DNA of 64,000 nt from Nitratidesulfovibrio termitidis HI1 (GTDB lineage: Bacteria; Desulfobacterota; Desulfovibrionia; Desulfovibrionales; Desulfovibrionaceae), in contig NZ_KI632512.1 in the NCBI RefSeq assembly GCF_000504305.1, positions 2,799,469-2,863,468 on the forward strand. Reading direction: 5' to 3'. Made by a program: the position numbers and the translations under genes. How positions within the stretch are numbered: position 1 is the stretch's first letter; each line of letters begins with the position of its first letter. Shown in pieces: positions 1-64,000 of this stretch. The notes beneath the pieces were generated by a model. The model saw only the letters and a list, made by a program, of their open reading frames with translations, was not told the DNA's origin and did not search any database.

Positions 1-216
1 CTGAACACCTCCATTTCGTTCCTGGCGCCCGGCAAGCGCGGGCCGCTGACGGCGGAGGCGCGCGAGATCAGCGCCGCCCGGCGGGTGGCCACCTACGATA
101 TCCGCATCACCGACGGCGAGGGCACGCTCATCGCCATCTGCCAGGCCACCGCCTACAGCAAGGACCAGCCGGTGCCCGGCATGGACTCCGCCGGGAAACC
201 CCGGAGCGCGGACTAG
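1..216 (+). CDS. PaaI-like hotdog thioesterase, C-terminal part
   Basis: The reading frame is open from the window edge to TAG at 214-216, giving the last 71 residues. The segment ISFLAPGKRGPLTAEAREIS, then a beta-strand-rich stretch (RRVATYDIRITDGEGTLIAI) ending CQATAYSKDQP, matches the C-terminal half of PaaI/PaaD hotdog-fold acyl-CoA thioesterases. These hydrolyse aryl- or acyl-CoA esters in the cytoplasm. The N-terminal half with the HGG/active-site region is outside the window, so substrate cannot be discussed. It lies 56 bp upstream of the next gene on the same strand. No terminator is visible between them, so read-through is possible. Confidence 0.7.
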   Translation: MNTSISFLAPGKRGPLTAEAREISAARRVATYDIRITDGEGTLIAICQATAYSKDQPVPGMDSAGKPRSAD

Positions 217-272
217 CCGCAGCATCCATAACAGGGAAGCCGCCACGCCCACCCGTACCGGAAGACGCACGC

Positions 273-2057
273 ATGAAACTACGAATGGAATGCATCTTTC
301 GCGACAGGGTGGGCATCGTGTCCGACCTTTCCTCGCTGCTGGCCGGACAGGCGCTGTCCATCGTCTCCATGGAAGTGGAGCGCCGTCCCGGTGGTGCTGC
401 GGCCCCGCTCGCCAGCGGTTCGACCCCCGACCCCGCTCCCGCCCCTGCGTCCGCCTCCATCCCCGGCATGGACCGCGCCTTTGTGTATCTGGAGGCCGAC
501 AGCCCCAGCGACGTGGACCGCGCCGCCCTGTTCGAGACGCTGGGCCGCATCCCCGACCTGCTGGAATTCCGCATCGTGGACACCCTGCCCGCGGAGGAGC
601 GCGCCAACCGCTTTCTGGTGCTGCTGGACAACCTGCGCGACGGGGTGCTGTCCATCGACGCGCAGGGGCGGGTGACCTCCATCAACAAGGTGGCCCGCGA
701 GGCCTACGGGTGTACGGGCGGGGCTGTCGAATCTGGCACGTCGGGCGTGACAGGCAAGCCGGGCACGCCGGGGAGCGCACCCGCCGCAGACCTGTCCGGC
801 CTGCCCCTGGACGCGCTGGGTCTGCCCGACCGGGGCATCCTGGACTGCCTGTCCGGGCGCGAACTGGTGGACGCCAAGCGCGAGGTGGCGACCCCAAGCG
901 GCGGGCGGCTGCAATTCTTCGTCACCCGCAGGCCCATCCGCGACGGTGAGGGGCGCATCATCGGCGCGGTGGAAGTGGCCCGCGACATGCGCGAAATCCG
1001 CAAGCTGGCCCGCTCCATCACCGAGCCCGTGCAGGTGACCTTCGGCGACATCGTGGGCCAGCACCCGGCCATCGGCTTTGCCATTTCCTTTGCCCGGCGC
1101 GTGGCCGCCACCGATTCCATCATCGCCATCCGGGGAGAGAGCGGCACCGGCAAGGAACTGTTCGCGCGGGCCATCCACACCGCCAGCGGGCGGCAGGGGC
1201 CGTTCGTGCCGGTGAACTGCGCGGCCCTGCCGGAACAGCTGCTGGAAAGCGAACTGTTCGGCTACGAGGCCGGGGCATTCACCGGCGGGCGGCGCGAGGG
1301 CAAGCCCGGCCTGTTCGAGACGGCGCGCGGCGGCACGGTGCTGCTGGACGAGATAGGCGACATGCCGCTGGCCTCGCAGGCCAAGATGCTGCGGGTGATG
1401 CAGGAGGGCAGCGTGCGCCGGGTGGGCGGCACGGCGGAGGTGCCCGTGGACGTGCGCATCATCACCGCCACCAACCGCACCCTGGAACGGCTGGTGGAGG
1501 AGGGGCGCTTCCGGCAGGACCTGTACTACCGCATCAACGTGCTGCCCATTCACATTCCGCCCTTGAAGGAACGGCCAGAGGACATCGCCGTGCTGGCCGA
1601 GCATTTTCTGCTGGGGCTGGCCGCCCGGCTGGGCGGGCCGGTGCGCAGCCTGTCGCCGGGGGCGCTGGCGCGCCTGGCCGGTCACCACTGGCCGGGCAAC
1701 GTGCGCGAACTGAAGAACGTGGTGGAGCGCGCGGCCATCCTGTGCCCGGACGAGGTAGTGGGGGCGCGGTTCATCCTCTTTGCGCACGAGCTGGAAGGCG
1801 GGCTGTTCGGCGAGTCGGCCCGGCTGGCTGACGGCGTGGCCGATACCGTGGCCGACGCGGCGGCCCTGGCCTCTGGCCACGAGCATCATGGTGACGGTGA
1901 AGGACGGCTCAAGGACATGATTGCCGTTTTTGAAAAACGGATCATCGCCGATGCCGTGGCTGCCGCAGGAAGTGTGCGCAAGGCTGCACGAAAGCTGGGA
2001 ATTTCCCATACGGCCTTGCTCGACAAGCTGCGGCGGCACGGGCTGAGGGCGGTCTGA
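273..2057 (+). CDS. TyrR-like sigma-54-dependent regulator (ACT-PAS-AAA+-HTH)
   Basis: 594 aa. Residues 1-105 look like an ACT ligand-binding domain (MKLRMECIFRDRVGIVSDLS) with a proline/alanine-rich insertion. Residues about 108-235 are PAS-like (GVLSIDAQGRVTSINKVARE). The AAA+ sigma-54 interaction domain follows: Walker A GESGTGKE at 288-295, the sigma-54 contact loop at 334-339 reading GAFTGG instead of the usual GAFTGA, and Walker B LLDEIGDM. A Fis-type helix-turn-helix ends the protein (VRKAARKLGISHTALLDKLR). This order is that of TyrR-family enhancer-binding proteins, which respond to amino acids. The gene sits directly upstream of ald, whose promoter is a -24/-12 element with inverted repeats nearby, so control of alanine dehydrogenase is the natural inference. 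The ATG at 273 has only a weak Shine-Dalgarno, but the ACT domain begins there. Confidence 0.9.
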   Translation: MKLRMECIFRDRVGIVSDLSSLLAGQALSIVSMEVERRPGGAAAPLASGSTPDPAPAPASASIPGMDRAFVYLEADSPSDVDRAALFETLGRIPDLLEFRIVDTLPAEERANRFLVLLDNLRDGVLSIDAQGRVTSINKVAREAYGCTGGAVESGTSGVTGKPGTPGSAPAADLSGLPLDALGLPDRGILDCLSGRELVDAKREVATPSGGRLQFFVTRRPIRDGEGRIIGAVEVARDMREIRKLARSITEPVQVTFGDIVGQHPAIGFAISFARRVAATDSIIAIRGESGTGKELFARAIHTASGRQGPFVPVNCAALPEQLLESELFGYEAGAFTGGRREGKPGLFETARGGTVLLDEIGDMPLASQAKMLRVMQEGSVRRVGGTAEVPVDVRIITATNRTLERLVEEGRFRQDLYYRINVLPIHIPPLKERPEDIAVLAEHFLLGLAARLGGPVRSLSPGALARLAGHHWPGNVRELKNVVERAAILCPDEVVGARFILFAHELEGGLFGESARLADGVADTVADAAALASGHEHHGDGEGRLKDMIAVFEKRIIADAVAAAGSVRKAARKLGISHTALLDKLRRHGLRAV

Positions 2058-2086
2058 AAACTTTCCAGCGGTCTGAAAACATTCCA
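2049..2086 (+). promoter_or_regulatory. Tandem upstream repeats, candidate activator site
   Basis: A 13-bp direct repeat (GCGGTCTGAAAAC) occurs at 2049-2061 and 2068-2080, 19 bp apart, and overlaps the stop codon of the regulator gene. The first copy extends into an imperfect palindrome CTGAAAACTTTCCAG (2054-2068, 12 of 15 positions symmetric). The location, about 230-260 bp upstream of the -24/-12 element of ald, suits an enhancer site for the regulator encoded just upstream. That assignment is inference. Confidence 0.4.
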
Positions 2087-2117
2087 TTCCCGCTGCGGCA
2101 TTATTTCGGGTTTTCTG

Positions 2118-2137
2118 CACTGTTTAACTGAACAGTG
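2118..2137 (+). promoter_or_regulatory. Inverted repeat upstream of ald (TyrR-box-like)
   Basis: CACTGTT (2118-2124), a 6-nt spacer, then AACAGTG (2131-2137) form a perfect 7-bp inverted repeat. The inner part (TGTT-N6-AACA) has the same arm spacing as the E. coli TyrR box (TGTAAA-N6-TTTACA). It lies about 170 bp upstream of the sigma-54 promoter of ald, a usual enhancer distance. Confidence 0.5.
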
Positions 2138-2304
2138 GTCTGATTTATTTCCACTTTGGGTGTGGCGCCCTGCCGTGGCGCTTCCATTCCCCGCTGGTCC
2201 CCTTTCCTGCTCCCCTTCTTTTTGCGTTCGCAACTCACTGGTCCGATTTGCGTTTTTGTGACTCTTCCGGAAATTGCGGCGTTTCGCCCGATTTTCCGGC
2301 AAGT

Positions 2305-2320
2305 TGGCAAGGTGTTTGCT
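2305..2320 (+). promoter_or_regulatory. Sigma-54 (-24/-12) promoter of ald
   Basis: TGGCAA-ggtgt-TTGCT matches the consensus TGGCAC-N5-TTGCW at nearly every position, with GG and GC ten bases apart. It lies about 100 bp upstream of the ald ATG. With the sigma-54 activator gene immediately upstream, this is strong evidence that ald is RpoN-dependent. Confidence 0.8.
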
Positions 2321-2422
2321 GTAGGCATGTCGCGCCCGCGCGGGCGCGCCCTGTCCGGGGTTTTCGCAGCGCACCGAAACGCATCGCAACACGCCGCACC
2401 ACCGGCGTATCTGGAGGCTCAG

Positions 2423-3538
2423 ATGATCGTTGGCATCCTGAAGGAGATCAAGAAGGAAGAAAACCGCGTCGCCATGACCCCCGCCGGGGTCGAGGTGATG
2501 GTGCATGCCGGGCACACCCTGCTGGTGGAAAAGAACGCCGGCGCGGGCAGCGGCTTTGCCGACGAAGCCTACGTGGAAGCGGGCGCGACCATCGCGGCCA
2601 CCCCGGCCGAAATTTACGCCAAGTCCGACATGGTCATGCACGTCAAGGAGCCGCAGGCGTCCGAATACGGCATGATCCGTCCCGGCCAGATCGTGTTCAC
2701 CTACCTGCACCTGGCCGCCGACGAACCGCAGACCCAGGCCCTGATCAAGAGCGGCGCGGTGTGCATCGCCTACGAAACCATCCAGAAGGCCGACGGCAGC
2801 CTGCCCCTGCTCACCCCCATGAGCGAAGTGGCCGGCCGCATGGCCATCCAGCAGGGCGCCAAGTATCTGGAAATGGCGCAGGGCGGTAACGGCGTGCTGC
2901 TGGGCGGCGTGCCCGGCGTCGATCCCGGCACCGTGGTGGTCATCGGCGGCGGCGTGGTGGGCACCCATGCGGCCCGCATGGCCTGCGGCCTGGGCGCCAA
3001 GGTGTACATCCTGGACATGAGCCTGGACCGCCTGCGCCACCTCAGCGAAGTGATGCCCTCCAACTGCTTCCCGCTCATGTCGTCCCCGGCCACCGTGCGC
3101 AAGCTGGTGCGCGAGGCCGACGTGGTGGTGGGCGCGGTGCTGGTTACCGGTGCCAAGGCCCCCAAGCTGGTCACCCGCGACATGCTGAAGACCATGAAAA
3201 AGGGCGCGGTGATGGTGGACGTGGCCATCGACCAGGGCGGCTGCTTCGAAACCTCGAAGGCCACCACCCACACCGACCCCACCTTCGTGGTGGACGGCGT
3301 GGTCCACTACTGCGTGGCCAACATGCCCGGCGCAGTGGCCAAGACCTCTACCCTGGCCCTGACCAACGCCACCCTGCCCTACGCGCTGACCATCGCCAAC
3401 AAGGGCTGGAAGCGCGCCATGCAGGACAACTGCGAAATCGCCAAGGGCGCCAACGTCATCGACGGCAAGATCACCTTCAAGGGCGTGGCCGAGGCCTTTG
3501 GCCTGGACTACGTTGCCGTGGATACCTTCCTGAATTAG
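2423..3538 (+). CDS. ald: Alanine dehydrogenase
   Basis: 371 aa, the usual length for the family. It starts [20 protein letters not shown] at an ATG preceded by GGAGG (2413-2417). The in-frame extension upstream has no Shine-Dalgarno and lies across the promoter. The N-terminal substrate domain carries the conserved Lys/Arg region (VAMTP) and [11 protein letters not shown]. The Rossmann NAD-binding domain is [21 protein letters not shown], followed by conserved [10 protein letters not shown] and [13 protein letters not shown]. The enzyme interconverts L-alanine and pyruvate plus ammonium using NAD(H) in the cytoplasm. In this group of bacteria it feeds alanine into pyruvate metabolism. It appears monocistronic, with a sigma-54 promoter upstream and an intrinsic terminator about 140 bp downstream. 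Confidence 0.97.
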
Positions 3539-3680
3539 TCCCCCCTTCTGGGCGGATTGCATCCTGCACCTCCGCGCGGGGTCGGGCGGACCGCCCGCCG
3601 CCCGGCCCGCGCACCTGCATTTTCCCGATCCCCGCCTTTGCATTCCCGGCCCCCGCGCATGTTCGTCGCATTCGCGGTAA

Positions 3681-3711
3681 AGGTCCGCCCTACGGGGGGC
3701 GGGCCTTTTTT
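3681..3711 (+). terminator. Intrinsic terminator after ald
   Basis: GGTCCGCCC (3682-3690), a 6-nt loop, then GGGCGGGCC (3697-3705, one G-U pair), followed by six T. The A-rich left flank is consistent with a rho-independent terminator. Confidence 0.8.
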
Positions 3712-3847
3712 CATTGGACCGGACCGGGAATTCTCATTGCGTTATATAGCACCTACGATAGTGCTGGGTTTGCGGACGTTGTCCGCCATTCCGCCATTCG
3801 GCGGCAATGTCCACAGCCCGCCCTCTGCGGTTCCGTATGGAGGCTCC

Positions 3848-4789
3848 ATGCCCGGCGCATACGCCCATCTCAACATGGTGATGTACAACACGGATGCGGA
3901 CAACCTGGCCGCCAGCGGTCTGCCGGACGCGGCGGCGGGCCTTGTGCTGCAACACCCCGCCTATGCCGAACTGGGGGCCATTTCGCCCGACATGCCGTAT
4001 CTGGCCCATTTCGGGCTGAGCAACGCCGCCAATCGCTGGGCGGATCGGATGCATCATGCCCGCACCGGGGCGCGGCTGCGAGCTGGCGCCGACGCGGTGC
4101 ATCGGCTGGGGGCCAGCCCGGCCCAGGCAAAGGCCTTCGCCTGGCTGCTGGGGTTTGCCTCGCACGTGGTCTTCGACGTGACCATGCATCCGGTGGTCAA
4201 CGCGCGGGTGGGCGGGGCCTATGGCCCAGACACCAGGGCGGAACACCAGAAGTGCGAGATGCATCAGGATGCGTACATCATCCAGGAGTTCCATGGGTTG
4301 GATGATCCCGTCAGCGCCCACATCGTCAGCACGGGGCTAAAAAAGCTGTTTCGCCCCGGCGACCCGGACAGGCTCGACCCGGCCATTGCCACCGTATGGC
4401 GGAAGATGCTGGAAGACACTGGAGATATTACGGACATGGGCGACGATCCGGACATCGACGACTGGTTCGACGGCTTCACCGACGTCATGCACAGGATCGA
4501 GACGGAACGGCTGCTGCTGGCGCTGGGGCGGCACGTAGCGCCCGGAAAGGTCTATCCGAAGGCGCAGGACGTGGACGCATCGTACCTTGCGCAGCTTGCA
4601 ACTCCGGCTGGCCCCATGGCGTACCGCGACATCTACGAGAAAGCGGCGGCCAGCGTGCGGGAAATGTGGGGAAGTGTGCACCGCGCAGCTCTGCTGGGTG
4701 AAGCTGTGGCACTTGCCCATGTGGGCGCATGGAATCTCGATACGGGGCTGAACGATGACGGCTCCGGCAAGCACGTGTTCTGGGGGTGA
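3848..4789 (+). CDS. Zinc-dependent phospholipase C-like protein
   Basis: 313 aa from ATG 3848, chosen because GGAGG (3839-3843) lies 4 nt upstream; the longer in-frame extension has no Shine-Dalgarno. The protein has features of the Zn_dep_PLPC family: GAISPDMPYLAHF near residue 42, a histidine/aspartate cluster ASHVVFDVTMHPVVN near 113, and EHQKCEMHQD near 136. These fit the trinuclear-zinc phospholipase C/P1-nuclease fold. No signal peptide is seen, unlike secreted toxins of the fold, so a cytoplasmic hydrolase on an unknown substrate is likely. The lipoprotein gene that follows starts 3 bp after its stop, so the two probably share a transcript. Confidence 0.75.
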   Translation: MPGAYAHLNMVMYNTDADNLAASGLPDAAAGLVLQHPAYAELGAISPDMPYLAHFGLSNAANRWADRMHHARTGARLRAGADAVHRLGASPAQAKAFAWLLGFASHVVFDVTMHPVVNARVGGAYGPDTRAEHQKCEMHQDAYIIQEFHGLDDPVSAHIVSTGLKKLFRPGDPDRLDPAIATVWRKMLEDTGDITDMGDDPDIDDWFDGFTDVMHRIETERLLLALGRHVAPGKVYPKAQDVDASYLAQLATPAGPMAYRDIYEKAAASVREMWGSVHRAALLGEAVALAHVGAWNLDTGLNDDGSGKHVFWG

Positions 4790-4792
4790 TGC

Positions 4793-5278
4793 ATGCATGT
4801 ATGGAATATGAAGAAATGGCGTGTTGCGCGGCGGTTTGGCAGTGCGGCGTTGGTGGCCGTGCTGGGTGTGGGCATGCTGCTTTCGGCTTGCGCCAGGTGC
4901 AACGGCAACATGGATCAGGCGAACATGGGGCCGTTGTCCACGGTGGTGTCGCGCCTGGCCAAACAGGCCCAGGGCATGCTGCTGTCGGGCGAGGCGGACC
5001 CCGCCCGGCCCGAGGTGCTGCCTGCCCAGGTGTTGGCGGGGGACGATGAGGCCCGCGAGATGTTCGCTAACTACCAACTGCGGGCCGCCATCCTGCATGA
5101 CAAGAGCGGAAGGCCTCGCCCGGTGTTGCTGTTGTGCACCAAGGATGGAGTCCATGCGCTCATCGAGCAGATGGACTGTCTGAACAGCGTGCGCAAGGGC
5201 CAGCATTGGCAGACCGAGGCGTTGCCCCCGTGCCGTGTCACCTTCCGCGATCCGACCGTGGCCTGCGCCCCCAACTGA
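4793..5278 (+). CDS. Small lipoprotein of unknown function
   Basis: 161 aa. A basic N-terminus (MKKWRVARRFGS), a hydrophobic stretch (ALVAVLGVGM) and the lipobox LLSAC indicate export and lipid attachment at a cysteine near residue 33. The mature part has no recognised domain and carries a few further cysteines, two near the C-terminus (PPCRVTFRDPTVACAPN). ATG 4793 follows GGGGGTGA by a few bases; ATG 4808 is an alternative start that keeps the signal peptide. It is closely coupled to the phospholipase C-like gene, so a joint envelope role is possible but not shown. Confidence 0.7.
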   Translation: MHVWNMKKWRVARRFGSAALVAVLGVGMLLSACARCNGNMDQANMGPLSTVVSRLAKQAQGMLLSGEADPARPEVLPAQVLAGDDEAREMFANYQLRAAILHDKSGRPRPVLLLCTKDGVHALIEQMDCLNSVRKGQHWQTEALPPCRVTFRDPTVACAPN

Positions 5279-5330
5279 GCAAGCCGGGCGCTCTGTCCAT
5301 CCCGTCGCAAGGCACGCCCGTGCACCACGC

Positions 5331-5367
5331 AAAACCGCCCGGACCTTGCGGTCCGGGCGGTGTCGTT
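5331..5367. terminator. Bidirectional terminator between lipoprotein and glnK genes
   Basis: A perfect 11-bp stem, CCGCCCGGACC (5335-5345) with GGTCCGGGCGG (5350-5360) and loop TTGC, has AAAA on its left and GTCGTTT on its right. It lies between convergent genes and can end both transcripts. Confidence 0.8.
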
Positions 5368-5422
5368 TGCGTCAGGCTGGCGGATCAGGTCCGCCGCCGG
5401 GTGGCTTTCCGGCTGGGTGGCG

Positions 5423-5752
5423 CTAGGCCACCGGGTTGCCGGTGCGGATGCGCAGCCCCTTGGCCACGTCCATCACGAAGACCACGCCGTCGCCTTCCTT
5501 GCCGGTGCGGGCGCCTTCGGTGACCGCTTCCAGGGCGGCTGCTTCCAGCTCATCCTTCACGCCGATCTCGATGCGCACTTTCTTCAGCAGGTTCACTTCA
5601 CTGACCACGCCGCGGTAGGTTTCGGTGTAGCCCTTCTGACGGCCGGCACCCAGGATGTTGGTGACCGACATGCTGTAGATCTGCCGGGCGTACAGGGCCT
5701 GTTTCACGGCGGTCAGGCGTTCCGGCCGGACGTATGCGATGATGAGTTTCAT
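5423..5752 (-). CDS. glnK: PII nitrogen regulatory protein (GlnK type)
   Basis: 109 aa. MKLIIAYVRPERLTAVKQAL, GRQKGYTETYRG and the C-terminal GDGVVFVMDVAKGLRIRTG are PII signatures covering the ATP/2-oxoglutarate site. PII trimers sense ATP/ADP and 2-oxoglutarate and plug the Amt channel at the membrane. The T-loop reads RGVVSEVNLL where enteric PII has RGAEYMVDFL. The uridylylated Tyr51 is therefore replaced by serine, so control by GlnD-type uridylylation at that site is not expected. The gene starts 18 bp after amt and belongs to the same operon. The pairing with amt supports the GlnK rather than GlnB name. Confidence 0.93.
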   Translation of the reverse strand: MKLIIAYVRPERLTAVKQALYARQIYSMSVTNILGAGRQKGYTETYRGVVSEVNLLKKVRIEIGVKDELEAAALEAVTEGARTGKEGDGVVFVMDVAKGLRIRTGNPVA

Positions 5753-5770
5753 TGTGATATCCCCCTGCCC

Positions 5771-7153
5771 TTACTCGTTGGAGAAGATCTGGAAGCCGCT
5801 GTAGGCTTCGGAACCGTGCTCGGTGACGTCGAGGCCCTTCAGTTCCTCTTCGGCGGGCACACGCACACCCACGATCATCTTGAGCACGCTGAACAGGATG
5901 AACCCGGTGCCGAAGGCCCATGCGAAGGCCGCGCCCACGCCGATGGCCTGGGTGACCAGCTGACCGGCGCCGCCGCCGTAGAACAGGCCGGTGATGGTGC
6001 CGTAGCCGGGAGCGGCGAACAGGCCCACCATCAGCGTGCCGTACGCGCCGCACACGCCGTGGACCGAAATGGCGCCCACGGGATCGTCGATCTTCAGCAC
6101 CTGGTCGATGAACAGGACGGACAGCACCACCAGCACGCCAGCGCCGAAGCCGATGATCAGCGAGCCGATGGGCGACACTTCGAAACAACCGGCGGTGATG
6201 GCCACCAGGCCCGCGAGGCAGCCGTTCATGCTCATGGAGACGTCGGGCTTGCCGTACTTCAGCCAGATGGTGATCATGGCGCCCAGCATGCCGGTGCAGG
6301 CCGCGAGGCAGGTGTTGGCCGCGATGTAGCCGATGGTGCCGTTGGCGGCGGTGGTGGAACCGGGGTTGAACCCGAACCAGCCGAACCACAGGATGAACAC
6401 GCCAAGGGCGGCCAGGGGCAGGCTGTGGCCCTGGATGGAGCGGGCCTTGCCGTCGGAAGAGTACTTGCCAAGGCGCGGACCGACCACGATGGCGCCCGCA
6501 AGGGCCACCCAGCCGCCCACCGAGTGGACCACGGTGGACCCGGCGAAGTCGGTAAAGCCCATGGCAGCCAGCCAGCCGCCTTCGTTGCCGAACAGGTTGC
6601 CCCAGGCCCAGTGCCCGGTGACCGGGTAGATCAGGCCCGTCACCACCATGCTCATGATGATGTACGCGCCGAACTTGGTGCGCTCGGCGATGGCGCCGGA
6701 CACGATGGTGGCGGCGGTGGCGGCGAACACGGCCTGGAAGAACCAGAAGGTCAGCGCCCACATGCCTTCAGGCGTGGTGGAGTCGAACGACAGCAGCGCG
6801 AAGTCCGAGCTGCCGATGAAGCCGCTGACGGACTTGCCGAACATCAGCCCGAAGCCGACCAGGAAGAAGATCGGGGCTCCGGCGGCGAAGTCCAGAAAGT
6901 TCTTCATGATGATGTTGCCCGCGTTCTTGGCGCGGGTCAGGCCCGCTTCGACAAACGCGAAGCCAGCCTGCATGAACATGACCAGGATGGCGGCGATCAG
7001 CGTCCAGAGCGTGTTGGCGTCGGACTGCGACAGGAACTGCGGCGCGTCCTCGGCATGGGCGGGCAGCGGTGCGAGCGCGGCCAGACCCAGCACGGTGCAC
7101 CCGATGGCCAGAGACAGCAGGGAGCGTTTGCCCGTGGGCGATACGGTGATCAT
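5771..7153 (-). CDS. amt: Ammonium transporter Amt
   Basis: 460 aa from ATG 7153, chosen because GGAGGAACC sits just upstream; a longer in-frame extension runs into the promoter. A cleavable signal peptide (SLAIGCTVLGLAALAPLPAHA) precedes about 11 membrane segments. Family signatures are ANTLWTLIAAILVMFMQAGF, RAKNAGNIIMKNFLDF and the pore-histidine region STVVHSVGGWVALAGA. Amt trimers conduct ammonium across the inner membrane and are blocked by GlnK. First gene of an amt-glnK operon, with a -24/-12 promoter at 7225-7239, so expression should rise under nitrogen limitation through RpoN. Confidence 0.96.
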   Translation of the reverse strand: MITVSPTGKRSLLSLAIGCTVLGLAALAPLPAHAEDAPQFLSQSDANTLWTLIAAILVMFMQAGFAFVEAGLTRAKNAGNIIMKNFLDFAAGAPIFFLVGFGLMFGKSVSGFIGSSDFALLSFDSTTPEGMWALTFWFFQAVFAATAATIVSGAIAERTKFGAYIIMSMVVTGLIYPVTGHWAWGNLFGNEGGWLAAMGFTDFAGSTVVHSVGGWVALAGAIVVGPRLGKYSSDGKARSIQGHSLPLAALGVFILWFGWFGFNPGSTTAANGTIGYIAANTCLAACTGMLGAMITIWLKYGKPDVSMSMNGCLAGLVAITAGCFEVSPIGSLIIGFGAGVLVVLSVLFIDQVLKIDDPVGAISVHGVCGAYGTLMVGLFAAPGYGTITGLFYGGGAGQLVTQAIGVGAAFAWAFGTGFILFSVLKMIVGVRVPAEEELKGLDVTEHGSEAYSGFQIFSNE

Positions 7154-7224
7154 TGGTTCCTCCTTCGACCCCTTTGATCGAAAACCCCTTTCGAAGGGTG
7201 CGGTGATGATGTGGAACCGTATGA

Positions 7225-7239
7225 GCAATCTCTGGTCCA
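7225..7239 (-). promoter_or_regulatory. Sigma-54 promoter of amt-glnK
   Basis: On the minus strand the sequence TGGACC-agaga-TTGCT has the invariant GG and GC ten bases apart and matches the TTGCT -12 box exactly. It is about 75 bp upstream of the amt ATG. Confidence 0.75.
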
Positions 7240-7253
7240 AGCGTGAAAAGTGT

Positions 7254-7692
7254 TGAAATTATCGAGGTTAGCGAAAGCATGTCTGAAAAGAGCGACGGTA
7301 TTTTTCTGTATTTTTACAAAAACTGAGCAAAAAACACAGAATTAAACTCCATAATTGTAAAAATCGAATAAAGCGTAGTGGCTTGGCGCAGGAGCAGGGG
7401 GGGGAGTCGGGCGCTGCGCGCGCGGAGGCAGGCCGTTGCGGGGGCAGGCTTCACTGCGCATCGCACATAGCTGGGAACGGGTTTTTGAAGGAGCGGAGAG
7501 ATACGGGTGACGCAGAGTATGGCGCAGGGCGCGTCATTCAATGAAATGGGGGTGGGAGGGCGCGTCGGCTGGTTTGCGGAGGGCTGACCCGGTGACAAAA
7601 AAGAGGGAACAGACACAATTGTAGCGTTGATTCCGCTGTGGGCGGGGAAGATGGGGTTCTTTTATACAAAAACCGCAATTCTGCCCATGGTG
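7254..7692. other. Intergenic region with AT-rich inverted repeat
   Basis: No convincing gene is seen between amt and the ABC permease gene. An AT-rich patch (about 7280-7375) contains TTTTTACAA (7311-7319) and its inverse TTGTAAAAA (7355-7363), 80-130 bp upstream of the amt -24/-12 promoter, where an enhancer-binding protein would bind. The rest (7380-7692) is GC-rich with no motif that can be defended. Confidence 0.4.
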
Positions 7693-8949
7693 CTACTGGA
7701 TGCGATGCCGGAACAGCCACCCTGCGGCGACCATGCATACCGCCCCGATGAGCGCCAGCGGCCACAACTGCGGGGCCAGCAGGTTCAGGTCCGCCCCTTC
7801 CAGAAATACGCCGCGCACAACGATGAGCACGTAGCGCATGGGGTTCACCAGGGTCAGCCACTGCACCGGTTCGGCCATGTTGGCGATGGGCGTTGCAAAC
7901 CCGGACAGGATGGCGGCGGGCATGGTGAACAGGAACATGCCCAGCAGACCCTGCTGCATGGTCACGGACAGGGACGAGATCATCAGGCCGATGCCCACCA
8001 CCGAAAACAGGAACAGCACCAGCCCTGCGTACAGGGTCAGCAGGCTGCCGCGCAGCGGTACGCCGAACCAGAACACCGCCATGGCCACGATGAGCGAGGC
8101 CTCGAACAGTCCCACCAGAAAGCCGGGGGCGGCCTTGCCGATCAGCAGTTCCGTGGGGCGGTAGGGGGTGACCAGCATCTGGTCGAAGGTGCCCTGCTCT
8201 CGCTCGCGGGCCACGGACAGGGCGGTGATGATCAGCGTGACCACCATGGTCACCATGACCACGATGCCCGGCACGAAAAACCACCGGCTGAGCAGGTTGG
8301 GGTTGTGCCACGCCCGCGTCAGCAGCACGGAGGGGCGGGACTGCCCCCCGTGGGCGGCCACGTACCGCGCGCCGAAGTCGTCCACGATGGAGGCCATGTA
8401 ATTGAGGGCAAGCCCGGCGGTATTGGAATTGCGCCCGTCGGCGATGGCCTGGATGACGGCCTGCGAGGGCGCGGGGGATACGCTGGGGGCATTGCGGCCG
8501 TCCGTATCCGCAGTGGTCGGTTGCCCCACTCCGCCGCGCAGGGTCAGGGCGCGCTCGAAGCCTTGTCCGATGCGCAGCACCAGCCGTACTTTTCCGGCGT
8601 CGAGCAGCCGGGCCATGTCGGCATCGCGGTGCAGGTATTCCACCACCCGGAAGGTGGGCGACCCGGACACCCGTGCGGCAAGTTCGTGCGAGGCGGCGCT
8701 GTGGTCCTCGTCGTAGATGGCGCAGGGCACGTCCACCAGATCGAAGGTGGCGGCGTACCCGAAGATGATGGTCTGGAGCAGTGGCGGCAGGATGACCACC
8801 GTGCGGCTCTTGGGGTCCTTCAGCAGGGTCAGGAATTCCTTGGCGACGAGCGCCAGCAGGCGATGCAGCAGGGCCAGCGGGCCCCTGAGAGGAGAGGGCG
8901 CAGGTGCGGATACTCGGGAGAAAGGAGATGCGTCTGTGCGGTCGTGCAT
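7693..8949 (-). CDS. ABC-2 type permease (YhhJ/YbhR-like)
   Basis: 418 aa. One N-terminal membrane helix (VVILPPLLQTIIFGYAATFDL, residues about 50-70), a large periplasmic domain, and a C-terminal block of five helices (FFVPGIVVMVTMVVTLIITAL onwards) with the intracellular signature REREQGTFDQMLVTPYRPTELLIGK typical of ABC2_membrane_3 permeases. It would pair with the ABC-ABC-permease protein encoded 9 bp upstream in the operon and with the HlyD-type fusion protein to form a tripartite exporter. The substrate is unknown; related systems export cationic drugs or antibiotics. Transcribed as the last gene of the mfp-ABC-permease operon. Confidence 0.88.
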   Translation of the reverse strand: MHDRTDASPFSRVSAPAPSPLRGPLALLHRLLALVAKEFLTLLKDPKSRTVVILPPLLQTIIFGYAATFDLVDVPCAIYDEDHSAASHELAARVSGSPTFRVVEYLHRDADMARLLDAGKVRLVLRIGQGFERALTLRGGVGQPTTADTDGRNAPSVSPAPSQAVIQAIADGRNSNTAGLALNYMASIVDDFGARYVAAHGGQSRPSVLLTRAWHNPNLLSRWFFVPGIVVMVTMVVTLIITALSVAREREQGTFDQMLVTPYRPTELLIGKAAPGFLVGLFEASLIVAMAVFWFGVPLRGSLLTLYAGLVLFLFSVVGIGLMISSLSVTMQQGLLGMFLFTMPAAILSGFATPIANMAEPVQWLTLVNPMRYVLIVVRGVFLEGADLNLLAPQLWPLALIGAVCMVAAGWLFRHRIQ

Positions 8950-8958
8950 AGCGTGCCC

Positions 8959-11900
8959 CTAGTCCAGCCGTTTGCGACACCGCAGCCTGGCCACGGTAAG
9001 AAAGAAGAAGGCCAGCGCGGCCAGGGCCAGCGCGTTGGGCACGATGACCTCCCACACCTCTCCCGCCAGAAAGATGGTTTTCAGCAGGGTGGCGAAGTAG
9101 CGCGCGGCGATGATGTACGACACGGCCTGCACGAATGCGGGGGTGCTTTCCAGGTCGAAAATGAACCCGGACAGGAACAGCGCGGGCAGAAAGGTGGCCA
9201 GCAGCGCGGCCTGCCCGGCGATGAACTGGTTGCGGGCCAGCACCGAGATGAACAACCCCATGCCCAGCGCCGCCGTGAGGAACAGTGACGAGGCCCCGGC
9301 CAGCACCGCCAGCGAGCCGCGCAGGGGCACCCCGAACAGGTACAGGGCCATGATCACGGTCAGCACCATGCCCCCCATGCCCAGCACGAAATAGGGCAGC
9401 AGCTTGCCGGTCAGCAGTTCGCCCATGCGCACCGGGGTTACCAGCAGGGCCTCCATGGTGCCGCGCTCCCACTCGCGGGCCATGACCATGGCGGTCAGCA
9501 GGGCGCCGGTCAGGGTCATGATCAGCACCATCAGCCCCGGCACCAGAAAGTGGCGGCTGTCCGACGTGGGGTTGAACCACATGCGCGTGGCCAGGCGTAC
9601 CGCCGGAACCTGCCCTGCGGCGGCCACCCGCCCGGACAGCCAGCCTTGCCACACGCTGGTGACATAGCCGGACACGGTGCGGGCATTGTTGGGGTCCACC
9701 CCGTTGACGATGAGTTGCACCGGCACGGTGCCTGCGTCCCCTGCCGGGGGACCGCCGTCCGGGCGTGCCGTGCCGCCCGCGCCCCCGCCAGTCGCATCCG
9801 ACAGGCGGCGGGCGAAGTCCGATTGCAGATGCACGATGGCGTCCACCCGCCCGGCGCGCAGATCCTGTTCTGCCCGGCGCATGTCGGTGACCACGCGCGG
9901 GCGGAAGGTATCGGCCAGCAGCAGCCGCGCGGCGAATTCCATGGCCTCCGGCCCCAGGTCGTCGGCCACGATGGCCACGGGCACGTCGCGGGCGTCCAGA
10001 CTGATGCCGTAGCCGAACAGGAACAGCAGCACCACCGGCATGACCAGCGCGATGGCGATGGCGCTGGGGTCGCGCACCACTTGCAGCCACTCCTTGCGCA
10101 GCAGGCCGCGCATGCGCAGCAGCAACCCGCGCAGGGCGGTGGGGCGGATGTCCTGCGCTTGTCCGGCGGGCAGGGGGGAGCCGGAGTCCGGGGCGCCGGA
10201 GAGGGGACGCGTGCCGGGGGCGGAGGACGGGCCAGTATCGCCAGTCTGATCGGTCGTGCCAGTCTGATCGGTCGTGCCAGTCAGATCGGTCGTGCCCGGC
10301 GTCGTCGGTGCGTTGGCCCTGTGCCGTTCCGCCAGCGCGATGAAGGCCCGCTCTATGGTGGCAGGGGCGGAGGCGTGAACCGGCGCACCCTGCGGGCCGT
10401 CGCCTGTCTGGACCTCTTCGCGCGGCCCGCCCTTTTCTTCGTCCGCCGCTGGCGCCATGGCCCGGATTTCCGCCGGGGTGCCCAGGGCCAGCACCTCGCC
10501 GCCCACCAGAATGGCCATGCGGTCGCAGTATTCCGCCTCGTCCAGGAAATGGGTGGTGACGATGACCGTGACGCCGGATTCCGCCAGCGCGGTGATGCGC
10601 CGCCAGAATTCGCGCCGGGCCAGCGGGTCCACGCCCGAGGTCGCCTCGTCCAGGAACAGGATGTCCGGCTCGTGCATCAGGGCGCAGGCCATGGCCAGCC
10701 GCTGGCGGTACCCCAGCGAAAGGTCTCCGCTCTGGGCATCGGCCACGTCGGTCAGGTCGAGGTCGCGCAGGGCCCAGGCCATGCGGGCATCGCGCGCCGC
10801 GCCGGACAGGCCGTAGGCGCTGGCGAAGAAGCGCAGGTTTTCTAGCACCGAAAGCTGGCTGTACAGCGAGAATTTCTGGGCCACGTAGCCCACCCGGCGG
10901 CGGGCGGCGGCGGGTGCGCGGCGCAGATCCACCCCGGCCACGCGCAGGTTGCCGCCCGTGGGCGGCAGCAGGCCGCAGAGCATGCGGAAGATGGTGGACT
11001 TGCCCGCGCCGTTGGGCCCCAGCAGGCCGAAGATTTCGCCGCGCCGCACGTCGAAGCTGGCCCCCTTCACGGCCATGAACGTGCCGAAGCGGCGTTCCAG
11101 GCCGCGTACCTCGATCACGGGCGGAGCGTCCGGAACGTCGGGGGCGTCGGGCGGGGCGTGCGAAATATCGGGCGCGTCGGGCGCAGTGGACGCGGGTGCG
11201 GGGGCCGGATGGGGCATGCCCTGATGGGTTTCGGGCGGGGGCGTGGCCAAGGCATTGGCTGGCGCTGCGGCGGGCGCGGCATGTTCCTCGTCCGCCGCGC
11301 CATCTTGTGGGCCTGGTTCGTGCGGCAGGGTGGCGAACAGGGCCAGAAAGCCGTCCTCGAAGGCGGGGGTGCGGGGGTGCAGGACGCCGATGGCGCGGAT
11401 CGTACCGGGCACGCGTTGCGCGGAGCCTGTCGGCCCGCCGCTTTGCATCAGGTCGGCACCCGTCATGGATGCCCGTTCCGTCAGCAGTCCGCTCTCCACC
11501 AGCGCCTGTGCCGCCTGCGGGGTGTCCGTCAGCAAACGCACCCCGCCCGCGTGCAGCACGGCATCGGTCACGCCGGGGGCCGCGGACAGCAGGGTCTGGG
11601 CCGCGCGGGCGCGCATGACGGGGGTGACGAACCACGTCCGGCCCACGAGTGGCCGGGTGAAGTCGCCGGGGGCGCCGTCGCCCACCAGCCGCCCGTGGTG
11701 CATGATGGCCACCCGGTCGCAGTGTTCCGCCTCGTCCAGATACGCGGTGCTGACCAGCACGGTGATGCCGTGTTCGCGCACCAGCGAGAACACGATATTC
11801 CACAGTTCGCGTCGGGACAGCGGGTCCACGCCCACGGTGGGCTCGTCCAGCAGCAGCAGCCGGGGCGAGCGTACCAGGGTGCAGGCCAGCCCCAGCTTCT

Positions 11901-12354
11901 GCTTCATGCCGCCGGAAAGCCGCCCGGCCAGCCGGTCGAGGAACGGCGCAAGGCCGGTCATGCGCATCAGCGCGGGCCAGCGCTCGGCCTTTTGCGCGGC
12001 GGATACCCCGTGCAGGTCGGCGTACAGGGACAGGTTTTCGGCCACGGAAAGGTCTTCGTACAGGCCGAAGCGCTGGGGCATGTACCCGATGGCCGACTGC
12101 ACGGCCTGCGCCTGGGTCACGGTGTCGTGGCCAAGCACGGTCAGGCTGCCCGCGTCGGGCAGCAGCAGTCCGGCGGCCAGGCGCAGCAGGGTGGTCTTGC
12201 CCGCGCCGTCCGGCCCCAGCAGGCCGTTGATGGTGCCGGGAGCGAGGTCCAGGGTCACCCCGTCCACGGCCCGGACGACCGAAGCCTTGTTGCCCGGGGC
12301 GGGAAAGGTCCGGCACAGCCCGCGTGCGGCAAACACGGGCGAGGGGGCTGTCAT
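8959..12354 (-). CDS. RbbA-type ABC exporter: two ATPase domains fused to a permease
   Basis: 1131 aa. First ATPase: Walker A GPDGAGKTT at 47-55, signature LSGGMKQKL, Walker B LLLLDEPTVGVDP. Second ATPase: Walker A GPNGAGKST near 446, signature LSLGYRQRL, LFLDEATSGVDP. Residues about 775-1131 form an ABC-2 permease with REWERGTMEALLVTPVRMGELLTGK and six helices. This ABC-ABC-TM order is that of RbbA/YhiH. Two long low-complexity linkers rich in Pro/Ala/Asp (about 355-420) and Gly/Thr/Asp (about 660-740) join the domains; the second holds an 18-bp triplicate repeat. Its GTG/ATG region overlaps the stop of the fusion-protein gene by 4 bp (ATGA), so translation is coupled. Confidence 0.93.
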   Translation of the reverse strand: MTAPSPVFAARGLCRTFPAPGNKASVVRAVDGVTLDLAPGTINGLLGPDGAGKTTLLRLAAGLLLPDAGSLTVLGHDTVTQAQAVQSAIGYMPQRFGLYEDLSVAENLSLYADLHGVSAAQKAERWPALMRMTGLAPFLDRLAGRLSGGMKQKLGLACTLVRSPRLLLLDEPTVGVDPLSRRELWNIVFSLVREHGITVLVSTAYLDEAEHCDRVAIMHHGRLVGDGAPGDFTRPLVGRTWFVTPVMRARAAQTLLSAAPGVTDAVLHAGGVRLLTDTPQAAQALVESGLLTERASMTGADLMQSGGPTGSAQRVPGTIRAIGVLHPRTPAFEDGFLALFATLPHEPGPQDGAADEEHAAPAAAPANALATPPPETHQGMPHPAPAPASTAPDAPDISHAPPDAPDVPDAPPVIEVRGLERRFGTFMAVKGASFDVRRGEIFGLLGPNGAGKSTIFRMLCGLLPPTGGNLRVAGVDLRRAPAAARRRVGYVAQKFSLYSQLSVLENLRFFASAYGLSGAARDARMAWALRDLDLTDVADAQSGDLSLGYRQRLAMACALMHEPDILFLDEATSGVDPLARREFWRRITALAESGVTVIVTTHFLDEAEYCDRMAILVGGEVLALGTPAEIRAMAPAADEEKGGPREEVQTGDGPQGAPVHASAPATIERAFIALAERHRANAPTTPGTTDLTGTTDQTGTTDQTGDTGPSSAPGTRPLSGAPDSGSPLPAGQAQDIRPTALRGLLLRMRGLLRKEWLQVVRDPSAIAIALVMPVVLLFLFGYGISLDARDVPVAIVADDLGPEAMEFAARLLLADTFRPRVVTDMRRAEQDLRAGRVDAIVHLQSDFARRLSDATGGGAGGTARPDGGPPAGDAGTVPVQLIVNGVDPNNARTVSGYVTSVWQGWLSGRVAAAGQVPAVRLATRMWFNPTSDSRHFLVPGLMVLIMTLTGALLTAMVMAREWERGTMEALLVTPVRMGELLTGKLLPYFVLGMGGMVLTVIMALYLFGVPLRGSLAVLAGASSLFLTAALGMGLFISVLARNQFIAGQAALLATFLPALFLSGFIFDLESTPAFVQAVSYIIAARYFATLLKTIFLAGEVWEVIVPNALALAALAFFFLTVARLRCRKRLD
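10241..10294 (-). repeat. 18-bp minisatellite, three copies, in frame
   Basis: Three consecutive 18-bp units (CCAGTCTGATCGGTCGTG, the third with one change) lie in the second linker of the RbbA-like protein and encode a Thr-Thr-Asp-Gln-Thr-Gly type hexapeptide repeat. The unit length is a multiple of three, so copy-number change would not break the frame. Confidence 0.85.
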
Positions 12355-13466
12355 TGCGCGGCTCCGGCCCGGTCAGCTGGGGCGGCGGGTGCGGTCCCGT
12401 TCACGGTGTTTCCCCGTTGCGCCCGGGGCGGGGCATCCGTCCGGGCGTCTCCCTGACCGGCGGTCTGCACGGGCACCACATGGCCCTCGCGCAGGGTGAC
12501 CGTGGCGGGCATGCCCAGGCGCAGCACATCGCCGGGATCGTGCACGAACACGCGGGCCTCGTACACCAGCGAGGTGCGCAACTCCGGCGTTTCCACGTTG
12601 CGGGGGGTGAATTCCGCCGTGGGTGAGATGAACCCCAGCCAACCCTCCAGCGGATGTCCGGGGCGGGCATCGATGGTCACCTCGGCGGGCATGCCTTCGC
12701 GCACCCGGCCAAGCTGGGTTTCCGTCAGGTAGGCGCGCACCCACTTGGGGTCGGTGATGGCCACGGTGCACACCGGGCGCTGGGCAGATGCCATGTCGCC
12801 GGGTTCCAGCAGGCGCGCGCGCACCACGCCGGATGACGGGGCACGCAGTTCACTGTCGGAGCGGCGCTGCTCCAGCACGGCCAGGTCGGCCCGCTGGGCG
12901 GCCAGCGCGGCGCGGGCTTCTTCGATGTCCTCGCGCCGGGGGCCTTCCTCCACCAGGGCCAGTTGGGCCTGGGCCACGCGCAGGCGGGCGGCGGCCCTGT
13001 CGTGTGCGGCCCGGGCGTCGTCCACGTCCTGTTCGCGCGCGGCCCCGGTGCCCGAAAGGGCGCGCAGCCGGTCATAGGTGCGCCGGGCGTTGTCCAGTTC
13101 CACGGCGGCGGCGTCGGCATCGGCGCGGGCGCGGCGCTTTTCCTGCGGGCGCGAACCGTTCTCCAGCCGGGCCAGGGCGGCGGCCTGCGCGGCCACGCGG
13201 GCCCTGGCGCGGGTGATTTCGCGGTCCAGGCGGTCCGTTTCCAGCACGGCCACCAGCGCGCCGGGGGCCAGCCGGTCGCCTTCGCGGGCCAGCACGCGGG
13301 CCACCCGTTCGGCGTCCTTGAAGGCCAGGGAAACCTGGCGCAGGTCCACGTTGCCATACAGCACCACCGGGCCTGGGTCGGGCACGGGGCGCAGGGCCCG
13401 CCAGGCCAGCACGCCGCCGACCATGCACAGCGCCAGCATGGCGAGGACGAGTATGCGTTTCTTCAT
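12351..13466 (-). CDS. HlyD/YbhG-type membrane fusion protein
   Basis: 371 aa. An uncleaved signal anchor (KKRILVLAMLALCMVGGVLAW) precedes a biotinyl-lipoyl-like domain (VARVLAREGDRLAPGALVAVLETD). A long coiled-coil hairpin rich in Ala/Arg/Glu follows (about 80-205), then the second lipoyl half (SELRAPSSGVVRARLLEPGDMA) and a beta-barrel (VRAYLTETQLGRVREGMPAEV). This is the periplasmic adaptor of tripartite ABC exporters. First gene of the operon; it is divergent from the tetR-OMF pair, with an operator-like palindrome 94 bp upstream. Its stop overlaps the start of the ABC gene by 4 bp. Confidence 0.92.
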   Translation of the reverse strand: MKKRILVLAMLALCMVGGVLAWRALRPVPDPGPVVLYGNVDLRQVSLAFKDAERVARVLAREGDRLAPGALVAVLETDRLDREITRARARVAAQAAALARLENGSRPQEKRRARADADAAAVELDNARRTYDRLRALSGTGAAREQDVDDARAAHDRAAARLRVAQAQLALVEEGPRREDIEEARAALAAQRADLAVLEQRRSDSELRAPSSGVVRARLLEPGDMASAQRPVCTVAITDPKWVRAYLTETQLGRVREGMPAEVTIDARPGHPLEGWLGFISPTAEFTPRNVETPELRTSLVYEARVFVHDPGDVLRLGMPATVTLREGHVVPVQTAGQGDARTDAPPRAQRGNTVNGTAPAAPADRAGAAQ

Positions 13467-13559
13467 GCGCTGCTCCGTGGAAACGTGGAGGGGGCACGCG
13501 TGGTTCGCGTGGTGCAGGTTCCGTGTGATGGAACCAGCCTAGTGGGGCAATCGGGAAAA

Positions 13560-13590
13560 GTCAAATTCAAATTTAAATTTTGAATTTGAC
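13560..13590. promoter_or_regulatory. 31-bp inverted repeat, probable TetR operator
   Basis: Two perfect 12-bp arms (GTCAAATTCAAA and TTTGAATTTGAC) flank a 7-nt TTTAAAT spacer between the divergent fusion-protein and tetR genes. The AT-rich palindrome stands out in a GC-rich region. It lies 26 bp upstream of the tetR start, so it can control both directions. Its half-site TCAAATTCAAA recurs upstream of the second tetR gene. Confidence 0.75.
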
Positions 13591-13615
13591 ACCAGCCCCA
13601 TGCCCATCCTATAGC

Positions 13616-14338
13616 ATGTGCATGAAGAAGTCGCCCGATCAGAACGCCAGCCGGAACGCCGACCAGACCGGCAGCCGCGAGCAGGGCCGCGAATCCACCC
13701 GCCAGCGCCTGCTGGAGGCGGCAGGCATGGTCTTTGCCGAGCACGGCTACGACCGGGCCACCGGCAAGGAAATCTGCGAGCGGGCCGGGGCCAACCCCGC
13801 GGCCATCAACTACCATTTCGGCGGCAAGGACAAGCTGTATGCCGCCGCCCTGCACGAGGCGCACCGCCGCTTTCTCACCGCCGAGGACATTCGGGTCGCG
13901 CTGCCGCCGGGCACGCCCCCGGCGGAGCGGGTGGGCATCATCATCCGCGACCTGTTGTCCAATCTGCTCACGACGGACCCATCCGCCTGGCAGCTCAAGC
14001 TGATGACCCAGGAAATGATGCGTCCCACTCCCTTTCTGGACGAACTGGTGCGCGCCGAGATAGCGCCCAAGTCCATGTTCCTGCGCGGCGCGGTGGCCGA
14101 ACTGCTGGGCCGCCCGGACAGCCATCCGTCCGTCCAGCTTTCGTGCATGAACATCATTTCCTTGTGCCTCAGCCAGTACCTGAACCGCGAAATTTTCCGC
14201 CGGGTGTTCCCCGACCTCGTCCTTTCGGCGGACGGGCTGGAATTGCTCACCGCGCACACCCTGTCCTTCGTCACCGGCGGGCTGCGGCAGGTGGCCGCCA
14301 CATTGCCGGGGGCGCCATTGCCGCAGGAGAAGCCATGA
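13616..14338 (+). CDS. TetR-family regulator of the ABC exporter
   Basis: About 240 aa. Residues 20-75 hold the TetR HTH (TRQRLLEAAGMVFAEHGYDRATGKEICERAGANPAAINYHFGGKDKLY). The C-terminal part resembles the CecR/YbiH ligand domain, a family known to control YbhFSR-type exporters. ATG 13616 (MCMKKSPDQ) or ATG 13622 (MKKSPDQ) are possible; neither has a clear Shine-Dalgarno. An upstream TTG inside the operator is unlikely. It is divergent from the exporter operon and overlaps the outer-membrane channel gene by 4 bp (ATGA), so it probably represses both arms through the palindrome just upstream. Confidence 0.88.
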   Translation: MCMKKSPDQNASRNADQTGSREQGRESTRQRLLEAAGMVFAEHGYDRATGKEICERAGANPAAINYHFGGKDKLYAAALHEAHRRFLTAEDIRVALPPGTPPAERVGIIIRDLLSNLLTTDPSAWQLKLMTQEMMRPTPFLDELVRAEIAPKSMFLRGAVAELLGRPDSHPSVQLSCMNIISLCLSQYLNREIFRRVFPDLVLSADGLELLTAHTLSFVTGGLRQVAATLPGAPLPQEKP

Positions 14339-16051
14339 ACACGCACCACGTACCGGCGCGACGCCCCCGTCATTTTCGGAAGATGATTCCGACGCCGGCG
14401 CAGCCCCTCCCTTTCGCCGCCCTGCCTGGCGTGCTCGCGCGGCCCGTGCTGCCCGTGCTGCCCGTGTTGCTGATCCTGGCTCTGGCGGGCTGCGCCGTGG
14501 GGCCGGACTACGACCGCCCCGCTCCGCCCGCCGCGCCCACGGAATGGAGCGCGGCCACGACCCGCCTTGAAATTGCCCTCAAGGTTTCCGGGAGCGCAGA
14601 CAAGAACGGCACCGCGCCCAAAGATTCGGATGCACCCCGCGCCGCCGTAAGCGCCGCCACCCCGGACGGGCAGTGGTGGGAGCGCATGGGTGATCCGCTG
14701 CTGTCGGAACTGGTGGCCATGGCCGTGGGGCACAACAACGACGCCCTCATCGCCGCCGCCAACCTGCGCGAGGCCCGCGCCGTGGTGGGCGTGGCCCGTG
14801 GCGCGCTGCTGCCCGAGGCGGCGGCGGGCGGCAGCTTCGAGCGCAGCCGGGTGAGCACCAACACCCTTACCGGGCAATCGCTGGAAATGGCCCACATGCC
14901 GGTGGAAAGCGACCTGTATCAGGCCGGGTTCGACGCGCGCTGGGAAATCGACATCTTCGGCGGCGCCCGGCGCGGCGTGGAAGCGGCCCGCGCCCGGCAA
15001 CAGGCGGCGGAGGCCGGTTTGTCCGACGTGCTGCTTTCGGTGGCGGCGGAAACGGCCCGCGCCTACGTGGAACTGCGCGGCGCGCAGGCCCGGCTGGACG
15101 TGGCCGAACGCAACGCCGAAGCCCAGCGCCATACCCTGGAACTGGTGCGGCTGCGCCGCGACGTGGGCGTGGCCAGCGACATGAACGTGCTGCAGGCCGA
15201 GGCCCAGTTGCAGCGCACCGAGGCCCTGGTGCCCCCCGCTGCGCGCGGCCATGGACGGCTCCATCAACCGGCTGGGCGTGCTGTGCGGACAGGCTCCGGC
15301 GGCCCTGCGCGACCGGCTGGCCCCGCGCGCGCCATTGCCCGCCGTGCCCGACCTTGTGCCCGTGGGCCTGCCCTCGGACCTGTTGCTGCGCCGCCCGGAC
15401 ATCCGCCGGGTGGAGCATGAACTGCACGCGGCCACGGCGGACATCGGCCAGCGCGAGGCGGATCTGTTCCCCAAGTTTTCGCTCACCGGCTCGTACGGGC
15501 TGAACAGCATCCATTTTTCCGACCTGTTCCGCGACGATAGTCGCGCCTGGAGCATCATGCCCGGCGTGCGCTGGGCCATCTTCGAGGGGGGGCGCACCCG
15601 CGCCGCCGTTGCCGCGCTGGAAGCCCGGCGCGAGGCCACTCTGGAGCGCTGGCGCAAGACCGTGCTGGTTGCCTTCGAAGAGGTGGAAACCTCGCTGTCC
15701 CGCTATGCCGAATCCTTTGTGGAGCGCGAACGGCTGACCCGTTCGCTGCAAGCGCAGGCCGAGGCAACCCGGCTGGCCAAGGTGCGCTACGCGGAAGGCG
15801 TGGACGACCTGCTGACCGTGCTGGATGCGGAACGCCGCCAGCTGGAAGTGGAAGAGGCCCTGGCGCGCAGCCGTTCCGGCGTGCTGCTGTATCTGGTGGC
15901 GCTGTACAAATCCCTGGGAGGCGGCTGGACTGAAGGTGCCGGGGGGGCGGGAGGCGCCGGACCCGGGTCGGCTGCGGTTTCGGCCACGCCAGCCGTGGCG
16001 CAGGCAGCGGGACAGGCGGGGGAAGCATCCGCCGAGCCAGCGGGCAAATAA
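14335..16051 (+). pseudogene. NodT-type outer-membrane efflux lipoprotein, one-base frameshift
   Basis: The N-terminal part has a lipobox LALAGC followed by AVGPDYDRP, the hallmark of NodT/OprM channel lipoproteins. TolC-fold repeats continue to ..NVLQAEAQLQRTEALVPP. At 15232-15237 a run of six C shifts the frame. The expected continuation (MDGSINRLGVLCGQAPAAL, then RRPDIRRVEHELHAATADIG) is found in the +1 frame and runs to TAA 16049-16051. Deleting one C restores a full-length protein of about 571 aa. The gene is coupled to tetR and would supply the outer-membrane exit for the divergent ABC exporter. The shift may be a sequencing error in a homopolymer, a real mutation or phase variation. 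Confidence 0.85.
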
Positions 16052-16266
16052 TCTGGAGATTGTCCCGGCGGTGACATCGGCCCGGCGGAAGGGCAAATCG
16101 CCCGGACGTCGAGGTTGGCCCGGCAGACCTTCGTCGCTGTGCACACCATACCATGCGGGCGCACCGCCCGACGTCAGGCACCTGAACGCAGGTTTGCCGA
16201 CCGCGCCCGGATTGCATCCGGACCGCACCCGCAGAGCCTGGAACAGAGGGTTCCAAAGGAGGCCCC

Positions 16267-16443
16267 ATGTCGGTCATCCCCATGATCCTGACCGTGCTTG
16301 GCGCGTGGCTGTGGTACCAGGCGTTCGTGGCGTGGAGACGCCACAAGGCCGGTGATCCCAAGGCCAGGGCCGTGGCCATCGTCTGCGTGGTGGGTGCGAC
16401 CGTCGCCATGGTCGGCGGCGTGCTGGGCGGACTGCCCAGATAA
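16267..16443 (+). CDS. 58-aa two-helix membrane protein
   Basis: A short gene, MSVIPMILTVLGAWLWYQAF... ending GGVLGGLPR, with a strong Shine-Dalgarno (AAAGGAGG) 5 nt before ATG 16267. Two hydrophobic segments (about 2-20 and 36-55) are separated by a basic loop (AWRRHKAGDPKARA), giving a helical hairpin with the loop probably in the cytoplasm. No known family is recognised. A large palindrome follows 76 bp downstream and may terminate it. Confidence 0.65.
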   Translation: MSVIPMILTVLGAWLWYQAFVAWRRHKAGDPKARAVAIVCVVGATVAMVGGVLGGLPR

Positions 16444-16519
16444 GGGGATCTCGGGCCGCGCCGGAGCTTTACGGCATGTGGAGGGGCGGCGGACCAGGCC
16501 CCGTTGCCCGCAAGCGTGC

Positions 16520-16579
16520 ATGACGAACAGGACGGCCCGGCATTTCCCATGGGAAATGCCGGGCCGTCCTGTTCGTCAT
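16520..16579. terminator. Perfect 60-bp palindrome, probable bidirectional terminator
   Basis: The 30 bases 16520-16549 are exactly the reverse complement of 16550-16579, with the centre at CCATGG and no spacer. As RNA it would fold into a stem of about 28 bp. No T-run follows on either strand. It sits between the convergent 58-aa gene and the acyltransferase gene, which fits a terminator. The length and perfection are unusual and could also mark an insertion footprint. Confidence 0.6.
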
Positions 16580-16681
16580 TGTCTGTGCAGGAGAGGTGCG
16601 GGCTGGCGTGCCCCGCGTATTCTCTGCTCCGTTACGCCGTCACGGCTGTGTTGGTGTGCTCGTGAGCGTGCATGTCTGTCT

Positions 16682-17695
16682 TCACGCCATGTCTTTCCTG
16701 AAAAATTTGCGGTGCAGCAGTGTCTTTGCCGCGACAAGCGTGCAGCTTGTGGCCAGGCAGAGTATGAATGTCACTGGCGTGGTAAAGAAAATGCTTCCGA
16801 GAAGTCCTTTCATGTTGACCATGGGGAAGGCCAGAAACGAAAATGGTTTCAGAAAGAAATCTATATGCAGGAGGTATATGTTGAATGTATGTTTTGAGAG
16901 AAATGATATGATGGTATTATACGATGTGATGTGCGATTTGAAGATTAAAAATACCAATGATGTATTTATGAATATGAGCATGGAATTCGCAGTAAGGAAT
17001 TTTGCGGTATAGGTTGTGTCGCCATGCGATGATAACGTGGCGAAGGCATATGTTATGACGGACATGGCGGCCAGAATCTTGAGGAGCAATTTGGGGTCGA
17101 ATTGCTTCTTCATTACAGCAAGATGGTTCCCAGCAATGAAATAAAATCCGTAGACCGTAAACAAGACATTTGTGACAGGAAAACGAATTTCGAAGGCACT
17201 GGAAAGCAGAGGCACGATGAACGTGTAGATGAATCCGACATAGAAAAACACGGTGCGTGCGCCATCATCCTTTGCAATGGCGGCAAGTGCAGGCATGACG
17301 AGCATATATCCTATGTATACCCACATGAACCACAGGTGAAACCCTGGGTTTCGTTCAATGCTGTAAAACACACCTTCAAAAAATGTCGTATGGCCGAGCA
17401 GAACTACACCAAGGATTTTGTAAAAAACAAGGCATGCAATTGTTGGGAGAATATACCTGATAAGAACTTTTTTGTAGTGCTCACGAAGGACGATAGTGCG
17501 TTGCGGTATCACGGCGCCTGCAAGCATGAAGAACATCGGTACGGCAAGGTGTGTGAATATTGCATCCAGCATCGCGATGAACCAGAGGGGGGTGCCGAGG
17601 AAATTCGTAACCCACGGCGATGTGCAATGCAGGTTTATGACGGCTATGCACGCGACAACTTTTAAAAAATCAATGTAGGGAAGGCGTTCGCCCAT
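16682..17695 (-). CDS. Acyltransferase family 3 membrane protein, low GC
   Basis: 337 aa with about ten membrane helices. It begins MGERLPYIDFLKVVACIAVI, the R-x-x-x-x-D-F-L-K start of the acyltransferase-3 (OafA/WecH-like) family, followed by NLHCTSP holding the conserved histidine and VPMFFMLAGAVI. These enzymes move acyl groups, often acetyl, to cell-surface sugars at the inner membrane. The coding sequence is markedly AT-rich compared with every neighbour and stands alone between two palindromic terminators, which points to recent acquisition. No nearby glycosyltransferases are present, so the acceptor is unknown. Confidence 0.82.
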   Translation of the reverse strand: MGERLPYIDFLKVVACIAVINLHCTSPWVTNFLGTPLWFIAMLDAIFTHLAVPMFFMLAGAVIPQRTIVLREHYKKVLIRYILPTIACLVFYKILGVVLLGHTTFFEGVFYSIERNPGFHLWFMWVYIGYMLVMPALAAIAKDDGARTVFFYVGFIYTFIVPLLSSAFEIRFPVTNVLFTVYGFYFIAGNHLAVMKKQFDPKLLLKILAAMSVITYAFATLSSHGDTTYTAKFLTANSMLIFINTSLVFLIFKSHITSYNTIISFLSKHTFNIYLLHIDFFLKPFSFLAFPMVNMKGLLGSIFFTTPVTFILCLATSCTLVAAKTLLHRKFFRKDMA

Positions 17696-17822
17696 GACAA
17701 CGTCTCCAGGAACTGTACGCGATATCCACGCAACGGCTTGCGAATCAAGGCGTTGCCTTCATGAGAACCGTCTGTCGGTGGCTGGGCATTAGCATTCGCA
17801 CACGCATCCTGTACAGCAAGGG

Positions 17823-17858
17823 AATGGCCCGGTTTCTACCATGGAAAACCGGGCCATT
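17823..17858. terminator. Hairpin downstream of the marR gene
   Basis: AATGGCCCGGTTT (17823-17835) pairs perfectly with AAACCGGGCCATT (17846-17858) around a 10-nt loop. It lies 44 bp past the end of the marR gene of the efflux operon and upstream of the low-GC acyltransferase gene. No strong T-run is seen. Confidence 0.55.
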
Positions 17859-17901
17859 GCAGTTTCGGGAGATAGTCGTGCCCCTTACCGGGAGCCTTTG
17901 G

Positions 17902-18414
17902 TCAGTCTGTGGTGTCGGGGCGACAGGGTTCGCATTCCGCTTCGCCCCCATTCAGGGCATTCAGCTTGTCCAGCAGACGCAGCATTACTGCGTGGGCGAT
18001 GGTCAGATGCTCCTCGGGGATGTCGTGCAGCAACTCGTCCCGCAGGGCAAAGCCGATGTCCAGCATGGCGTCGTAGACTGGCCGGGCCTGGTCGGTCAGG
18101 GCCACCAGTTTCACCCGGCGGTCCGTATCCGACGGCTGGCGGCGCACCCAGCCTTCCTTTTCCATGCGGTCCAGCAGGCGCACCAGGGTGGGGCCTTCCA
18201 CGCCCAGCAGTTCGGCCACGCGGCCCTGCGGCAGCGTGCCGTGTTCGGACAGCAGCCAGATGACAACCCAGCTGGTGTCGGAGAGGCCCATGGGGCGAAA
18301 GCGCCGGTCGAACTCGGCCCGCCAGGCGCGGGCCAGTTCCTTTACGGTGTGACCGAAGCCGTGCGCGCCATGGCGCTCGGCACGGTCGACACGGCAACGA
18401 CGGCAGTCGCTCAT
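17902..18414 (-). CDS. MarR-family regulator, last gene of the RND operon
   Basis: 170 aa. The winged helix is complete: SWVVIWLLSEHGTLPQGRVAELLGVEGPTLVRLLDRMEKEGWVRRQPSDTDRRVKLVALT, with the conserved D-x-R-x-K wing. The N-terminus has a CRRC motif and the C-terminus ECEPC, so a redox or metal-responsive cysteine pair is possible. Its ATG overlaps the OMF stop by 4 bp, so it is translated with the pump. It probably represses the operon from a site upstream of the fusion-protein gene, as MarR proteins of this type usually do; that is inference. Confidence 0.88.
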   Translation of the reverse strand: MSDCRRCRVDRAERHGAHGFGHTVKELARAWRAEFDRRFRPMGLSDTSWVVIWLLSEHGTLPQGRVAELLGVEGPTLVRLLDRMEKEGWVRRQPSDTDRRVKLVALTDQARPVYDAMLDIGFALRDELLHDIPEEHLTIAHAVMLRLLDKLNALNGGEAECEPCRPDTTD

Positions 18415-19949
18415 TGCGCGGCCGCCACCGGCTTTTCGGCCTGAGCCGTGGCGTTGGGAGCTTCTTCAGACTGCCGGGCAATGCCACCCCAGCCGCCGCC
18501 CAGGGCACGGTACACGTCCACCACCGCCGTCAGCTGGTCGCGCCGGGCGGATGCCAGCGAAACCTCGGCCTGGAACAGGCTGCGTTCGGCGTCCAGCACC
18601 TCGAGATAGCTGGAATAGCCGTTGTCGTAGCGCAGTTTGGCCAGGCGTAGCGAGCGGCGCAGCGCTTCCACCTGCGTGGTCTGCGCGTCCACCACCTCGC
18701 GGGCCTTGCGGTTGGCCACAAGGGCGTTCTGCGCCTCGCGGAAGGCATCCTGCACGGCCTTTTCGTATCCGGCCAGCGCGGCGCGCTGGCGCGCTTCCGC
18801 CGCTTCCACCCCGGCCTTGATCCGGCCAAAGTCGAAGATGGGCATGGTCACGCTGCCCGCATACCGCCACGTACCCGACGGGCCGGTAAACAGCTGGGTC
18901 AGGTCGCTGCTTTCATAGCCCAGCAGGCCGGTAAGCGAGATGGACGGGAAGTAGGCTGCCTTGGCCACGCCGATGCGCGCGCTGGCGGCGGCCAGTTGTT
19001 GTTCCGCCTGCACCAGGTCCGGGCGGCGTTCCAGCAGGGCCGAAGGCAGCCCGGCGGGCACGCTGGGGGGCACGGGTGCGGCGTCCACGGCCAGGCCGCG
19101 TTGCACGGTTCCGTCCACGATGTCGCGCGGGCTTCTGCCGGTCAGCACGGCCAGCGCCGTTTCCGTGGCGGATACGCTGTTTTCCAGCGAATGCACGCTG
19201 GACCGGGCGGACGCGGCCTCCGCCTCGGCCTGGCGGTAGTCCAGTTCGCTGGTCAGGCCCAGTTCGTGGCGCACCTTGCGCAGTTCCTGCGTGGATTCGC
19301 GCGAGGCCAGCGTGTTGCGGGCGATCTGGAGCTGCTGGTCGTAGGCGCGCAGGTCGAAGTAGGTGCGCGCCACCTCGGAGACCAGGGACAGGCGCACGGT
19401 GTCGCGCGCGGCCACGGTGGACAGCAGGTCGGCCCGTGCCGCCTCGCTGGCGCGCCGGTAGCGGCCCCACAGGTCCACTTCGTACGACAGGGTGCCGCCC
19501 GCGTTGTGCAGATCCTGCACGCGGGTGGATTCATCGAACGAGTTGAAGCTGTTCAGCGAATAGCGCTCGCGTTGCGATGCGCCCTGCGCGTCCAGCCGGG
19601 GCATCTGGTTGGCCCGGGCAAGGCCCAGCTGGGCGCGGGCCTCGTCCACGTTGGCGATGGCTTTGGCCAGGTCGCGGTTGTGGTCCAGCGCGGCGGTGAC
19701 CAGGGCATCCAGTGCCGGGTCGTCGAAGCCCTTCCACCAGCCGTCCTGCACGGTGCCCGCGTCGGCCGTGCCCGCGCGCCAGGCGTCGGGCATATCCATG
19801 GCGGGCCGGGCGTGGTCGGGGCCGAAGGAGCATCCGGCCAGCGTGGTAGCCAGCAGAACCGCCGCCAGCGTCCTCGCCAGCGTTTTCACCAGCAGCGGGG
19901 GCGTGGTCCGCCGCGTCCGGGTATATGCGAAGACCTGAAGGCTAGTCAT
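18411..19949 (-). CDS. NodT-type outer-membrane efflux lipoprotein of the RND pump
   Basis: 512 aa from ATG 19949, chosen because GGAGAAGCGCC lies directly before it; an ATG 30 bp upstream lacks a Shine-Dalgarno. Signal peptide and lipobox TTLAGC are followed by SFGPDHARP. Two TolC-type OEP repeats follow, with [38 protein letters not shown] and [21 protein letters not shown]. It forms the outer-membrane duct for the pump encoded upstream. The start lies 8 bp inside the end of the RND gene and its stop overlaps the marR start, so all four genes form one tightly coupled operon. Confidence 0.93.
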
Positions 19950-22900
19950 GGCGCTTCTCCTTGTTGCAGGCGTCGTCACCCGCTCCTGCCTCGCCGTCCG
20001 GCGGCAGGTTTTCGAAGGCCGAGTGGCGTTCTTCCTCGCAGTACTTGCCCACGGCCATGGTGCGCATGGCCTCGGTGCCGCGCATGCGTTCGCTCACGCC
20101 CATGATCAGCCGGTAGAACATGGGGATGAAGAAGGTGGCGATGAAGGTCGCCGCCAGCATCCCGCCGATGACGCCGGTGCCGATGGAGTGACGGCTGGCC
20201 GCGCCGGCGCCGGTGCTGATGGCCAGCGGCACGCAGCCCAGCACGAAGGCCAGCGAGGTCATGATGATGGGCCGGAAGCGCAGGCGGGCGGCCTCGATGG
20301 CCGATTCCACCAGCGAAAGCCCCTCGTGCCGCTTGATCACCGCGAATTCCACGATGAGGATGGCGTTCTTGGCCGCAAGGCCGATGAGCGTGACCAGCGA
20401 GATCTGCAGGTACACGTCGTTGGCAAGGTCGCGCAGCCACACCGCGGTGATGGCGCCGAACAGGGCGAACGGCACGGCCATGATGACCGCCAGCGGCAGC
20501 GACCACTTTTCGTACTGCGCCGCCAGGATCAGGAAGACCATGACCAGACCCAGCACGAACACCAGCGAAGAGGAGCCGCCGGTCTGCTTTTCCTGATAGG
20601 CGGAACCGGACCAGGCCAGGGTGTATTCCGGGGTCATGACCTCCGCCGCCACCTGTTCGACGGCCGCGATGGCCTGGCCAGAGCTGTACCCGGCGGCGGG
20701 GCCGCCCACCACCTTGGCGGCAGGGAACACGTTGAAGCGTTCCACCACTTCGGGGCCGGTCACTTCCTGCACGTCCACCAGCGAGGTGAGGGGAATCATC
20801 TCGCCGGAGTTCGCGCGCACGAACACGTTGGCCACGTCCGACGGGCGGGCGCGGAAGTCGGCCTCCGACTGCAACTGCACCTTGAAGGTGCGTCCGAACT
20901 TGTTGAAGTCGTTGATGTAGCTGGCGCCGAATGTGGCCTGCATGGTGTCGAAGATGGTGTTCACCGGCACGCCCAGGGCTTTCGCCTTGTTGCGGTCCAG
21001 GTTGATGAACAGTTGCGGCGCGTTGGCGCTGAAGGTGGTCTGCACGCCCGCCAGTTCCGGCCGCTTGGCGGCGGCGGCGATGAGCTTGCCGACCATGGCG
21101 GCCAGGGCCTTGCTGTCGCCTTCGCCGCGGTTCTGCACGTACAGTTCGAAGCCGCCGGTGTTGCTCATGCCCGAGATGGGCGGCGGGTTGAAGGCCAGCA
21201 CGATGCCTTCGGGCACGCCCATGCCCACGCCGAACACCTTGCGGGCGTAGTCGAACGACGACTGTCCCGCGCCCTTGCGCTCGTCCCACGGCTTCAGCGG
21301 CACGAACGAGGTGACGAAGTTGGGCTTGGGCACCCCGGACAGCAGGTCGTAGCCGGTCAGGGTGATCAGGTTGGCCACGCGGGGGTCTTCCATGTGGCTC
21401 TTGTCGATCAGGTCGGCCACCACGCGGGTGCGTTGCAGGCTGGCGCCGTCGGGCAGGATGGACAGGCCGATGATGTAGCCCTGGTCTTCGTCCGGGGCAA
21501 GGCCGCCGGGCACCACCTGGAAGAGATGCCAGGTGGCGCCGCCCAGGCAGGCGAACAGCACCAGGGCAAGGCCCGCGCGGCGGATGAGGAAGGCCACCCC
21601 GCCGGTGTAGCGGTGGGTGACGCGTTCGAACCAGGTGTTGAACCAGCGGAAGAACGCGGGCGGCTCATGATGGCCGGGCTTCAGCATCAGCGCGCACAGG
21701 GCGGGCGTCAGCGTCAGGGCCACCAGGCCGGAGATGACCACCGACACCGCGATGGTGATGGCGAACTGCTTGTACATCTGCCCGGCAAGGCCGCCCATGA
21801 AGGCCACGGGAACGAACACCGAGCACAGCACCAGCACGATGGCGATGACCGGCCCGGTCACTTCCTCCATGGCCTTGATGGTGGCCTTGCGCGGCGTCAG
21901 CCGCTCGGAGGACATGATGCGTTCCACGTTTTCCAGCACCACGATGGCGTCGTCCACCACGATGCCGATGGCCAGCACCAGGCCGAACAGGGTCAGCGTG
22001 TTGATGGAGAAGCCCAGCGCGTACATGCCCGCGAAGGTGCCCACGATGGACACCGGCACCGCAAGGCAGGGAATGAGCGTGGCCCGCCAGTTCTGCAGGA
22101 ACAGGAACACCACCAGGAACACCAGCACCATGGCTTCCACCAGGGTGTGCACCACCTCGTTGATGGAAATGCGCACGAACTTGGTGGTGTCGTAGGGGAT
22201 GGAGAAGCTGATGCCGTCGGGGAAGCGCTGCGACAGCTCCTGCATCTTGGCGGCCACGCGGTCTGCCGTTTCCAGCGCGTTGGCGCCGGGCGTCAGGAAT
22301 ACGCCGACAGCCACGGTGGGCTTGCCGTTGAGCTGGGTGCGGACGTCGTAGTCCTTGGCGCCCAGTTCCACGCGGGCCACGTGCTTGAGCAGCAGGGTGG
22401 AGCCGTCCGACTCCGCCCGCAGGATGATGTTTTCGAATTCCTCGGGGGTGGTCAGGCGGCCCTTGGTGGTGACCAGGTAGTTCAGTTCCAGCGGGCTGCT
22501 GGACGGTTCCTGCCCGATGCGCCCCGCCGCGAACTGGGCGTTCTGCTCGCGGATGGCCTGCGCCACGTCGCCGGGGGTCAGCTTGAGCTGGGCCAGCTTG
22601 TCCGGGTGCAGCCAGATGCGCATGGAATAGTCCTTGGCGCCGAAGATGGAGGCGTCGCCCACGCCCGGAAGGCGCTTGAGTTCGTCCACCACGTTCACCA
22701 GGACGTAGTTGCTGATGTAGACCGAATCGTAGCGCCCGTCGGGCGAGAAGGTGTTCACCACCTGCAGGATCGAGGGTGACCGCTTGGTCACGGTGACGCC
22801 CTGGCGGCGCACTTCTTCCGGCAGCGAGGCGGTGGCGGCCTGCACGCGGTTGTTGACGTTGATGGTGGCCTGGTCGGGGTCGGTGCCCACGGCGAAGGAC

Positions 22901-23178
22901 ACGGAAATGGTCATCTGGCCGTTACCGGCGCTGACCGAGTTCATGTACAGCATGCCGTCAACGCCGTTGATCTGCTGTTCCAGCGGCGAGGCCACCGTGG
23001 CCGCGATGACCTCGGGGCTGGCGCCGGGATACGTGGCGGAGACGATGACCTGCGGCGGAACGATTTCCGGATACTGCGCGATGGGCAGCGCACGCATGGC
23101 CATGAACCCCGCCAGCATGATCACGATGGAGATCACGCACGCGAAGATGGGGCGGTGGATGAAGAAACGCGATATCAT
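19942..23178 (-). CDS. RND multidrug efflux transporter (HAE1/AcrB type)
   Basis: 1078 aa, slightly longer than AcrB because of a hydrophilic tail. It begins [20 protein letters not shown], has twelve membrane helices and two large periplasmic loops. The proton-relay aspartates are present in TM4 ([22 protein letters not shown]). Pore-domain signatures include [19 protein letters not shown] and the TM10-11 segment [19 protein letters not shown]. Homotrimers exchange protons for drugs, detergents or bile-salt-like compounds. The gene lies 24 bp after the fusion-protein gene. The C-terminal extension (about 1045-1078) is acidic and poorly conserved in appearance. Confidence 0.96.
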
Positions 23179-23202
23179 GGCAAATCCTGCTGAGGGCGCG
23201 GG

Positions 23203-24468
23203 CTAGGAACCCTGGTTTGCGGCCTTGGTCGCGTTTCCGGCGGGGGCCTGCCCATTCTGACCGGGCTGGGCTTCTCGCGGCTGGCCGATGGTCACCGGCT
23301 GGCCGGGGCGCACCTTCAGCAGGCCTTCGACCACGATGCGTTCACCGGGGGTCAGACCCTTTTCCACGATGTACTGGTTGTCGATGGGCAGGCTGATTTC
23401 CACGGGGCGCGGCTGGGCGACGTCGCCTTCGCCGATCACCCAGACCATGGGGCCCTGCTGGGTTTGCAGCACGGCGCGCTGGGGAATGGCCAGGGCGTTG
23501 TTGTAGATGGCGCCGCTCATCACCACGCGCACGAACTGCCCGGGCAGCACTTCCGCCTCGGGGTTGGGGAATTCGGCGCGCACGCGGATGGTGCCGGTCA
23601 GCGGGTCCACCAGCGGGTCGATGAAGTTCACCGTGCCGGTGCGCTTGTAGGTGGAACCGTCGATGAGCCGCACGACCACGTCGTACCCCTTCTTGGGCAG
23701 GGTGATCCTGCCTTCCTCGCGCATGCGGCGCAGCCGGAACAGGTCCACGCTGGGGGTGGAGAAGTTCACGTACACCGGGTCCACCTTGGAGATGGTGGTC
23801 AGCAGGCTGCCCTCGGCGGTGGTGGTGACCAGGCTGCCCTCGGAGCGGGTTTCCTTGCTGGTCATGCCCGAGATGGGGGCCTCGACGCGGGTGTAGCCAA
23901 GGTTGATGCGCGCGGTCTTCACGCGGGCGCGCGCTTCTTCCAGCGCGGCCCTGGCCGAATCGAACTCGGCCACGGCGTCGTCGCGGTCCTTCTGGCTGAC
24001 GGCGTTCTCGCGGTACAGGGGCAGCACGCGGTCGCGGTTGCTCTGGGCGCTTTGCAGGCGCGCCTCGGCCTGGGCCTGCTGGCCCAGCGCCTGATCCAGG
24101 TCCGCCTTGAACGGCTCGGGATCGATCTCGAACATCAGCTCGCCCTTCTTCACCGGGCGGCCTTCCGCGTAGGCGCGGCGCAGCAGGATGCCGCCCACGC
24201 GGGCACGCACCTCGACCTCGCGCGAGCCGGCGGTCTGGCCCACGTATTCGTAGGTCAGGGGCAGGTCGCGCGGCTGCACCTGTTGCACCACCACCAGCGG
24301 GGCGGGCGCGGCATTGGGCGCGGCGGATTCGTCCTTGCACCCGGTCAGTACGGCCGAAAGGGCCAGAACCAGGGCGAGCAGCCCCATGTGCAGGGCGGGC
24401 AGGGGGCGCGCCATGGCGGTTGCACCGGCGCGGGCGCGGGGAGACGGAGTGGGAAAGCGGTGTTGCAT
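23203..24468 (-). CDS. RND membrane fusion lipoprotein (AcrA type)
   Basis: 421 aa. Signal peptide with lipobox VLTGC at about residue 44, then lipoyl halves (YEYVGQTAGSREVEVRARVGG and LGYTRVEAPISGMTSK), a coiled-coil hairpin (about 115-185), and the beta-barrel and membrane-proximal domains (VRAEFPNPEAEVLPGQFVRV, LAIPQRAVLQTQQGPMVWVI). It bridges the RND pump and the outer-membrane channel. The ATG at 24468 has a strong GGAGGAACC upstream. The C-terminal tail is Gln/Gly/Asn-rich. First gene of the MFP-RND-OMF-MarR operon. Confidence 0.95.
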   Translation of the reverse strand: MQHRFPTPSPRARAGATAMARPLPALHMGLLALVLALSAVLTGCKDESAAPNAAPAPLVVVQQVQPRDLPLTYEYVGQTAGSREVEVRARVGGILLRRAYAEGRPVKKGELMFEIDPEPFKADLDQALGQQAQAEARLQSAQSNRDRVLPLYRENAVSQKDRDDAVAEFDSARAALEEARARVKTARINLGYTRVEAPISGMTSKETRSEGSLVTTTAEGSLLTTISKVDPVYVNFSTPSVDLFRLRRMREEGRITLPKKGYDVVVRLIDGSTYKRTGTVNFIDPLVDPLTGTIRVRAEFPNPEAEVLPGQFVRVVMSGAIYNNALAIPQRAVLQTQQGPMVWVIGEGDVAQPRPVEISLPIDNQYIVEKGLTPGERIVVEGLLKVRPGQPVTIGQPREAQPGQNGQAPAGNATKAANQGS

Positions 24469-24608
24469 GGGGTGGTTCCTCCTCGGCGTGGCGCGGGATG
24501 CGACCGGTGCGCCGACATGCGGAGCGGTTTGGGTGTGTCTGTCGGTATTTCGGCTGGTCGTGCCCGCCTGCGTCGCGACGGTGCGGGCGGGGAACGGCGG
24601 AAACCCGG

Positions 24609-24633
24609 TAGTGTGCTATTAGGTAGCGAGCTA
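24609..24633. promoter_or_regulatory. Tandem TAG-N4-CTA motifs upstream of the RND operon
   Basis: TAGTGTGCTA (24609-24618) and TAGCGAGCTA (24624-24633) are related decamers 15 bp apart, each with inverted ends. They lie 141-165 bp upstream of the fusion-protein ATG in the only AT-richer patch of the gap between tetR and that gene. They are a candidate binding region for the MarR or TetR proteins of this locus. Confidence 0.35.
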
Positions 24634-24785
24634 TCGAAGTGTCGCGTTCTACATGGGGGCAAGATGGTCGTCAACCCCGTGGCGCGTCACTGGCCGGGGC
24701 GGGCGCCGTCCCGCGGGGTGATGCGCCGGGGCCGCCGCGGGCCCGCGGGCGGCATGGCGTCCTTCGGGAAAGCCCCTTGCCCGTG

Positions 24786-25535
24786 TCAGGCCGTGGGCGG
24801 CCCGGTTGCATGGCAGGCGGCGGTGCCGGACATGGCCATGATGCCCCCCAGGGTGAAGCGGGTCACCCCCTGGGCGATGCGGTGCAGCGCCTCCGGGGTC
24901 AGTTCCTCGTGCCCGTAGAAATGGGCGATGGCGGCGCGGCCGCTGTAGTGGAACGAAATATGCCCGAAAATGGCCAGCAGGCAGGTGCGCAGCACGTCCG
25001 GGTCGTCTGCCGCCGGGCCCAGCAGCCCGCGCAGGATGTCGGCCAGCAGATCGTTGACCGGGGCGATGTGCTCGCGCAGCAGTTCACCGCAGGCCGGTGT
25101 GGGGTCGATGAGTTCCAGCGACACCAGCTTGCCGTGCGCTTCGCTGACCGGGTCGTCGCCGCCGCCCAGGATGCGCTGCACCAGCCCGCGCACGAAGGCG
25201 TGCAGGCGTTCCCTGGGCGGAGAGCCGGGGGTCACCCCCACGTCCAGCGGAAAGGTGGCCTGGCAGGTGCGCATGTAGTGGTCCAGCATGGCGGCGTACA
25301 GCTTGTCCTTGCCGCCGAAATGGTAGTTGACGGCGGCCACGTTGGCCTCGGCCCGGCGACAGATTTCGCGCACCGTGGCGGACTTGTAGCCGTGCTCGGC
25401 AAACACCTCTGCCGCGGCGGCCAGCAGCCGTTCGCGCGTGCCCTGGTCCTGCCTGCCGGGCTGCTCCGGTTCGCCGGGCAGGGGGGTGCACTGGCGGTGG
25501 TCCTGCCGTCCGTTCATGCGACCATGATCGCGCAT
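24786..25535 (-). CDS. TetR-family regulator next to the RND operon
   Basis: 249 aa from ATG 25535, which follows AAGGGGGCGGGC. The HTH (TRERLLAAAAEVFAEHGYKSATVREICRRAEANVAAVNYHFGGKDKLYAAML) is very close to that of the TetR encoded at 13616, and the C-terminal domain is of the same CecR/YbiH type. ATG 25517 is an alternative start. It lies 318 bp upstream of the RND operon on the same strand and has an AT-rich repeat cluster 40 bp upstream that shares an 11-bp half-site with the first TetR operator. Cross-regulation of the two pumps is therefore possible. Confidence 0.88.
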   Translation of the reverse strand: MRDHGRMNGRQDHRQCTPLPGEPEQPGRQDQGTRERLLAAAAEVFAEHGYKSATVREICRRAEANVAAVNYHFGGKDKLYAAMLDHYMRTCQATFPLDVGVTPGSPPRERLHAFVRGLVQRILGGGDDPVSEAHGKLVSLELIDPTPACGELLREHIAPVNDLLADILRGLLGPAADDPDVLRTCLLAIFGHISFHYSGRAAIAHFYGHEELTPEALHRIAQGVTRFTLGGIMAMSGTAACHATGPPTA

Positions 25536-25574
25536 TGCCCGCCCCCTTGTCGTTTCACAGCTTGCCAACATAGT

Positions 25575-25604
25575 TTCAAATTCAAAATTCAAGCATTGTT
25601 TGAA
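25575..25604. promoter_or_regulatory. TTCAAA repeat cluster, probable TetR operator
   Basis: Three direct TTCAA-type half-sites (25575-25580, 25581-25586, 25588-25592) and one inverted copy TTTGAA (25599-25604) lie 40-70 bp upstream of this tetR gene. The 11-mer TCAAATTCAAA (25576-25586) is identical to a half-site of the palindrome at 13560-13590. The remaining gap up to 25855 shows nothing else. Confidence 0.6.
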
Positions 25605-25855
25605 GCGTGAATATGCCTCCGGGACATCCCTGTCAATCCCCGCTCCTGCGCCTTTTCGCGGGGATGCGGCTGGCTCTGCCTTGGCCATGCGGGCGGATGG
25701 GCATGACCGGCAGGGGGCGGGAAGGGGAACGCCATGGTGTCCTGAGGTCATGGTGCCATGTCGCGGACAGGGGTGAATGATTTTCCGGGGTGCAGGACCG
25801 GCGGCGCACGGCAAGGGATCCGTTTCCGTCCGTGCGCCACCCTGAAGACAACGGA

Positions 25856-26701
25856 TCAGTCCGCCGTACCCTCTCCCCAGGCCCGCATGCTCCTGGCCGC
25901 CTTCTTGCGCACGCCCTGCCAGGTATGGCGGGTGAGCGCGGAATGCTCCATGGCGTCCAGCATCTTGCGGTACATGGGCAGGGGGGCGGCAAAACTCATT
26001 TCGTCGGTCTTCATGAACTTGCGGGCCGAAAGGTCGAACCCGCCCAGCACGGCGCGCTCCTCGCCGCGCTGCTGGCAGGCCAGCGGCCAGCCGATGAGGG
26101 CGCCGCACCCTGCGCTGAAGGGCGAGACCACGGCATTGTGGTTGCCCGTGGCGTAGCAGGCCAGCGAGAACAGGCCGTTGAGCGCTTCCGGTCGGACGAA
26201 AAAGGCCACCACCAGCGGCTCTTCGCCGCCGTCGAACTGGCCCAGCGGCTTCAGCACACAGTATTTGGCCGGGGCTTCCGGGGGCATGGTGTCGTCCATG
26301 AAGGCGCGCATGGACGGATGGTCGGGCAGGTAGTGCTCGCCTTCCATGGGCGTGCCGGGAATGCCCGTGGTCACGTAGCAGATGTTGGTTTCCAGGTACG
26401 GGCGGTACAGGCCGGAGTAGAAACCGCCGCCCATGCAGCCGCACGCCTCGTGGCTGATCCACGCCGCCCGCTTCTTCTTGCGGGCCAGCCAGACATTGCC
26501 GAGCAGGCAGGAAAAGTCGTTGGCGAAGGCCTTGTGCCAGTCGATCTGCCCGGCGGCCTCGCGGTCGCGGGTAAAGATTTCGCCGGGCTTGGGGCCAAAG
26601 CCGTCCACGGGCTTTTCGTCGGTGTAGTGCACGCCGAAGGGTTCTTCGTCGTGGCCCAGCAGTTCCAGCAGGCGTTGGGTGCGTTCGATGATGGTCTGCA
26701 T
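25856..26701 (-). CDS. DUF169 family protein
   Basis: 281 aa with a good Shine-Dalgarno (GGGAGGAACACC) before ATG 26701. It resembles the DUF169 family: VHYTDEKPVDGFGP near residue 25, a cysteine cluster HEACGCMGGGFYSG near 85, and FFVRPEALNGLFSLACYATG near 168, with SPFSAGCGALIGWPL. The conserved cysteines suggest metal or cofactor binding, but no reaction is established. No signal peptide or membrane segment is visible, so it is cytoplasmic. It is followed by tetR 320 bp downstream and preceded by a separate marR gene. Confidence 0.75.
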   Translation of the reverse strand: MQTIIERTQRLLELLGHDEEPFGVHYTDEKPVDGFGPKPGEIFTRDREAAGQIDWHKAFANDFSCLLGNVWLARKKKRAAWISHEACGCMGGGFYSGLYRPYLETNICYVTTGIPGTPMEGEHYLPDHPSMRAFMDDTMPPEAPAKYCVLKPLGQFDGGEEPLVVAFFVRPEALNGLFSLACYATGNHNAVVSPFSAGCGALIGWPLACQQRGEERAVLGGFDLSARKFMKTDEMSFAAPLPMYRKMLDAMEHSALTRHTWQGVRKKAARSMRAWGEGTAD

Positions 26702-26812
26702 GGTGTTCCTCCCGTGTTGGTGGGGAATGGCAGGGCCGCGCGGCGGCCCGGTTTTCCATGTGGCGGACGCTCTGGCGGGTGTGCCCCGCTCCGGCCAGGC
26801 GGTTTGGCCAGG

Positions 26813-26851
26813 CGGTCTGGCCCGACGGTCTGGCCCGACGGTCTGGTTCGA
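26813..26851. repeat. 13-bp minisatellite, three copies
   Basis: CGGTCTGGCCCGA occurs at 26813-26825 and 26826-26838, and with two changes at 26839-26851. It lies between the DUF169 gene and the end of the marR gene. The period is not a multiple of three, in line with its non-coding position. Confidence 0.8.
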
Positions 26852-26873
26852 CTGTCCGGCTCAGCGGTCTGGC

Positions 26874-27326
26874 TCAGGGGGCCAGGTCGCGCAGGGTATC
26901 CTTTACCGTGGCCAGCACCCGCATGCAGGTGGCGTGGTCCTGCGGGCTGACGTCCCGCAGCAGCAGGACCAGGGCTTCTTCGGCCACGGCGCGGCTGCGC
27001 TCCTTCAGGGCGTCGCCCGCCCGCGTGGCGGTGACGACCCTGCGCCGGGCATCGTCCGGGTCGGGGCTGCGGGTGACCAGCCCCTTGTCTTCCATGGTGG
27101 CCAGCAGGCGGCTCATGCCTGTCTTGTCCATGCACAGGGCGTGGGTCAGTTCGTCCTGCCCGATGGTCCCCCGGTTCCAGACGAAGACCATGACGCCCCA
27201 CTGCTCGCCGGTCAGGTCGATGCCAACCTGGGCCATGCGGCGGCGCAGGAAGGACGACATGAGGCGGTTGGTGGTGAAGGTCATGAAGCCGAGGGAAGAT
27301 TCCGGGTCGAAAAAAAAGTTGTTCAT
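26874..27326 (-). CDS. MarR-family regulator
   Basis: 150 aa if it starts at ATG 27326 (MNNFFFDPESS). The winged helix is LTGEQWGVMVFVWNRGTIGQDELTHALCMDKTGMSRLLATMEDKGLVTRSPDPDDARRRVVTATRAG, typical of MarR. No Shine-Dalgarno precedes this ATG or the alternative ATG 27335. A well-formed -35/-10 pair places the transcript start at about 27327, which would make the mRNA leaderless. An inverted repeat overlaps the same spot, so the protein probably represses its own gene. No obvious target operon is adjacent other than the DUF169 gene downstream. Confidence 0.82.
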   Translation of the reverse strand: MNNFFFDPESSLGFMTFTTNRLMSSFLRRRMAQVGIDLTGEQWGVMVFVWNRGTIGQDELTHALCMDKTGMSRLLATMEDKGLVTRSPDPDDARRRVVTATRAGDALKERSRAVAEEALVLLLRDVSPQDHATCMRVLATVKDTLRDLAP

Positions 27327-27328
27327 GT

Positions 27329-27361
27329 CAACCATCGTAGACCAATGGTTGATGGTGTCAA
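27329..27361 (-). promoter_or_regulatory. Promoter and operator of the marR gene
   Basis: On the minus strand TTGACA (27361-27356), a 16-bp spacer and TACGAT (27339-27334) form a near-consensus sigma-70 promoter. The inverted repeat CAACCAT-N9-ATGGTTG (27329-27351) covers the spacer and -10, as expected for an autorepressing MarR protein. Confidence 0.65.
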
Positions 27362-27560
27362 CTATTCGGGCGCGGCAAACGCGCGGGGCGGGGCAGCCTG
27401 ATGGACCTGACGGAGAGGCCTGACGGAGAGGCGTGGCGGAGATGGCTGGCGGGCGTGCGGGATGGGCCGCGCGCGGCAAGCATGCATGACAAGGCGCGCG
27501 CGGCACACTCCGCGATGGCGGATGGACGGAACGGGACGACGGGCGGCGGCCCGGCGGGGC

Positions 27561-27932
27561 TTAGTGCGCCCCGGCGTGCGCCGTGGCAGCCACGGGACGG
27601 CCCGTCTGGGTTTCCTGTTCCATCTGGCAATGCACGCACAACCGGGTGGTGGGGCGGGCCAGCAGGCGGGGCAGGGGAATGTCGTCGCCGCAGGCGTCGC
27701 ACACGCCGTAGTCGTGGCGGTCCATGGCGCGCAGCACCCCTTCGATTTCGCGGATGCGCCGTCCGGCGCGGTCCAGAAGGGTCATGCTGAGGGCAAGCTC
27801 GCTGACGCGCGAGGCGAATTCGTTTTCGTCGGCGCAGGCTTCCACGCCGCCCTCCACCAGCAACTGGCGGCGCAGGTGGGTCAGTTCGGCTTCGAGGCGG
27901 CGGCGGATTTCGGCATGGTGACGGTCGGTCAT
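27561..27932 (-). CDS. DksA/TraR-type zinc finger protein
   Basis: 123 aa from ATG 27932, preceded by GAAGGAAC. The N-terminal half is a charged helical coiled coil (AEIRRRLEAELTHLRRQLL, VSELALSMTLLDRAGRRIREIEGVLRAM). The C-terminal C4 finger follows: YGVCDACGDDIPLPRLLARP then RLCVHCQMEQE, with C-x2-C-N17-C-x2-C. Such proteins enter the RNA polymerase secondary channel and tune initiation, in DksA together with ppGpp. The acidic DxxDA tip is not obvious here, so it is better called TraR/YbiI-like than a true DksA. Confidence 0.85.
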   Translation of the reverse strand: MTDRHHAEIRRRLEAELTHLRRQLLVEGGVEACADENEFASRVSELALSMTLLDRAGRRIREIEGVLRAMDRHDYGVCDACGDDIPLPRLLARPTTRLCVHCQMEQETQTGRPVAATAHAGAH

Positions 27933-28396
27933 GGCGCGTTCCTTCCGTGGCGCGGCTCCGGGCATGCGGTCCGCGCGGGCTGCGGGGCATCCAGTGGGCC
28001 AGCCGACCAGTCAGCCAGTCAGCCAGTCGGCCAGTCGGCCAGTCAGCCAGTCACGTGGACGTCCCCGGTTTCCGGACACTGCCCCTTCTGCACCACGGGC
28101 GGGATCGCTGGGCGACGGCGCGGCGACGGGCCGCAGACAATCGGGTGACGCCCGCGCCGCACACCCCCCGCCCTGCTCCCCTTCACGCAATGTTCACCGA
28201 CCGGTCATGGCTTCTCCACGTGGCGCGTCTATCCATGCATGCGACAGGACTCCATTTCGCGGAACAGGCACGCAGCCGCCACCGGACGGAAACCGCCCCC
28301 GCCGTCTGCTGCCGCCGGGCTCGGTGAGCGCGCGCGAAGCGCTCCGGTGCCCTCCGCGCCACCAGTCTCCGGCCAGTTGGCCGCCCAGGAGGACGC
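27933..28396. repeat. Intergenic region with octamer repeat array (28007-28054)
   Basis: Six consecutive 8-bp units CCAGTC(A/G)(G/C) run from 28007 to 28054. The rest of this 464-bp gap before the acyltransferase gene shows no gene or hairpin that can be defended. The array resembles the other short GC-rich minisatellites of this window. Confidence 0.7.
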
Positions 28397-30430
28397 ATGG
28401 ACATGCTCCGCCCCCGCACCCCCGCCGATGCCGCCCCTCTTCATCATATAATGGATACGCCGTCGGCCACGAGGCCGCTGCCGGTTTCCACGCCAGTCGC
28501 CGTCCCGTCCCGCGCGGATGCGGTCACGCCGCATTCCGTGCATTCCCGCTCGCTGGTGCCCGCCGCGGCCCGGCGCATCCCCGCGCCGCTGCGCATCCCG
28601 CTGCTGCACCTGCTGGGCGTGGGCCGCATCGACGCGCTGTACCGGGGCATGCCGCAGGGCGGAACGCCGCTGGACTTCGCCCGTCTGGCCCTGGACGTGC
28701 TGGGCGTGTCCGTGCGGGCAGAGGCCGAGGGTTTCGGGGGGGTGCCCGCCACCGGTCCCCTGATCATGGTGGCCAATCATCCCTTCGGTGCGCTGGAGGG
28801 ACTGGTGCTGGCGCAAGCCCTGCTGCCGGTGCGGCCCGACCTGCGCTTTCTGGCCAACTACATGCTGGCGGCGGTGCCGGAACTGCGCGAGCTGATCTTT
28901 TCCGTGGATCCCTTCGGCGGTGACGGCGCGCAGCGTCGCAACATGGCGGGCCTGCGCCAGGCCATCCGCCACGTGGCCGAGGGCGGCGCGCTGGTGGTGT
29001 TTCCCTCGGGCACGGTGTCGCACCTGCAACCCTCGCGGCGCGAGATCACCGACCCCACGTGGCAGTCCACGGTGGGCCGGCTGGTGCGCCGCACCGGGGC
29101 CGACGCCCTGCCCCTGTACTTTCACGGGCGCAATTCCATGCTTTTCAACCTGATGGGGCTGCTGCACCCCGCGGCGCGCACGGCCCTGCTGCCCAAGGAA
29201 CTGCTGCGCAAGCGCAACACCACGGTCACCCTCAGCGTGGGGCGGCCCGTGGCCGCCGCCACCCTGAACGAACTGCCCGACGACGAGGCGCGCACCGCCT
29301 ACCTGCGCATGCGCTGCTATGCCCTGAAGCCCAAGCCGCGGCGGGTGCTGTCCCTGCCGTTGCCGATGCTGAAGAAGGGGGGAGGCGTGCCTGGCGCCAC
29401 GGAGGCCGCCACCGCGTCCGATGGCCCCGTCGCTGCGGTCGGCCAGTCGGCGCGGCGCATGCGGCCCATCGCCGCCGCCCGTCCGCTGGAACTGCTGGAG
29501 GCGGAACTGGCCGCCATACCGCCCACCGACGTGCTGCTGCGCGAGGGACCGTGGACCATCGTGGAGACTGCGGCGGACCGCTCGCCTGAATTGATCCGCG
29601 AGATCGGCCGCCTGCGCGAGGTGACCTTTCGCGCGGTGGGCGAGGGCAGCGGCGCGCCGCTGGATCTCGACGCCTTTGACGCCACCTATCGGCATCTGAT
29701 CCTGTGGCACGAGGGCGACCGCGCCCTGGCCGGGGCCTACCGCCTGGGCGAGGTGGACGCACTGCTCACCGCCCAGGGGCAGCGCGGGCTGTATTCCTCG
29801 TCGCTGTTCCGGTTCCGCCCGGAATTTTTCGGCGGCGCGCCCGCGCTGGAACTGGGCCGAGCCTTCGTGTCGGCGGACTATCAGCGCGACTATGCCCCCC
29901 TGCTGCTGTTGTGGAAGGGCATCGGCCAGTTCATCCTCAAGCGCCCCGGCGTGCGCCGCCTGTTCGGCCCGGTAAGCGTGAGCCTGGACTATACCCCGTA
30001 TTCGCTGAACGCCATCATGGACTACCTGACCCGCCACCACGGCTGCCCCGCCACGGCCCGTCTGGTGCGGGGCCGCGCCGCGCCCTCGCTGCGCCAGCCC
30101 GGCTGCCTGCGGCGCATCGAGCCGGAAGGCCTGGACTGGAACGCGCTGTGCGCCCTGGTGCGCGACATGGAAGGCGGGCGCACCATCCCCATCCTGTTCA
30201 AGCACTACCTGAAGCTGGGCGGGCGCATCGCCACCTTTCACGTGGACCGCGCCTTCGGCTCGCTGGATGCCTTTCTGATCATCGACCTGCTGGAATCGCC
30301 GCCCCGCATGCTGCAACGGTTCATGGGCGCGGAAGGGCTGGAATGCTACTACGCCCAGACCCCGCGCGATGCCGGAGAGGGCGGGGCCGGGGATGCGTTG
30401 GCGGATGCCGCCGTGGCGGGCAGGGGGTAA
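28397..30430 (+). CDS. olsF: Bifunctional PlsC-GNAT acyltransferase, probable ornithine-lipid synthase (OlsF type)
   Basis: 677 aa from ATG 28397 after AGGAGGACGC. Residues about 75-320 are a PlsC-like acyltransferase with motif I NHPFGALEG at 127-135, FPSGT and PLYFHGRNS. Residues about 385-570 are an Acetyltransf_5 (hemolysin/OlsB) GNAT domain: REIGRLREVTFRAVGEGSG, YSSSLFRFRPEFFGG, LELGRAFVSADYQRDYAPLLLLWKGI and SVSLDYTPYSLNAIMDYL. A PlsC domain followed by an OlsB domain is the arrangement of OlsF, which N-acylates ornithine and then O-acylates the product to give ornithine lipid. The N-terminal 60 residues and the 345-360 linker are low-complexity. A free-standing role in another aminolipid cannot be excluded. 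Confidence 0.75.
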   Translation: MDMLRPRTPADAAPLHHIMDTPSATRPLPVSTPVAVPSRADAVTPHSVHSRSLVPAAARRIPAPLRIPLLHLLGVGRIDALYRGMPQGGTPLDFARLALDVLGVSVRAEAEGFGGVPATGPLIMVANHPFGALEGLVLAQALLPVRPDLRFLANYMLAAVPELRELIFSVDPFGGDGAQRRNMAGLRQAIRHVAEGGALVVFPSGTVSHLQPSRREITDPTWQSTVGRLVRRTGADALPLYFHGRNSMLFNLMGLLHPAARTALLPKELLRKRNTTVTLSVGRPVAAATLNELPDDEARTAYLRMRCYALKPKPRRVLSLPLPMLKKGGGVPGATEAATASDGPVAAVGQSARRMRPIAAARPLELLEAELAAIPPTDVLLREGPWTIVETAADRSPELIREIGRLREVTFRAVGEGSGAPLDLDAFDATYRHLILWHEGDRALAGAYRLGEVDALLTAQGQRGLYSSSLFRFRPEFFGGAPALELGRAFVSADYQRDYAPLLLLWKGIGQFILKRPGVRRLFGPVSVSLDYTPYSLNAIMDYLTRHHGCPATARLVRGRAAPSLRQPGCLRRIEPEGLDWNALCALVRDMEGGRTIPILFKHYLKLGGRIATFHVDRAFGSLDAFLIIDLLESPPRMLQRFMGAEGLECYYAQTPRDAGEGGAGDALADAAVAGRG

Positions 30431-30614
30431 CCCGCGCGGGCGCAAATCGACCTGCCCGGATGATGTTTTTCGCGTGCCCGGTAGTCAGGCCGCCGGGGAG
30501 GTGCTATGCCGGTATCGACCCCGGCTGGCGTGTTCACGGGAACGTGCCGGTCGCCATGCATTCCGGCATGGGACACCGTTGTCCGCCCGACCTTCCGCGC
30601 ACAAGGAGCATCAG

Positions 30615-31502
30615 GTGAACGAGCAGCAGTTCGACCGCATCCGAAACGGCAAGGGATTCATCGCGGCCCTGGACCAGAGTGGGGGCAGCACCCCCAAGGC
30701 CCTGCGCCTGTATGGCATCGGCGAGGATCGCTATGCCTCGGACGCCGAGATGCTGGCCCTCGTGCACGCCATGCGCACGCGCATCATGCGCAGCCCGTCC
30801 TTCGGCGCGCAGTGGATACTGGGGGCCATCCTGTTCGAGGATACCCTGTACCGAGCCGTGGATGGTTCGCCCACTGCCGACTACCTGTGGGAAAAGAAGG
30901 GAGTGGCGCCGTTCCTCAAGGTGGACAAGGGACTGGCGGAGCCGCGCGACGGCGTGCAGTTGATGCGGCCCATCGGCAACCTGGAGGCTCTGCTGCGCGA
31001 GGCCGCGGCCCGCAACGTGTTCGGCACCAAGATGCGCTCGGTGATCAAGGAAGCCGACGAGCGCGGCATCGCCGACGTGGTGGAGCAGCAGTTCGACGTG
31101 GCCGGAACGATCATGGCGCACGGGCTGGTGCCGATCATCGAGCCCGAGGTGGACATTCACAGCCCGGTGCAGCATGAATGCGAAGTGATCCTGCTGCGCG
31201 AGGTGCGGCGGCAACTGGCAAGGCTGCCTTCCGAGGCCAGGGTGATGTTCAAGTTTTCCCTGCCCGCCCGGGACGACTTTTACCGGGAACTCATGGACGA
31301 CCCGCACGTGGTGCGCATCGTGGCCCTGTCGGGCGGGTACAGCCGGGACGAGGCCAACGCCCGGCTGGCGCGCAACCACGGCCTCATCGCCAGTTTTTCG
31401 CGGGCGCTGACCGAAGGGCTGGACGACCGGCAGAGCGATGCGGAATTCGACGCGGCGCTGGCACATGCCGTACGGTCCATCCACGAGGCGTCCCTTACGT
31501 AA
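30615..31502 (+). CDS. fda: Fructose-bisphosphate aldolase, class I
   Basis: 295 aa from GTG 30615, with AAGGAG (30603-30608) upstream. The sequence aligns along its full length with the staphylococcal-type Fda: NGKGFIAALDQSGGSTPKAL, GAILFEDTLYRAVDG, GVAPFLKVDKGLAEP, KMRSVIKEAD, GLVPIIEPEVDIHSP, VMFKFSLPARDDFY holding the Schiff-base lysine, and RIVALSGGYSRDEAN. It cleaves fructose 1,6-bisphosphate to the triose phosphates, with no metal. It stands between the OlsF-like gene and a DUF523 gene on the same strand. Confidence 0.95.
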   Translation: MNEQQFDRIRNGKGFIAALDQSGGSTPKALRLYGIGEDRYASDAEMLALVHAMRTRIMRSPSFGAQWILGAILFEDTLYRAVDGSPTADYLWEKKGVAPFLKVDKGLAEPRDGVQLMRPIGNLEALLREAAARNVFGTKMRSVIKEADERGIADVVEQQFDVAGTIMAHGLVPIIEPEVDIHSPVQHECEVILLREVRRQLARLPSEARVMFKFSLPARDDFYRELMDDPHVVRIVALSGGYSRDEANARLARNHGLIASFSRALTEGLDDRQSDAEFDAALAHAVRSIHEASLT

Positions 31503-31590
31503 GCCATCCGGTGCGACGGATACATCGGGGGCGCCGGATACATTCGGGGCGGCCGCACCCGCCGTGCGGTTGCCGGAAACGGAGATGCCC

Positions 31591-32013
31591 ATGATCTATG
31601 TGGTCAGCGCCTGTCTTGCGGGCGTTGCCTGCCGCTTCGACGGAGAGGCCAACCCCCGCGAAGGGGTCATCGAACTGGTGCGGCAGGGGCTGGCCCTGCC
31701 GGTCTGTCCCGAACAGCTGGGCGGTTTGTCCACGCCGCGTCCGCCGTGCGAACTGCGCGACGGCAGGGTGCTGTGCCGCGAGGCCGACGGCGCCCTGTCC
31801 GATGCCACGGACGCCTTTGTCAAAGGAGCCGAGGAAGGCGTGCGCCTGGCCCTGCTGGCGGGCTGCACCGAGGCCATCCTGAAGGCGCGCTCGCCCTCGT
31901 GCGGGTGCGGGCGCATCTATGACGGCACCTTTTCCCGTACGCTGATGGCGGGTGACGGCCTGTTCGCCGCTGCCCTGCGCAAGGCGGGCATTACGGTACG
32001 CTGCGACGAATAG
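31591..32013 (+). CDS. DUF523 family protein
   Basis: 140 aa from ATG 31591 with GGAG 6 nt upstream; ATG 31585 is the alternative. The family pattern is complete: YVVSACLAGVACRFDGEANP, LPVCPEQLGGLSTPRPPCE and the cysteine motif LKARSPSCGCGRIYDGTF. Conserved cysteines (SAC, VCPE, SCGCG) suggest an iron-sulfur or metal site. The function of the family is unsettled; some members occur as fusions with DUF1722. The gene ends 6 bp before a MITE-like element, so its native 3' end may have been displaced. Confidence 0.85.
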   Translation: MIYVVSACLAGVACRFDGEANPREGVIELVRQGLALPVCPEQLGGLSTPRPPCELRDGRVLCREADGALSDATDAFVKGAEEGVRLALLAGCTEAILKARSPSCGCGRIYDGTFSRTLMAGDGLFAAALRKAGITVRCDE

Positions 32014-32019
32014 TCCGCT

Positions 32020-32269
32020 AGGGGCTGTTTCTAAATTGTCCTTTCGCCCGTTGGCATCGTCAAACTTCACCCGCCATAGCTTTGCTGTCCTTATCCGTAA
32101 GGTTCGCTTCACTCACCTAACGGCTAAGGCTCGGTCAAATACGATAAGAGTACGCTCTGCGGTCGCCATCCGTAATGCTCGAAGACTCGCATAACGGCTG
32201 CCGCACTCCCTCATGGCGGGCTTGTTTTTCTTGCCAACGAACGAAAAACCTAATTTAGAAACAGCCCCT
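32020..32269. mobile_element. MITE-like element with 18-bp perfect terminal inverted repeats
   Basis: AGGGGCTGTTTCTAAATT (32020-32037) and its exact reverse complement (32252-32269) bound a 250-bp segment of clearly lower GC than its surroundings. No transposase frame is present; the longest internal open frames are spurious. Termini beginning GGGGCTGTTTCTAAA resemble IS5-family (IS427-type) ends, which target CTAG/TA. The left end here lies in gCTAGggg, but the right flank is TG, so a clean TA duplication is not seen. The interior has related segments such as TAAGGTTCG, TAAGGCTCG and TAATGCTCG. Confidence 0.8.
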
Positions 32270-32655
32270 GGTCCGCCCTGCGCATGGCGCCGGAACGGGC
32301 AACGCGCGGCCTGCCAAGCCAGTCAGGTCGGCCAGGCGAGACGGGTCAGTCAGGAGACACGGGTCAGCCAAGTCAGTCAATCCAGACGGGTTCGGCGCGA
32401 CAAGGTCTGGAATTTCCGAGGCCGGAAGGGGAGCGGTTCCCTTTCCGGCTTCGTGCGTTCCGGCGGGGAGGCGGAGGGGGGACCGCCGGGGGGATGGCAT
32501 GTGCGGATACCGCATGCCCGATGCGTGGGGAAGACATGAGCCCATGCATGCCTTCGTGCCAGTGGCGTATGCAAGTGGCGCGTGCCGAAAGGGCGATGCA
32601 CTCGATCGCATCCGGTGTGCTGCCCTGCTTGCTGCGGGTATGGCGGGTGTCTTGC
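32270..32655. other. Intergenic region without a supported gene
   Basis: Between the MITE-like element and the TTGCACA cluster there is no frame with convincing codon use or a Shine-Dalgarno. A degenerate GTCAGCC/GACGGGTCAG repetition (about 32320-32395) resembles the other minisatellites. Nothing else is seen. Confidence 0.5.
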
Positions 32656-32709
32656 TTTTGCACACGTGCAGCCCTTTTGTGCAAAACTGATGTGCATCGT
32701 GTTGCACAA
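32656..32709. promoter_or_regulatory. Cluster of TTGCACA motifs (putative enhancer site)
   Basis: TTTTGCACA (32656-32664), TGTGCAAAA (32678-32686) and TTGCACAA (32702-32709) alternate in orientation, giving two nested inverted repeats with 9-bp and 8-bp arms. The cluster is 60-115 bp upstream of the -24/-12-like element at 32771, the usual place for an enhancer-binding protein. Confidence 0.55.
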
Positions 32710-32770
32710 ATGGAGTCTGCACATTTCCTCGAAAAATATTAACATGCTGAAAATAAACATTTTCAATGTT

Positions 32771-32786
32771 TGGCACGCCCTGTGCT
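32771..32786 (+). promoter_or_regulatory. Sigma-54-like promoter with no downstream gene
   Basis: TGGCAC-gccct-GTGCT carries a perfect -24 box and the invariant GC of the -12 box, with GG-N10-GC spacing; one -12 position deviates (GTGCT for TTGCT). No convincing coding sequence follows for 880 bp. Confidence 0.6.
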
Positions 32787-32796
32787 AATTCTCTGT

Positions 32797-33463
32797 CAGC
32801 GCATGACAACGCTGCCCTTCGCAGAGTGCAAGAGCCTGATCCCCCTGCTTCCCTGACCGCCGCGACCCGCCGGTCGCGGCGGCCCCCCCTCCCCGGCACC
32901 ACGGTGGAAGGGCGGAACAGGAACCGGAAAGGGACGAGGCGCCCGAAGGCAACCCACGTGCGGCCCGGCACGTTCCGGGCGGCAGGGGAACTCCGCGAGA
33001 CCTTCGCGGATACGGTGGACGTGTGGCGTCCCGTTCCCCCACCGCTCCTGGCCTCTCTCCGGTTCCCCCTTGCGGAGAAAGGCACGGGCAATGAATTCGC
33101 GGCAACGGCAGCCGGGCCAAGGCGACGGCCCGGACGACCGAAGCGATACGGGAGCACCGGCAGACAGCCGCACTGCACCCGCACTGTGCCGGACCGACCT
33201 CCTCCTGTCCGCACGGTATCTCCAGCCGGGGGCTCGGAGCCCCCGGAAGCGACCAGCGGCCGCCACGGCGACCGACGACATAGTGCCCAAAGCACACGAG
33301 ACAGCGACCAGCCCAAACTCCTCCTTCGTTGATGCAGTGACCGCAGGGGCGGCGGGACAGCCCACCCGCCGCCCCCCCCTGGAAACCCTCCTTGCTCCCC
33401 CTTGCACTCTTGGACATCCGACCCCCTTGCGGAACCCCGGCCACCCTGGCCGGGGTTCTGTTT
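32797..33463 (+). ncRNA. Putative structured RNA, about 660 nt
   Basis: From the predicted start after the -24/-12 element to an intrinsic terminator, no frame looks like a real protein. Perfect hairpins occur at 32859-32880 (9-bp stem), 32956-32973 (6), 32992-33010 (7), 33112-33133 (7), 33226-33246 (8) and 33348-33377 (10), before the 11-bp terminator stem. GC content is high, so some stems are expected by chance, but this many long ones is more than I would expect. No motif of RNase P, tmRNA, SRP or 6S RNA is recognised. It could instead be a long untranslated leader of the 53-aa gene if the terminator is leaky. Confidence 0.4.
33433..33463 (+). terminator. Intrinsic terminator of the putative RNA
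   Basis: AACCCCGGCCA (33433-33443), loop CCC, then TGGCCGGGGTT (33447-33457), followed by CTGTTTT. A strong rho-independent terminator on the plus strand with no coding gene directly upstream. Confidence 0.8.
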
Positions 33464-33668
33464 TGGCGCGACGGGCACGGAACACCGCAGGGAAAAGAGG
33501 CGGCGGTCGGCAATCAATCCATTACCCGATCACGCGCATCGCCCCCTCCGCGCTCCGTACGTTGACACCGTTCGCCCCGCGCGACTACCATCACGCGGAG
33601 TTCCGGGGCGTTCGCGCGCTGCCGGAGTTCCCCCACCCTTGCAATCCCCCAGCCCCAGAAGGACAGGC

Positions 33669-33830
33669 ATGGACAGCTACATCGTTCGCGGCATCCTCAT
33701 CGGCGGTTCCCTCGGCGTGTTCGCTGCGCTGCTGGGCCTTAGCGACAGCATTCCCCGCGCCTTCGGCGTGGGCATGATCGGCGGGTTTCTGGCGGGCATC
33801 ACCCTGGAACGCCGCCGTCGCCGGAAGTAG
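33669..33830 (+). CDS. 53-aa membrane protein
   Basis: MDSYIVRGILIGGSLGVFAAL..., with two hydrophobic segments (about 5-23 and 29-45) and a strongly basic end (ERRRRRK). An AAGGAC sequence lies 6-10 nt before ATG 33669. Glycine-rich helices and the basic tail suggest a small inner-membrane hairpin with a cytoplasmic C-terminus. No family is recognised. Confidence 0.65.
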   Translation: MDSYIVRGILIGGSLGVFAALLGLSDSIPRAFGVGMIGGFLAGITLERRRRRK

Positions 33831-33908
33831 CCGCACCCCGCCGCTCCCTTCCGTTTTCAGCGCAACGCCATTTTCCGCCTGCACCGCATGGTGCACGCGC
33901 CAATGCAA

Positions 33909-33941
33909 ACGGGCCGCCCCGGCAATGCCGGAGCGGCCCGT
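33909..33941. terminator. Terminator between convergent genes
   Basis: ACGGGCCGC (33909-33917) pairs with GCGGCCCGT (33933-33941), with an inner CCGGCAATGCCGG hairpin. It lies between the 53-aa gene and the DsbA-like gene, which converge here. Confidence 0.65.
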
Positions 33942-33966
33942 GTCGCGTCGTGCGCGGTGCGGCCTG

Positions 33967-34770
33967 CTACTTCTTGGCTTTTGCCGCCGCCTCCAGCGCC
34001 ATGTCCACGGCGTCGGAGAACAGGTCCAGCGGCAGCGAACCGCGAATGACCAGGTCGTTGACCAGAAAATACGGGGTGCCCTGCACGTTCAGCGCGCGGG
34101 CCTCGGCCATGTCTTCCTCTATGGATTCCTTGACCTTCTTGCCCTTGATGTCCTGGGCCAGGCGCTTCATGTCCAGCCCCGCCTCGGCAGCGGCCTTCTT
34201 GAGGAAGGGTTCGCCCTCGGCCACCAGCTTTTCGCGGTCGCGGAACACGGTTTCGTAGAACGCCCATGCTTTTTTGCCGTCCTGCATGCCCGCGGCCACG
34301 TGGTACTCGGCGGCGAGACGCGCGTTGTCGTGGCTGTCCAGCGGCATGTGCTTGAAGACGTAGCGCACCTTGTCCTTGTAGTTGGCCAGCAGCAGTTCCA
34401 TGGTGCCGGCGGCCTGCTGGCAGTAGGGACAGGTGAAGTCGGAGTAGGCCACGATGGTGACCGGCGCGTTGGCCGGGCCGCGCATGGGGCGGCCTTCCAG
34501 GTTGGCCTTCTTGGGCTGGGTCTGGTCCACCTGCCACTGGGCGAGCAGCGCCTTCTTGCGGCGCACGTTGGAGCCCTGCTGGGCGATTTCCAGCACGGTT
34601 TCGCTGTTGTCGCGCAACACCTGCATGATCAGTTCGGGGTTTTCCTTCAGCAGGTCGCGCAGGGCGGCCTTCAGTTCCTCGTTGGAGGCGGCCTGCGCGG
34701 GCGCGGGAACCACAGCGGTGGCGGCAAGGGCAAGCGCCAGCAGCAGGGCAATGGACAGGGTGCGAAGCAT
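33967..34770 (-). CDS. DsbA-family thiol oxidoreductase, periplasmic
   Basis: 267 aa. A signal peptide (LSIALLLALALAATAVVPAPAQA) is followed by a helical region with DLLKENPELIMQVLRDN, the N-terminal extension seen in Com1/BdbD-like proteins. The thioredoxin domain is APVTIVAYSDFTCPYCQQAAGTMELL with active site CPYC, a helical insertion, and the cis-proline segment VQGTPYFLVNDLVIRG. It should catalyse disulfide formation or isomerisation in the periplasm. A DsbB-like partner is not in the window. ATG 34770 has GGGAGAAG upstream. Confidence 0.92.
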   Translation of the reverse strand: MLRTLSIALLLALALAATAVVPAPAQAASNEELKAALRDLLKENPELIMQVLRDNSETVLEIAQQGSNVRRKKALLAQWQVDQTQPKKANLEGRPMRGPANAPVTIVAYSDFTCPYCQQAAGTMELLLANYKDKVRYVFKHMPLDSHDNARLAAEYHVAAGMQDGKKAWAFYETVFRDREKLVAEGEPFLKKAAAEAGLDMKRLAQDIKGKKVKESIEEDMAEARALNVQGTPYFLVNDLVIRGSLPLDLFSDAVDMALEAAAKAKK

Positions 34771-35126
34771 GCGTCTTCTCCCGGAAAAGGGGGGATGGAG
34801 GGCGGGGCAGGCGCCGCCGGAAGGCATGTCCGGAGTGGGCGAAAGCCGGGCGGACGGGACGGCGGGCGGCGTGCGACGGTACCCGCCCCTTCTACACGCC
34901 CGCGATTGCGGGGGCAAGTTCGCGAGTGTCCGCCAACGCTGGCGGGCGCGGTGTGCAAGGGTGTGCGGGCGGGGGCGAAGGGTGCGGGATGGCGGGATGG
35001 GAATGAAGTCGGGCGGCGGCGACGACGCGGCAAGGAGGTGTCCGCATCGCCGCCGCACGCCCGGTCTACCGTCGGAGTGTGGGCGGGTCAGGGAGAGATG
35101 CTGTTGACGGCGGGGCTTGGGCAGCC
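34771..35126. other. Intergenic region without recognised features
   Basis: About 356 bp between the DsbA-like gene and the end of azlD. No gene, clear promoter or long hairpin could be supported. Confidence 0.5.
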
Positions 35127-35465
35127 CTAGGCCATGCCGAAAAACCGGGCGCACGCCACGGCGGCCATGCCCACGGCAATGGTGCCGAAGAAGCTGCCCG
35201 TGCGCCACGCCAGCAGCGTGGCGGGCACGGCGGCCAGCAGGTACAGGTTGTCGGCGGCCACGTGCACCGCGCCCTGCTTCATGATCAGGTCCGGGGCCAG
35301 CAGGGCGGCCAGCACCGCAGGCGGCACAAAGGACAGCCAGCGGGTGATGACGGGGTTCAGCTCGCGCTGCGACAGCAGTTGCAGGGGCACGGCGCGGGGG
35401 ATGTAGGTGACGGCAAGCATGCCGCACAGCATCAGGAAGAAGGTGGTGGTCATGTCCGGTCTCAT
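35127..35465 (-). CDS. azlD: AzlD-family branched-chain amino acid exporter subunit
   Basis: 112 aa with four membrane helices and the AzlD pattern FFLMLCGMLAVTYIPRAVPLQLLSQRELNPVITRWLSFVPPAVLAALLAPDL. AzlD pairs with AzlC to export branched-chain amino acids or, in BrnFE, methionine. It begins 12 bp after the azlC stop. ATG 35453 (MTTTFFLML) is an equally possible start; neither has a strong Shine-Dalgarno, so coupling to azlC translation is likely. Confidence 0.9.
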   Translation of the reverse strand: MRPDMTTTFFLMLCGMLAVTYIPRAVPLQLLSQRELNPVITRWLSFVPPAVLAALLAPDLIMKQGAVHVAADNLYLLAAVPATLLAWRTGSFFGTIAVGMAAVACARFFGMA

Positions 35466-35477
35466 TGCGGTGCGCGG

Positions 35478-36398
35478 CTACAGGGTGGGGGCGCGGCCCG
35501 GCTCGCCGAGGCCCGCAAGATCATCCATGGCATCGGGGGCGACGACAGTGCCCCGCTCACCAGTCGCGCCAGTCGCGCCAGTCGCGCCAGTCGCGCTGGC
35601 GGCGTGCTGCGCGGCGTGCTGCGCGGCACCTGCCCGCGCGGGCAGCAGGGTGCACAGGGTGGCCGAGCATACCGTGGCGATGATCACGTTCCACTGCCCG
35701 GCCCCGGCCAGCGCCAGCAGCACGGACAGCACCCCGGCCAGCACGGCGGCCAGCGCAAAGCGCCGGGCCTTGCGGCAGTATGGCAGCAGCAGGGCGATGA
35801 ACATGGCGGGCAGGGCGTAGTCCAGCCCCAGCGGGCGCACGTCTGCCACCAGTTCGCTGCCGAACACGCCGATGATGGTGCCGATGACCCACGCGGACTG
35901 CGCGGTCATGTTCAGGGCCAGGGTTTCGGCGCGGGGCGGTTCGGGGCGCGCATCGCCGGGGGCCGAGGGCAGGCGGCTGACGTGCAGGGCAAAGGTTTCG
36001 TCCGTAAGCTGGAAGGCGAACAAGGCTTGCAGCGCGCGCGGCCAGCGGCGCAGGGCCGGGGCCAGCGCGGCGGACATGAGCAGGTGGCGCAGGTTGACCA
36101 CGAAGGTGGTCAGCACCACCGTGGCCGGGGATGCCCCGCCCGCCAGCAGGCTGACCGAAATGAGCTGGGCGGACCCGGCGAATACCATCAGCGACATGCA
36201 CACTGCGCCGGATGCGGGGATGCCGGTCTTGCGGGCCAGCACGCCAAAGGCGAAGGCCACCGGCACGTAGCCAAGCACGATGGGCAGGGCCTGGCGCATG
36301 CCGGACAGCACGGCGGCCATGCGGGGCGCGGGGGTGATGCCCCCGACAGGGGGTGATGACGGCGAGTGTCCCTTGCCGGGCGACGAAGCGGTATCCAT
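35478..36398 (-). CDS. azlC: AzlC-family branched-chain amino acid exporter
   Basis: 306 aa from ATG 36398 with CGGAGG upstream. Typical AzlC segments are PIVLGYVPVAFAFGVLARKTG, AGSAQLISVSLLAGGAS, NLRHLLMSAALAP and FAFQLTDETFAL, with seven or eight helices. The C-terminal tail carries an in-frame four-copy repeat of a Gly-Ala-Thr unit (35560-35595). The Shine-Dalgarno lies inside a short hairpin. Divergent from a MocR-type regulator, which probably controls it. Confidence 0.92.
   Translation of the reverse strand: MDTASSPGKGHSPSSPPVGGITPAPRMAAVLSGMRQALPIVLGYVPVAFAFGVLARKTGIPASGAVCMSLMVFAGSAQLISVSLLAGGASPATVVLTTFVVNLRHLLMSAALAPALRRWPRALQALFAFQLTDETFALHVSRLPSAPGDARPEPPRAETLALNMTAQSAWVIGTIIGVFGSELVADVRPLGLDYALPAMFIALLLPYCRKARRFALAAVLAGVLSVLLALAGAGQWNVIIATVCSATLCTLLPARAGAAQHAAQHAASATGATGATGATGERGTVVAPDAMDDLAGLGEPGRAPTL
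35560..35595 (-). repeat. 9-bp minisatellite, four copies, in frame
   Basis: Four consecutive CCAGTCGCG units encode Ala-Thr-Gly repeats in the AzlC tail. The period is a multiple of three, so unit gain or loss keeps the frame. Confidence 0.85.
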
Positions 36399-36400
36399 GG

Positions 36401-36418
36401 TGCAACCTCCGGGTTGCA
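36401..36418 (-). promoter_or_regulatory. Hairpin covering the azlC ribosome-binding site
   Basis: On the minus strand TGCAACC-CGGA-GGTTGCA forms a 7-bp stem ending 2 nt before the azlC ATG. The Shine-Dalgarno CGGAGG is split between loop and stem, so ribosome access could depend on melting or on a bound factor. Confidence 0.5.
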
Positions 36419-36430
36419 CATGACCATGAA

Positions 36431-36480
36431 ATCTGTCACCTGAACAGATACAGTCAAACAGAAAAACAAGCATAACAGAT
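36431..36480. promoter_or_regulatory. ACAGAT repeat cluster between azlC and mocR
   Basis: ATCTGT-N7-ACAGAT (36431-36449) is a perfect 6-bp inverted repeat; further AACAG copies follow near 36456 and AACAGAT at 36474-36480. Several copies of one short motif between divergent genes are typical of MocR/GntR operators. The region is also the AT-richest in the vicinity and must contain both promoters. Confidence 0.6.
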
Positions 36481-36571
36481 GGCGTGGTTGCTGGATTCCG
36501 GCTGAACAGCCGCGCCGCTTCGCGTATTCCCCTAGCGCATCCCCTGCCCACCGCACCCGCACGGAGGCCCC

Positions 36572-38101
36572 ATGCCCCCCCGCCCCTTAGCCGCGTCAGC
36601 CCACGGTATCGATCTGGTCCCCCTTGTCGCTGAGGACGCCGGTTTCGATGCATCCGCCGCCGACTCCGCCGCCTTCCACTACCACCGCGTTGAGCGGCAT
36701 GTGGCGGACATGATCCAGTCCGGCAGGTTCCGCCCCGGCGACCGGCTGCCCTCGCTGCGCGGGCTGGCCACCTCCATGGGGCTGTCCATCGCCACCGTGG
36801 GCCACGCCTATCTGGAACTGGAGCGCAAGGGCATCATCGAGGCGCGGCCCCGGTCCGGCTATTTCGTGCGCCAGGGCATGCGCGGCCTGCCCGTGCCGCA
36901 GGCCCGCCCGGCCCCGCCCACCGGCCCGCGCGAGGTGAACCGCGCCCGGCTCATCTCCACCGTGCTTGAAGCCGTGGGCAACCGCGATCTGGTGCCCTTT
37001 GGCGTGCTGTGCCCGGACGAAACGCTGCTGCCGGGCCGGGCGCTGGGGCGCATATTGTCCGAGGTGATGCGTTCGCGCGCGGGCGAGGCCGCCGCCTACG
37101 CCACCATTCCCGGCGACCTGGAACTGCGCCGCCAGATTGCCTGGCGGCACCGCGAATGCGGCGTGGGCGCGGGGCCGGACGACATCCTGATTACCAACGG
37201 CGCGGTGGAGGCGCTGTACATCGCCCTGCGCTGTCTGACCCGGCCCGGCGACATCGTGATGATCCAGTCGCCCACCTACTACTGTTTCCTGCAACTCATC
37301 GAATCGCTGGGGCTGCGGGCCATCGAGGTGCCCAGCACGCCGGAGGCGGGCGTGGACCCGCGCGACGTGCGGCACATTCTGGACCGGCACCGGGTGGCGG
37401 CGTGCGCCTTTTCGCCCAACTTCAACAATCCGGACGGCAGCCTGACCCCGGACGACGCCAAGCGCGAGATACTGGCCATGCTGGCCGAGCGGGGCATCCA
37501 TCTCATAGAAGATGACGTGTCCACGGACCTGCACTACGGCCCCTCGCGCCCGTCCACCTTTCTGCAATGGGACGTGCACGGACTGGTCACGCTGTGCTCG
37601 TCGTTCTCCAAGACCGTGGCGCCGGGCTTTCGCATGGGCTGGATGGTCACCGGGCGCATCGGCGAGCGCGCGCGGGAGATAAAGGCCACCACCAACGTCT
37701 GCGGGGCCACCCTGACCCAGTTCGCCATGGCCGAATACCTGCGCCAGGGGCTGTTCGAACGGCAACTGCGCCGTCTGCGCACGGCCTTTTCGCGCCAGAT
37801 GCAGGCCATGCGCATGCACTTGGCCGACTGCTTTCCGCCCGGCACCGGGGTGACCCGGCCCGAAGGCGGTGGGGTGCTGTGGGTGGAACTGCCGCCCGGC
37901 ACCGACGGTGTGGAGCTGTTCTTTCGCGCGCGGCAGGCGGGCATATCCGTTGCGCCGGGGGCCGTGTTCAGCACGCAGGAAAAGTTCGCCAACTACCTGC
38001 GCCTTGGCTGCAACGGCCTGTGGAACGAGCGCATGGCCGAAGGGCTGCGTACCCTGGGGCGGCTGGCCGGGGAGTGCCGGACGGGAACGGGGGCGGAGTA
38101 G
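36572..38101 (+). CDS. MocR-type regulator (GntR HTH fused to aminotransferase domain)
   Basis: 509 aa from ATG 36572 after GGAGGCCCC. Residues about 35-110 are a GntR winged helix (VERHVADMIQSGRFRPGDRLPSLRGLATSMGLSIATVGHAYLELERKGIIEARPRSGYFV). The rest is a fold-type I PLP aminotransferase domain: TNGAVEALYIALRCLTRPGD, SPTYYCFLQLIESLGL, FSPNFNNPDGSL and the PLP lysine segment LCSSFSKTVAPGFRMGWM. MocR proteins use PLP or its amino-acid adducts as a signal. Divergent from azlCD, so amino-acid-responsive control of the exporter is likely. Confidence 0.93.
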   Translation: MPPRPLAASAHGIDLVPLVAEDAGFDASAADSAAFHYHRVERHVADMIQSGRFRPGDRLPSLRGLATSMGLSIATVGHAYLELERKGIIEARPRSGYFVRQGMRGLPVPQARPAPPTGPREVNRARLISTVLEAVGNRDLVPFGVLCPDETLLPGRALGRILSEVMRSRAGEAAAYATIPGDLELRRQIAWRHRECGVGAGPDDILITNGAVEALYIALRCLTRPGDIVMIQSPTYYCFLQLIESLGLRAIEVPSTPEAGVDPRDVRHILDRHRVAACAFSPNFNNPDGSLTPDDAKREILAMLAERGIHLIEDDVSTDLHYGPSRPSTFLQWDVHGLVTLCSSFSKTVAPGFRMGWMVTGRIGERAREIKATTNVCGATLTQFAMAEYLRQGLFERQLRRLRTAFSRQMQAMRMHLADCFPPGTGVTRPEGGGVLWVELPPGTDGVELFFRARQAGISVAPGAVFSTQEKFANYLRLGCNGLWNERMAEGLRTLGRLAGECRTGTGAE

Positions 38102-38181
38102 GAAGGGGGCAGGGTGAAGGCCGGGCGGGATTGGACTGGACTGGGGCAGGCAGCTACCGCAAAGGATATGGCAGGCATGAC

Positions 38182-38221
38182 ACGGGCCGGAGGAGTGATC
38201 CTCCGGCCCGTTGTGTTTTTA
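38182..38221 (+). terminator. Terminator with GTGA loop, left flank of the toxin locus
   Basis: ACGGGCCGGAGGA (38182-38194), loop GTGA, TCCTCCGGCCCGT (38199-38211), then TGTGTTTTTA. The 13-bp perfect stem ends the mocR transcript. A near-copy with the same loop lies at 42387. The rest of the 38102-38547 gap contains nothing recognisable. Confidence 0.85.
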
Positions 38222-38547
38222 TTGAGAATGGGGACCGGGGGGCTGATGAGGGGCAGGGTGGAGTAAAGAGCGGAATGGGGGGCCGGGCGGCATTGTCGTG
38301 TTCCCGGAGGTTCTCCGGTTTTTTGCGTCATGGCGGGGCACCCTTGGGACCGCTCCGCAACCCCCTTCCGATCCCCCTGTGGCCGGATGTGCCCGCAAGG
38401 CATGGGATACGCTGGCTCCGCGCCATTGGGGCGTGCATTTCCTCTGGCGGCGGGGCGCCTGCAACCCGCCCCGCCGCTTTGCCTGCGCCATATCGGCATG
38501 CCGCATGGCGTCCGAAGCTTCACACCCATCTATACATGGAGGCGCGT

Positions 38548-40071
38548 ATGACCTACGGCTTGTTCACGTCCGGACTGAAGAACGCCGATGACCCTCGCCG
38601 CCGCAAGTTGGCGGGTTCGCTGGAAGGCGTTGTGGGCCGCGCCCGTTCGGCGCGCACCATGCAGGATTGGTATGGAGAACTGGTGCAGGGCATCCGCACC
38701 ATCGACGCCTTTGGCCACGACGGGCAGGGCATGTTGCCCGATGACGAGGACAAGGACTGGCGGCAGCGCTTCCAGCGCAGCATGTTCGACGACACTGGCG
38801 TTCACGAACTGCAAGATTATGCCGGGTTCCGGCAACCCCGCGACCGGGGGTACGACGTGTTGCAGGAAGAACGCATGCGCGACATTTTCGAACGCAGGAA
38901 CGTCCCGCAGTTGGCACGGCAGATTCCGGAGACCGAAAAGGAGAGACGGTTTCCCAGGCTCCGCGAGGTGACAGGTGAAGAGCGCACCTTGCCAGGCGCT
39001 GCCGAAACCAGGGGCGAGTTGGTTCCGCTTTCGCACAACGCCGGAAGCGACTCCGTCCCCGAACGTAACAACGCGCCGGGCACGCGTTGGTGGGAACGCG
39101 CCATGGAGGCGGCCTTTCCGCAGGACGTGCACCCCTGGCAGCGGCGTACGCCTTCCGCCGGGCGGGAGCGTTCACCCCGCGTTGACGCAATGTTGCGGCA
39201 ATGGCCCGGCGCACCGGATGCGACGAGCGACGACGATCTGGCGCTGCGCGGCGGCACGGTCCCGACGCGGGAAACGCAGGATGATCCCTTTGCGGGCACC
39301 CTGATGGCGGCCAACCGCAACGGCAGCGCCCGGCAGAACCGCAGCGCCATGGATGCGGGGGGCGGCGCAGGACGCGGATCAGCAGGCGGCAAGGCCACGC
39401 CGGGCCGCCGTACCCCGCCATTGGAGGATTTCGCCGACCCTTCGAAGAACATCCTGCGGCCGGACAAGATACTGGACTACTACCGCAAGCCCGGCGACAT
39501 CACCGCCTTGCACGAAACCACGGCCAAGGGATTGGAAACCGTATCCCAATCGGGGTCGTGCGGGCCGTACCAGTTGACCGGGGGGACGCTGGGAGATTTC
39601 ATGAAAAGCCGTGAAGCGGCGAACCTGCCGGAAGAATACCGAGCACTGAAGGACGACCCCAAGGCCATTGCCGCCGCATGGCCGGAAATGGCCCGCAAGC
39701 ATCCTGACGCGTTGGCCGCCGCCAACGAGGCGTTTATTCAGAGGACGCATTACCAACCGACACTGAAAGCCTTTGAAAAAGCAGGGCTTGATACTGGATC
39801 GGAGGTCATTCAAAATGCGGCGTACTCCATGGGGGTACTCAGAGGGCCGAACGCATTTTCGAAAAACGTGGTGAAGCATCTTCCGGATAGCGACACACTG
39901 AGGAAGATGGGTGTGGAAGAGCAGTTGGATGTATTGGGTAAGGCGTTCAAGACGGGGTATAAGGGGGATACTGAAGTTGAGAAAAGAGTTGACTACGAGT
40001 TTAATGGGAATTTGAAAAATCTCCAGCAAGCATTGGAACCCAAAGCGGAGGCTTCAGGTGGTGAGGAGTAG
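38548..40071 (+). CDS. Probable peptidoglycan-hydrolase effector (lysozyme/chitosanase-like C-terminus)
   Basis: 507 aa from ATG 38548 with GGAGG 6 nt upstream. Residues 1-300 are charged, proline-rich and unrecognised, without signal peptide or membrane segment. Residues about 310-500 resemble the domain of VgrG-related proteins and T6SS/phage muramidases. ALHETTAKGLETVS has a candidate catalytic Glu323, then SCGPYQLTGGTLGDFM (339-343 = GPYQL), FIQRTHYQPTLKAFEKAGLDT and AAYSMGV. The N-terminal part is presumably a delivery region. The last 14 bp overlap an exported small protein, as in toxin-immunity pairs. GC content drops over the last 200 bp. A lysin from a prophage is the main alternative, but no phage genes are nearby. 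Confidence 0.6.
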   Translation: MTYGLFTSGLKNADDPRRRKLAGSLEGVVGRARSARTMQDWYGELVQGIRTIDAFGHDGQGMLPDDEDKDWRQRFQRSMFDDTGVHELQDYAGFRQPRDRGYDVLQEERMRDIFERRNVPQLARQIPETEKERRFPRLREVTGEERTLPGAAETRGELVPLSHNAGSDSVPERNNAPGTRWWERAMEAAFPQDVHPWQRRTPSAGRERSPRVDAMLRQWPGAPDATSDDDLALRGGTVPTRETQDDPFAGTLMAANRNGSARQNRSAMDAGGGAGRGSAGGKATPGRRTPPLEDFADPSKNILRPDKILDYYRKPGDITALHETTAKGLETVSQSGSCGPYQLTGGTLGDFMKSREAANLPEEYRALKDDPKAIAAAWPEMARKHPDALAAANEAFIQRTHYQPTLKAFEKAGLDTGSEVIQNAAYSMGVLRGPNAFSKNVVKHLPDSDTLRKMGVEEQLDVLGKAFKTGYKGDTEVEKRVDYEFNGNLKNLQQALEPKAEASGGEE

Positions 40072-40873
40072 GATTGCACATTTTGCAATGCTTGTTTTTT
40101 TTCTCTTCTATGCACAAGGCGATGCATCATGTGAGGAAGGACATGTTTCCCGCACAGGAATAGTGGGCAGGGGATCGATATATTACTCTGGGACAAGCTC
40201 CGGGCTGGGGATTGACCCACGAGTTACGCGTAGTATCCATGCAGTCTGCGCATTCGGTGATCTGTGCCGTATAGTGGGTGTAGAAAAAAAAATAGAGCGC
40301 CTTGGCAACGAGTTTGTCCTTGTCAGTTCGGTGCGGCGTCTTGTGGCAGCAACACCTGGGGATTTCGACGTAACAGGCGTTCTTGGCAGGCAGACGGATG
40401 GCTATCTGTTTTTGAGCTCCCCGCAGGTCACGGAGGACAATCTGGTAATTCCCGAAGGTTTTCCTCTGGAAAGCAAGGTGCGGGCCGTGTGTGCGGAAGG
40501 TGACGTATGCCGGGTCCGAGGCAAAGGCACGCGAGACCCCTCATGGTGGCAGATGGTCATGCCCTCGGAATTGCACGAGGTGGAACTGGTGCGGCGCGCC
40601 CGTCTGGTGACAGTGGAAATGACGGGTGTCTATTCCGGCGGCAGCATGGGCAATTTCGATATCGTCGGGGACGAGGAGGACCAGTTTCTCGACGGGTTGG
40701 AGCGGTTCGCGCATACCCCCGTGGGGCGCACCATGCCTTCCTGCGAGCGGTACCGGGTGGTCGCGCTGGTACGGGATACCGATCCCCACCGCGTGGTGGA
40801 CCTGCTGGCCGTGGGCTGTGCCCGTCCGGACAAGGATGCCATTCCGGCGGCGGTGGAGGGTGGGCTGCAATAA
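40058..40873 (+). CDS. Exported protein, probable immunity protein 1
   Basis: 271 aa. GTG 40058 (or GTG 40061) follows GGAGG (40047-40051). An N-terminal signal peptide (SRIAHFAMLVFFLFYAQGDAS) sends it to the periplasm, where a peptidoglycan hydrolase would act. The mature protein has two copies of C-A-x-G-D-x-C-R-[IV]-x-G (VCAFGDLCRIVG and VCAEGDVCRVRG), each with a likely disulfide, and a third cysteine pair near the end. It overlaps the effector gene by 14 bp. A close paralogue follows the second toxin fragment. No known family is recognised; the immunity role is inferred from position and export. Confidence 0.6.
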   Translation: MVRSRIAHFAMLVFFLFYAQGDASCEEGHVSRTGIVGRGSIYYSGTSSGLGIDPRVTRSIHAVCAFGDLCRIVGVEKKIERLGNEFVLVSSVRRLVAATPGDFDVTGVLGRQTDGYLFLSSPQVTEDNLVIPEGFPLESKVRAVCAEGDVCRVRGKGTRDPSWWQMVMPSELHEVELVRRARLVTVEMTGVYSGGSMGNFDIVGDEEDQFLDGLERFAHTPVGRTMPSCERYRVVALVRDTDPHRVVDLLAVGCARPDKDAIPAAVEGGLQ

Positions 40874-40996
40874 GCCAGGTGTGCCAGGCGCGGGTGGACG
40901 GATGCGCGAAAGGGTGCCGCCAGACGTCCGGCACGGGTCGCGGGCGGCTGTGGGGTGGGCTTAACATAAGTATATTGTTGGCCATTCTAGGAGCCC

Positions 40997-41479
40997 GTGG
41001 ACACTGGGGCTTTCATGAAAAGCCCCGAAGCGGCGAACCTGCCGGAAGAATACCGCGCACTGAAGGACGACCCCAAGGCCATTGCCGCCGCATGGCCGGA
41101 AATGGCTCGCAAGCACCCTGACGCGTTGGCCGCCGCCAACGAGGCATATATCCAGAGGACGCATTACCAGCCGACACTGGACGCCTTTGAAAGGGCTGGC
41201 CTTGATACGGGGTCGGAAGCCATTAAAAGCGCGGCGTTTTCCATGGGGGTGCATACAGGAGGTGGGGGATTTGCAAAGCACTTTGAAAATTTGATGCCAA
41301 GCAAGGGAGAGTTGGAGAAGATGGATGTCAAAGGTCAACTGGATGCTCTTTCAAATGCTGTGCATCAACGATTTGGCGAGGAAAGCGAAATTGGAAGGCG
41401 CGTTTCTTCAGAGTACGTAAATTTAAAGAACTTGCATGATGCACTGGTTTCTCAGGGAGAGCAAAATGGCGAGGAATAA
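40997..41479 (+). CDS. Orphan toxin tip, duplicate of the effector C-terminus
   Basis: About 160 aa from GTG 40997 (TAGGAG very close upstream) or 155 aa from ATG 41015. The first 60 residues from MKSPEAANLPEEYRALKDDP are almost identical to residues about 352-410 of the full effector; the remainder diverges but keeps the same length and layout (AAFSMGV, NLKNLHDAL). It lacks the upstream segment with Glu323 and GPYQL, so on its own it should be inactive. It is best read as a silent cassette that could replace the end of the upstream gene by recombination, or a duplication remnant. The end overlaps the next gene by 14 bp, exactly as in the first pair. Confidence 0.65.
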   Translation: MDTGAFMKSPEAANLPEEYRALKDDPKAIAAAWPEMARKHPDALAAANEAYIQRTHYQPTLDAFERAGLDTGSEAIKSAAFSMGVHTGGGGFAKHFENLMPSKGELEKMDVKGQLDALSNAVHQRFGEESEIGRRVSSEYVNLKNLHDALVSQGEQNGEE

Positions 41480-42269
41480 GTGGCCGTTAATCATTTTAAT
41501 GCTGGTCTTTGTTGCTTGGGCAATGCTTGGCACGGCGCAAGCCGAGGTAGTCGAAGGCATTGTGGGTTCCTCTTATATTCGCACCAGTCAGGGAGACGTT
41601 GCGTACCGCGACGAGGGTGACCCATTTCCCGCAAGGATACACGAGGTGTGCGCGTTCGGCGACTTGTGCCGCATAACCGGAACAGTGGGACCCACGTTGC
41701 GCATCGGACCCGCGTTCATGCGCATCGAAGGCGTACGGCGGTTGTCCGCAGCGCCACGCGTGCCCTTCGACGTCACGGGCAGGGTACGCAAGACGAGCAA
41801 GGGATACTGGACCGTTTGGGCATCGGGGGGCACTCCGGCACTTTATTTCATGGGGACGTCGCAGGCTGCCCGGCGGATTGCGGCGACATGCGCCGACGGG
41901 GATATCTGCCGGGTGCGCGGCTTGGGGACCTCGGACGAGGAAGACAGGCGCAGGGTCATGCCCGCCGTGGTGCAGGGCGTTGAGCTGGTTCGGCGCGCAC
42001 GGCTGTTGACCGTGGAGATTGTCGGCACAAGGGGGTGCGGCAGCCTGCCCGTATGCTATGTGATGGGTGATGGGGACGAATACCTGGAAGGGCTTGAGAA
42101 TTTCTGGGGTACGCCCGTGGACAGGAAAGCCCCCACATGCGAGCGGAACCGGGTTATTGCTCTGGTACACGATACCGACCCGGAGCTGGCCGTTGACCTG
42201 CTGGCCGTGGGCTGCGCCCGTCCGTACCCGGATGACATTCCGGCGGCGGTGGAGGGTGGGCCGCAGTGA
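41466..42269 (+). CDS. Exported protein, probable immunity protein 2
   Basis: 267 aa from ATG 41466 (MARNKWPLIILMLVFVAWAM) with GGGAGA upstream. Cleavable signal peptide ending ..GTAQA. A paralogue of the protein encoded at 40058, with the same twin motifs (VCAFGDLCRITG, TCADGDICRVRG) and a well-conserved C-terminus (VELVRRARL, DLLAVGCARP, DIPAAVEGG) but a divergent centre. This is what is expected if each immunity protein fits its own toxin tip. The DNA after its stop is also similar to that after the first immunity gene. Confidence 0.6.
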   Translation: MARNKWPLIILMLVFVAWAMLGTAQAEVVEGIVGSSYIRTSQGDVAYRDEGDPFPARIHEVCAFGDLCRITGTVGPTLRIGPAFMRIEGVRRLSAAPRVPFDVTGRVRKTSKGYWTVWASGGTPALYFMGTSQAARRIAATCADGDICRVRGLGTSDEEDRRRVMPAVVQGVELVRRARLLTVEIVGTRGCGSLPVCYVMGDGDEYLEGLENFWGTPVDRKAPTCERNRVIALVHDTDPELAVDLLAVGCARPYPDDIPAAVEGGPQ

Positions 42270-42386
42270 GTCGGGTGTGCCAGGCGCGGGTGGACGGACG
42301 CGGGAAATGATGCCGCCGGGCAACCGGCACAGGTCGCGTGCGGCTGGGGGGAGGGACTGAAAACAGAGGGCAAAACCACGCAACCG

Positions 42387-42418
42387 GGCCGAAGGAGTGA
42401 TCCTTCGGCCCGTGGTAT
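42387..42418. terminator. Terminator with GTGA loop, right flank of the toxin locus
   Basis: GGGCCGAAGGA (42387-42397), loop GTGA, TCCTTCGGCCC (42402-42412). Stem and loop closely match the hairpin at 38182. It lies between the second immunity gene and the convergent His/Cys-rich gene and probably serves both. Confidence 0.75.
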
Positions 42419-42462
42419 TTGCGGGAGATGGGGTGACGTGGACGCGCAGGCCGGGGCGCGGG

Positions 42463-42882
42463 CTACCGCGCCAGCGGGTCTGTGTCGCTTTCCGGCGCGA
42501 AGAAGAAGGCGGTGTCGAAGGGGCCGAAGCTGCCGGTGTCGGCCATGATGGTGAAGAATTCCACCCGGCCGTAGCGGCGCAGGCGCTCTTCGGTCACGCC
42601 GTTGCGGGCGTAGTAGTCTGCGCGGGGCTGCGGGTTGCGGGTTTCCGTCAGGTCGTACACGGCCTCGTCGGTTTCGCCCCAGGCGTGCAGCACCCATTTG
42701 CCGTGCAGGTGCAGCCAGGCGTGCACCACGCGGCAGTCCTCGCATTCGCTGGCCACTTCCAGCGCGGCGTCGAAGCAGGACGGGCGGTGCGCCCCGGCGG
42801 CGCACTGGCAGTCGTGGTCATGGTCGTGGCCGCAGCCGCAGGCGTCGGCTTTGGGGGGCTGGAAAGGATCGTGGCTGTGCAT
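42463..42882 (-). CDS. His/Cys-rich protein of unknown function
   Basis: 139 aa. The N-terminus is strongly metal-binding in character: DACGCGHDHDHDCQCAAGAH, with five His and four Cys in 20 residues, then SCFDAALEVASECEDCRVVHAWLHLHGKWVLHAWGE. The second half (VYDLTETRNPQPRADYYARNG) has an ADYY segment seen in small uncharacterised proteins that handle phage or plasmid-like sequences, but no function can be given. No signal peptide. It sits alone between the toxin locus and the hydantoinase gene. Confidence 0.65.
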   Translation of the reverse strand: MHSHDPFQPPKADACGCGHDHDHDCQCAAGAHRPSCFDAALEVASECEDCRVVHAWLHLHGKWVLHAWGETDEAVYDLTETRNPQPRADYYARNGVTEERLRRYGRVEFFTIMADTGSFGPFDTAFFFAPESDTDPLAR

Positions 42883-43094
42883 GGGGTATCCTTGCGCGCC
42901 GCGTTGCGGCGGTGGTGCGTGGCGATGGTTGCGCGGGTGTCGGCAGGGTGCGCTGCGCGCGGTGGCGCGGATGTCTGCAACGCACAGGTCCGCCGCCCGA
43001 ACCCGCCCGGACCTGGTCTGGCCCGGCCCGGTGACGGTGCGCTGAAAGGGCGGTGCGCGTCAAGATGCCGGGATGGGCTGCTTTCGTACCGCAG

Positions 43095-45167
43095 TCACTC
43101 CCCGGCGGCATCCCCTTCGCCCAGCGCCAGCAGGGCCGCGCCCAGGGCGTTGCCCACGTCGTAGCGGGCCGGAAAGGTTACCGTGGTGGACAGCGCCCGC
43201 GCGACGGCGGGCAGCAGGTGGCGCGACGCCGCGCCAATGCCCACCATGGGCACCCCCAGCGCCACGTTGACCCGCAGCAGTGCATGGCGGTGCCGTTGGG
43301 CCAGGTACGCTGCGAAGTTGCCGCCCACCTCGCGCCGGGCCACGTGCTGGACCACGGCATCCTCGATGCGCTGGCTGGCGGCGGCCAGCACGGCGCGGGC
43401 CGCGTCCTGCGGGGTATTGGGTGGGGTATTGGGCGGGGTGTCGGGCGAGGTGGCGGGCACATCGGAAACGGTATCTGCCCCGGCGACAACCCCGGCCCCG
43501 GTATTCTCCCGTGCCCCTTCGTCCTTTGCAACGGGCGGCAGCAGTGCGGCCAGCGCCCGCGCACCGGCCAGCGCGGCGGCGGTGTTGCCCGTTCCGGGCG
43601 GCAGATCAGGCACATCGGAAAGATCCAGCAGGCCCAGCACATGCAGGGCATCGGTGGGGGTGAATCCGGCCACCTGCACCACGCGCTGGCGCACCAGCCT
43701 GTCGATGGCCCGCTCCAGCGTGCTTTCCGGCAGGCGCAGCGCGCGCAGCAGGTCGCCTGCCGGGGTGGGGCCATGGGCGTTCAGGTGGTCCAATACCGCG
43801 CGCTCGGCGGCGTCAGCGGATTGGGGGGATGGGCCGGATGGGCCAGACAGGGCGGACAGGCCGGACGGGGCAGGCCCCGCCTTTTCATCGCATGCATCCT
43901 CACGGCGCACGGGACAGATGCACCGCGCCTGGCCCCCGGCGCGCAGCCACTCTGCCGGGTCCGGCAGGGGACCGGCCATGCACAGCGGCACCACCCGCAG
44001 CGGCCCCACGGACAGCGTGCCGTCCGCATCCGGCCGGACAAGGCTGTCGCCGCCCACGCCCACGGTGAACATTTCCACGGCTTCCACGTGGGTTTCCCAG
44101 TCGCCTACCACCATGCCGTCGGCCTGGATGACCGGGCGGCCCCGGCGCAGCAGGGTGACGTCGGTGGTGGTGCCGCCCACGTCCACGATCAGGGCGTCCG
44201 GCGGAGGCGGGGCGGCGCTGCCTGCTGTTGCGGATGGCGACGCATCCGGCGCTGTGCCCGCAGCCTTGGCATGCGCTGCCATATCGCCCGCGTTCCCGGC
44301 GTCTTCATTTTCACTGGGCAGCCTGCCAGCTGCATGCGCCGCACCGTACCCGGCCATGGCGGCAGGGCCGCTGGCCACGGTGGCCGATGCGTTGCGCAGG
44401 GCCGCATCCATGGGCATGGCCGTGGCGTCGCCACGCACCACCACCACGGGGGCGGCAATGCCCAGACCCGCGAGCGCGGTGCGCACCCCGTCCAGAAAGC
44501 GCCGCATTACCGGCAGCAGGCGGGCGTTGAGCACCGCCGTGGCCGCGCGCTCCTTCATGCCCGCGCGCGAACTGGCCAGGTGCGAGCAGAACACCGGCTT
44601 GGGGTCCACCATGCCGATGGCCCGTTCCGCCACCAGTTCGTGGGCCGGATTCACGAAGCTCATCATGCCGCACACGGCGTAGGCGTCCACCCGGTTCTGC
44701 ATCAGGCGGATGGCGTCCACCAGCCGGTTCAGGGCCAGCGGCTCCTCTTCCGACCCGTCCAGCTTGTGGCCGCCGGGGATGGCATCCATGGAGGCGCAGG
44801 GCACGGTGATGCGCCCGGCGTAGCCGATGATGAACAGCCCCACCTCGGCCCCCTGCCCTTCCACCACGGCGTTGGTGGCGAGGGTGGTGGACACGGAGAC
44901 GAGATCAACGGCGCTGGCGGGCAGGCCGGACGCGGCCAGCGCGGCGGCCATGGCCCCGGCCATGCCCCGGCCAAGGTCGTGGTGGGTGGTGGGCCGCTTG
45001 GCCGATGCCACCACCCGGCGGGTGGCGGCGTCCACCAGAACGGCGTCGGTGCAGGTGCCGCCGGTGTCCACGCCCATGACGTAGCGGATGGGGCGCGTGG
45101 GCTGGGCGGATTGGTCAGGCTGGTCGGCTGCGTTGCTGGCGGCGAAGGTGTCGGCTTGGCTGGTCAT
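43095..45167 (-). CDS. Hydantoinase/oxoprolinase family protein
   Basis: 690 aa from ATG 45167 (MTSQADTF). The N-terminal ASKHA-type phosphate-binding motif VMGVDTGGTCTDAVLVD and VSTTLATNAVVEGQGAEVGLF match the Hydant_A N-terminal domain; GMMSFVNPAHELVAERAI and FCSHLASSRAGMKERAATAVLNARLLP match the central domain. The second ASKHA half includes ALIVDVGGTTTDVTLLRRG. The family hydrolyses cyclic amides such as 5-oxoproline, N-methylhydantoin or acetone carboxylase substrates. No HyuB partner is adjacent. Two long Ala/Pro-rich insertions are unusual. The C-terminal half after about residue 430 is divergent. Confidence 0.88.
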   Translation of the reverse strand: MTSQADTFAASNAADQPDQSAQPTRPIRYVMGVDTGGTCTDAVLVDAATRRVVASAKRPTTHHDLGRGMAGAMAAALAASGLPASAVDLVSVSTTLATNAVVEGQGAEVGLFIIGYAGRITVPCASMDAIPGGHKLDGSEEEPLALNRLVDAIRLMQNRVDAYAVCGMMSFVNPAHELVAERAIGMVDPKPVFCSHLASSRAGMKERAATAVLNARLLPVMRRFLDGVRTALAGLGIAAPVVVVRGDATAMPMDAALRNASATVASGPAAMAGYGAAHAAGRLPSENEDAGNAGDMAAHAKAAGTAPDASPSATAGSAAPPPPDALIVDVGGTTTDVTLLRRGRPVIQADGMVVGDWETHVEAVEMFTVGVGGDSLVRPDADGTLSVGPLRVVPLCMAGPLPDPAEWLRAGGQARCICPVRREDACDEKAGPAPSGLSALSGPSGPSPQSADAAERAVLDHLNAHGPTPAGDLLRALRLPESTLERAIDRLVRQRVVQVAGFTPTDALHVLGLLDLSDVPDLPPGTGNTAAALAGARALAALLPPVAKDEGARENTGAGVVAGADTVSDVPATSPDTPPNTPPNTPQDAARAVLAAASQRIEDAVVQHVARREVGGNFAAYLAQRHRHALLRVNVALGVPMVGIGAASRHLLPAVARALSTTVTFPARYDVGNALGAALLALGEGDAAGE

Positions 45168-45249
45168 GGAAAAACCTTGGAATGCATGGGGATGATGTCG
45201 AAAATCCGTTGGGCGCAAGGGCAACCGGAAAGTCCGGTCCGGGACAGCT

Positions 45250-45615
45250 TCAGGCCAGTTTCAGGCCATTCTCGACAGGTCGCTCCGGCACGGCCAGCAC
45301 CACGCTGCCGTCTGCCTGCGCAAAGCCGGTGACCAGAAATTCCGAGCGGAACGGCCCGATCTGCCGGGGCGGAAAGTTCACCACGCCGATGATCTGGCGG
45401 CCCAGCAGGTCGTCCGCCGTGTACAGGTGGGTGATGCGCGCGCTGGACTTCAGCACGCCGATGCCCGGCCCGAAGTCGGCCCACACCTTCCACGCAGGGC
45501 TGCGGGCCTCGGGAAACGGCTCCACCTGCACGATGGTGCCGGTGCGCAGTTCCACCTTCTCGAAATCGTCCCAGGTGATGGCGGGCAGGCCGGAAGCGGC
45601 GGCGGGGGTGGTCAT
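45250..45615 (-). CDS. csaA: CsaA-type tRNA-binding domain protein
   Basis: 121 aa with GGGAGAAAC before ATG 45615. The whole protein is a Trbp/EMAP-II OB-fold: TWDDFEKVELRTGTIVQVEPFPEARSPAWKVWADFG, GVLKSSARITHLYTADDLLGRQIIGVVNFPPRQIGPFRSEFLVTGF. It ends VPERPVENGLKLA, as CsaA does. CsaA dimers bind tRNA and in Bacillus act as export-related chaperones. It is 82 bp upstream of the hydantoinase gene on the same strand. Confidence 0.93.
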   Translation of the reverse strand: MTTPAAASGLPAITWDDFEKVELRTGTIVQVEPFPEARSPAWKVWADFGPGIGVLKSSARITHLYTADDLLGRQIIGVVNFPPRQIGPFRSEFLVTGFAQADGSVVLAVPERPVENGLKLA

Positions 45616-45760
45616 GTGCGTTTCTCCCGTTATGCATAGTGATGCGTGGCGTCTGCGGCATGCTGTCGCATGCGGCCAGCTGTTGCCCGTGGACTGGCCA
45701 TGAACGGGCCATGTACTCACCCGGACGCGCAGGTTGCGGCGCACGGCAGTGCGGACCGGA

Positions 45761-46807
45761 TCATTCGCCTCTGGTGGCGGCGAACAGCATCCCTTCGGTG
45801 ACGGACGAGCTGCGGTAGCCGGTGCGGCCCAGGCAGGCCGCATCGTGAAATCCCGCCTCGCGGAGCATGGCCAGGAACTCCGTTCCCGGTACGGCGCCGC
45901 CTTGTCAGCGAAACCAGCTGGACACCACGTCCGCGCCCTGCGGGGCGGGGCCGTCCAGCATCTGGTCGGCCAGGCGCAGGCGGCCACCGGGCCGCAACAC
46001 CCTGTGGATTTCGCGCAATGCGGCGGGCTTGTCCACTATCAGGCTGAACACCCCGTTGGAAATGACCACGTCGAAGCTGCCGGAGGCAAAGGGCAGGCTC
46101 TCCGCACCGGTCTCCACGAAGCGAATCCGGGCGGACTGGCGGTCTGGCCCGAACGGGTCCGGTCCAGACACGTCCGGTTTCGACACATCCGGTCCAGACA
46201 CGTCCGGTCCAGGCGGGTCTGGGACGCGCTCCATCGAGGACGCGGCTGTATTCGTTACGGTACCCATGGCGGCCAGATTGGCGCGGGCGCGGTCCAGCAT
46301 GTGCGGGCTGGCGTCGGCCCCGGTCACCGCGCCGTCCGGCCCGGCCAGCAGGGCGGCGCACAGGGTGTCCACCCCGGCACCGCAGCCCACGTCCAGCACG
46401 GCATCGCCGGGGCGCACCGGGCAGGCGGCCAGTTCCGGCGGCAGGCAGCGGTCGCGGGGGGCGGCGGGGCCGTCGCCTGTCTCGTCGCCAAAGCGCACCG
46501 GGGCATCCAGTTCCGCGTCCGGCATGTCGCAAAAGATGTCGCCGGGCACGCCGCTGCCCGAAGCGGACGGATACCCGGCAGGCGGCGACGGCGGCAGCAG
46601 GCACACCGGCGGCCACACGCAGGCGTCCACCGTGGCGAAGGGGTTGCCCACTCCGCAGAAATGGGCGCGCACCGCGGCGGGCAGGCGACCTGTGAGCGCA
46701 GCGTCATAGCCAAGGCCAGCCAGCCCGGCATCGCCCACCGGGTAGCGGAACTTGCCCTCCGGCCCCTGAGACACGGAAATGAAACGGTCGCGCACGGCGC
46801 GGGCCAC
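45761..46807 (-). CDS. ArsM-like SAM methyltransferase with in-frame UGA (probable selenoprotein)
   Basis: 348 aa if UGA at 45907-45905 (residue 301) is read as selenocysteine; otherwise it ends at residue 300. The N-terminal part has FCGVGNPF and the SAM motif AVLDVGCGAGVDTL; later motifs are VTGADASPHMLDRARANL and SFDVVISNGVFSLIVDKPAALREIHRVLRPGGRL. After ..DVVSSWFR comes UGA, then QGGAVPGTEFLAMLREAGF and TGYRSSSVTEGMLF, the expected family C-terminus, in the same frame for 47 codons. UGA falls where arsenite-methyltransferase-like proteins have the Cys of C-x-G-G-A-x-P. A bSECIS-like hairpin follows. A nonsense mutation is the alternative. Start is GTG 46807, with a weak ribosome site. An in-frame 15-bp repeat (46158-46217) codes a PDVSG-type insertion. 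Confidence 0.7.
45871..45889 (-). promoter_or_regulatory. Candidate bacterial SECIS hairpin
   Basis: On the minus strand, 15 nt after the UGA, CCGGGAAC-GGA-GTTCCTGG forms an 8-bp stem (one G-U pair) with a 3-nt loop whose first bases are G. The loop lies 23 nt from the UGA, inside the 16-37 nt window of known bacterial SECIS elements. Confidence 0.6.
46158..46217 (-). repeat. 15-bp minisatellite, four copies, in frame
   Basis: Four 15-bp units of the type TCCGGTCCAGACACG lie inside the methyltransferase gene and code a Pro-Asp-Val-Ser-Gly-like repeat between the SAM-binding motifs. The period is a multiple of three. Confidence 0.85.
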
Positions 46808-47247
46808 CAGCGCCCGTTCCGCCGGGCCGAGCGCGGCAGGGCCTTTCGCGCCGGGTGTGCATCCGGACTGCGACAGGGTCGGTGGCAGGAGCGGTGACAG
46901 CGAGGCGGGAGCGAAAGCGGCGGCCCCACCCGGGGCCTGCGGCGGCGCTCAGGCCCCGGTGGCGCAGGAATCGCCCGCAAGGGGCGGCGTGCGGCGGTGC
47001 ATGGGTTCCTCGTGGTGGAGGTTGCGATGGGGGCGCGGGCCGGTTTGCCCATTGTGTGCGGTCCGCCCGGTGCACCCGGTGTGGGGTGGGCCGCGTGGTA
47101 TGCGGCCTGCCTGTGGCCGTCATAGGGGGCGGCGCGGCGTGCCGTCAATCAGGGCGGGGAGAGCGGCGAGCGCGGCAGGTCAGATGCGCCGGTGCGCGTG
47201 GCACGAAAACGGGGCGCAGGTGTCCCCGCACAACATCACACAAAAGA
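46808..47247. other. Intergenic region without recognised features
   Basis: Between the divergently placed ends of the methyltransferase and flavodiiron genes no coding sequence, promoter or repeat could be supported. Confidence 0.5.
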
Positions 47248-47277
47248 GGGGCGCGGGGCTTTGTTTCCCCGCGCCCC
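47248..47277 (-). terminator. Terminator of the flavodiiron gene
   Basis: GGGGCGCGGGG (47248-47258) and CCCCGCGCCCC (47267-47277) form a perfect 11-bp stem with an 8-nt loop. On the minus strand CTCTTTTG follows. Confidence 0.85.
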
Positions 47278-47308
47278 ATGGCGTTATGCATCCTGCCGTG
47301 GCGTTTGG

Positions 47309-48502
47309 CTATTCCCCGGCGGCCTCGGCCAACTGGCGGCCCAGGGCGCGGCAGCGTTCCAGCCCTTCATCGTCGGGGTTCCAGGCCTCGCGGGCGGGGT
47401 CGCCCACCTGCGAGAAGCCGCACCTGGCCAGCCGTTCGGCCAGCACCTTGGGCGATTCGCCGCTCCAGCCATACGAGCCGAAGGCGGCGGCCTTCTTGCC
47501 CCGGAACTTCAGCCCCTCCACCTCTTCCAGCAGGCCCGCAACAGAGGTCAGCACGCCCCGGTTCACCGTGGGCGAACCCACGGCCAGCACCTTGGACCGG
47601 AAGATCTGGGTGATGATGTCGTTCTTGTCCACCAGCCCGGAATTGAACAGCTTCACCGTCAGCGTGGGGTCGGCCTGCACGGCCCCGGCGGCGATGGCCT
47701 CGGCCATGCGCCGGGTGGAATTCCACATGGTGTCGTACACCACGGTCAGCTGGTGCTCGGCGTAGTTGGCCGCCCATTGCTGGTAGCGCTGCACGATCTG
47801 CAGCGGATCCTTGCGCCAGATCACCCCATGGCTGGGGCAGATCATGTCCACGGCCAGGCCCAGGGCCAGCACCTCGTCGATCTTTTTCGTCACCAGCGGG
47901 CTGAACGGGGTAAGGATGTTGGCGTAGTACTTGATGGCTTCCGCCCACAGTTCGCACTCGTCCACCAGGTCGGCGAACATCAGCTCCGAGGCGTAGTGCT
48001 GGCCGAAGGCGTCATTGCTGAACAGCACGTTCTCGCCGGTCAGGTAGCACATCATGGAATCGGGCCAGTGGAGCATGGGCATTTCCACGAACACCAGCTC
48101 GCAGCTGCCCAGCGACAGTGTGTCGCCGGTGCGCATCACCCGGAAGTCCCAGTCCACGTGGTACTGGCCCTTCAGCGATTTTACCCCGTTGGCCGAGCAG
48201 TACACCGGCGTCCTGGGGATGTGGCGCATCAGTTCCGGCAGGGCGCCGCTGTGGTCCGGCTCGCCGTGGTTGGCCACCACGTAGTCGATGGACGCAAGGT
48301 CCACCACCCGCGCCAGATTCTCCACGAATTCGCGCGCGTATGGCCCCCACACCGTTTCGATGAGCGCGGTGCGTCCACCGGGGTCGCGCACCAGGTAGGC
48401 GTTGTAGCTGGAGCCCTTGTGGGTGGAATATTCCTGCCCGTGAAAGGTGCGCAGTTCCCAGTCGATCTTGCCCACCCAGTGGACGCGGTCGGTCAGTTGC
48501 AT
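47309..48502 (-). CDS. roo: Flavodiiron protein (rubredoxin:oxygen oxidoreductase type)
   Basis: 397 aa from ATG 48502 after GGAGGGCAGGAC; the longer upstream frame is not needed. The metallo-beta-lactamase domain has the diiron ligands in VANHGEPDHSGALPEL (H-x-E-x-D-H) and FSNDAFGQH, with ICPSHGVIWRKDP closing it. The flavodoxin domain from about residue 253 starts VVYDTMWNSTRRMAEAIAAG and contains VLAVGSPTVNRGVLTSVAGLLEE. Length and motifs match Desulfovibrio ROO, which reduces oxygen to water with electrons from rubredoxin and also handles nitric oxide. No rubredoxin gene is adjacent here. Confidence 0.95.
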   Translation of the reverse strand: MQLTDRVHWVGKIDWELRTFHGQEYSTHKGSSYNAYLVRDPGGRTALIETVWGPYAREFVENLARVVDLASIDYVVANHGEPDHSGALPELMRHIPRTPVYCSANGVKSLKGQYHVDWDFRVMRTGDTLSLGSCELVFVEMPMLHWPDSMMCYLTGENVLFSNDAFGQHYASELMFADLVDECELWAEAIKYYANILTPFSPLVTKKIDEVLALGLAVDMICPSHGVIWRKDPLQIVQRYQQWAANYAEHQLTVVYDTMWNSTRRMAEAIAAGAVQADPTLTVKLFNSGLVDKNDIITQIFRSKVLAVGSPTVNRGVLTSVAGLLEEVEGLKFRGKKAAAFGSYGWSGESPKVLAERLARCGFSQVGDPAREAWNPDDEGLERCRALGRQLAEAAGE

Positions 48503-49036
48503 GTCCTGCCCTCCGTGCGGCGCGTGTGGCACACCCGTCGGGTCGCGCCGCGTGACCCGATGGATGGAAGGGACGGGTGAAAAAAGAGGAATGCCTATGC
48601 TTGCAGGCTGGCAGGTTGCGCGTCCGGTGTCAACAGACCGGAATGCGGGCCGGGCCGGGGTTTCCCGGTGGGCAAGGGATGGGAGGGGCGGACGGACGAG
48701 GGGGACAGGCGACTGCGGGCACGGAAAACGGCGGAGGGGAAAACCCTCCGCCGTTGGTGTGGTGAATGCCCCCGATGCCCCGGCGGGAACCCATGGAAGG
48801 GATTCCGTGAATCCGGGGCGGTTCGGGTTGCGGACCGCCGGGTGCCAGTGCGCCCGGCGGATGGTGCGCGACATGCGCGCGTGCGGTGCGGTTGCCAACG
48901 GGCGCGGTCCGGGCCAGCCCTGCCCGTTCGTCCGCCTGCCTGTTCTCCGCCTGCCGGGCATGGCCAGCCCTGTCTGGCTTGCCAGTCCGGCTTGCGAGAC
49001 CCGGGTCTGCCTGTGCAGGCGTGGACCTGTTCGGGC
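48503..49036. other. Intergenic region with one hairpin (48727-48755)
   Basis: AACGGCGGAGGG (48727-48738) and CCCTCCGCCGTT (48744-48755) form a perfect 12-bp stem around GAAAA, probably the terminator of the hsp20 transcript. The rest of the gap, which must also contain the promoter of the flavodiiron gene, shows no clear motif. Confidence 0.6.
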
Positions 49037-49645
49037 TCAGGCGTGGCATCCGGCGCGCGGTTCTTCACCGGGCACCCACACGCATTCTTCGGACGAGGCG
49101 CGGGGGATGCTGACGGTCAGCACCCCGTCGTTGACCGAGGCGGAAAGGCCCTCGGCCACCGCGTCGTCCGGCAGCACCAGGATGCGCCGGAAGCTGCCGG
49201 GTTGCCGTTCCATGCGGTGCCATCCCAGCCCCTTGTCGCGCGAGGAGGACCGCGTGCGGCCCGTGATGGACAGCCGGTTGCCCTCGGTCTTCACGTGCAG
49301 GTCGGCGGCGTTGCCGTCGCCCATGCCGTTGTCCTCTACGCGCGAGAGGCCGGGCACGTCGGCCACGACCACGTAGGTGTCGTTTTCCACCGCGATGTCC
49401 ACGTCCAGGCGGCGGGTGTCGTCAAAGCCGCATTCGGGCGCCTGGCTGGGCAGAACCTCGTACATCAGCTCCTCTGCACCGGCCAGTTGCATCAGTCTGC
49501 GCAGCTTTTCCTCCTCGCTGGCGCATTCCACGTCGAAGGGAATGGGCGCCACGAGGCTGCCGTCGTCACGCCGGTCGGAACCGGCGTCGTCGCGTTCGGC
49601 ACCCTTGCGGAACCAGTTCCGGGGGTGCAGTGCGTCCAGTTTCAT
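49037..49645 (-). CDS. Hsp20-family small heat shock protein
   Basis: 202 aa with GGAGGAACGCC before ATG 49645. The N-terminal 75 residues are helical and acidic. The alpha-crystallin domain is at about 80-195: LDVDIAVENDTYVVVADVPGLS, LHVKTEGNRLSITGRTRSSS, GSFRRILVLPDDAVAEGLSASVNDGVLTVSIPR. It lacks a clear C-terminal I-x-I motif, ending GEEPRAGCHA. The protein should hold unfolded proteins in the cytoplasm. Insertion DNGMGDGNAAD inside the domain is unusual. It is alone between two long gaps. Confidence 0.88.
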   Translation of the reverse strand: MKLDALHPRNWFRKGAERDDAGSDRRDDGSLVAPIPFDVECASEEEKLRRLMQLAGAEELMYEVLPSQAPECGFDDTRRLDVDIAVENDTYVVVADVPGLSRVEDNGMGDGNAADLHVKTEGNRLSITGRTRSSSRDKGLGWHRMERQPGSFRRILVLPDDAVAEGLSASVNDGVLTVSIPRASSEECVWVPGEEPRAGCHA

Positions 49646-50153
49646 GGCGTTCCTCCGTTGTCTTCACCGGCGGGCATGCGTTCTCCCGCCGGAAGTCCCC
49701 ATGCCGGTTGCCGGGCGCAAGGCCCTGCCGGGGCCAACTGCCGACACTTTCGGCCAGTGGCGGCAAGTTCCGCCAGTACGGATTCGTTCTTGCCAGCCTT
49801 GAAAGGTCGGGCGCATACGGCCGCGGCAAGTGGGGCAAGTGGGGTGGGCCAGGCGGCGTGCGCCGGGCCATACTTGAAAATAATTATCATCAGCAAAAAG
49901 GCAACGGCATGCACCGTGATTTTGCCTTTGCAGACGCTCCGGTGCGGAACCCGGCGGAAGCGGGGGGGCGTTGCAATGGGCGGCCTGGCCGGGTATGTCC
50001 TGAAAATGGGGACCGAGCCCGCGTTGCCGCGCGCGGCTCCTCATCCGGGCAGCAGATATGGCGGGTCATGCCCCGTTTTGCCTGCCTTCAGCGGTTCACT
50101 TCGCGTATCGCCGTTTCCGGCCCGTATCGTCCGCCAACATACAGGAGCACAAC
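49646..50153. promoter_or_regulatory. Intergenic region with Fur-box-like site (49875-49889)
   Basis: TGAAAAT-A-ATTATCA (49875-49889) matches the 7-1-7 Fur consensus TGATAAT-N-ATTATCA at 13 of 14 arm positions and lies in the only AT-rich spot of a GC-rich gap. Genes on either side are hsp20 (divergent) and malate synthase (270 bp downstream). No other feature is supported. Confidence 0.5.
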
Positions 50154-52349
50154 ATGACGCAGCGCGTTCAGGTGGGTGGCTTGCAGATCGCAGCGCCGCT
50201 GTATGACGTCATAGTCCGCGACATCGCGCCGGGCACCGGCGTGGACCCCGACAGGTTCTGGACGGCCCTCGAGAACATGGTGGAAACCATGGCCGACAAG
50301 AATCGCGCCCTGCTGGCAAAGCGGGCGGAATTGCAGGATGCCATCGACGCCTGGCACCGCGAGCGGCGGGGCACGCCGCACGATGGGGCCGCCTACGAGG
50401 CCTTTCTGCGTTCCATCGGCTATCTGGTGGCCGAAGGGCCGGACTTTGCCATCACCACCGAAGGGGTGGACCCGGAAATCGCCCTGGTGGCCGGGCCGCA
50501 GCTGGTGGTGCCCATCACCAACGCCCGCTATGCCCTGAACGCCGCCAATGCCCGCTGGGGCAGCCTGTATGACGCCCTGTACGGCACCGACGTGATTTCC
50601 GAAGACCCGGCGCAGGGCGGCGCGCCGCGCGGCAACGCCTACAATCCCGCACGCGGGGCGCTGGTGGTGGCGCGGGCCGCCGCCTTCCTGGACGAGGCCT
50701 TTCCGCTGGCCAGCGGGAGCCATGCCGACGCAACCCGCTACGACGTGCGCGACGGCAAGCTGGTGGTCACCCTGAAGAACGGCGCGGCAACGGGCCTTGC
50801 CGACCCCGCCCGTTTCGCCGGGCATGCGGGCGCGCCTGCCGAGGGCAACGGCGCGGTGCTGCTGCGCAACCACGGCCTGCACGCGGAAATCCGCATCGAC
50901 CGCGAACACGCCATCGGCCGCGAGCACGCCGCCGGGGTGCGCGACGTGGTGATGGAAGCGGCCATGACCACCATCCTTGACTGCGAGGATTCGGTGGCCG
51001 TGGTGGACGGCGCGGACAAGGCCCTGGCTTACCGCAACATGCTGGGCCTGTTCCGGGGTGACCTTTCGGCGGAATTTCCCAAGGGCGGGCGCAGCGTGCT
51101 GCGCATCCTGAACCCCGACCGCGAGTACACCGGGCCGGACGGCGCCGCGTTCACGCTGCCGGGCCGCAGCCTGATGCTGGTGCGCACCGTGGGCCACCTG
51201 ATGACCACCGACGCGGTGCTTACCCGGTCCGGCGAAGAAATTCCCGAAGGCATGCTGGACACCATGGCCACGGCCTACATCGCCCTGCACGACCTGCGCG
51301 GCACGTCCAGCTTCCGCAACAGCCGCACTGGCGGGGTGTACATCGTCAAGCCCAAGCAGCACGGGCCGGAAGAGGTGGCCTTTACCGCAGAGCTGTTCCG
51401 CATGGCGGAAGACGCCCTGGGCATGCCGCGCAACACGATGAAGATCGGCATCATGGACGAGGAACGCCGTACCACGGTGAACCTGAAGGAATGCATCCGC
51501 GCGGCGGCGGAGCGGGTCATCTTCATCAATACCGGCTTTCTGGACCGCACCGGCGACGAAATCCACACCTGCATGGAGGCGGGGCCGGTGGTGCGCAAGA
51601 ACGCCATGCGCGGCGAACGCTGGATCATCGCCTACGAGGACTGGAACGTGGACACGGGCCTGGCCTGCGGCCTTGCCGGGCGTGCCCAGGTGGGCAAGGG
51701 CATGTGGGCCAAGCCCGACATGATGCGCGAAATGGTGGAAACCAAGATCGGCCACCCCAGGGCGGGCGCCAACTGCGCGTGGGTGCCCTCGCCCACTGCC
51801 GCCACCCTGCACGCCATGCACTACCATGCCGTGGACGTGGCAGCCGTGCAGAAGACCCTGGCGGGCAAGCGCCGCGCCACCCTGGCCGACCTGCTGACCC
51901 TGCCCCTGATGTCTCCCGCGTCCCGCCCCACCCAGCAAGAGGTGGACGAGGAACTGGCCAACAACGCCCAGTCCATTCTGGGCTATGTGGTACGCTGGGT
52001 GGATCAGGGCATCGGGTGTTCCAAGGTGCCGGACATCACCGACGTGGGGCTGATGGAAGACCGCGCCACCCTGCGTATTTCCAGCCAGCACATCGCCAAC
52101 TGGCTGCACCACGGCGTCTGCACCCGCGAGCAGGTGGTGGCGGTGCTCAAGCGCATGGCCGCCGTGGTGGACCGCCAGAACGAAGGGGATCCGGCCTACC
52201 GGCCCATGAGCGCCGACTTTGACGCCAGCGTGGCCTTTCAGGCCGCGTGCGACCTGGTGCTGCTGGGGCGCGAGCAACCTTCGGGCTATACGGAACCCAT
52301 CCTGCATGCCCGCAGGCAGGAGGCCAAGGCCAGGTTCGGTCTGGCGTAA
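50154..52349 (+). CDS. glcB: Malate synthase G
   Basis: 731 aa from ATG 50154 with ACAGGAGC upstream. Family features include [45 protein letters not shown], the catalytic region [98 protein letters not shown], and [28 protein letters not shown]. It joins glyoxylate and acetyl-CoA to malate. No isocitrate lyase or glycolate oxidase gene is in the window, so the glyoxylate source is unclear. Monocistronic, with a strong terminator. Confidence 0.97.
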
Positions 52350-52396
52350 GCGGGATGGCGCACACAGCGCCCGATGCCTGTACTCGATGAACGACG

Positions 52397-52430
52397 CCCC
52401 CGCCGGAAGACAACTTCCGGCGGGGGTTTT
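52397..52430 (+). terminator. Terminator of malate synthase gene
   Basis: CCCCCGCCGGAAG (52397-52409), loop ACAA, CTTCCGGCGGGGG (52414-52426), then TTTT. Perfect 13-bp stem. Confidence 0.9.
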
Positions 52431-52632
52431 GCGTTGGCTGGCGGAAGAGGCTGGCTGCGGGGCCATGTGGCGGCGGGCCATGCGGCTGCGGACGGGCCGG
52501 GCCGATGGCCTTGCGCCAGCGGAAAATAATGGCGTGGAGCCGGTGCTGCGGTATGGCGCGAACAGGGGAAGACACCACGCGAACGGGGGAAGGCGTATGG
52601 GAGCCGGGCCGCGCCCGGCGGGAGGGACCGCC

Positions 52633-53946
52633 ATGTCCGATGACAACATTTGCGGCAAGGATACCAAGATCCTGCAACAGTTCCGCACCACCCTGTCGGC
52701 CCAGGCCGGGCTGCTGGCCCGGGGGCCGTTCAAGGGAACGGACGTGCACGCCGCCGTGACGGCCCGTCTGGAAAAGCCCGATTTCTCGTGGGACGACGCC
52801 TACTTCGTGGAGCAGAGCCTTGCCCCGTTCCATACCGACGAACGCGTGCTCATCGAGATAGAGCGGCTGTTGTCGCAGGCCCGCAGCATCATGGACCCGG
52901 ACACGGCGGGCTTTTATGCCGAGGTGGACCCCAAGGCCATGTCATCCCAGTGCCGCCGGGAACTGTTCGCGCGCATCCTTGTGGACCTGCAACTGGAGTC
53001 GCAGAAGCGCGAGCGGCGCAAGTGGCTGTTGGAACGCACCTGCAAGTATCTCGTGTGGCTCATGCTGGGGGCCTTCGCGGTGATGTTGTTCCATGCCGAA
53101 CTGTCCGCCATGGCTGCCGCCGTGTTCTGGCTGGTGGCCGGGTGGCTGGTCAGTTGGATGCCGGGCGGCATGGGGCCTGCCGGGGTGCCGTGGCGTGGGC
53201 CGGGCATCGGCCAGGTGATGCTGCTGGCGCTGGCGGGCGGCTGCGCGGGGGCACTGGTGACCGTGGCCCTGCGCATGAACAACTATTTCAAGAGTTCGCG
53301 GTTGCGCGAGGTGGAGGCGTACGCGTCGGTCTGGTACATCGGCAACCGCATGCTCATCGGGGCGGTTGGGGCGCTGGCGGGGTGCTACCTGGTCAACGCC
53401 AAGATCATCTCGCTGTTCAACATCAACGAACTGTTCCTGCCGTTGGACAGGGCGGGCGGCATGCAGGGCGGGGTCACCGCGTACAGCATCGACGTGCTGA
53501 AGACCGTGGTGGTGAGCATCGCCTTCGGTTGTTCGGAATATTTCATTCCCGCCACGTTCGGAAAGCTGCCCGGCCCGAAGACCGAGGCGGGCGGGACCAC
53601 GGGGGCAGCCGCCGGGGCAAGCGTTTCGCAGGCGGGGGTGGGCACTGCGCCGTATCCGTATTTTGCGCAGGCCCCCCGTTCCGGCAAGGCCGCCGGAGCG
53701 GACCGGAATGCCGCATTTGTGGAACAGCCGTCAGCGCCCCCGCCAGAGCCGCCAGACCCTCTGGACTTGCTGGACCGGCTGAATCTGGACGAACGGCTGG
53801 AAGCGGAAGGTGCGCAGGGGGCGGACACGCCGGATATGTTGGACACGTCGGATGCGTTGGACACTGCCCGCCCGGTTCCTCACCCCGCCCTCAGCCCTGA
53901 CAAGGGACCGGCAGGCTCCGGCGGCAGTGCCGGAAGCGGAGCCTGA
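52633..53946 (+). CDS. Membrane protein of unknown function
   Basis: 437 aa from ATG 52633 after GGAGGG. The N-terminal 130 residues are soluble and charged (LQQFRTTLSAQAGLLARG). Four to six hydrophobic segments follow at about 140-310 (KYLVWLMLGAFAVMLFHAEL, AVFWLVAGWLVSWM, VMLLALAGGCAGALVTVAL, NRMLIGAVGALAGCYLVNAK, DVLKTVVVSIAFGCSEYFIPATFG). The last 120 residues are low-complexity, with Pro/Asp/Leu-rich PPPEPPDPLDLLDRLNLDER. No known family is recognised. Confidence 0.7.
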   Translation: MSDDNICGKDTKILQQFRTTLSAQAGLLARGPFKGTDVHAAVTARLEKPDFSWDDAYFVEQSLAPFHTDERVLIEIERLLSQARSIMDPDTAGFYAEVDPKAMSSQCRRELFARILVDLQLESQKRERRKWLLERTCKYLVWLMLGAFAVMLFHAELSAMAAAVFWLVAGWLVSWMPGGMGPAGVPWRGPGIGQVMLLALAGGCAGALVTVALRMNNYFKSSRLREVEAYASVWYIGNRMLIGAVGALAGCYLVNAKIISLFNINELFLPLDRAGGMQGGVTAYSIDVLKTVVVSIAFGCSEYFIPATFGKLPGPKTEAGGTTGAAAGASVSQAGVGTAPYPYFAQAPRSGKAAGADRNAAFVEQPSAPPPEPPDPLDLLDRLNLDERLEAEGAQGADTPDMLDTSDALDTARPVPHPALSPDKGPAGSGGSAGSGA

Positions 53947-54312
53947 CGCCGGGACGAGATACTCATCGGATTGGCAGGCGGGCACCGCTTCGCCCGTGCA
54001 TGACGCCGTCGCCACATCACGTGGTGGCGGCGTTCGCATGTCCGGTCATTGGCAGCACGTGGGCAGCATGGGGGCAGCACACGGACAGCTCGGGGCCTGG
54101 ACCCGGACAGCACGTGGGCAGCACATCTTGCTCCCCCGACGGCCTGCCGCCCGTCTTTCCCCTTGCTCCCTCCCCCGGCGTTCACTATGTTGGGATAATG
54201 GACGATCCGCCCCGCCGTTTCTGGATGTCAGTCTGGCGGCGCGCTGCACGTCCCGGAATTTTCCGCATTGGCCACGGCTGGCCGCATGCCGCCGTCAGAT
54301 AGGGAGGTTGCC
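53947..54312. other. Intergenic region with short repeats
   Basis: Near-copies of (G/A)CAGCACGTGGGCAGCA occur at about 54050-54070 and 54105-54125, and a 6-bp inverted repeat CGCCAC/GTGGTGGCG lies near 54010. No gene or promoter could be supported. Confidence 0.4.
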
Positions 54313-55062
54313 ATGAAGGTGTTGATGATCGTCACGTCCAACGACAGGCTGGGCGATACCGGCCACAAGACCGGGCTGTGGCTGGAAGAACTGGCCGCGC
54401 CCTATTACGTGTTCACGGATGCCGGGGCGCGGGTCACCCTGGCCTCGCCCAAGGGCGGCGCCGCGCCCGTGGACCCCCGCAGCGAGACGGAAGAGGCCCA
54501 GAACAAGACTACCCGCCGCTTCACCGCAGACCCGGCGGCCATGGCCGCCCTGCAGGACACCGTGCCTCTGGCCGAAGTGCGACCAGAGGACTACGACGTA
54601 CTGTTCTACCCCGGCGGGCACGGCCCCCTGTGGGACCTGGTGGACGACGCGCGCTCGCTGGCCATCATCGAGAACATGCACCGCGCGGGCAAGCCCGTGG
54701 CGGCGGTGTGCCACGGCCCCGCCGTGCTGGTGCGGGCCACCACGCCCGACGGCAAGCCGTTGGTGGCTCGGCGCAACATGACCGGGTTCTCCAACGCCGA
54801 AGAGGACGTGGTGGGGCTTTCGCAGGTGGTGCCCTTCCTGTTGCAGGACGAGCTGACCCGCCTTGGCGCCAAGTACGAGCGCGGCCCGCTGTGGGAACCG
54901 CATGTGGTGGCGGACGGGCTGCTGGTCACCGGGCAGAACCCTGCCTCGTCCGAGCGCACCGCCAAGGCGGTGCTGGAAGTGCTGGCCCGCTCATGCGGCT
55001 GCGCGCCGTATCCGGGCGAACCCATCAGGGAACCCGGTGAGCCGGGGAAACAAGGGGCGTAG
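54313..55062 (+). CDS. DJ-1/PfpI family protein (Hsp31/YajL-like)
   Basis: 249 aa from ATG 54313 after AGGGAGG. Features: MKVLMIVTSNDRLGD, HKTGLWLEELAAPYYVFTDAG, DVLFYPGGHGPLWDL, and the nucleophile elbow AVCHGPAVLV with the catalytic cysteine at about residue 139. The layout matches class I glutamine-amidotransferase-like Hsp31-type proteins, several of which have glutathione-independent glyoxalase or deglycase activity. Cytoplasmic; convergent with the phosphatase gene downstream. Confidence 0.9.
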   Translation: MKVLMIVTSNDRLGDTGHKTGLWLEELAAPYYVFTDAGARVTLASPKGGAAPVDPRSETEEAQNKTTRRFTADPAAMAALQDTVPLAEVRPEDYDVLFYPGGHGPLWDLVDDARSLAIIENMHRAGKPVAAVCHGPAVLVRATTPDGKPLVARRNMTGFSNAEEDVVGLSQVVPFLLQDELTRLGAKYERGPLWEPHVVADGLLVTGQNPASSERTAKAVLEVLARSCGCAPYPGEPIREPGEPGKQGA

Positions 55063-55278
55063 CCAGAAGACGATGAGCGGCGGGTGTCCCCGTGACGGGC
55101 GGCAGGCACGTCGAGCCGATACCATGAAACGAGCAAGGGCGGGTGGTCGATGCGACCGCCTGCCCTTTGTCGTGTCATGGCGTGCGGGTGGGGGAGAAGA
55201 ACAGGAGGCGGCGGGAGGATGCCGGATACGGGGGCTGGTGCCCCGGATTCGGGTGGACTGCCTGTTGCTGCCGCTCCG

Positions 55279-56703
55279 TTACTTGTTGTCCCCGCCGTTG
55301 CCGCCATTGCCGTTCGTCGTGGGCCGCAGCAGGCAGGCGATGGCGTGGAACACGGTCTGCACGTAGCGGCCAGACAGCACTTCCGGCAGGGGGAAGCAGG
55401 GGGGATCCTCGGACGGTTCGCATCCGGCCAGCGCGGTGAAGGTGCGGCGCGACAGTTCTTCCAGCGGCTGTTCCAGCATTTCAATCCACAAGCGCTCGCC
55501 CTCGCTGGGGCCATTCTCGGAAAGGTTGGTGCCGGGCAGCGTATGGGTGGGGGAAGGAATGTCCGACAGGCGGCAACGCAACGGGCGGCGGGCAAAGAGC
55601 ATGCAGCGCCCGGCGGGTTCCGGTTCGCCGGATTCACTGAATGTACCCGGTGCATCAGGCGCGCCCGCATCCGCGCCCGGTGTCGTCCGGACCAGCAGCG
55701 GGCAAGAGGTGCCGCGCACGGTGTTGTGGTCCTGTGCCCCACGGTCGGCCCCGCTGCGGTGCGCCCGGCAGGCCTCCTGCACGGCCCCGCGCTGGGCGGC
55801 GGTCAGCAGGGTGTCGGCACTGCGGGCCAGGGCCGCGGCCTCCACCAGCGTCACCACCGGGGGCACGCGGCAGCAGCGGGCGTGGTCGCGCCCGCACTGC
55901 GGGGCATCGGCCATATGGGGCATGGCGCGCAGGGCCGCGTCCAGCCGGGCGGCCAGGGCCTCGTATTCGGCCAGCACGGGCAAAAGGTCATCGTGGCGGG
56001 CAGGTTCGGGCGCGGGCTCGCGCAGGGTCAGGGCGCGGTTGCGGCGTCCGTAGCGGCGCAGGGCGCTCCACTGGCGGTAATTGGCGGGCTTGGAACGCAG
56101 GCGGCGCATCAGCCGTTCCGTCCGGCGCTGGCCCAGCCCCCGGCGCAGCAGGTAGGCGTTCAGCACCGTGCCGGTGCGGCCTATGCCGTAGCGGCAGTGG
56201 ATGTACACCCGGCGGCCCAGGTACACGGCCTCGTCCAGCCAGTCCAGGGCCTGTTCCAGTGCGGCCTCGTCCGGGGCGTGTTCGTCCTCTATGGGCAGGT
56301 AGAACACGTCGAAGCCCTGTTCCTGCTCCAGGTCGGCCAGCACGCACAGCTCTTCGCACAGGTTCAGGATGGCCTGGATGCCCTGTTCGCGCAGGGCGTC
56401 CAGATGTTCGCGCGTTACCGGCGCGGGACCGGCGGCGATGTGCGGGGTGACCCAGGTGACCGGAAACGTGGGATGGCCGGACGGGGCCTGGGTGGTCAGG
56501 GCGTTGCGCAGGAAGGCCGCCACCCCCTGCGCGGCGCGTTGCAGCAGCCCCCCCTTGCGGGACGAGCCGCCGTCCTGTCCTTCGGGTGTCGGGGCCAGCG
56601 ACGGCTCGCGCGCGGGGCCGCCCGGCGGCGGGGCATCCGACGGAGGCGTACCCGGCGGCGATGCGGCTGGCGGGGCGGACGGGGGCTGCGCGGGCGCGGT
56701 CAT
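55279..56703 (-). CDS. Dual-specificity phosphatase fused to a Cys-rich YkgJ-like domain
   Basis: 474 aa. After a Pro/Gly/Ala-rich N-terminus, residues about 80-220 are a dual-specificity phosphatase: TWVTPHIAAGPAPVTREHLDALREQGIQAILNLCEE, IEDEHAPDEAALEQALDWLDEAV, and the loop VYIHCRYGIGRTGTVLNAYLL (C-x5-R). Residues about 290-440 contain a cysteine set (CGRDHARCCRVPP, CRAHRSG, CPLL, CMLFARRPLRCRLSD, GCEPSEDPPCFPL) that resembles YkgJ-type Zn/Fe-S cluster proteins. A combined phosphatase and metal-cluster protein suggests redox-controlled dephosphorylation; this is inference. The ATG overlaps the stop of the PEP-synthase-like gene by 4 bp. Confidence 0.75.
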   Translation of the reverse strand: MTAPAQPPSAPPAASPPGTPPSDAPPPGGPAREPSLAPTPEGQDGGSSRKGGLLQRAAQGVAAFLRNALTTQAPSGHPTFPVTWVTPHIAAGPAPVTREHLDALREQGIQAILNLCEELCVLADLEQEQGFDVFYLPIEDEHAPDEAALEQALDWLDEAVYLGRRVYIHCRYGIGRTGTVLNAYLLRRGLGQRRTERLMRRLRSKPANYRQWSALRRYGRRNRALTLREPAPEPARHDDLLPVLAEYEALAARLDAALRAMPHMADAPQCGRDHARCCRVPPVVTLVEAAALARSADTLLTAAQRGAVQEACRAHRSGADRGAQDHNTVRGTSCPLLVRTTPGADAGAPDAPGTFSESGEPEPAGRCMLFARRPLRCRLSDIPSPTHTLPGTNLSENGPSEGERLWIEMLEQPLEELSRRTFTALAGCEPSEDPPCFPLPEVLSGRYVQTVFHAIACLLRPTTNGNGGNGGDNK

Positions 56704-59330
56704 GGCGCGTTACCGCCCGCCGTGTCCAGCCGGGCCAGGAAGTCGTCGGCCATGGCCTCGGCCTCGTCGGCATCGCCCAGGCGTACGTCCAGCAGGCGCG
56801 TTTCCGCCAGCAGCATGCCCAGCATGGCCAGCCGCTTCTGGATCACCGCCTCGGCGTCCGGGCCGTGCCGGGCATCCAGCAGGTCGCCGCGCGTCTTCAC
56901 GGCAAAGCCCTGCCGGGCCAGCACCCGTTCCAGCACGCGGATGCGCAGTTCGCGCCCTTCCGCCGCCGCGCCGCCGCCCTTGAAGCGGAACTGGATGTAG
57001 TTGGTGCGGTCTTCTGGCGAGCACAGGGTGTCCACCAGCGCGAAATGGTAGCCGAAGCGCATCATCAGGTGCGCGTAGTGGGCGGAGATCACCGCGTAGC
57101 TGGCCAGTTGGGGCGCATCGCGCCGGAATATGCCCGCGCTGATGCGGTCCAGCTCGTTCCAGTCCGCCGCCGGGGGCATGTTGGCCCACAGCTCGCGCGC
57201 GGCGGACAGGCCGAACCACAGCGCCCACATGGGCGTGGAGCGGAAGTCGTCGGGGCCGATTTCTTCCTTGCCCGCCGCCGTGGGGAACAGCCCGTCCTCG
57301 ATGTTCAGCACGTACATGATCATGGGGACGTCGGTGCGCAGCTTCTTGGCGCCGCCAAGGCCGCGCCCGCCGCGCCCCACCAGCGAGAACATCTCGGCCA
57401 CGCCGCGTTCGTGGGCAAAGCGCACCAGGTCGTGCATGGACCGGCAGTTTTCGGGCGCGAAGTCGCTGGAGGCCGGGTCCGTCAGGTTGAGCCTGGCGAT
57501 GTGCTGCATGGCCCGGGCCAGACGGCGCATGCCGCCGTGCCGCTCGCGGACCGCCGCCGCAGCCTTGCGCCGGGCGCGGAGCTGCGTGCCATTCCCCTTG
57601 TCCCGGGGGGGCCTGCCCGCGTGCACCCGGCCCGTGGCCCCGTCCACGGTGACCATGGTTCCATCGGGAATGGCCGAGAACGGATCGGCGATGCCGGTAA
57701 CCACCGGCAGCCCGAATTCGCGCGCCACCGAGGCGAAATGGCAGGCCCGGCTGCCGGTCTGGGCCACCACGGCCTCCAGCCGGTCGATGATCCGGGTCAA
57801 CGAAGGACCGAGGGTGGTGGTGACCAGCACTGTCCCCTGGGGCATGTCGCCGATTTCGCAGCAGATGGCCGCGTGGCGGGCCGTGCCGCTGCCCACCCCG
57901 GCGGAAACAGGTTCGCTGCCTTCGGCCAGCAGGGGCAGGGTGTCATGCGAAGCGGGGGATGCGAGGGATGCGACAGACGCAGGGGCGGCGCCGTCCGCTT
58001 CATTCCGGCCATCCTGACCGTCACGGGCCCCGGCGGCCTGCTCCGGAACGATGCCGTGTTCCGTGCCGCCGGGCACCGGGCGCGACTGCACGATGAAGAT
58101 GCGCCCCGTCGTATCCAGCACCCACTCCACGTCCTGCGGCTCGCCGAACAGGTTTTCCAGTTCGCGGCCATAGCGGGCCAGCCGCTTGAGGTCCTCGGTG
58201 GTCAGCAGGGGCGTTGTCGGCACCGGATGCGCAAGGGTGGTCCCCCCGGCTTCCGGCCGCTCCAGAATGCGGCTGCGCGGGCGGCGCGACAGCCACGCGG
58301 ATTGCGCGGGCGTGTCGCCGCTGACCAGCACGTCGCCAGTGCCCGCCACGGCGTGCACGGCGGTGACGCCCTCGGCCAGTTCCTCCGCGGGCAGGCGGCG
58401 CGGCGGGTCCGGGTCGCGGGTGTAGATGACCCCGGCGCAGGCCGCGTCCAGCATGGGCATGAGCAGCGCGGCCATGGGGGTTTCCGCGTCGGCAAGGCCA
58501 TGCAGGATGCGGTAGGACAGGGCGCGCGGCTGGTATTTGGAGGCCACCACCCGTTTCCAGGCCATGCCCGCGAGGCCCGGCTCCACCCCCAGCACGCTGG
58601 CATACTGCCCGGCGAAGGACACCGGGCCGTCTTCCGCCACGGCGCTGCTGCGCACCGCCAGCGGGGCGCGCTGGGGGCTCATGGCGTAGGCGGCGGTAAG
58701 GATGTCCTCTTCCAGTCGGGGCGGCAATTCCGCCTCCAGGATCATGGCCCGCAGTTCCTCGGAAATGGCGGCCAGTTCGTCCGGGCGCGACAGGCGCAGG
58801 CGGCGCAGGCGCGCGTCGATGGGTTCGCGCAGTTCGTTGTGCTCGATGAAATAGTGGTAGGCGGCGGCGGTGACCACCGTGGCGTCGGGCACGGGCAGCA
58901 TGGACTGGTCGCGCACGGCGGCCAGGCGCGCGGCCTTGCCGCCCGCGCGGTCCGGGCGCTGGTGCGCCTCGGCCAGGGGAATGACGTAGGGCGGCGCCAG
59001 GTCCGGCTCGGGCACGCTGACCGCCATGCGCATGTAGAAGGCGATCTTGTTGCAGTAGTCGGCCAGGCCCATGTACCGGGCGGGGTTCATCTCCATCAGC
59101 TGGCCCAGCATGGCGCGCACGGCGTCGTCCAGCTGGTCGGCCAGCTCGACCACGCGCGACCAGTCCACCTTCTCGTTGCCGTAGTGGATGTCCTCCAGTT
59201 CTGCGATGAACTCGAGGCTGCGCGAATCGTACCGCAGCAGTTCGCGGAACGCATTGTACTTGCGCCGCAGCAGGGTGCCGGGCGCGAAGACCTGGTAGGT
59301 CCAGTGACGGAACAGTTCGCCGATGGCCAT
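56700..59330 (-). CDS. PEP synthase/PPDK-like protein without the C-terminal barrel
   Basis: 876 aa. The PPDK_N ATP-grasp domain is present (GGKAARLAAV, PLAVRSSAVAEDGPVSFAGQYASVLGV, ASKYQPRALSYRI, AGVIYTRDP, EWVLDTTGRIFIVQSRPV). The phosphohistidine domain follows (GTVLVTTTLGPSLTRIIDRLEAVVAQ, then SRACHFASVAREFGLPVVTGIAD with the catalytic His). The usual TIM-barrel PEP domain is replaced by about 250 residues with no recognised motif. It would phosphorylate an acceptor from ATP by a phosphohistidine relay. Possible substrates are pyruvate-like molecules or proteins. First gene after the receiver gene; its end overlaps the phosphatase gene. Confidence 0.85.
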   Translation of the reverse strand: MAIGELFRHWTYQVFAPGTLLRRKYNAFRELLRYDSRSLEFIAELEDIHYGNEKVDWSRVVELADQLDDAVRAMLGQLMEMNPARYMGLADYCNKIAFYMRMAVSVPEPDLAPPYVIPLAEAHQRPDRAGGKAARLAAVRDQSMLPVPDATVVTAAAYHYFIEHNELREPIDARLRRLRLSRPDELAAISEELRAMILEAELPPRLEEDILTAAYAMSPQRAPLAVRSSAVAEDGPVSFAGQYASVLGVEPGLAGMAWKRVVASKYQPRALSYRILHGLADAETPMAALLMPMLDAACAGVIYTRDPDPPRRLPAEELAEGVTAVHAVAGTGDVLVSGDTPAQSAWLSRRPRSRILERPEAGGTTLAHPVPTTPLLTTEDLKRLARYGRELENLFGEPQDVEWVLDTTGRIFIVQSRPVPGGTEHGIVPEQAAGARDGQDGRNEADGAAPASVASLASPASHDTLPLLAEGSEPVSAGVGSGTARHAAICCEIGDMPQGTVLVTTTLGPSLTRIIDRLEAVVAQTGSRACHFASVAREFGLPVVTGIADPFSAIPDGTMVTVDGATGRVHAGRPPRDKGNGTQLRARRKAAAAVRERHGGMRRLARAMQHIARLNLTDPASSDFAPENCRSMHDLVRFAHERGVAEMFSLVGRGGRGLGGAKKLRTDVPMIMYVLNIEDGLFPTAAGKEEIGPDDFRSTPMWALWFGLSAARELWANMPPAADWNELDRISAGIFRRDAPQLASYAVISAHYAHLMMRFGYHFALVDTLCSPEDRTNYIQFRFKGGGAAAEGRELRIRVLERVLARQGFAVKTRGDLLDARHGPDAEAVIQKRLAMLGMLLAETRLLDVRLGDADEAEAMADDFLARLDTAGGNAP

Positions 59331-59463
59331 TGCGCTCCCTTGGGAAAGTCGTGATGGCGGAGATGGGGTGTCAGACCCGGCAGGGCTGCGTTGGCGCGCC
59401 CGTCCCCTGCCGACCGCCGTTTCCGTGACCGCACGGGTGTTACCCGCCCCTATCGCCCGGGCG

Positions 59464-59823
59464 TTACCCGCCCAGCACCTCTGCCACCTTGCTTTCCAGT
59501 TCGTCCTTGTCGATGGGCTTCACGCAGTACTCGTTGGCGCCCAGGCGCAGCGATTCGCGCGCCGTTTCCAGGGTGGGGTAGCCGGTCAGCATGATCACCC
59601 GGATGTCCGGGCGCAGCTTTTTCAGCTCTTCCAGCACCTCCACTCCGGTCATGCGCCGCAGCTTCATGTCCAGGATGGCCAGGTCCGCGCCCTTGCCGCG
59701 CACGTGGGCAATGGCCTCTTCCTCGTCCGTGAACACCGAGACCGCGTGGCCCTTGCGCTCCAGGATGCGCTTGATCAGCACCCCCGCGTCGATGACGTCG
59801 TCCAGCACGATGATATCCGCCAT
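59464..59823 (-). CDS. Single-domain response regulator (CheY-like)
   Basis: 119 aa. MADIIVLDDVIDAGVLIKRIL holds the acidic pair, LAILDMKL the phosphoacceptor Asp53, MLTGYPTLE the conserved Thr, and CVKPIDKDEL the Lys. No output domain. A strong AAGGAAGCCC precedes the ATG. It lies between the histidine kinase and the PEP-synthase-like gene on the same strand and is the likely receiver for that kinase. Confidence 0.92.
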   Translation of the reverse strand: MADIIVLDDVIDAGVLIKRILERKGHAVSVFTDEEEAIAHVRGKGADLAILDMKLRRMTGVEVLEELKKLRPDIRVIMLTGYPTLETARESLRLGANEYCVKPIDKDELESKVAEVLGG

Positions 59824-59860
59824 GGGCTTCCTTCCTTATGATTTCTGCTTGCAGCAGGGC

Positions 59861-59882
59861 GGAGGCGTTTTTTTACGCCTCC
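59861..59882. repeat. Hairpin in the kinase-receiver gap
   Basis: GGAGGCGT (59861-59868) and ACGCCTCC (59875-59882) flank TTTTTT; a second stem GCAGGGGG/CCCCCTGC follows at about 59888-59909. These small GC-rich stems are typical intergenic repeats of this genome type. Confidence 0.6.
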
Positions 59883-60031
59883 GGCGGGCAGGGGGCCCCT
59901 GCCCCCTGCACCCCCGAGTTGGGGACAGATTGTGAGCGCAGGGTTCAGGTTATATTTTTGATGACACGTACCCTCTCCGTTCCCTTTAACGGGGGATCTC
60001 CCCCCAAATAAAAAGTTTAGGGGGGAGGGGG

Positions 60032-60070
60032 CCGGGGAGGGAGACCCTTTTCAAAGGGTCCCCTCCCCGG
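60032..60070. terminator. Long hairpin at the end of the kinase gene
   Basis: CCGGGGAGGG (60032-60041) and ACCCTTT (60044-60050) pair with AAAGGGT (60053-60059) and CCCTCCCCGG (60061-60070), a 17-bp interrupted stem that overlaps the kinase stop codon. It probably attenuates transcription into the receiver gene. Confidence 0.6.
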
Positions 60071-62228
60071 TTTGGTCATTTTGGGGATATTCCTGCGGTT
60101 CCTCTTCCTGCACCTTGGCCCGGGGGTCGGTATCGGGCAGGTCGGCTGCGCCCTGGGGTTCCAGAGGCAGGACCACGCGGAACACGGTGCCGGGGCCGCG
60201 CGTTGCGCCCTGGGGCATGTCTTCGTCGATGAATCCCTGCGGCAGGGGGCTGTGCGCTTCGATGAAACCTTCGTGGTCTTCGATGATGCCGAAGGACACG
60301 GACAGGCCGAGGCCGGTGCCCTTGCCCACCGGCTTGGTGGAAAAGAACGGGTCGAAGATCTTTTGCAGATTGGCTTCGGGAATGCCGATGCCGGTATCGG
60401 CGAACCACACGGTGACGGTCATGTTCATGATGTCCAGCCGGGTGCGCACCTTGATCAGCCCGCCGTCGGGCATGGCGCCGGAGGCGTTGTGCAGAAGGTT
60501 CATCCACACCTGCTTCAGCTTTTCGGGCGCGCCGTAGATGACCGGCAGCCGGTCGTCCAGATCGGCGAGGATGGTCACGTTTTCCAGCGAGAAGGTGTGA
60601 CGCACCAGCGAGACCACTTCCATGATGGAGTTGTTGAAGCACATCTCCTTTTTCTGGCTCTGGGTCTGGCGCGAAAAGCCCAGCAGGTCGGAGACGATCT
60701 TGCGGCAGAACTTGGCCTGCTTCTCGATGATCTGCAGGTCCTGGTGCATCTGGGCGTCCGGGGGCACGTCCTCTTGCAGCAGTTGCGCGTAGCCCAGGAT
60801 GATGCCGAGGGGAGTGTTGATTTCGTGCGCCACGCCCCCGGCCAGCTTGCCGACCGATTCCATCTTCTGCGACTGGATGAGCTGGTCCTGATAGCTGCGG
60901 ATGGCGGTGATGTCGCGCGCGGTGGACAGCACGCCGATGATGCGGCCGGTCTCGTCGGACACGGGCACCTTGACCAGGTGGAACCATTCGTCGCGGCCAT
61001 GGCCGAAGTCGGAGGCGGGATCGTTGCCCCCTGCTGCCGAACCGGCGTCGCGGCGGTCCTGCGCCTCTCGGTACACGGGCAGGCCGCCGGTGAGGATGGC
61101 GCGGTTCTCGGCCACGCGCAGTTCGGCCTTGTCGCGCGGAAAGATGTCGAAGTCGCTCTTGCCGATGATTTCCGACGGGGGCAGGCCCAGCGAATCGGCA
61201 AAGGCCTTGTTTACGGAAAGGTAGCGCAGATGTTCGTCCAGCAGGGCCAGCCGGTCTGGGGTCACTTCCAGGATGGTGCGCATGATGCCCTGCTGGCGCG
61301 TCAGGTCGCGCTCGGTCTCGCGCAGTTCGGCAATGTGGGCGCGCAGGGCGTGGGCCATGACGTCGAAGGTGTCGGCCAGTTCTTCTATCTCGTCACCGGC
61401 AAAGGTTTCGTACACCTCGCACTGGCGGCACTGGGCGAGTTTTGCGGGGTAGGCCCTGCCGTCGCAGCCCGCGCAGGCGGTGCCCTTGACGTACCAGCAG
61501 CGGCGTTCGGTGTCGCCGTAGGCGGGGCAGTCGGTACGGCCGCACAGCCGCTGTTCCCAGCAGTTGCGCCGGGCGGAGGTGGTGGCGGGCAATTGCAGGT
61601 TGCCGCGCACGATTTCCTCGGCGTGTACCTTCAGCGCGCCGATGCGGGCGGTGATGCGCTTGGCGAAGTGGGCGCTGATGACCACGGCCACCAGCAGCGC
61701 CACGACGGAAAGCCCGCTGATGGCGAAGATCATGCCGTTGACCACGTCCAGCACCTTGGTGCGCGAAAGCCCGATGCGGATGGCGCCGAACTCGCGCCCG
61801 CCCACCATCACCGGCGCGGCAAAGTCGTAGATGCGTTCGCGCCCGGTATCCAGCAGGTGCACGGCAAGGTGGCCGTCCACGGCCTTGTTGGCTTCCAGCA
61901 GATCCAGCGGAAAGGTGCGGCCAAAGGTGTGGGCCAGCACCTGGTCGCGGTCGTCCACGATGAAGGCGTAGACGATGTCGCTGTCCACGTTCAGCAGTTC
62001 GTCCACCAGGTTGCGCAGGCGCAGGAAGTCGGTGGACAGCATGGGGTCGGCCGCGCGCAGGGCCAGGTTGGTGGCCAGCACGGCGCCGCGCCGCTTGCTT
62101 TCCTCTATGAGTGCGTTGGCCGCGATGCGGGTGACGAACACGGCCAGCAGCGCGGCCACGAACAGCACGATGAGCGTGATGCCGAGGTTGAGCTTGCGGC
62201 GAAAGTTCAGGCGGCGCAGCGGGTTCAT
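60051..62228 (-). CDS. Sensor histidine kinase with Cys-rich HAMP-linked insert
   Basis: 725 aa from ATG 62228. Two membrane helices (about 12-33 and 178-200) flank a Cache-like periplasmic domain ([24 protein letters not shown]). HAMP follows, then an eight-cysteine insert at about 230-285 ([40 protein letters not shown]), a PAS domain, HisKA with phosphorylated His ([20 protein letters not shown]) and HATPase ([30 protein letters not shown]). The Cys set recurs in kinases and receptors of sulfate reducers and may bind an Fe-S cluster or metal. Its ATG overlaps the PhnD-like gene by 4 bp. Confidence 0.92.
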
Positions 62229-63169
62229 TCCAGCCCCACCTTGGAAGGGTCGAGCCGCAGCTTGGAGAACAGTTCGCGGCAGGGGTCGTAGTCGCGGTCG
62301 GTGGTGGGGATGATGCCGCGCATGCCCGCGGCGGCCAGGATGCGCTCGTGCTCGGGATCGTTTTCCGAAAGCGCGAACAGGGCGCTGGCGATGCGCTGCA
62401 CGATGTCCGGGTCCAGCCCCTTGCGCGCGGCATAGACCCAGCTGGGGTATTCGCGGGTGTTGGCCACCACCTTCAGGGCGGAAAGGTCCACCTTGCCTTC
62501 CAGGATGCCCAGGGTGCCTTCGCGGATGGAGGCGATGTCGTAGCGGCCCGCGTACACGCCCAGCACGGCCTTTTCCTGCTTGCCGCCGGGGCCGGGGGCA
62601 AAGGCGATTTCGGCGAAGTCGCTTTCCGACAGGCCCTTGTCGCGAAAATGCCCCAGCACGAACAGATAGCCCCCGGCGGAATAGGGGTCCACGGCGATCC
62701 AGCGCTTGCCCTGGCAGTCCTGTTCGTTCTGGATGGCGGTGTTGTCGGCGCGGGCGATGATCTGCCCCCGGAAGGTGGCCCGGCCCGAGGGCTCGACGAT
62801 GCCCGCGAAGGCCCGCGCGCCGCTTTGCGCCAGCAGCACGTAGGTCATGGGGTTGGAGAAGGAGATGTCGATTTCGCCGCGCTCCACCATGCGGCGGTGC
62901 GCCTCGAAGGTGTCGGGAAACACCTGGCGGATGGCGAGGCCCGTGGCCTTTTGCAGGTATTCCACCAGGGCGCGGTGGCGCAGGTACGAGGTGGAGTGCG
63001 AATACTGCGGCAGATAGGCGTAGGTGATGGCGGGCACCGCTTCCGGGGCCTTCACCTCGGCCCGGCGGGTCATGTCCACCGGGGTCACGGGCTCGTTGTC
63101 CCACCACAACTGGACGGCGGCGGCAAAGACCATGACGAGGGCGGCTATGGCGAGAAAGCGTGTGCGCAC
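62225..63169 (-). CDS. PhnD-like periplasmic binding protein (kinase partner)
   Basis: 314 aa from GTG 63169 with CGGAGCC upstream. Signal anchor (FLAIAALVMVFAAAVQLWW) and a PhnD/TAXI-type binding domain: YAYLPQYSHSTSYLRHRALVEYLQKATGLAI, ERGEIDISFSNPMTYVLLAQ, AVDPYSAGGYLFVLGHF, GRYDIASIREGTLGILEG. The fold captures phosphonate, phosphite or similar anions. Its overlap with the kinase gene and the lack of ABC permease and ATPase genes indicate that it serves as an extracytoplasmic sensor for the kinase rather than a transporter part. Confidence 0.85.
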   Translation of the reverse strand: MRTRFLAIAALVMVFAAAVQLWWDNEPVTPVDMTRRAEVKAPEAVPAITYAYLPQYSHSTSYLRHRALVEYLQKATGLAIRQVFPDTFEAHRRMVERGEIDISFSNPMTYVLLAQSGARAFAGIVEPSGRATFRGQIIARADNTAIQNEQDCQGKRWIAVDPYSAGGYLFVLGHFRDKGLSESDFAEIAFAPGPGGKQEKAVLGVYAGRYDIASIREGTLGILEGKVDLSALKVVANTREYPSWVYAARKGLDPDIVQRIASALFALSENDPEHERILAAAGMRGIIPTTDRDYDPCRELFSKLRLDPSKVGLE

Positions 63170-63196
63170 CGTGCGGCTCCGGGAGGAAAAGGGGGC

Positions 63197-63862
63197 CTAG
63201 CCGCCCCGACCGTTCTGGGTGGCCCCGCTGGCCTGGCAGGCGGAATCATCGGCAGCGCCAGAAGGGGCAGGGCCGGAAGAGGCGGGGGCTTCGGAGGCCG
63301 CGTCGGGGATGGTGCCGGGTGGCGGCGTGGCGGCCCAGGCCTGCAGGCGGGTGAACCACCCTGTTCGGGACATGACGTTGGCATAGGTGATGCGCAACGG
63401 AATGTACAGAAGCAGGAACCAGAACACGATGGAGGGCTGCTGCCCGATGAGCGGGGCGTCCCACGGCAGTTCCGGCGTGGCCCCGGCAAAGCGCATGTCC
63501 ATCCAGGCCAGGGCGAAGGGCAGGGGAATGATGGACACGCAGAACATGGCCCCGCCCAGCGAGAAATAGTGGCCGAAGGCATCGTGGGCCTGGCTGTTGA
63601 CGGCCTTGTAGCTTTCCTTGTCACCGGCGCGCAGGGCCGCTTCCGATAATTTGTGATGATGCTCCATGCCGTGGCGCAACTCGGCCAGGCGGCGGCGGTT
63701 GATGCGCGTGGCGCACAGCGACAGCGCGCTGCCGAGGGCGATGCACCACAGGGCCAGCACGGCGGTGCCCAGCACGAAGCCGACCACGGCGTTGCCGGGC
63801 AGCCGGTAGGGCGCGATGAACAGGGGATCCAGCCAGGCGAGGGCGGCGTGCAGGGTATCCAT
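63197..63862 (-). CDS. Membrane protein with helical cytoplasmic loop
   Basis: 221 aa. Hydrophobic segments at about 24-47, 96-116 and 140-160. A charged helical stretch (TRINRRRLAELRHGMEHHHKLSEAALRAGDKESYKAVNSQAHDAFGHYF) joins the first and second, an arrangement like DUF106/EMC3-type Oxa1 relatives. The C-terminal 50 residues are Ala/Pro/Ser-rich. It starts the operon with the PhnD-like and kinase genes (27-bp gap). No firm family assignment. Confidence 0.6.
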   Translation of the reverse strand: MDTLHAALAWLDPLFIAPYRLPGNAVVGFVLGTAVLALWCIALGSALSLCATRINRRRLAELRHGMEHHHKLSEAALRAGDKESYKAVNSQAHDAFGHYFSLGGAMFCVSIIPLPFALAWMDMRFAGATPELPWDAPLIGQQPSIVFWFLLLYIPLRITYANVMSRTGWFTRLQAWAATPPPGTIPDAASEAPASSGPAPSGAADDSACQASGATQNGRGG

Positions 63863-63899
63863 GATGCGTCAGGTTGCCTTCGTTTTCGGGAAAAGGAAA

Positions 63900-63929
63900 G
63901 GGGGGCGGGACCGTGGCCCCGCCCCCCGG
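63900..63929 (-). terminator. Terminator of the partial gene at the window end
   Basis: G-rich GGGGGGCGGG (63900 on) pairs with CCCCGCCCCCC (to about 63928) around ACCGTGG; on the minus strand a TTTCCTTTTCCC tract follows. Confidence 0.65.
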
Positions 63930-63950
63930 CGAATGGCGGTGCAGTTTCGG

Positions 63951-64000
63951 CTAGCCGAAGATGCGGTAGTTGAAGAAGCCGCGCAGCACGTAGTCGATGC
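63951..64000 (-). CDS. C-terminal end of an unidentified gene
   Basis: The minus strand reads ..IDYVLRGFFNYRIFG then TAG at 63953-63951. Only 15 residues are in the window, too few for identification. It is followed by a terminator and lies upstream of the membrane-protein/PhnD/kinase operon. Confidence 0.6.
   Translation of the reverse strand, partial: IDYVLRGFFNYRIFG

Follow-up and report, generated by a model that had tools for sequence, protein, structure and literature searches.

A conserved predicted RNA of Nitratidesulfovibrio with accessible anti-Shine-Dalgarno motifs, a sigma-54-type promoter and a ZraSR-like candidate regulator

Described sigma-54-dependent RNAs and the present locus

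For D. vulgaris Hildenborough, four sigma-54-dependent ncRNAs have been predicted (Kazakov et al. 2015, PMC4641369). One of them lies upstream of DVU3282 and was placed in the DVU1419 regulon under 'envelope stress response, posttranscriptional regulation' (PMC4641369). DVU1419 is the sigma-54 response regulator of a three-gene operon and binds upstream of its own operon (Rajeev 2011, PMC3333781); the legend of Fig. 2 of that paper gives kinase, regulator and Hpt genes for the system. The preliminary description of the locus studied here regarded a sigma-54-dependent RNA in a sulfate reducer as novel, a view that the four published predictions (PMC4641369) do not bear out. What is new here is the RNA family, its conservation, its anti-Shine-Dalgarno (anti-SD) design and the proposed exchange of RNA and ZraP.

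The predicted RNA is encoded in a stretch of DNA of 64 kb, hereafter called the window. It shares with the ncRNA upstream of DVU3282 a sigma-54 promoter, a response-regulator enhancer-binding protein (EBP) predicted to control also its own operon, and the organization as a stand-alone RNA. Since the window system fits the published description of DVU1419, the two RNAs are probably relatives; they are likened by description, not by sequence, and the text consulted gives no RNA structure, motif or distribution. ZraSR-ZraP, which responds to envelope and zinc stress, is similar in that ZraS is the best match of the kinase and that PF13801 genes stand behind a like promoter in other genera. It differs in that all matches remain below the equivalog cut-offs and in that the conserved loci found in this genus comprise the kinase-regulator operon and the RNA.

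Promoter, transcription unit and conservation

All features of the unit lie on the + strand. The -24 box with GG-N10-GC spacing noted in the preliminary description was found at 32771..32785 (TGGCACGCCCTGTGC, TGGCACG-N5-TGC). This sigma-54 consensus match is the sole exact one in 64 kb, is invariant in all eight congeners with the exception of one spacer base, and is kept at other regulon loci. By itself it would be weak evidence, as sites with at most one mismatch occur at chance level (13 found vs 14.8 expected in the window). Upstream lies a cluster of TGYRCA half-sites (UAS, 32658..32724), near-invariant or fully invariant in the 8 congeners. The cluster had been recognized before, with three motifs; five half-sites are in fact present, namely TTGCACAC (32658), TTGTGCAA (32677), ATGTGCAT (32690), TTGCACAA (32702) and CTGCACAT (32717). 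They are predicted to be bound by a ZraR-like response regulator. Taken singly, TGTGCAA is not in excess (7 in the window vs 8.2 by chance). What matters is the half-site cluster plus the promoter, not the single motif, because a composite of both matches the RNA locus in every congener and its reversed control gives 0. By sequence, the region combines GG-N10-GC spacing, a TGGCAC-N5-TTGC-like core and an EBP UAS, as in a sigma-54-dependent promoter.

With the +1 placed at about 32797, as deduced from the -12 element, the predicted ncRNA comprises ~668 nt (32796..33463). The intrinsic terminator proposed earlier was confirmed at 33432..33463: a 12-bp perfect stem (33432-33458), in which two pairs show compensatory changes between species (helix 23), is followed by TGTTTT. 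Near the other end, a strong 5' hairpin (GACCGCCGCGACC / CGCC / GGTCGCGGCGGCC, 32852..32885) has one compensatory pair at its base (helix 5). RNAalifold analysis of the 8 genomes further predicted a long-range closing helix spanning about 545 nt, between 32796..32811 and the invariant segment 33327..33340 (CGUUGAUGCAGUGA); all of its 12 pairs are invariant and speak neither for nor against pairing. The strong hairpins of the preliminary description are reflected in folding relative to dinucleotide shuffles (z = -6.05 for the + strand). Strand specificity is not, as the reverse complement folds nearly as well (z = -5.30), so that folding energy alone settles neither strand nor function. No Rfam 15 family was found above the gathering threshold, and chance matches up to E<=10 lay far below the cut-offs, which rules out a known RNA family within these limits.

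The RNA is present in 8/8 genomes of the genus, with 83-92% identity in the other seven, and in all 8 it is located between a DUF523 gene and genes for a 54-aa membrane protein and DsbA. Its 5' and 3' parts are more variable than the core (32940..33360). The core, with 92-98% identity between species, is as conserved as, or more than, the neighboring DUF523 (89-93%) and DsbA (92-96%) genes, and its conservation extends to unpaired as well as paired positions. In the window, the DUF523 gene and the RNA are separated by an element of ~250 bp (32021-32272), which is AT-richer and flanked by terminal repeats in near-perfect inverted orientation (GGGGCTGTTTCTAAATT...AATTTAGAAACAGCCCC); it looks like a MITE.

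No reading frame is preserved over the 8 genomes. Within the core, 1-nt indels between species break the frames, and a protein-coding unit was rejected on frame analysis, in agreement with the earlier statement that no convincing protein is present. A shared ATG (MTTLPFAECK...) lies at 32803, close to the inferred +1, and could be the start of a small-protein or dual-function mRNA; the conserved ORF of the genus g5 units described below perhaps points the same way. The ORF at this ATG, however, varies in length (11 codons in six of the genomes, 17 for the window copy and 220 in the remaining one), and apart from it the analysis found no frame common to all 8. We therefore consider a coding function of this kind improbable for the window RNA.

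Compensatory changes were scored on the RNAalifold structure. Among 190 pairs, 8 changed on both sides, compared to 3.1±1.2 in shuffles (0/500 as high) and 0-2 when the structure was slid along the alignment. The structure derives from the same alignment of eight related sequences, in which most pairs never vary, and the covariation thus supports the varying helices, namely the base of the 5' hairpin, helices 12 and 14 and the terminator, and not the whole fold. The anti-SD stem described below and the closing helix are invariant and consequently give no covariation signal either way. Neither the covariation nor the search for a conserved ORF argues against an RNA. A locus that merely binds the regulator as DNA and yields no functional RNA is very unlikely, given the compensatory changes in terminator and stems and a predicted transcribed region conserved like coding DNA. 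The initial proposal of a structured RNA that stands alone and has its own RpoN promoter is supported by conservation throughout the genus, lack of a conserved ORF, compensatory changes and an assignable EBP. It is very likely, judged from these comparisons, that the element is a real, conserved gene unit.

Candidate regulator and regulon

The regulator was sought among 29 of the EBP genes of the genome. The ortholog of the response regulators of zraP operons is L046 (also L153; G000:C1, about 289-293 kb), which is 60-65% identical to them, while the next of these 29 EBPs reaches about 50% or less. The adjacent kinase matches NCBIfam ZraS best. Equivalog status is not reached for any component (ZraS, 256 of 479 bits in this genome; ZraR, 399/760 in L137; ZraP, 31-52/200), and the system is referred to as ZraSR-like. 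A 121-aa ORF of the same orientation, Hpt-like as judged by eye, lies 0.9 kb further downstream. The region upstream of the kinase gene contains half-sites, among them TTGCACACGTGCA, which is identical to the sequence at 32658. It also contains GTTGGCACGAGGTTTTC, which resembles a sigma-54 site but has an imperfect -12 element; like half-sites also precede zraP and ncRNA units of other genera. A search of the genus with both half-site orders plus TTGGCACG returned the RNA in 8/8 genomes, the kinase-regulator operon in 7/8 and one further non-conserved match. In the eighth genome (G001) the operon has these sites too, apart from a single base change. The RNA and the kinase-regulator operon thus appear to be the only conserved loci of the genus with this pattern, a search that would miss targets with weaker sites. 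The same UAS stands before regulator operon and target, as in a DVU1419-type (ZraSR-like) regulon, and the ZraSR-like system is the likely regulator of the RNA promoter, acting via sigma-54.

Other regulators were noted in the same genome. L063, an EBP near one TTTTGTGCAA site, was rejected as the regulator because this site is solitary, as are all TTTTGTGCAA sites found elsewhere in the genome search. A PF13801 (ZraP-like) gene (G000:C1:2791741-2792046) and, near it, the sigma-54 activator L036 (2795213) lie about 4-8 kb before the window and may form a second ZraSR-like set. Within the window, an ACT-domain sigma-54 regulator and an alanine dehydrogenase gene (by eye) lie side by side (273-2057 and about 2400-3538), matching the DVU0569-DVU0571 arrangement (Kazakov 2015, PMC4641369).

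A BLASTN side match in genus g5 (L016) showed like half-sites and promoter before another short unit. The composite pattern (TTGTGCAA, TTGCACA and GGCACG-N6-GC with variable gaps) was found in 46/348 genomes of the order, belonging to 11 genera and with no match of the reversed control, and the kinase profile in 174/348 (E<=1e-40). The kinase is present in 45 of the 46 pattern genomes, and the pattern in 1 of 174 genomes lacking the kinase (Fisher p=6e-14, a value inflated by the kinship of the genomes). The exception, G136, is an assembly of 62% completeness. Two sorts of targets follow the pattern: zraP-type genes or operons, and units without an obvious gene of this kind. The target is a small secreted protein at L074, L084, L086, L087, L094, L101 and L151. 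Three of these proteins were scanned and gave a PF13801 (Metal_resist) match, ZraP remaining below cut-off. At six of these loci a ZraS-like kinase and a sigma-54 response regulator occur in the wider locus, in most cases with a DUF4405-like gene in between (Pfam-confirmed in L137 only). At L095 and L146 the target resembles a SHOCT-type small protein by eye; the Pfam scan gave no match.

The RNA units of other genera adjoin unrelated genes, which bears on the idea that the window RNA is a leader or attenuator of the downstream gene. The 54-aa membrane-protein gene (33670-33831) does follow the RNA in all 8 genomes, but a strong terminator with compensatory changes and about 200 nt intervene, and the equivalent units elsewhere have no such neighbor in common; a leader function is very improbable. 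In other genera, BLASTN with the window RNA gave no more than the promoter stretch in G139 and, in three genera, short matches rich in GC. A covariance model built from 161 nt of the core hit, beyond the genus, two g26 genomes only (E 7e-5 and 0.009), and these were judged chance GC hairpins. As the model is convincing in the 8 congeners only, the RNAs of other genera do not appear to be recognizable relatives, the link being promoter and motif.

In genus g5 (L031, L032, L096-L100, L103, L139, L141-L145, L147-L150) a like promoter is followed by a conserved 62-67-aa ORF, M(I/H/N)DAVTVTLIIL...LLRRSLL, predicted to encode a membrane peptide. Its length differences are mostly in-frame. With its ATG 2-4 nt away from the inferred +1, the ORF would be leaderless; behind it come segments with conserved ACCAUACCUCCCUU and CCCCUCCUC, and a terminator that covaries. 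Changes fall 931 times on third, 831 times on second and 761 times on first codon positions, which favors coding only mildly. A CAU that precedes the CCUCC segment is predicted to pair with the start codon, and the g5 unit may be a dual-function RNA. At L103 a second TGYRCA half-site cluster is located 3' of the RNA unit and may mark a tandem copy or a different target. Genus g22 (L088, L092 and L089-L091) has two distinct RNA-like units behind a like promoter, one with a GAACGG-ACCUCCUCCUCA-CCGUUC hairpin and the other nearly devoid of CCUCC.

Anti-Shine-Dalgarno motifs and comparison with known RNAs

The clearest anti-SD site of the window RNA is the loop CGACCUCCUCCU of a hairpin at 33186..33214 (GUGC(C/A)GGAC / CGACCUCCUCCU / GUCCGCAC), the stem of which is invariant in 8 genomes. 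Its CCUCC motifs, complementary to the Shine-Dalgarno sequence, at 33198 and 33201 have unpaired probabilities of 1.0 and 0.78. A second accessible motif, CUCCUCCUU (33318..33326; unpaired 0.84), is invariant in the genus. In the window RNA alone the number of CCUCC motifs is not significant (5 vs 2.3 expected, p=0.08), and the anti-SD case builds on the comparison between genera. Over 11 RNA groups, 17 accessible CCUCC motifs were counted vs 2.97±1.91 expected, in 9/11 groups vs 2.4 expected; the unpaired threshold (0.7), the grouping and the unit ends behind these counts are analyst-chosen, the group L093 could be an mRNA leader, and the groups B1 and B2 belong to a single family. CCUCC ranks first among 5-mers occurring in at least 5 groups; two 5-mers confined to two groups rank higher by the ratio used. 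Accessible CCUCC is absent from seven zraP mRNAs of the same regulon. A search for mRNA targets with longer complementarity to the loop (CAGGAGGAGGT ahead of an ATG) gave none that is conserved.

These motifs suggest how the RNA may work. A stress of the envelope or by metal would be sensed by a ZraSR-like kinase and its sigma-54-activating regulator. In its active form, the regulator would bind the TGYRCA half-sites, activate sigma-54 RNA polymerase at TGGCACG-N5-TGC and likewise activate its own operon. The resulting ~668-nt RNA would fold into many hairpins and expose CCUCCUCC-type anti-SD stretches, one in a hairpin loop and one in a single-stranded segment. By pairing, these could cover the ribosome-binding sites of a set of mRNAs and repress their translation. 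Such an anti-SD repressor is the best available mechanism, to which we give about an even chance. With 668 nt the RNA is long for an antisense regulator, which counts against this; alpha-r14/NfeR1 and CcsR RNAs are much shorter. A large structured RNA under the same control could instead act without antisense pairing, as a scaffold or by binding or sequestering protein, CCUCC being a by-product of C-rich sequence. Size, the many invariant stems, the predicted closing helix and a core conserved in unpaired and paired positions alike would suit such a role, but the unpaired CCUCC in most regulon RNA groups and not in zraP mRNAs is at odds with it, and we regard it as rather unlikely. On the whole we lean slightly towards a stand-alone, trans-acting RNA, put out by a ZraSR-like system through sigma-54, that represses translation by covering ribosome-binding sites. 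Comparison of sequences supports the gene unit and its conservation, the assignment of promoter, UAS and regulator, and the predicted accessibility of the anti-SD motifs.

A more tentative proposal, which we would not put on the same footing, is that the ZraSR-like switch has exchanged its output between the periplasmic chaperone ZraP and unrelated long anti-SD-exposing RNAs. The slot would be fixed, RNA and protein interchangeable, and the 668-nt RNA a new large structured class. If the favored reading is right, these bacteria would meet envelope or metal stress with a long RNA that represses translation, and the regulon would illustrate how one two-component switch can employ either a protein or an RNA effector. 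RNAs of this class, known in sulfate reducers mainly as predictions, are thereby given a candidate regulator and promoter, a phylogenetic distribution and a mechanism that can be tested.

Silencing of mRNAs by NfeR1/alpha-r14 RNAs proceeds by way of CCUCCUCCC anti-SD motifs located in three hairpins (PMC10746234), and the transcripts of CcsR RNAs also encode the small protein CcaF1 (PMC10253847). With these alphaproteobacterial alpha-r14/NfeR1 and CcsR ('cuckoo') sRNAs the window RNA shares the CCUCCUCC anti-SD motif in unpaired hairpin regions and, as proposed, the link to stress; a co-transcribed small protein, as in CcsR, may also exist in the g5 units. The loop at 33195-33206 is of the CCUCCUCC(C) type, the third final C missing, and there is one clear CCUCC hairpin loop in place of three similar motif hairpins with homologous sequence. 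Their promoters differ as well (sigma-70 for NfeR1, RpoH for CcsR, sigma-54 for the window RNA), and no Rfam sequence match was found. NfeR1/alpha-r14 and CcsR are best viewed as functional analogues, not relatives. The Vibrio Qrr sRNAs (LuxO/sigma-54) are short multi-copy Hfq RNAs unlike the window RNA in sequence and signal; like the window system, they combine a response-regulator EBP with RNA as the main output. RNAIII of S. aureus is unrelated, has no sigma-54 promoter and encodes a peptide, but it resembles the window RNA in being long (514 nt) and in carrying C-rich anti-SD loops.
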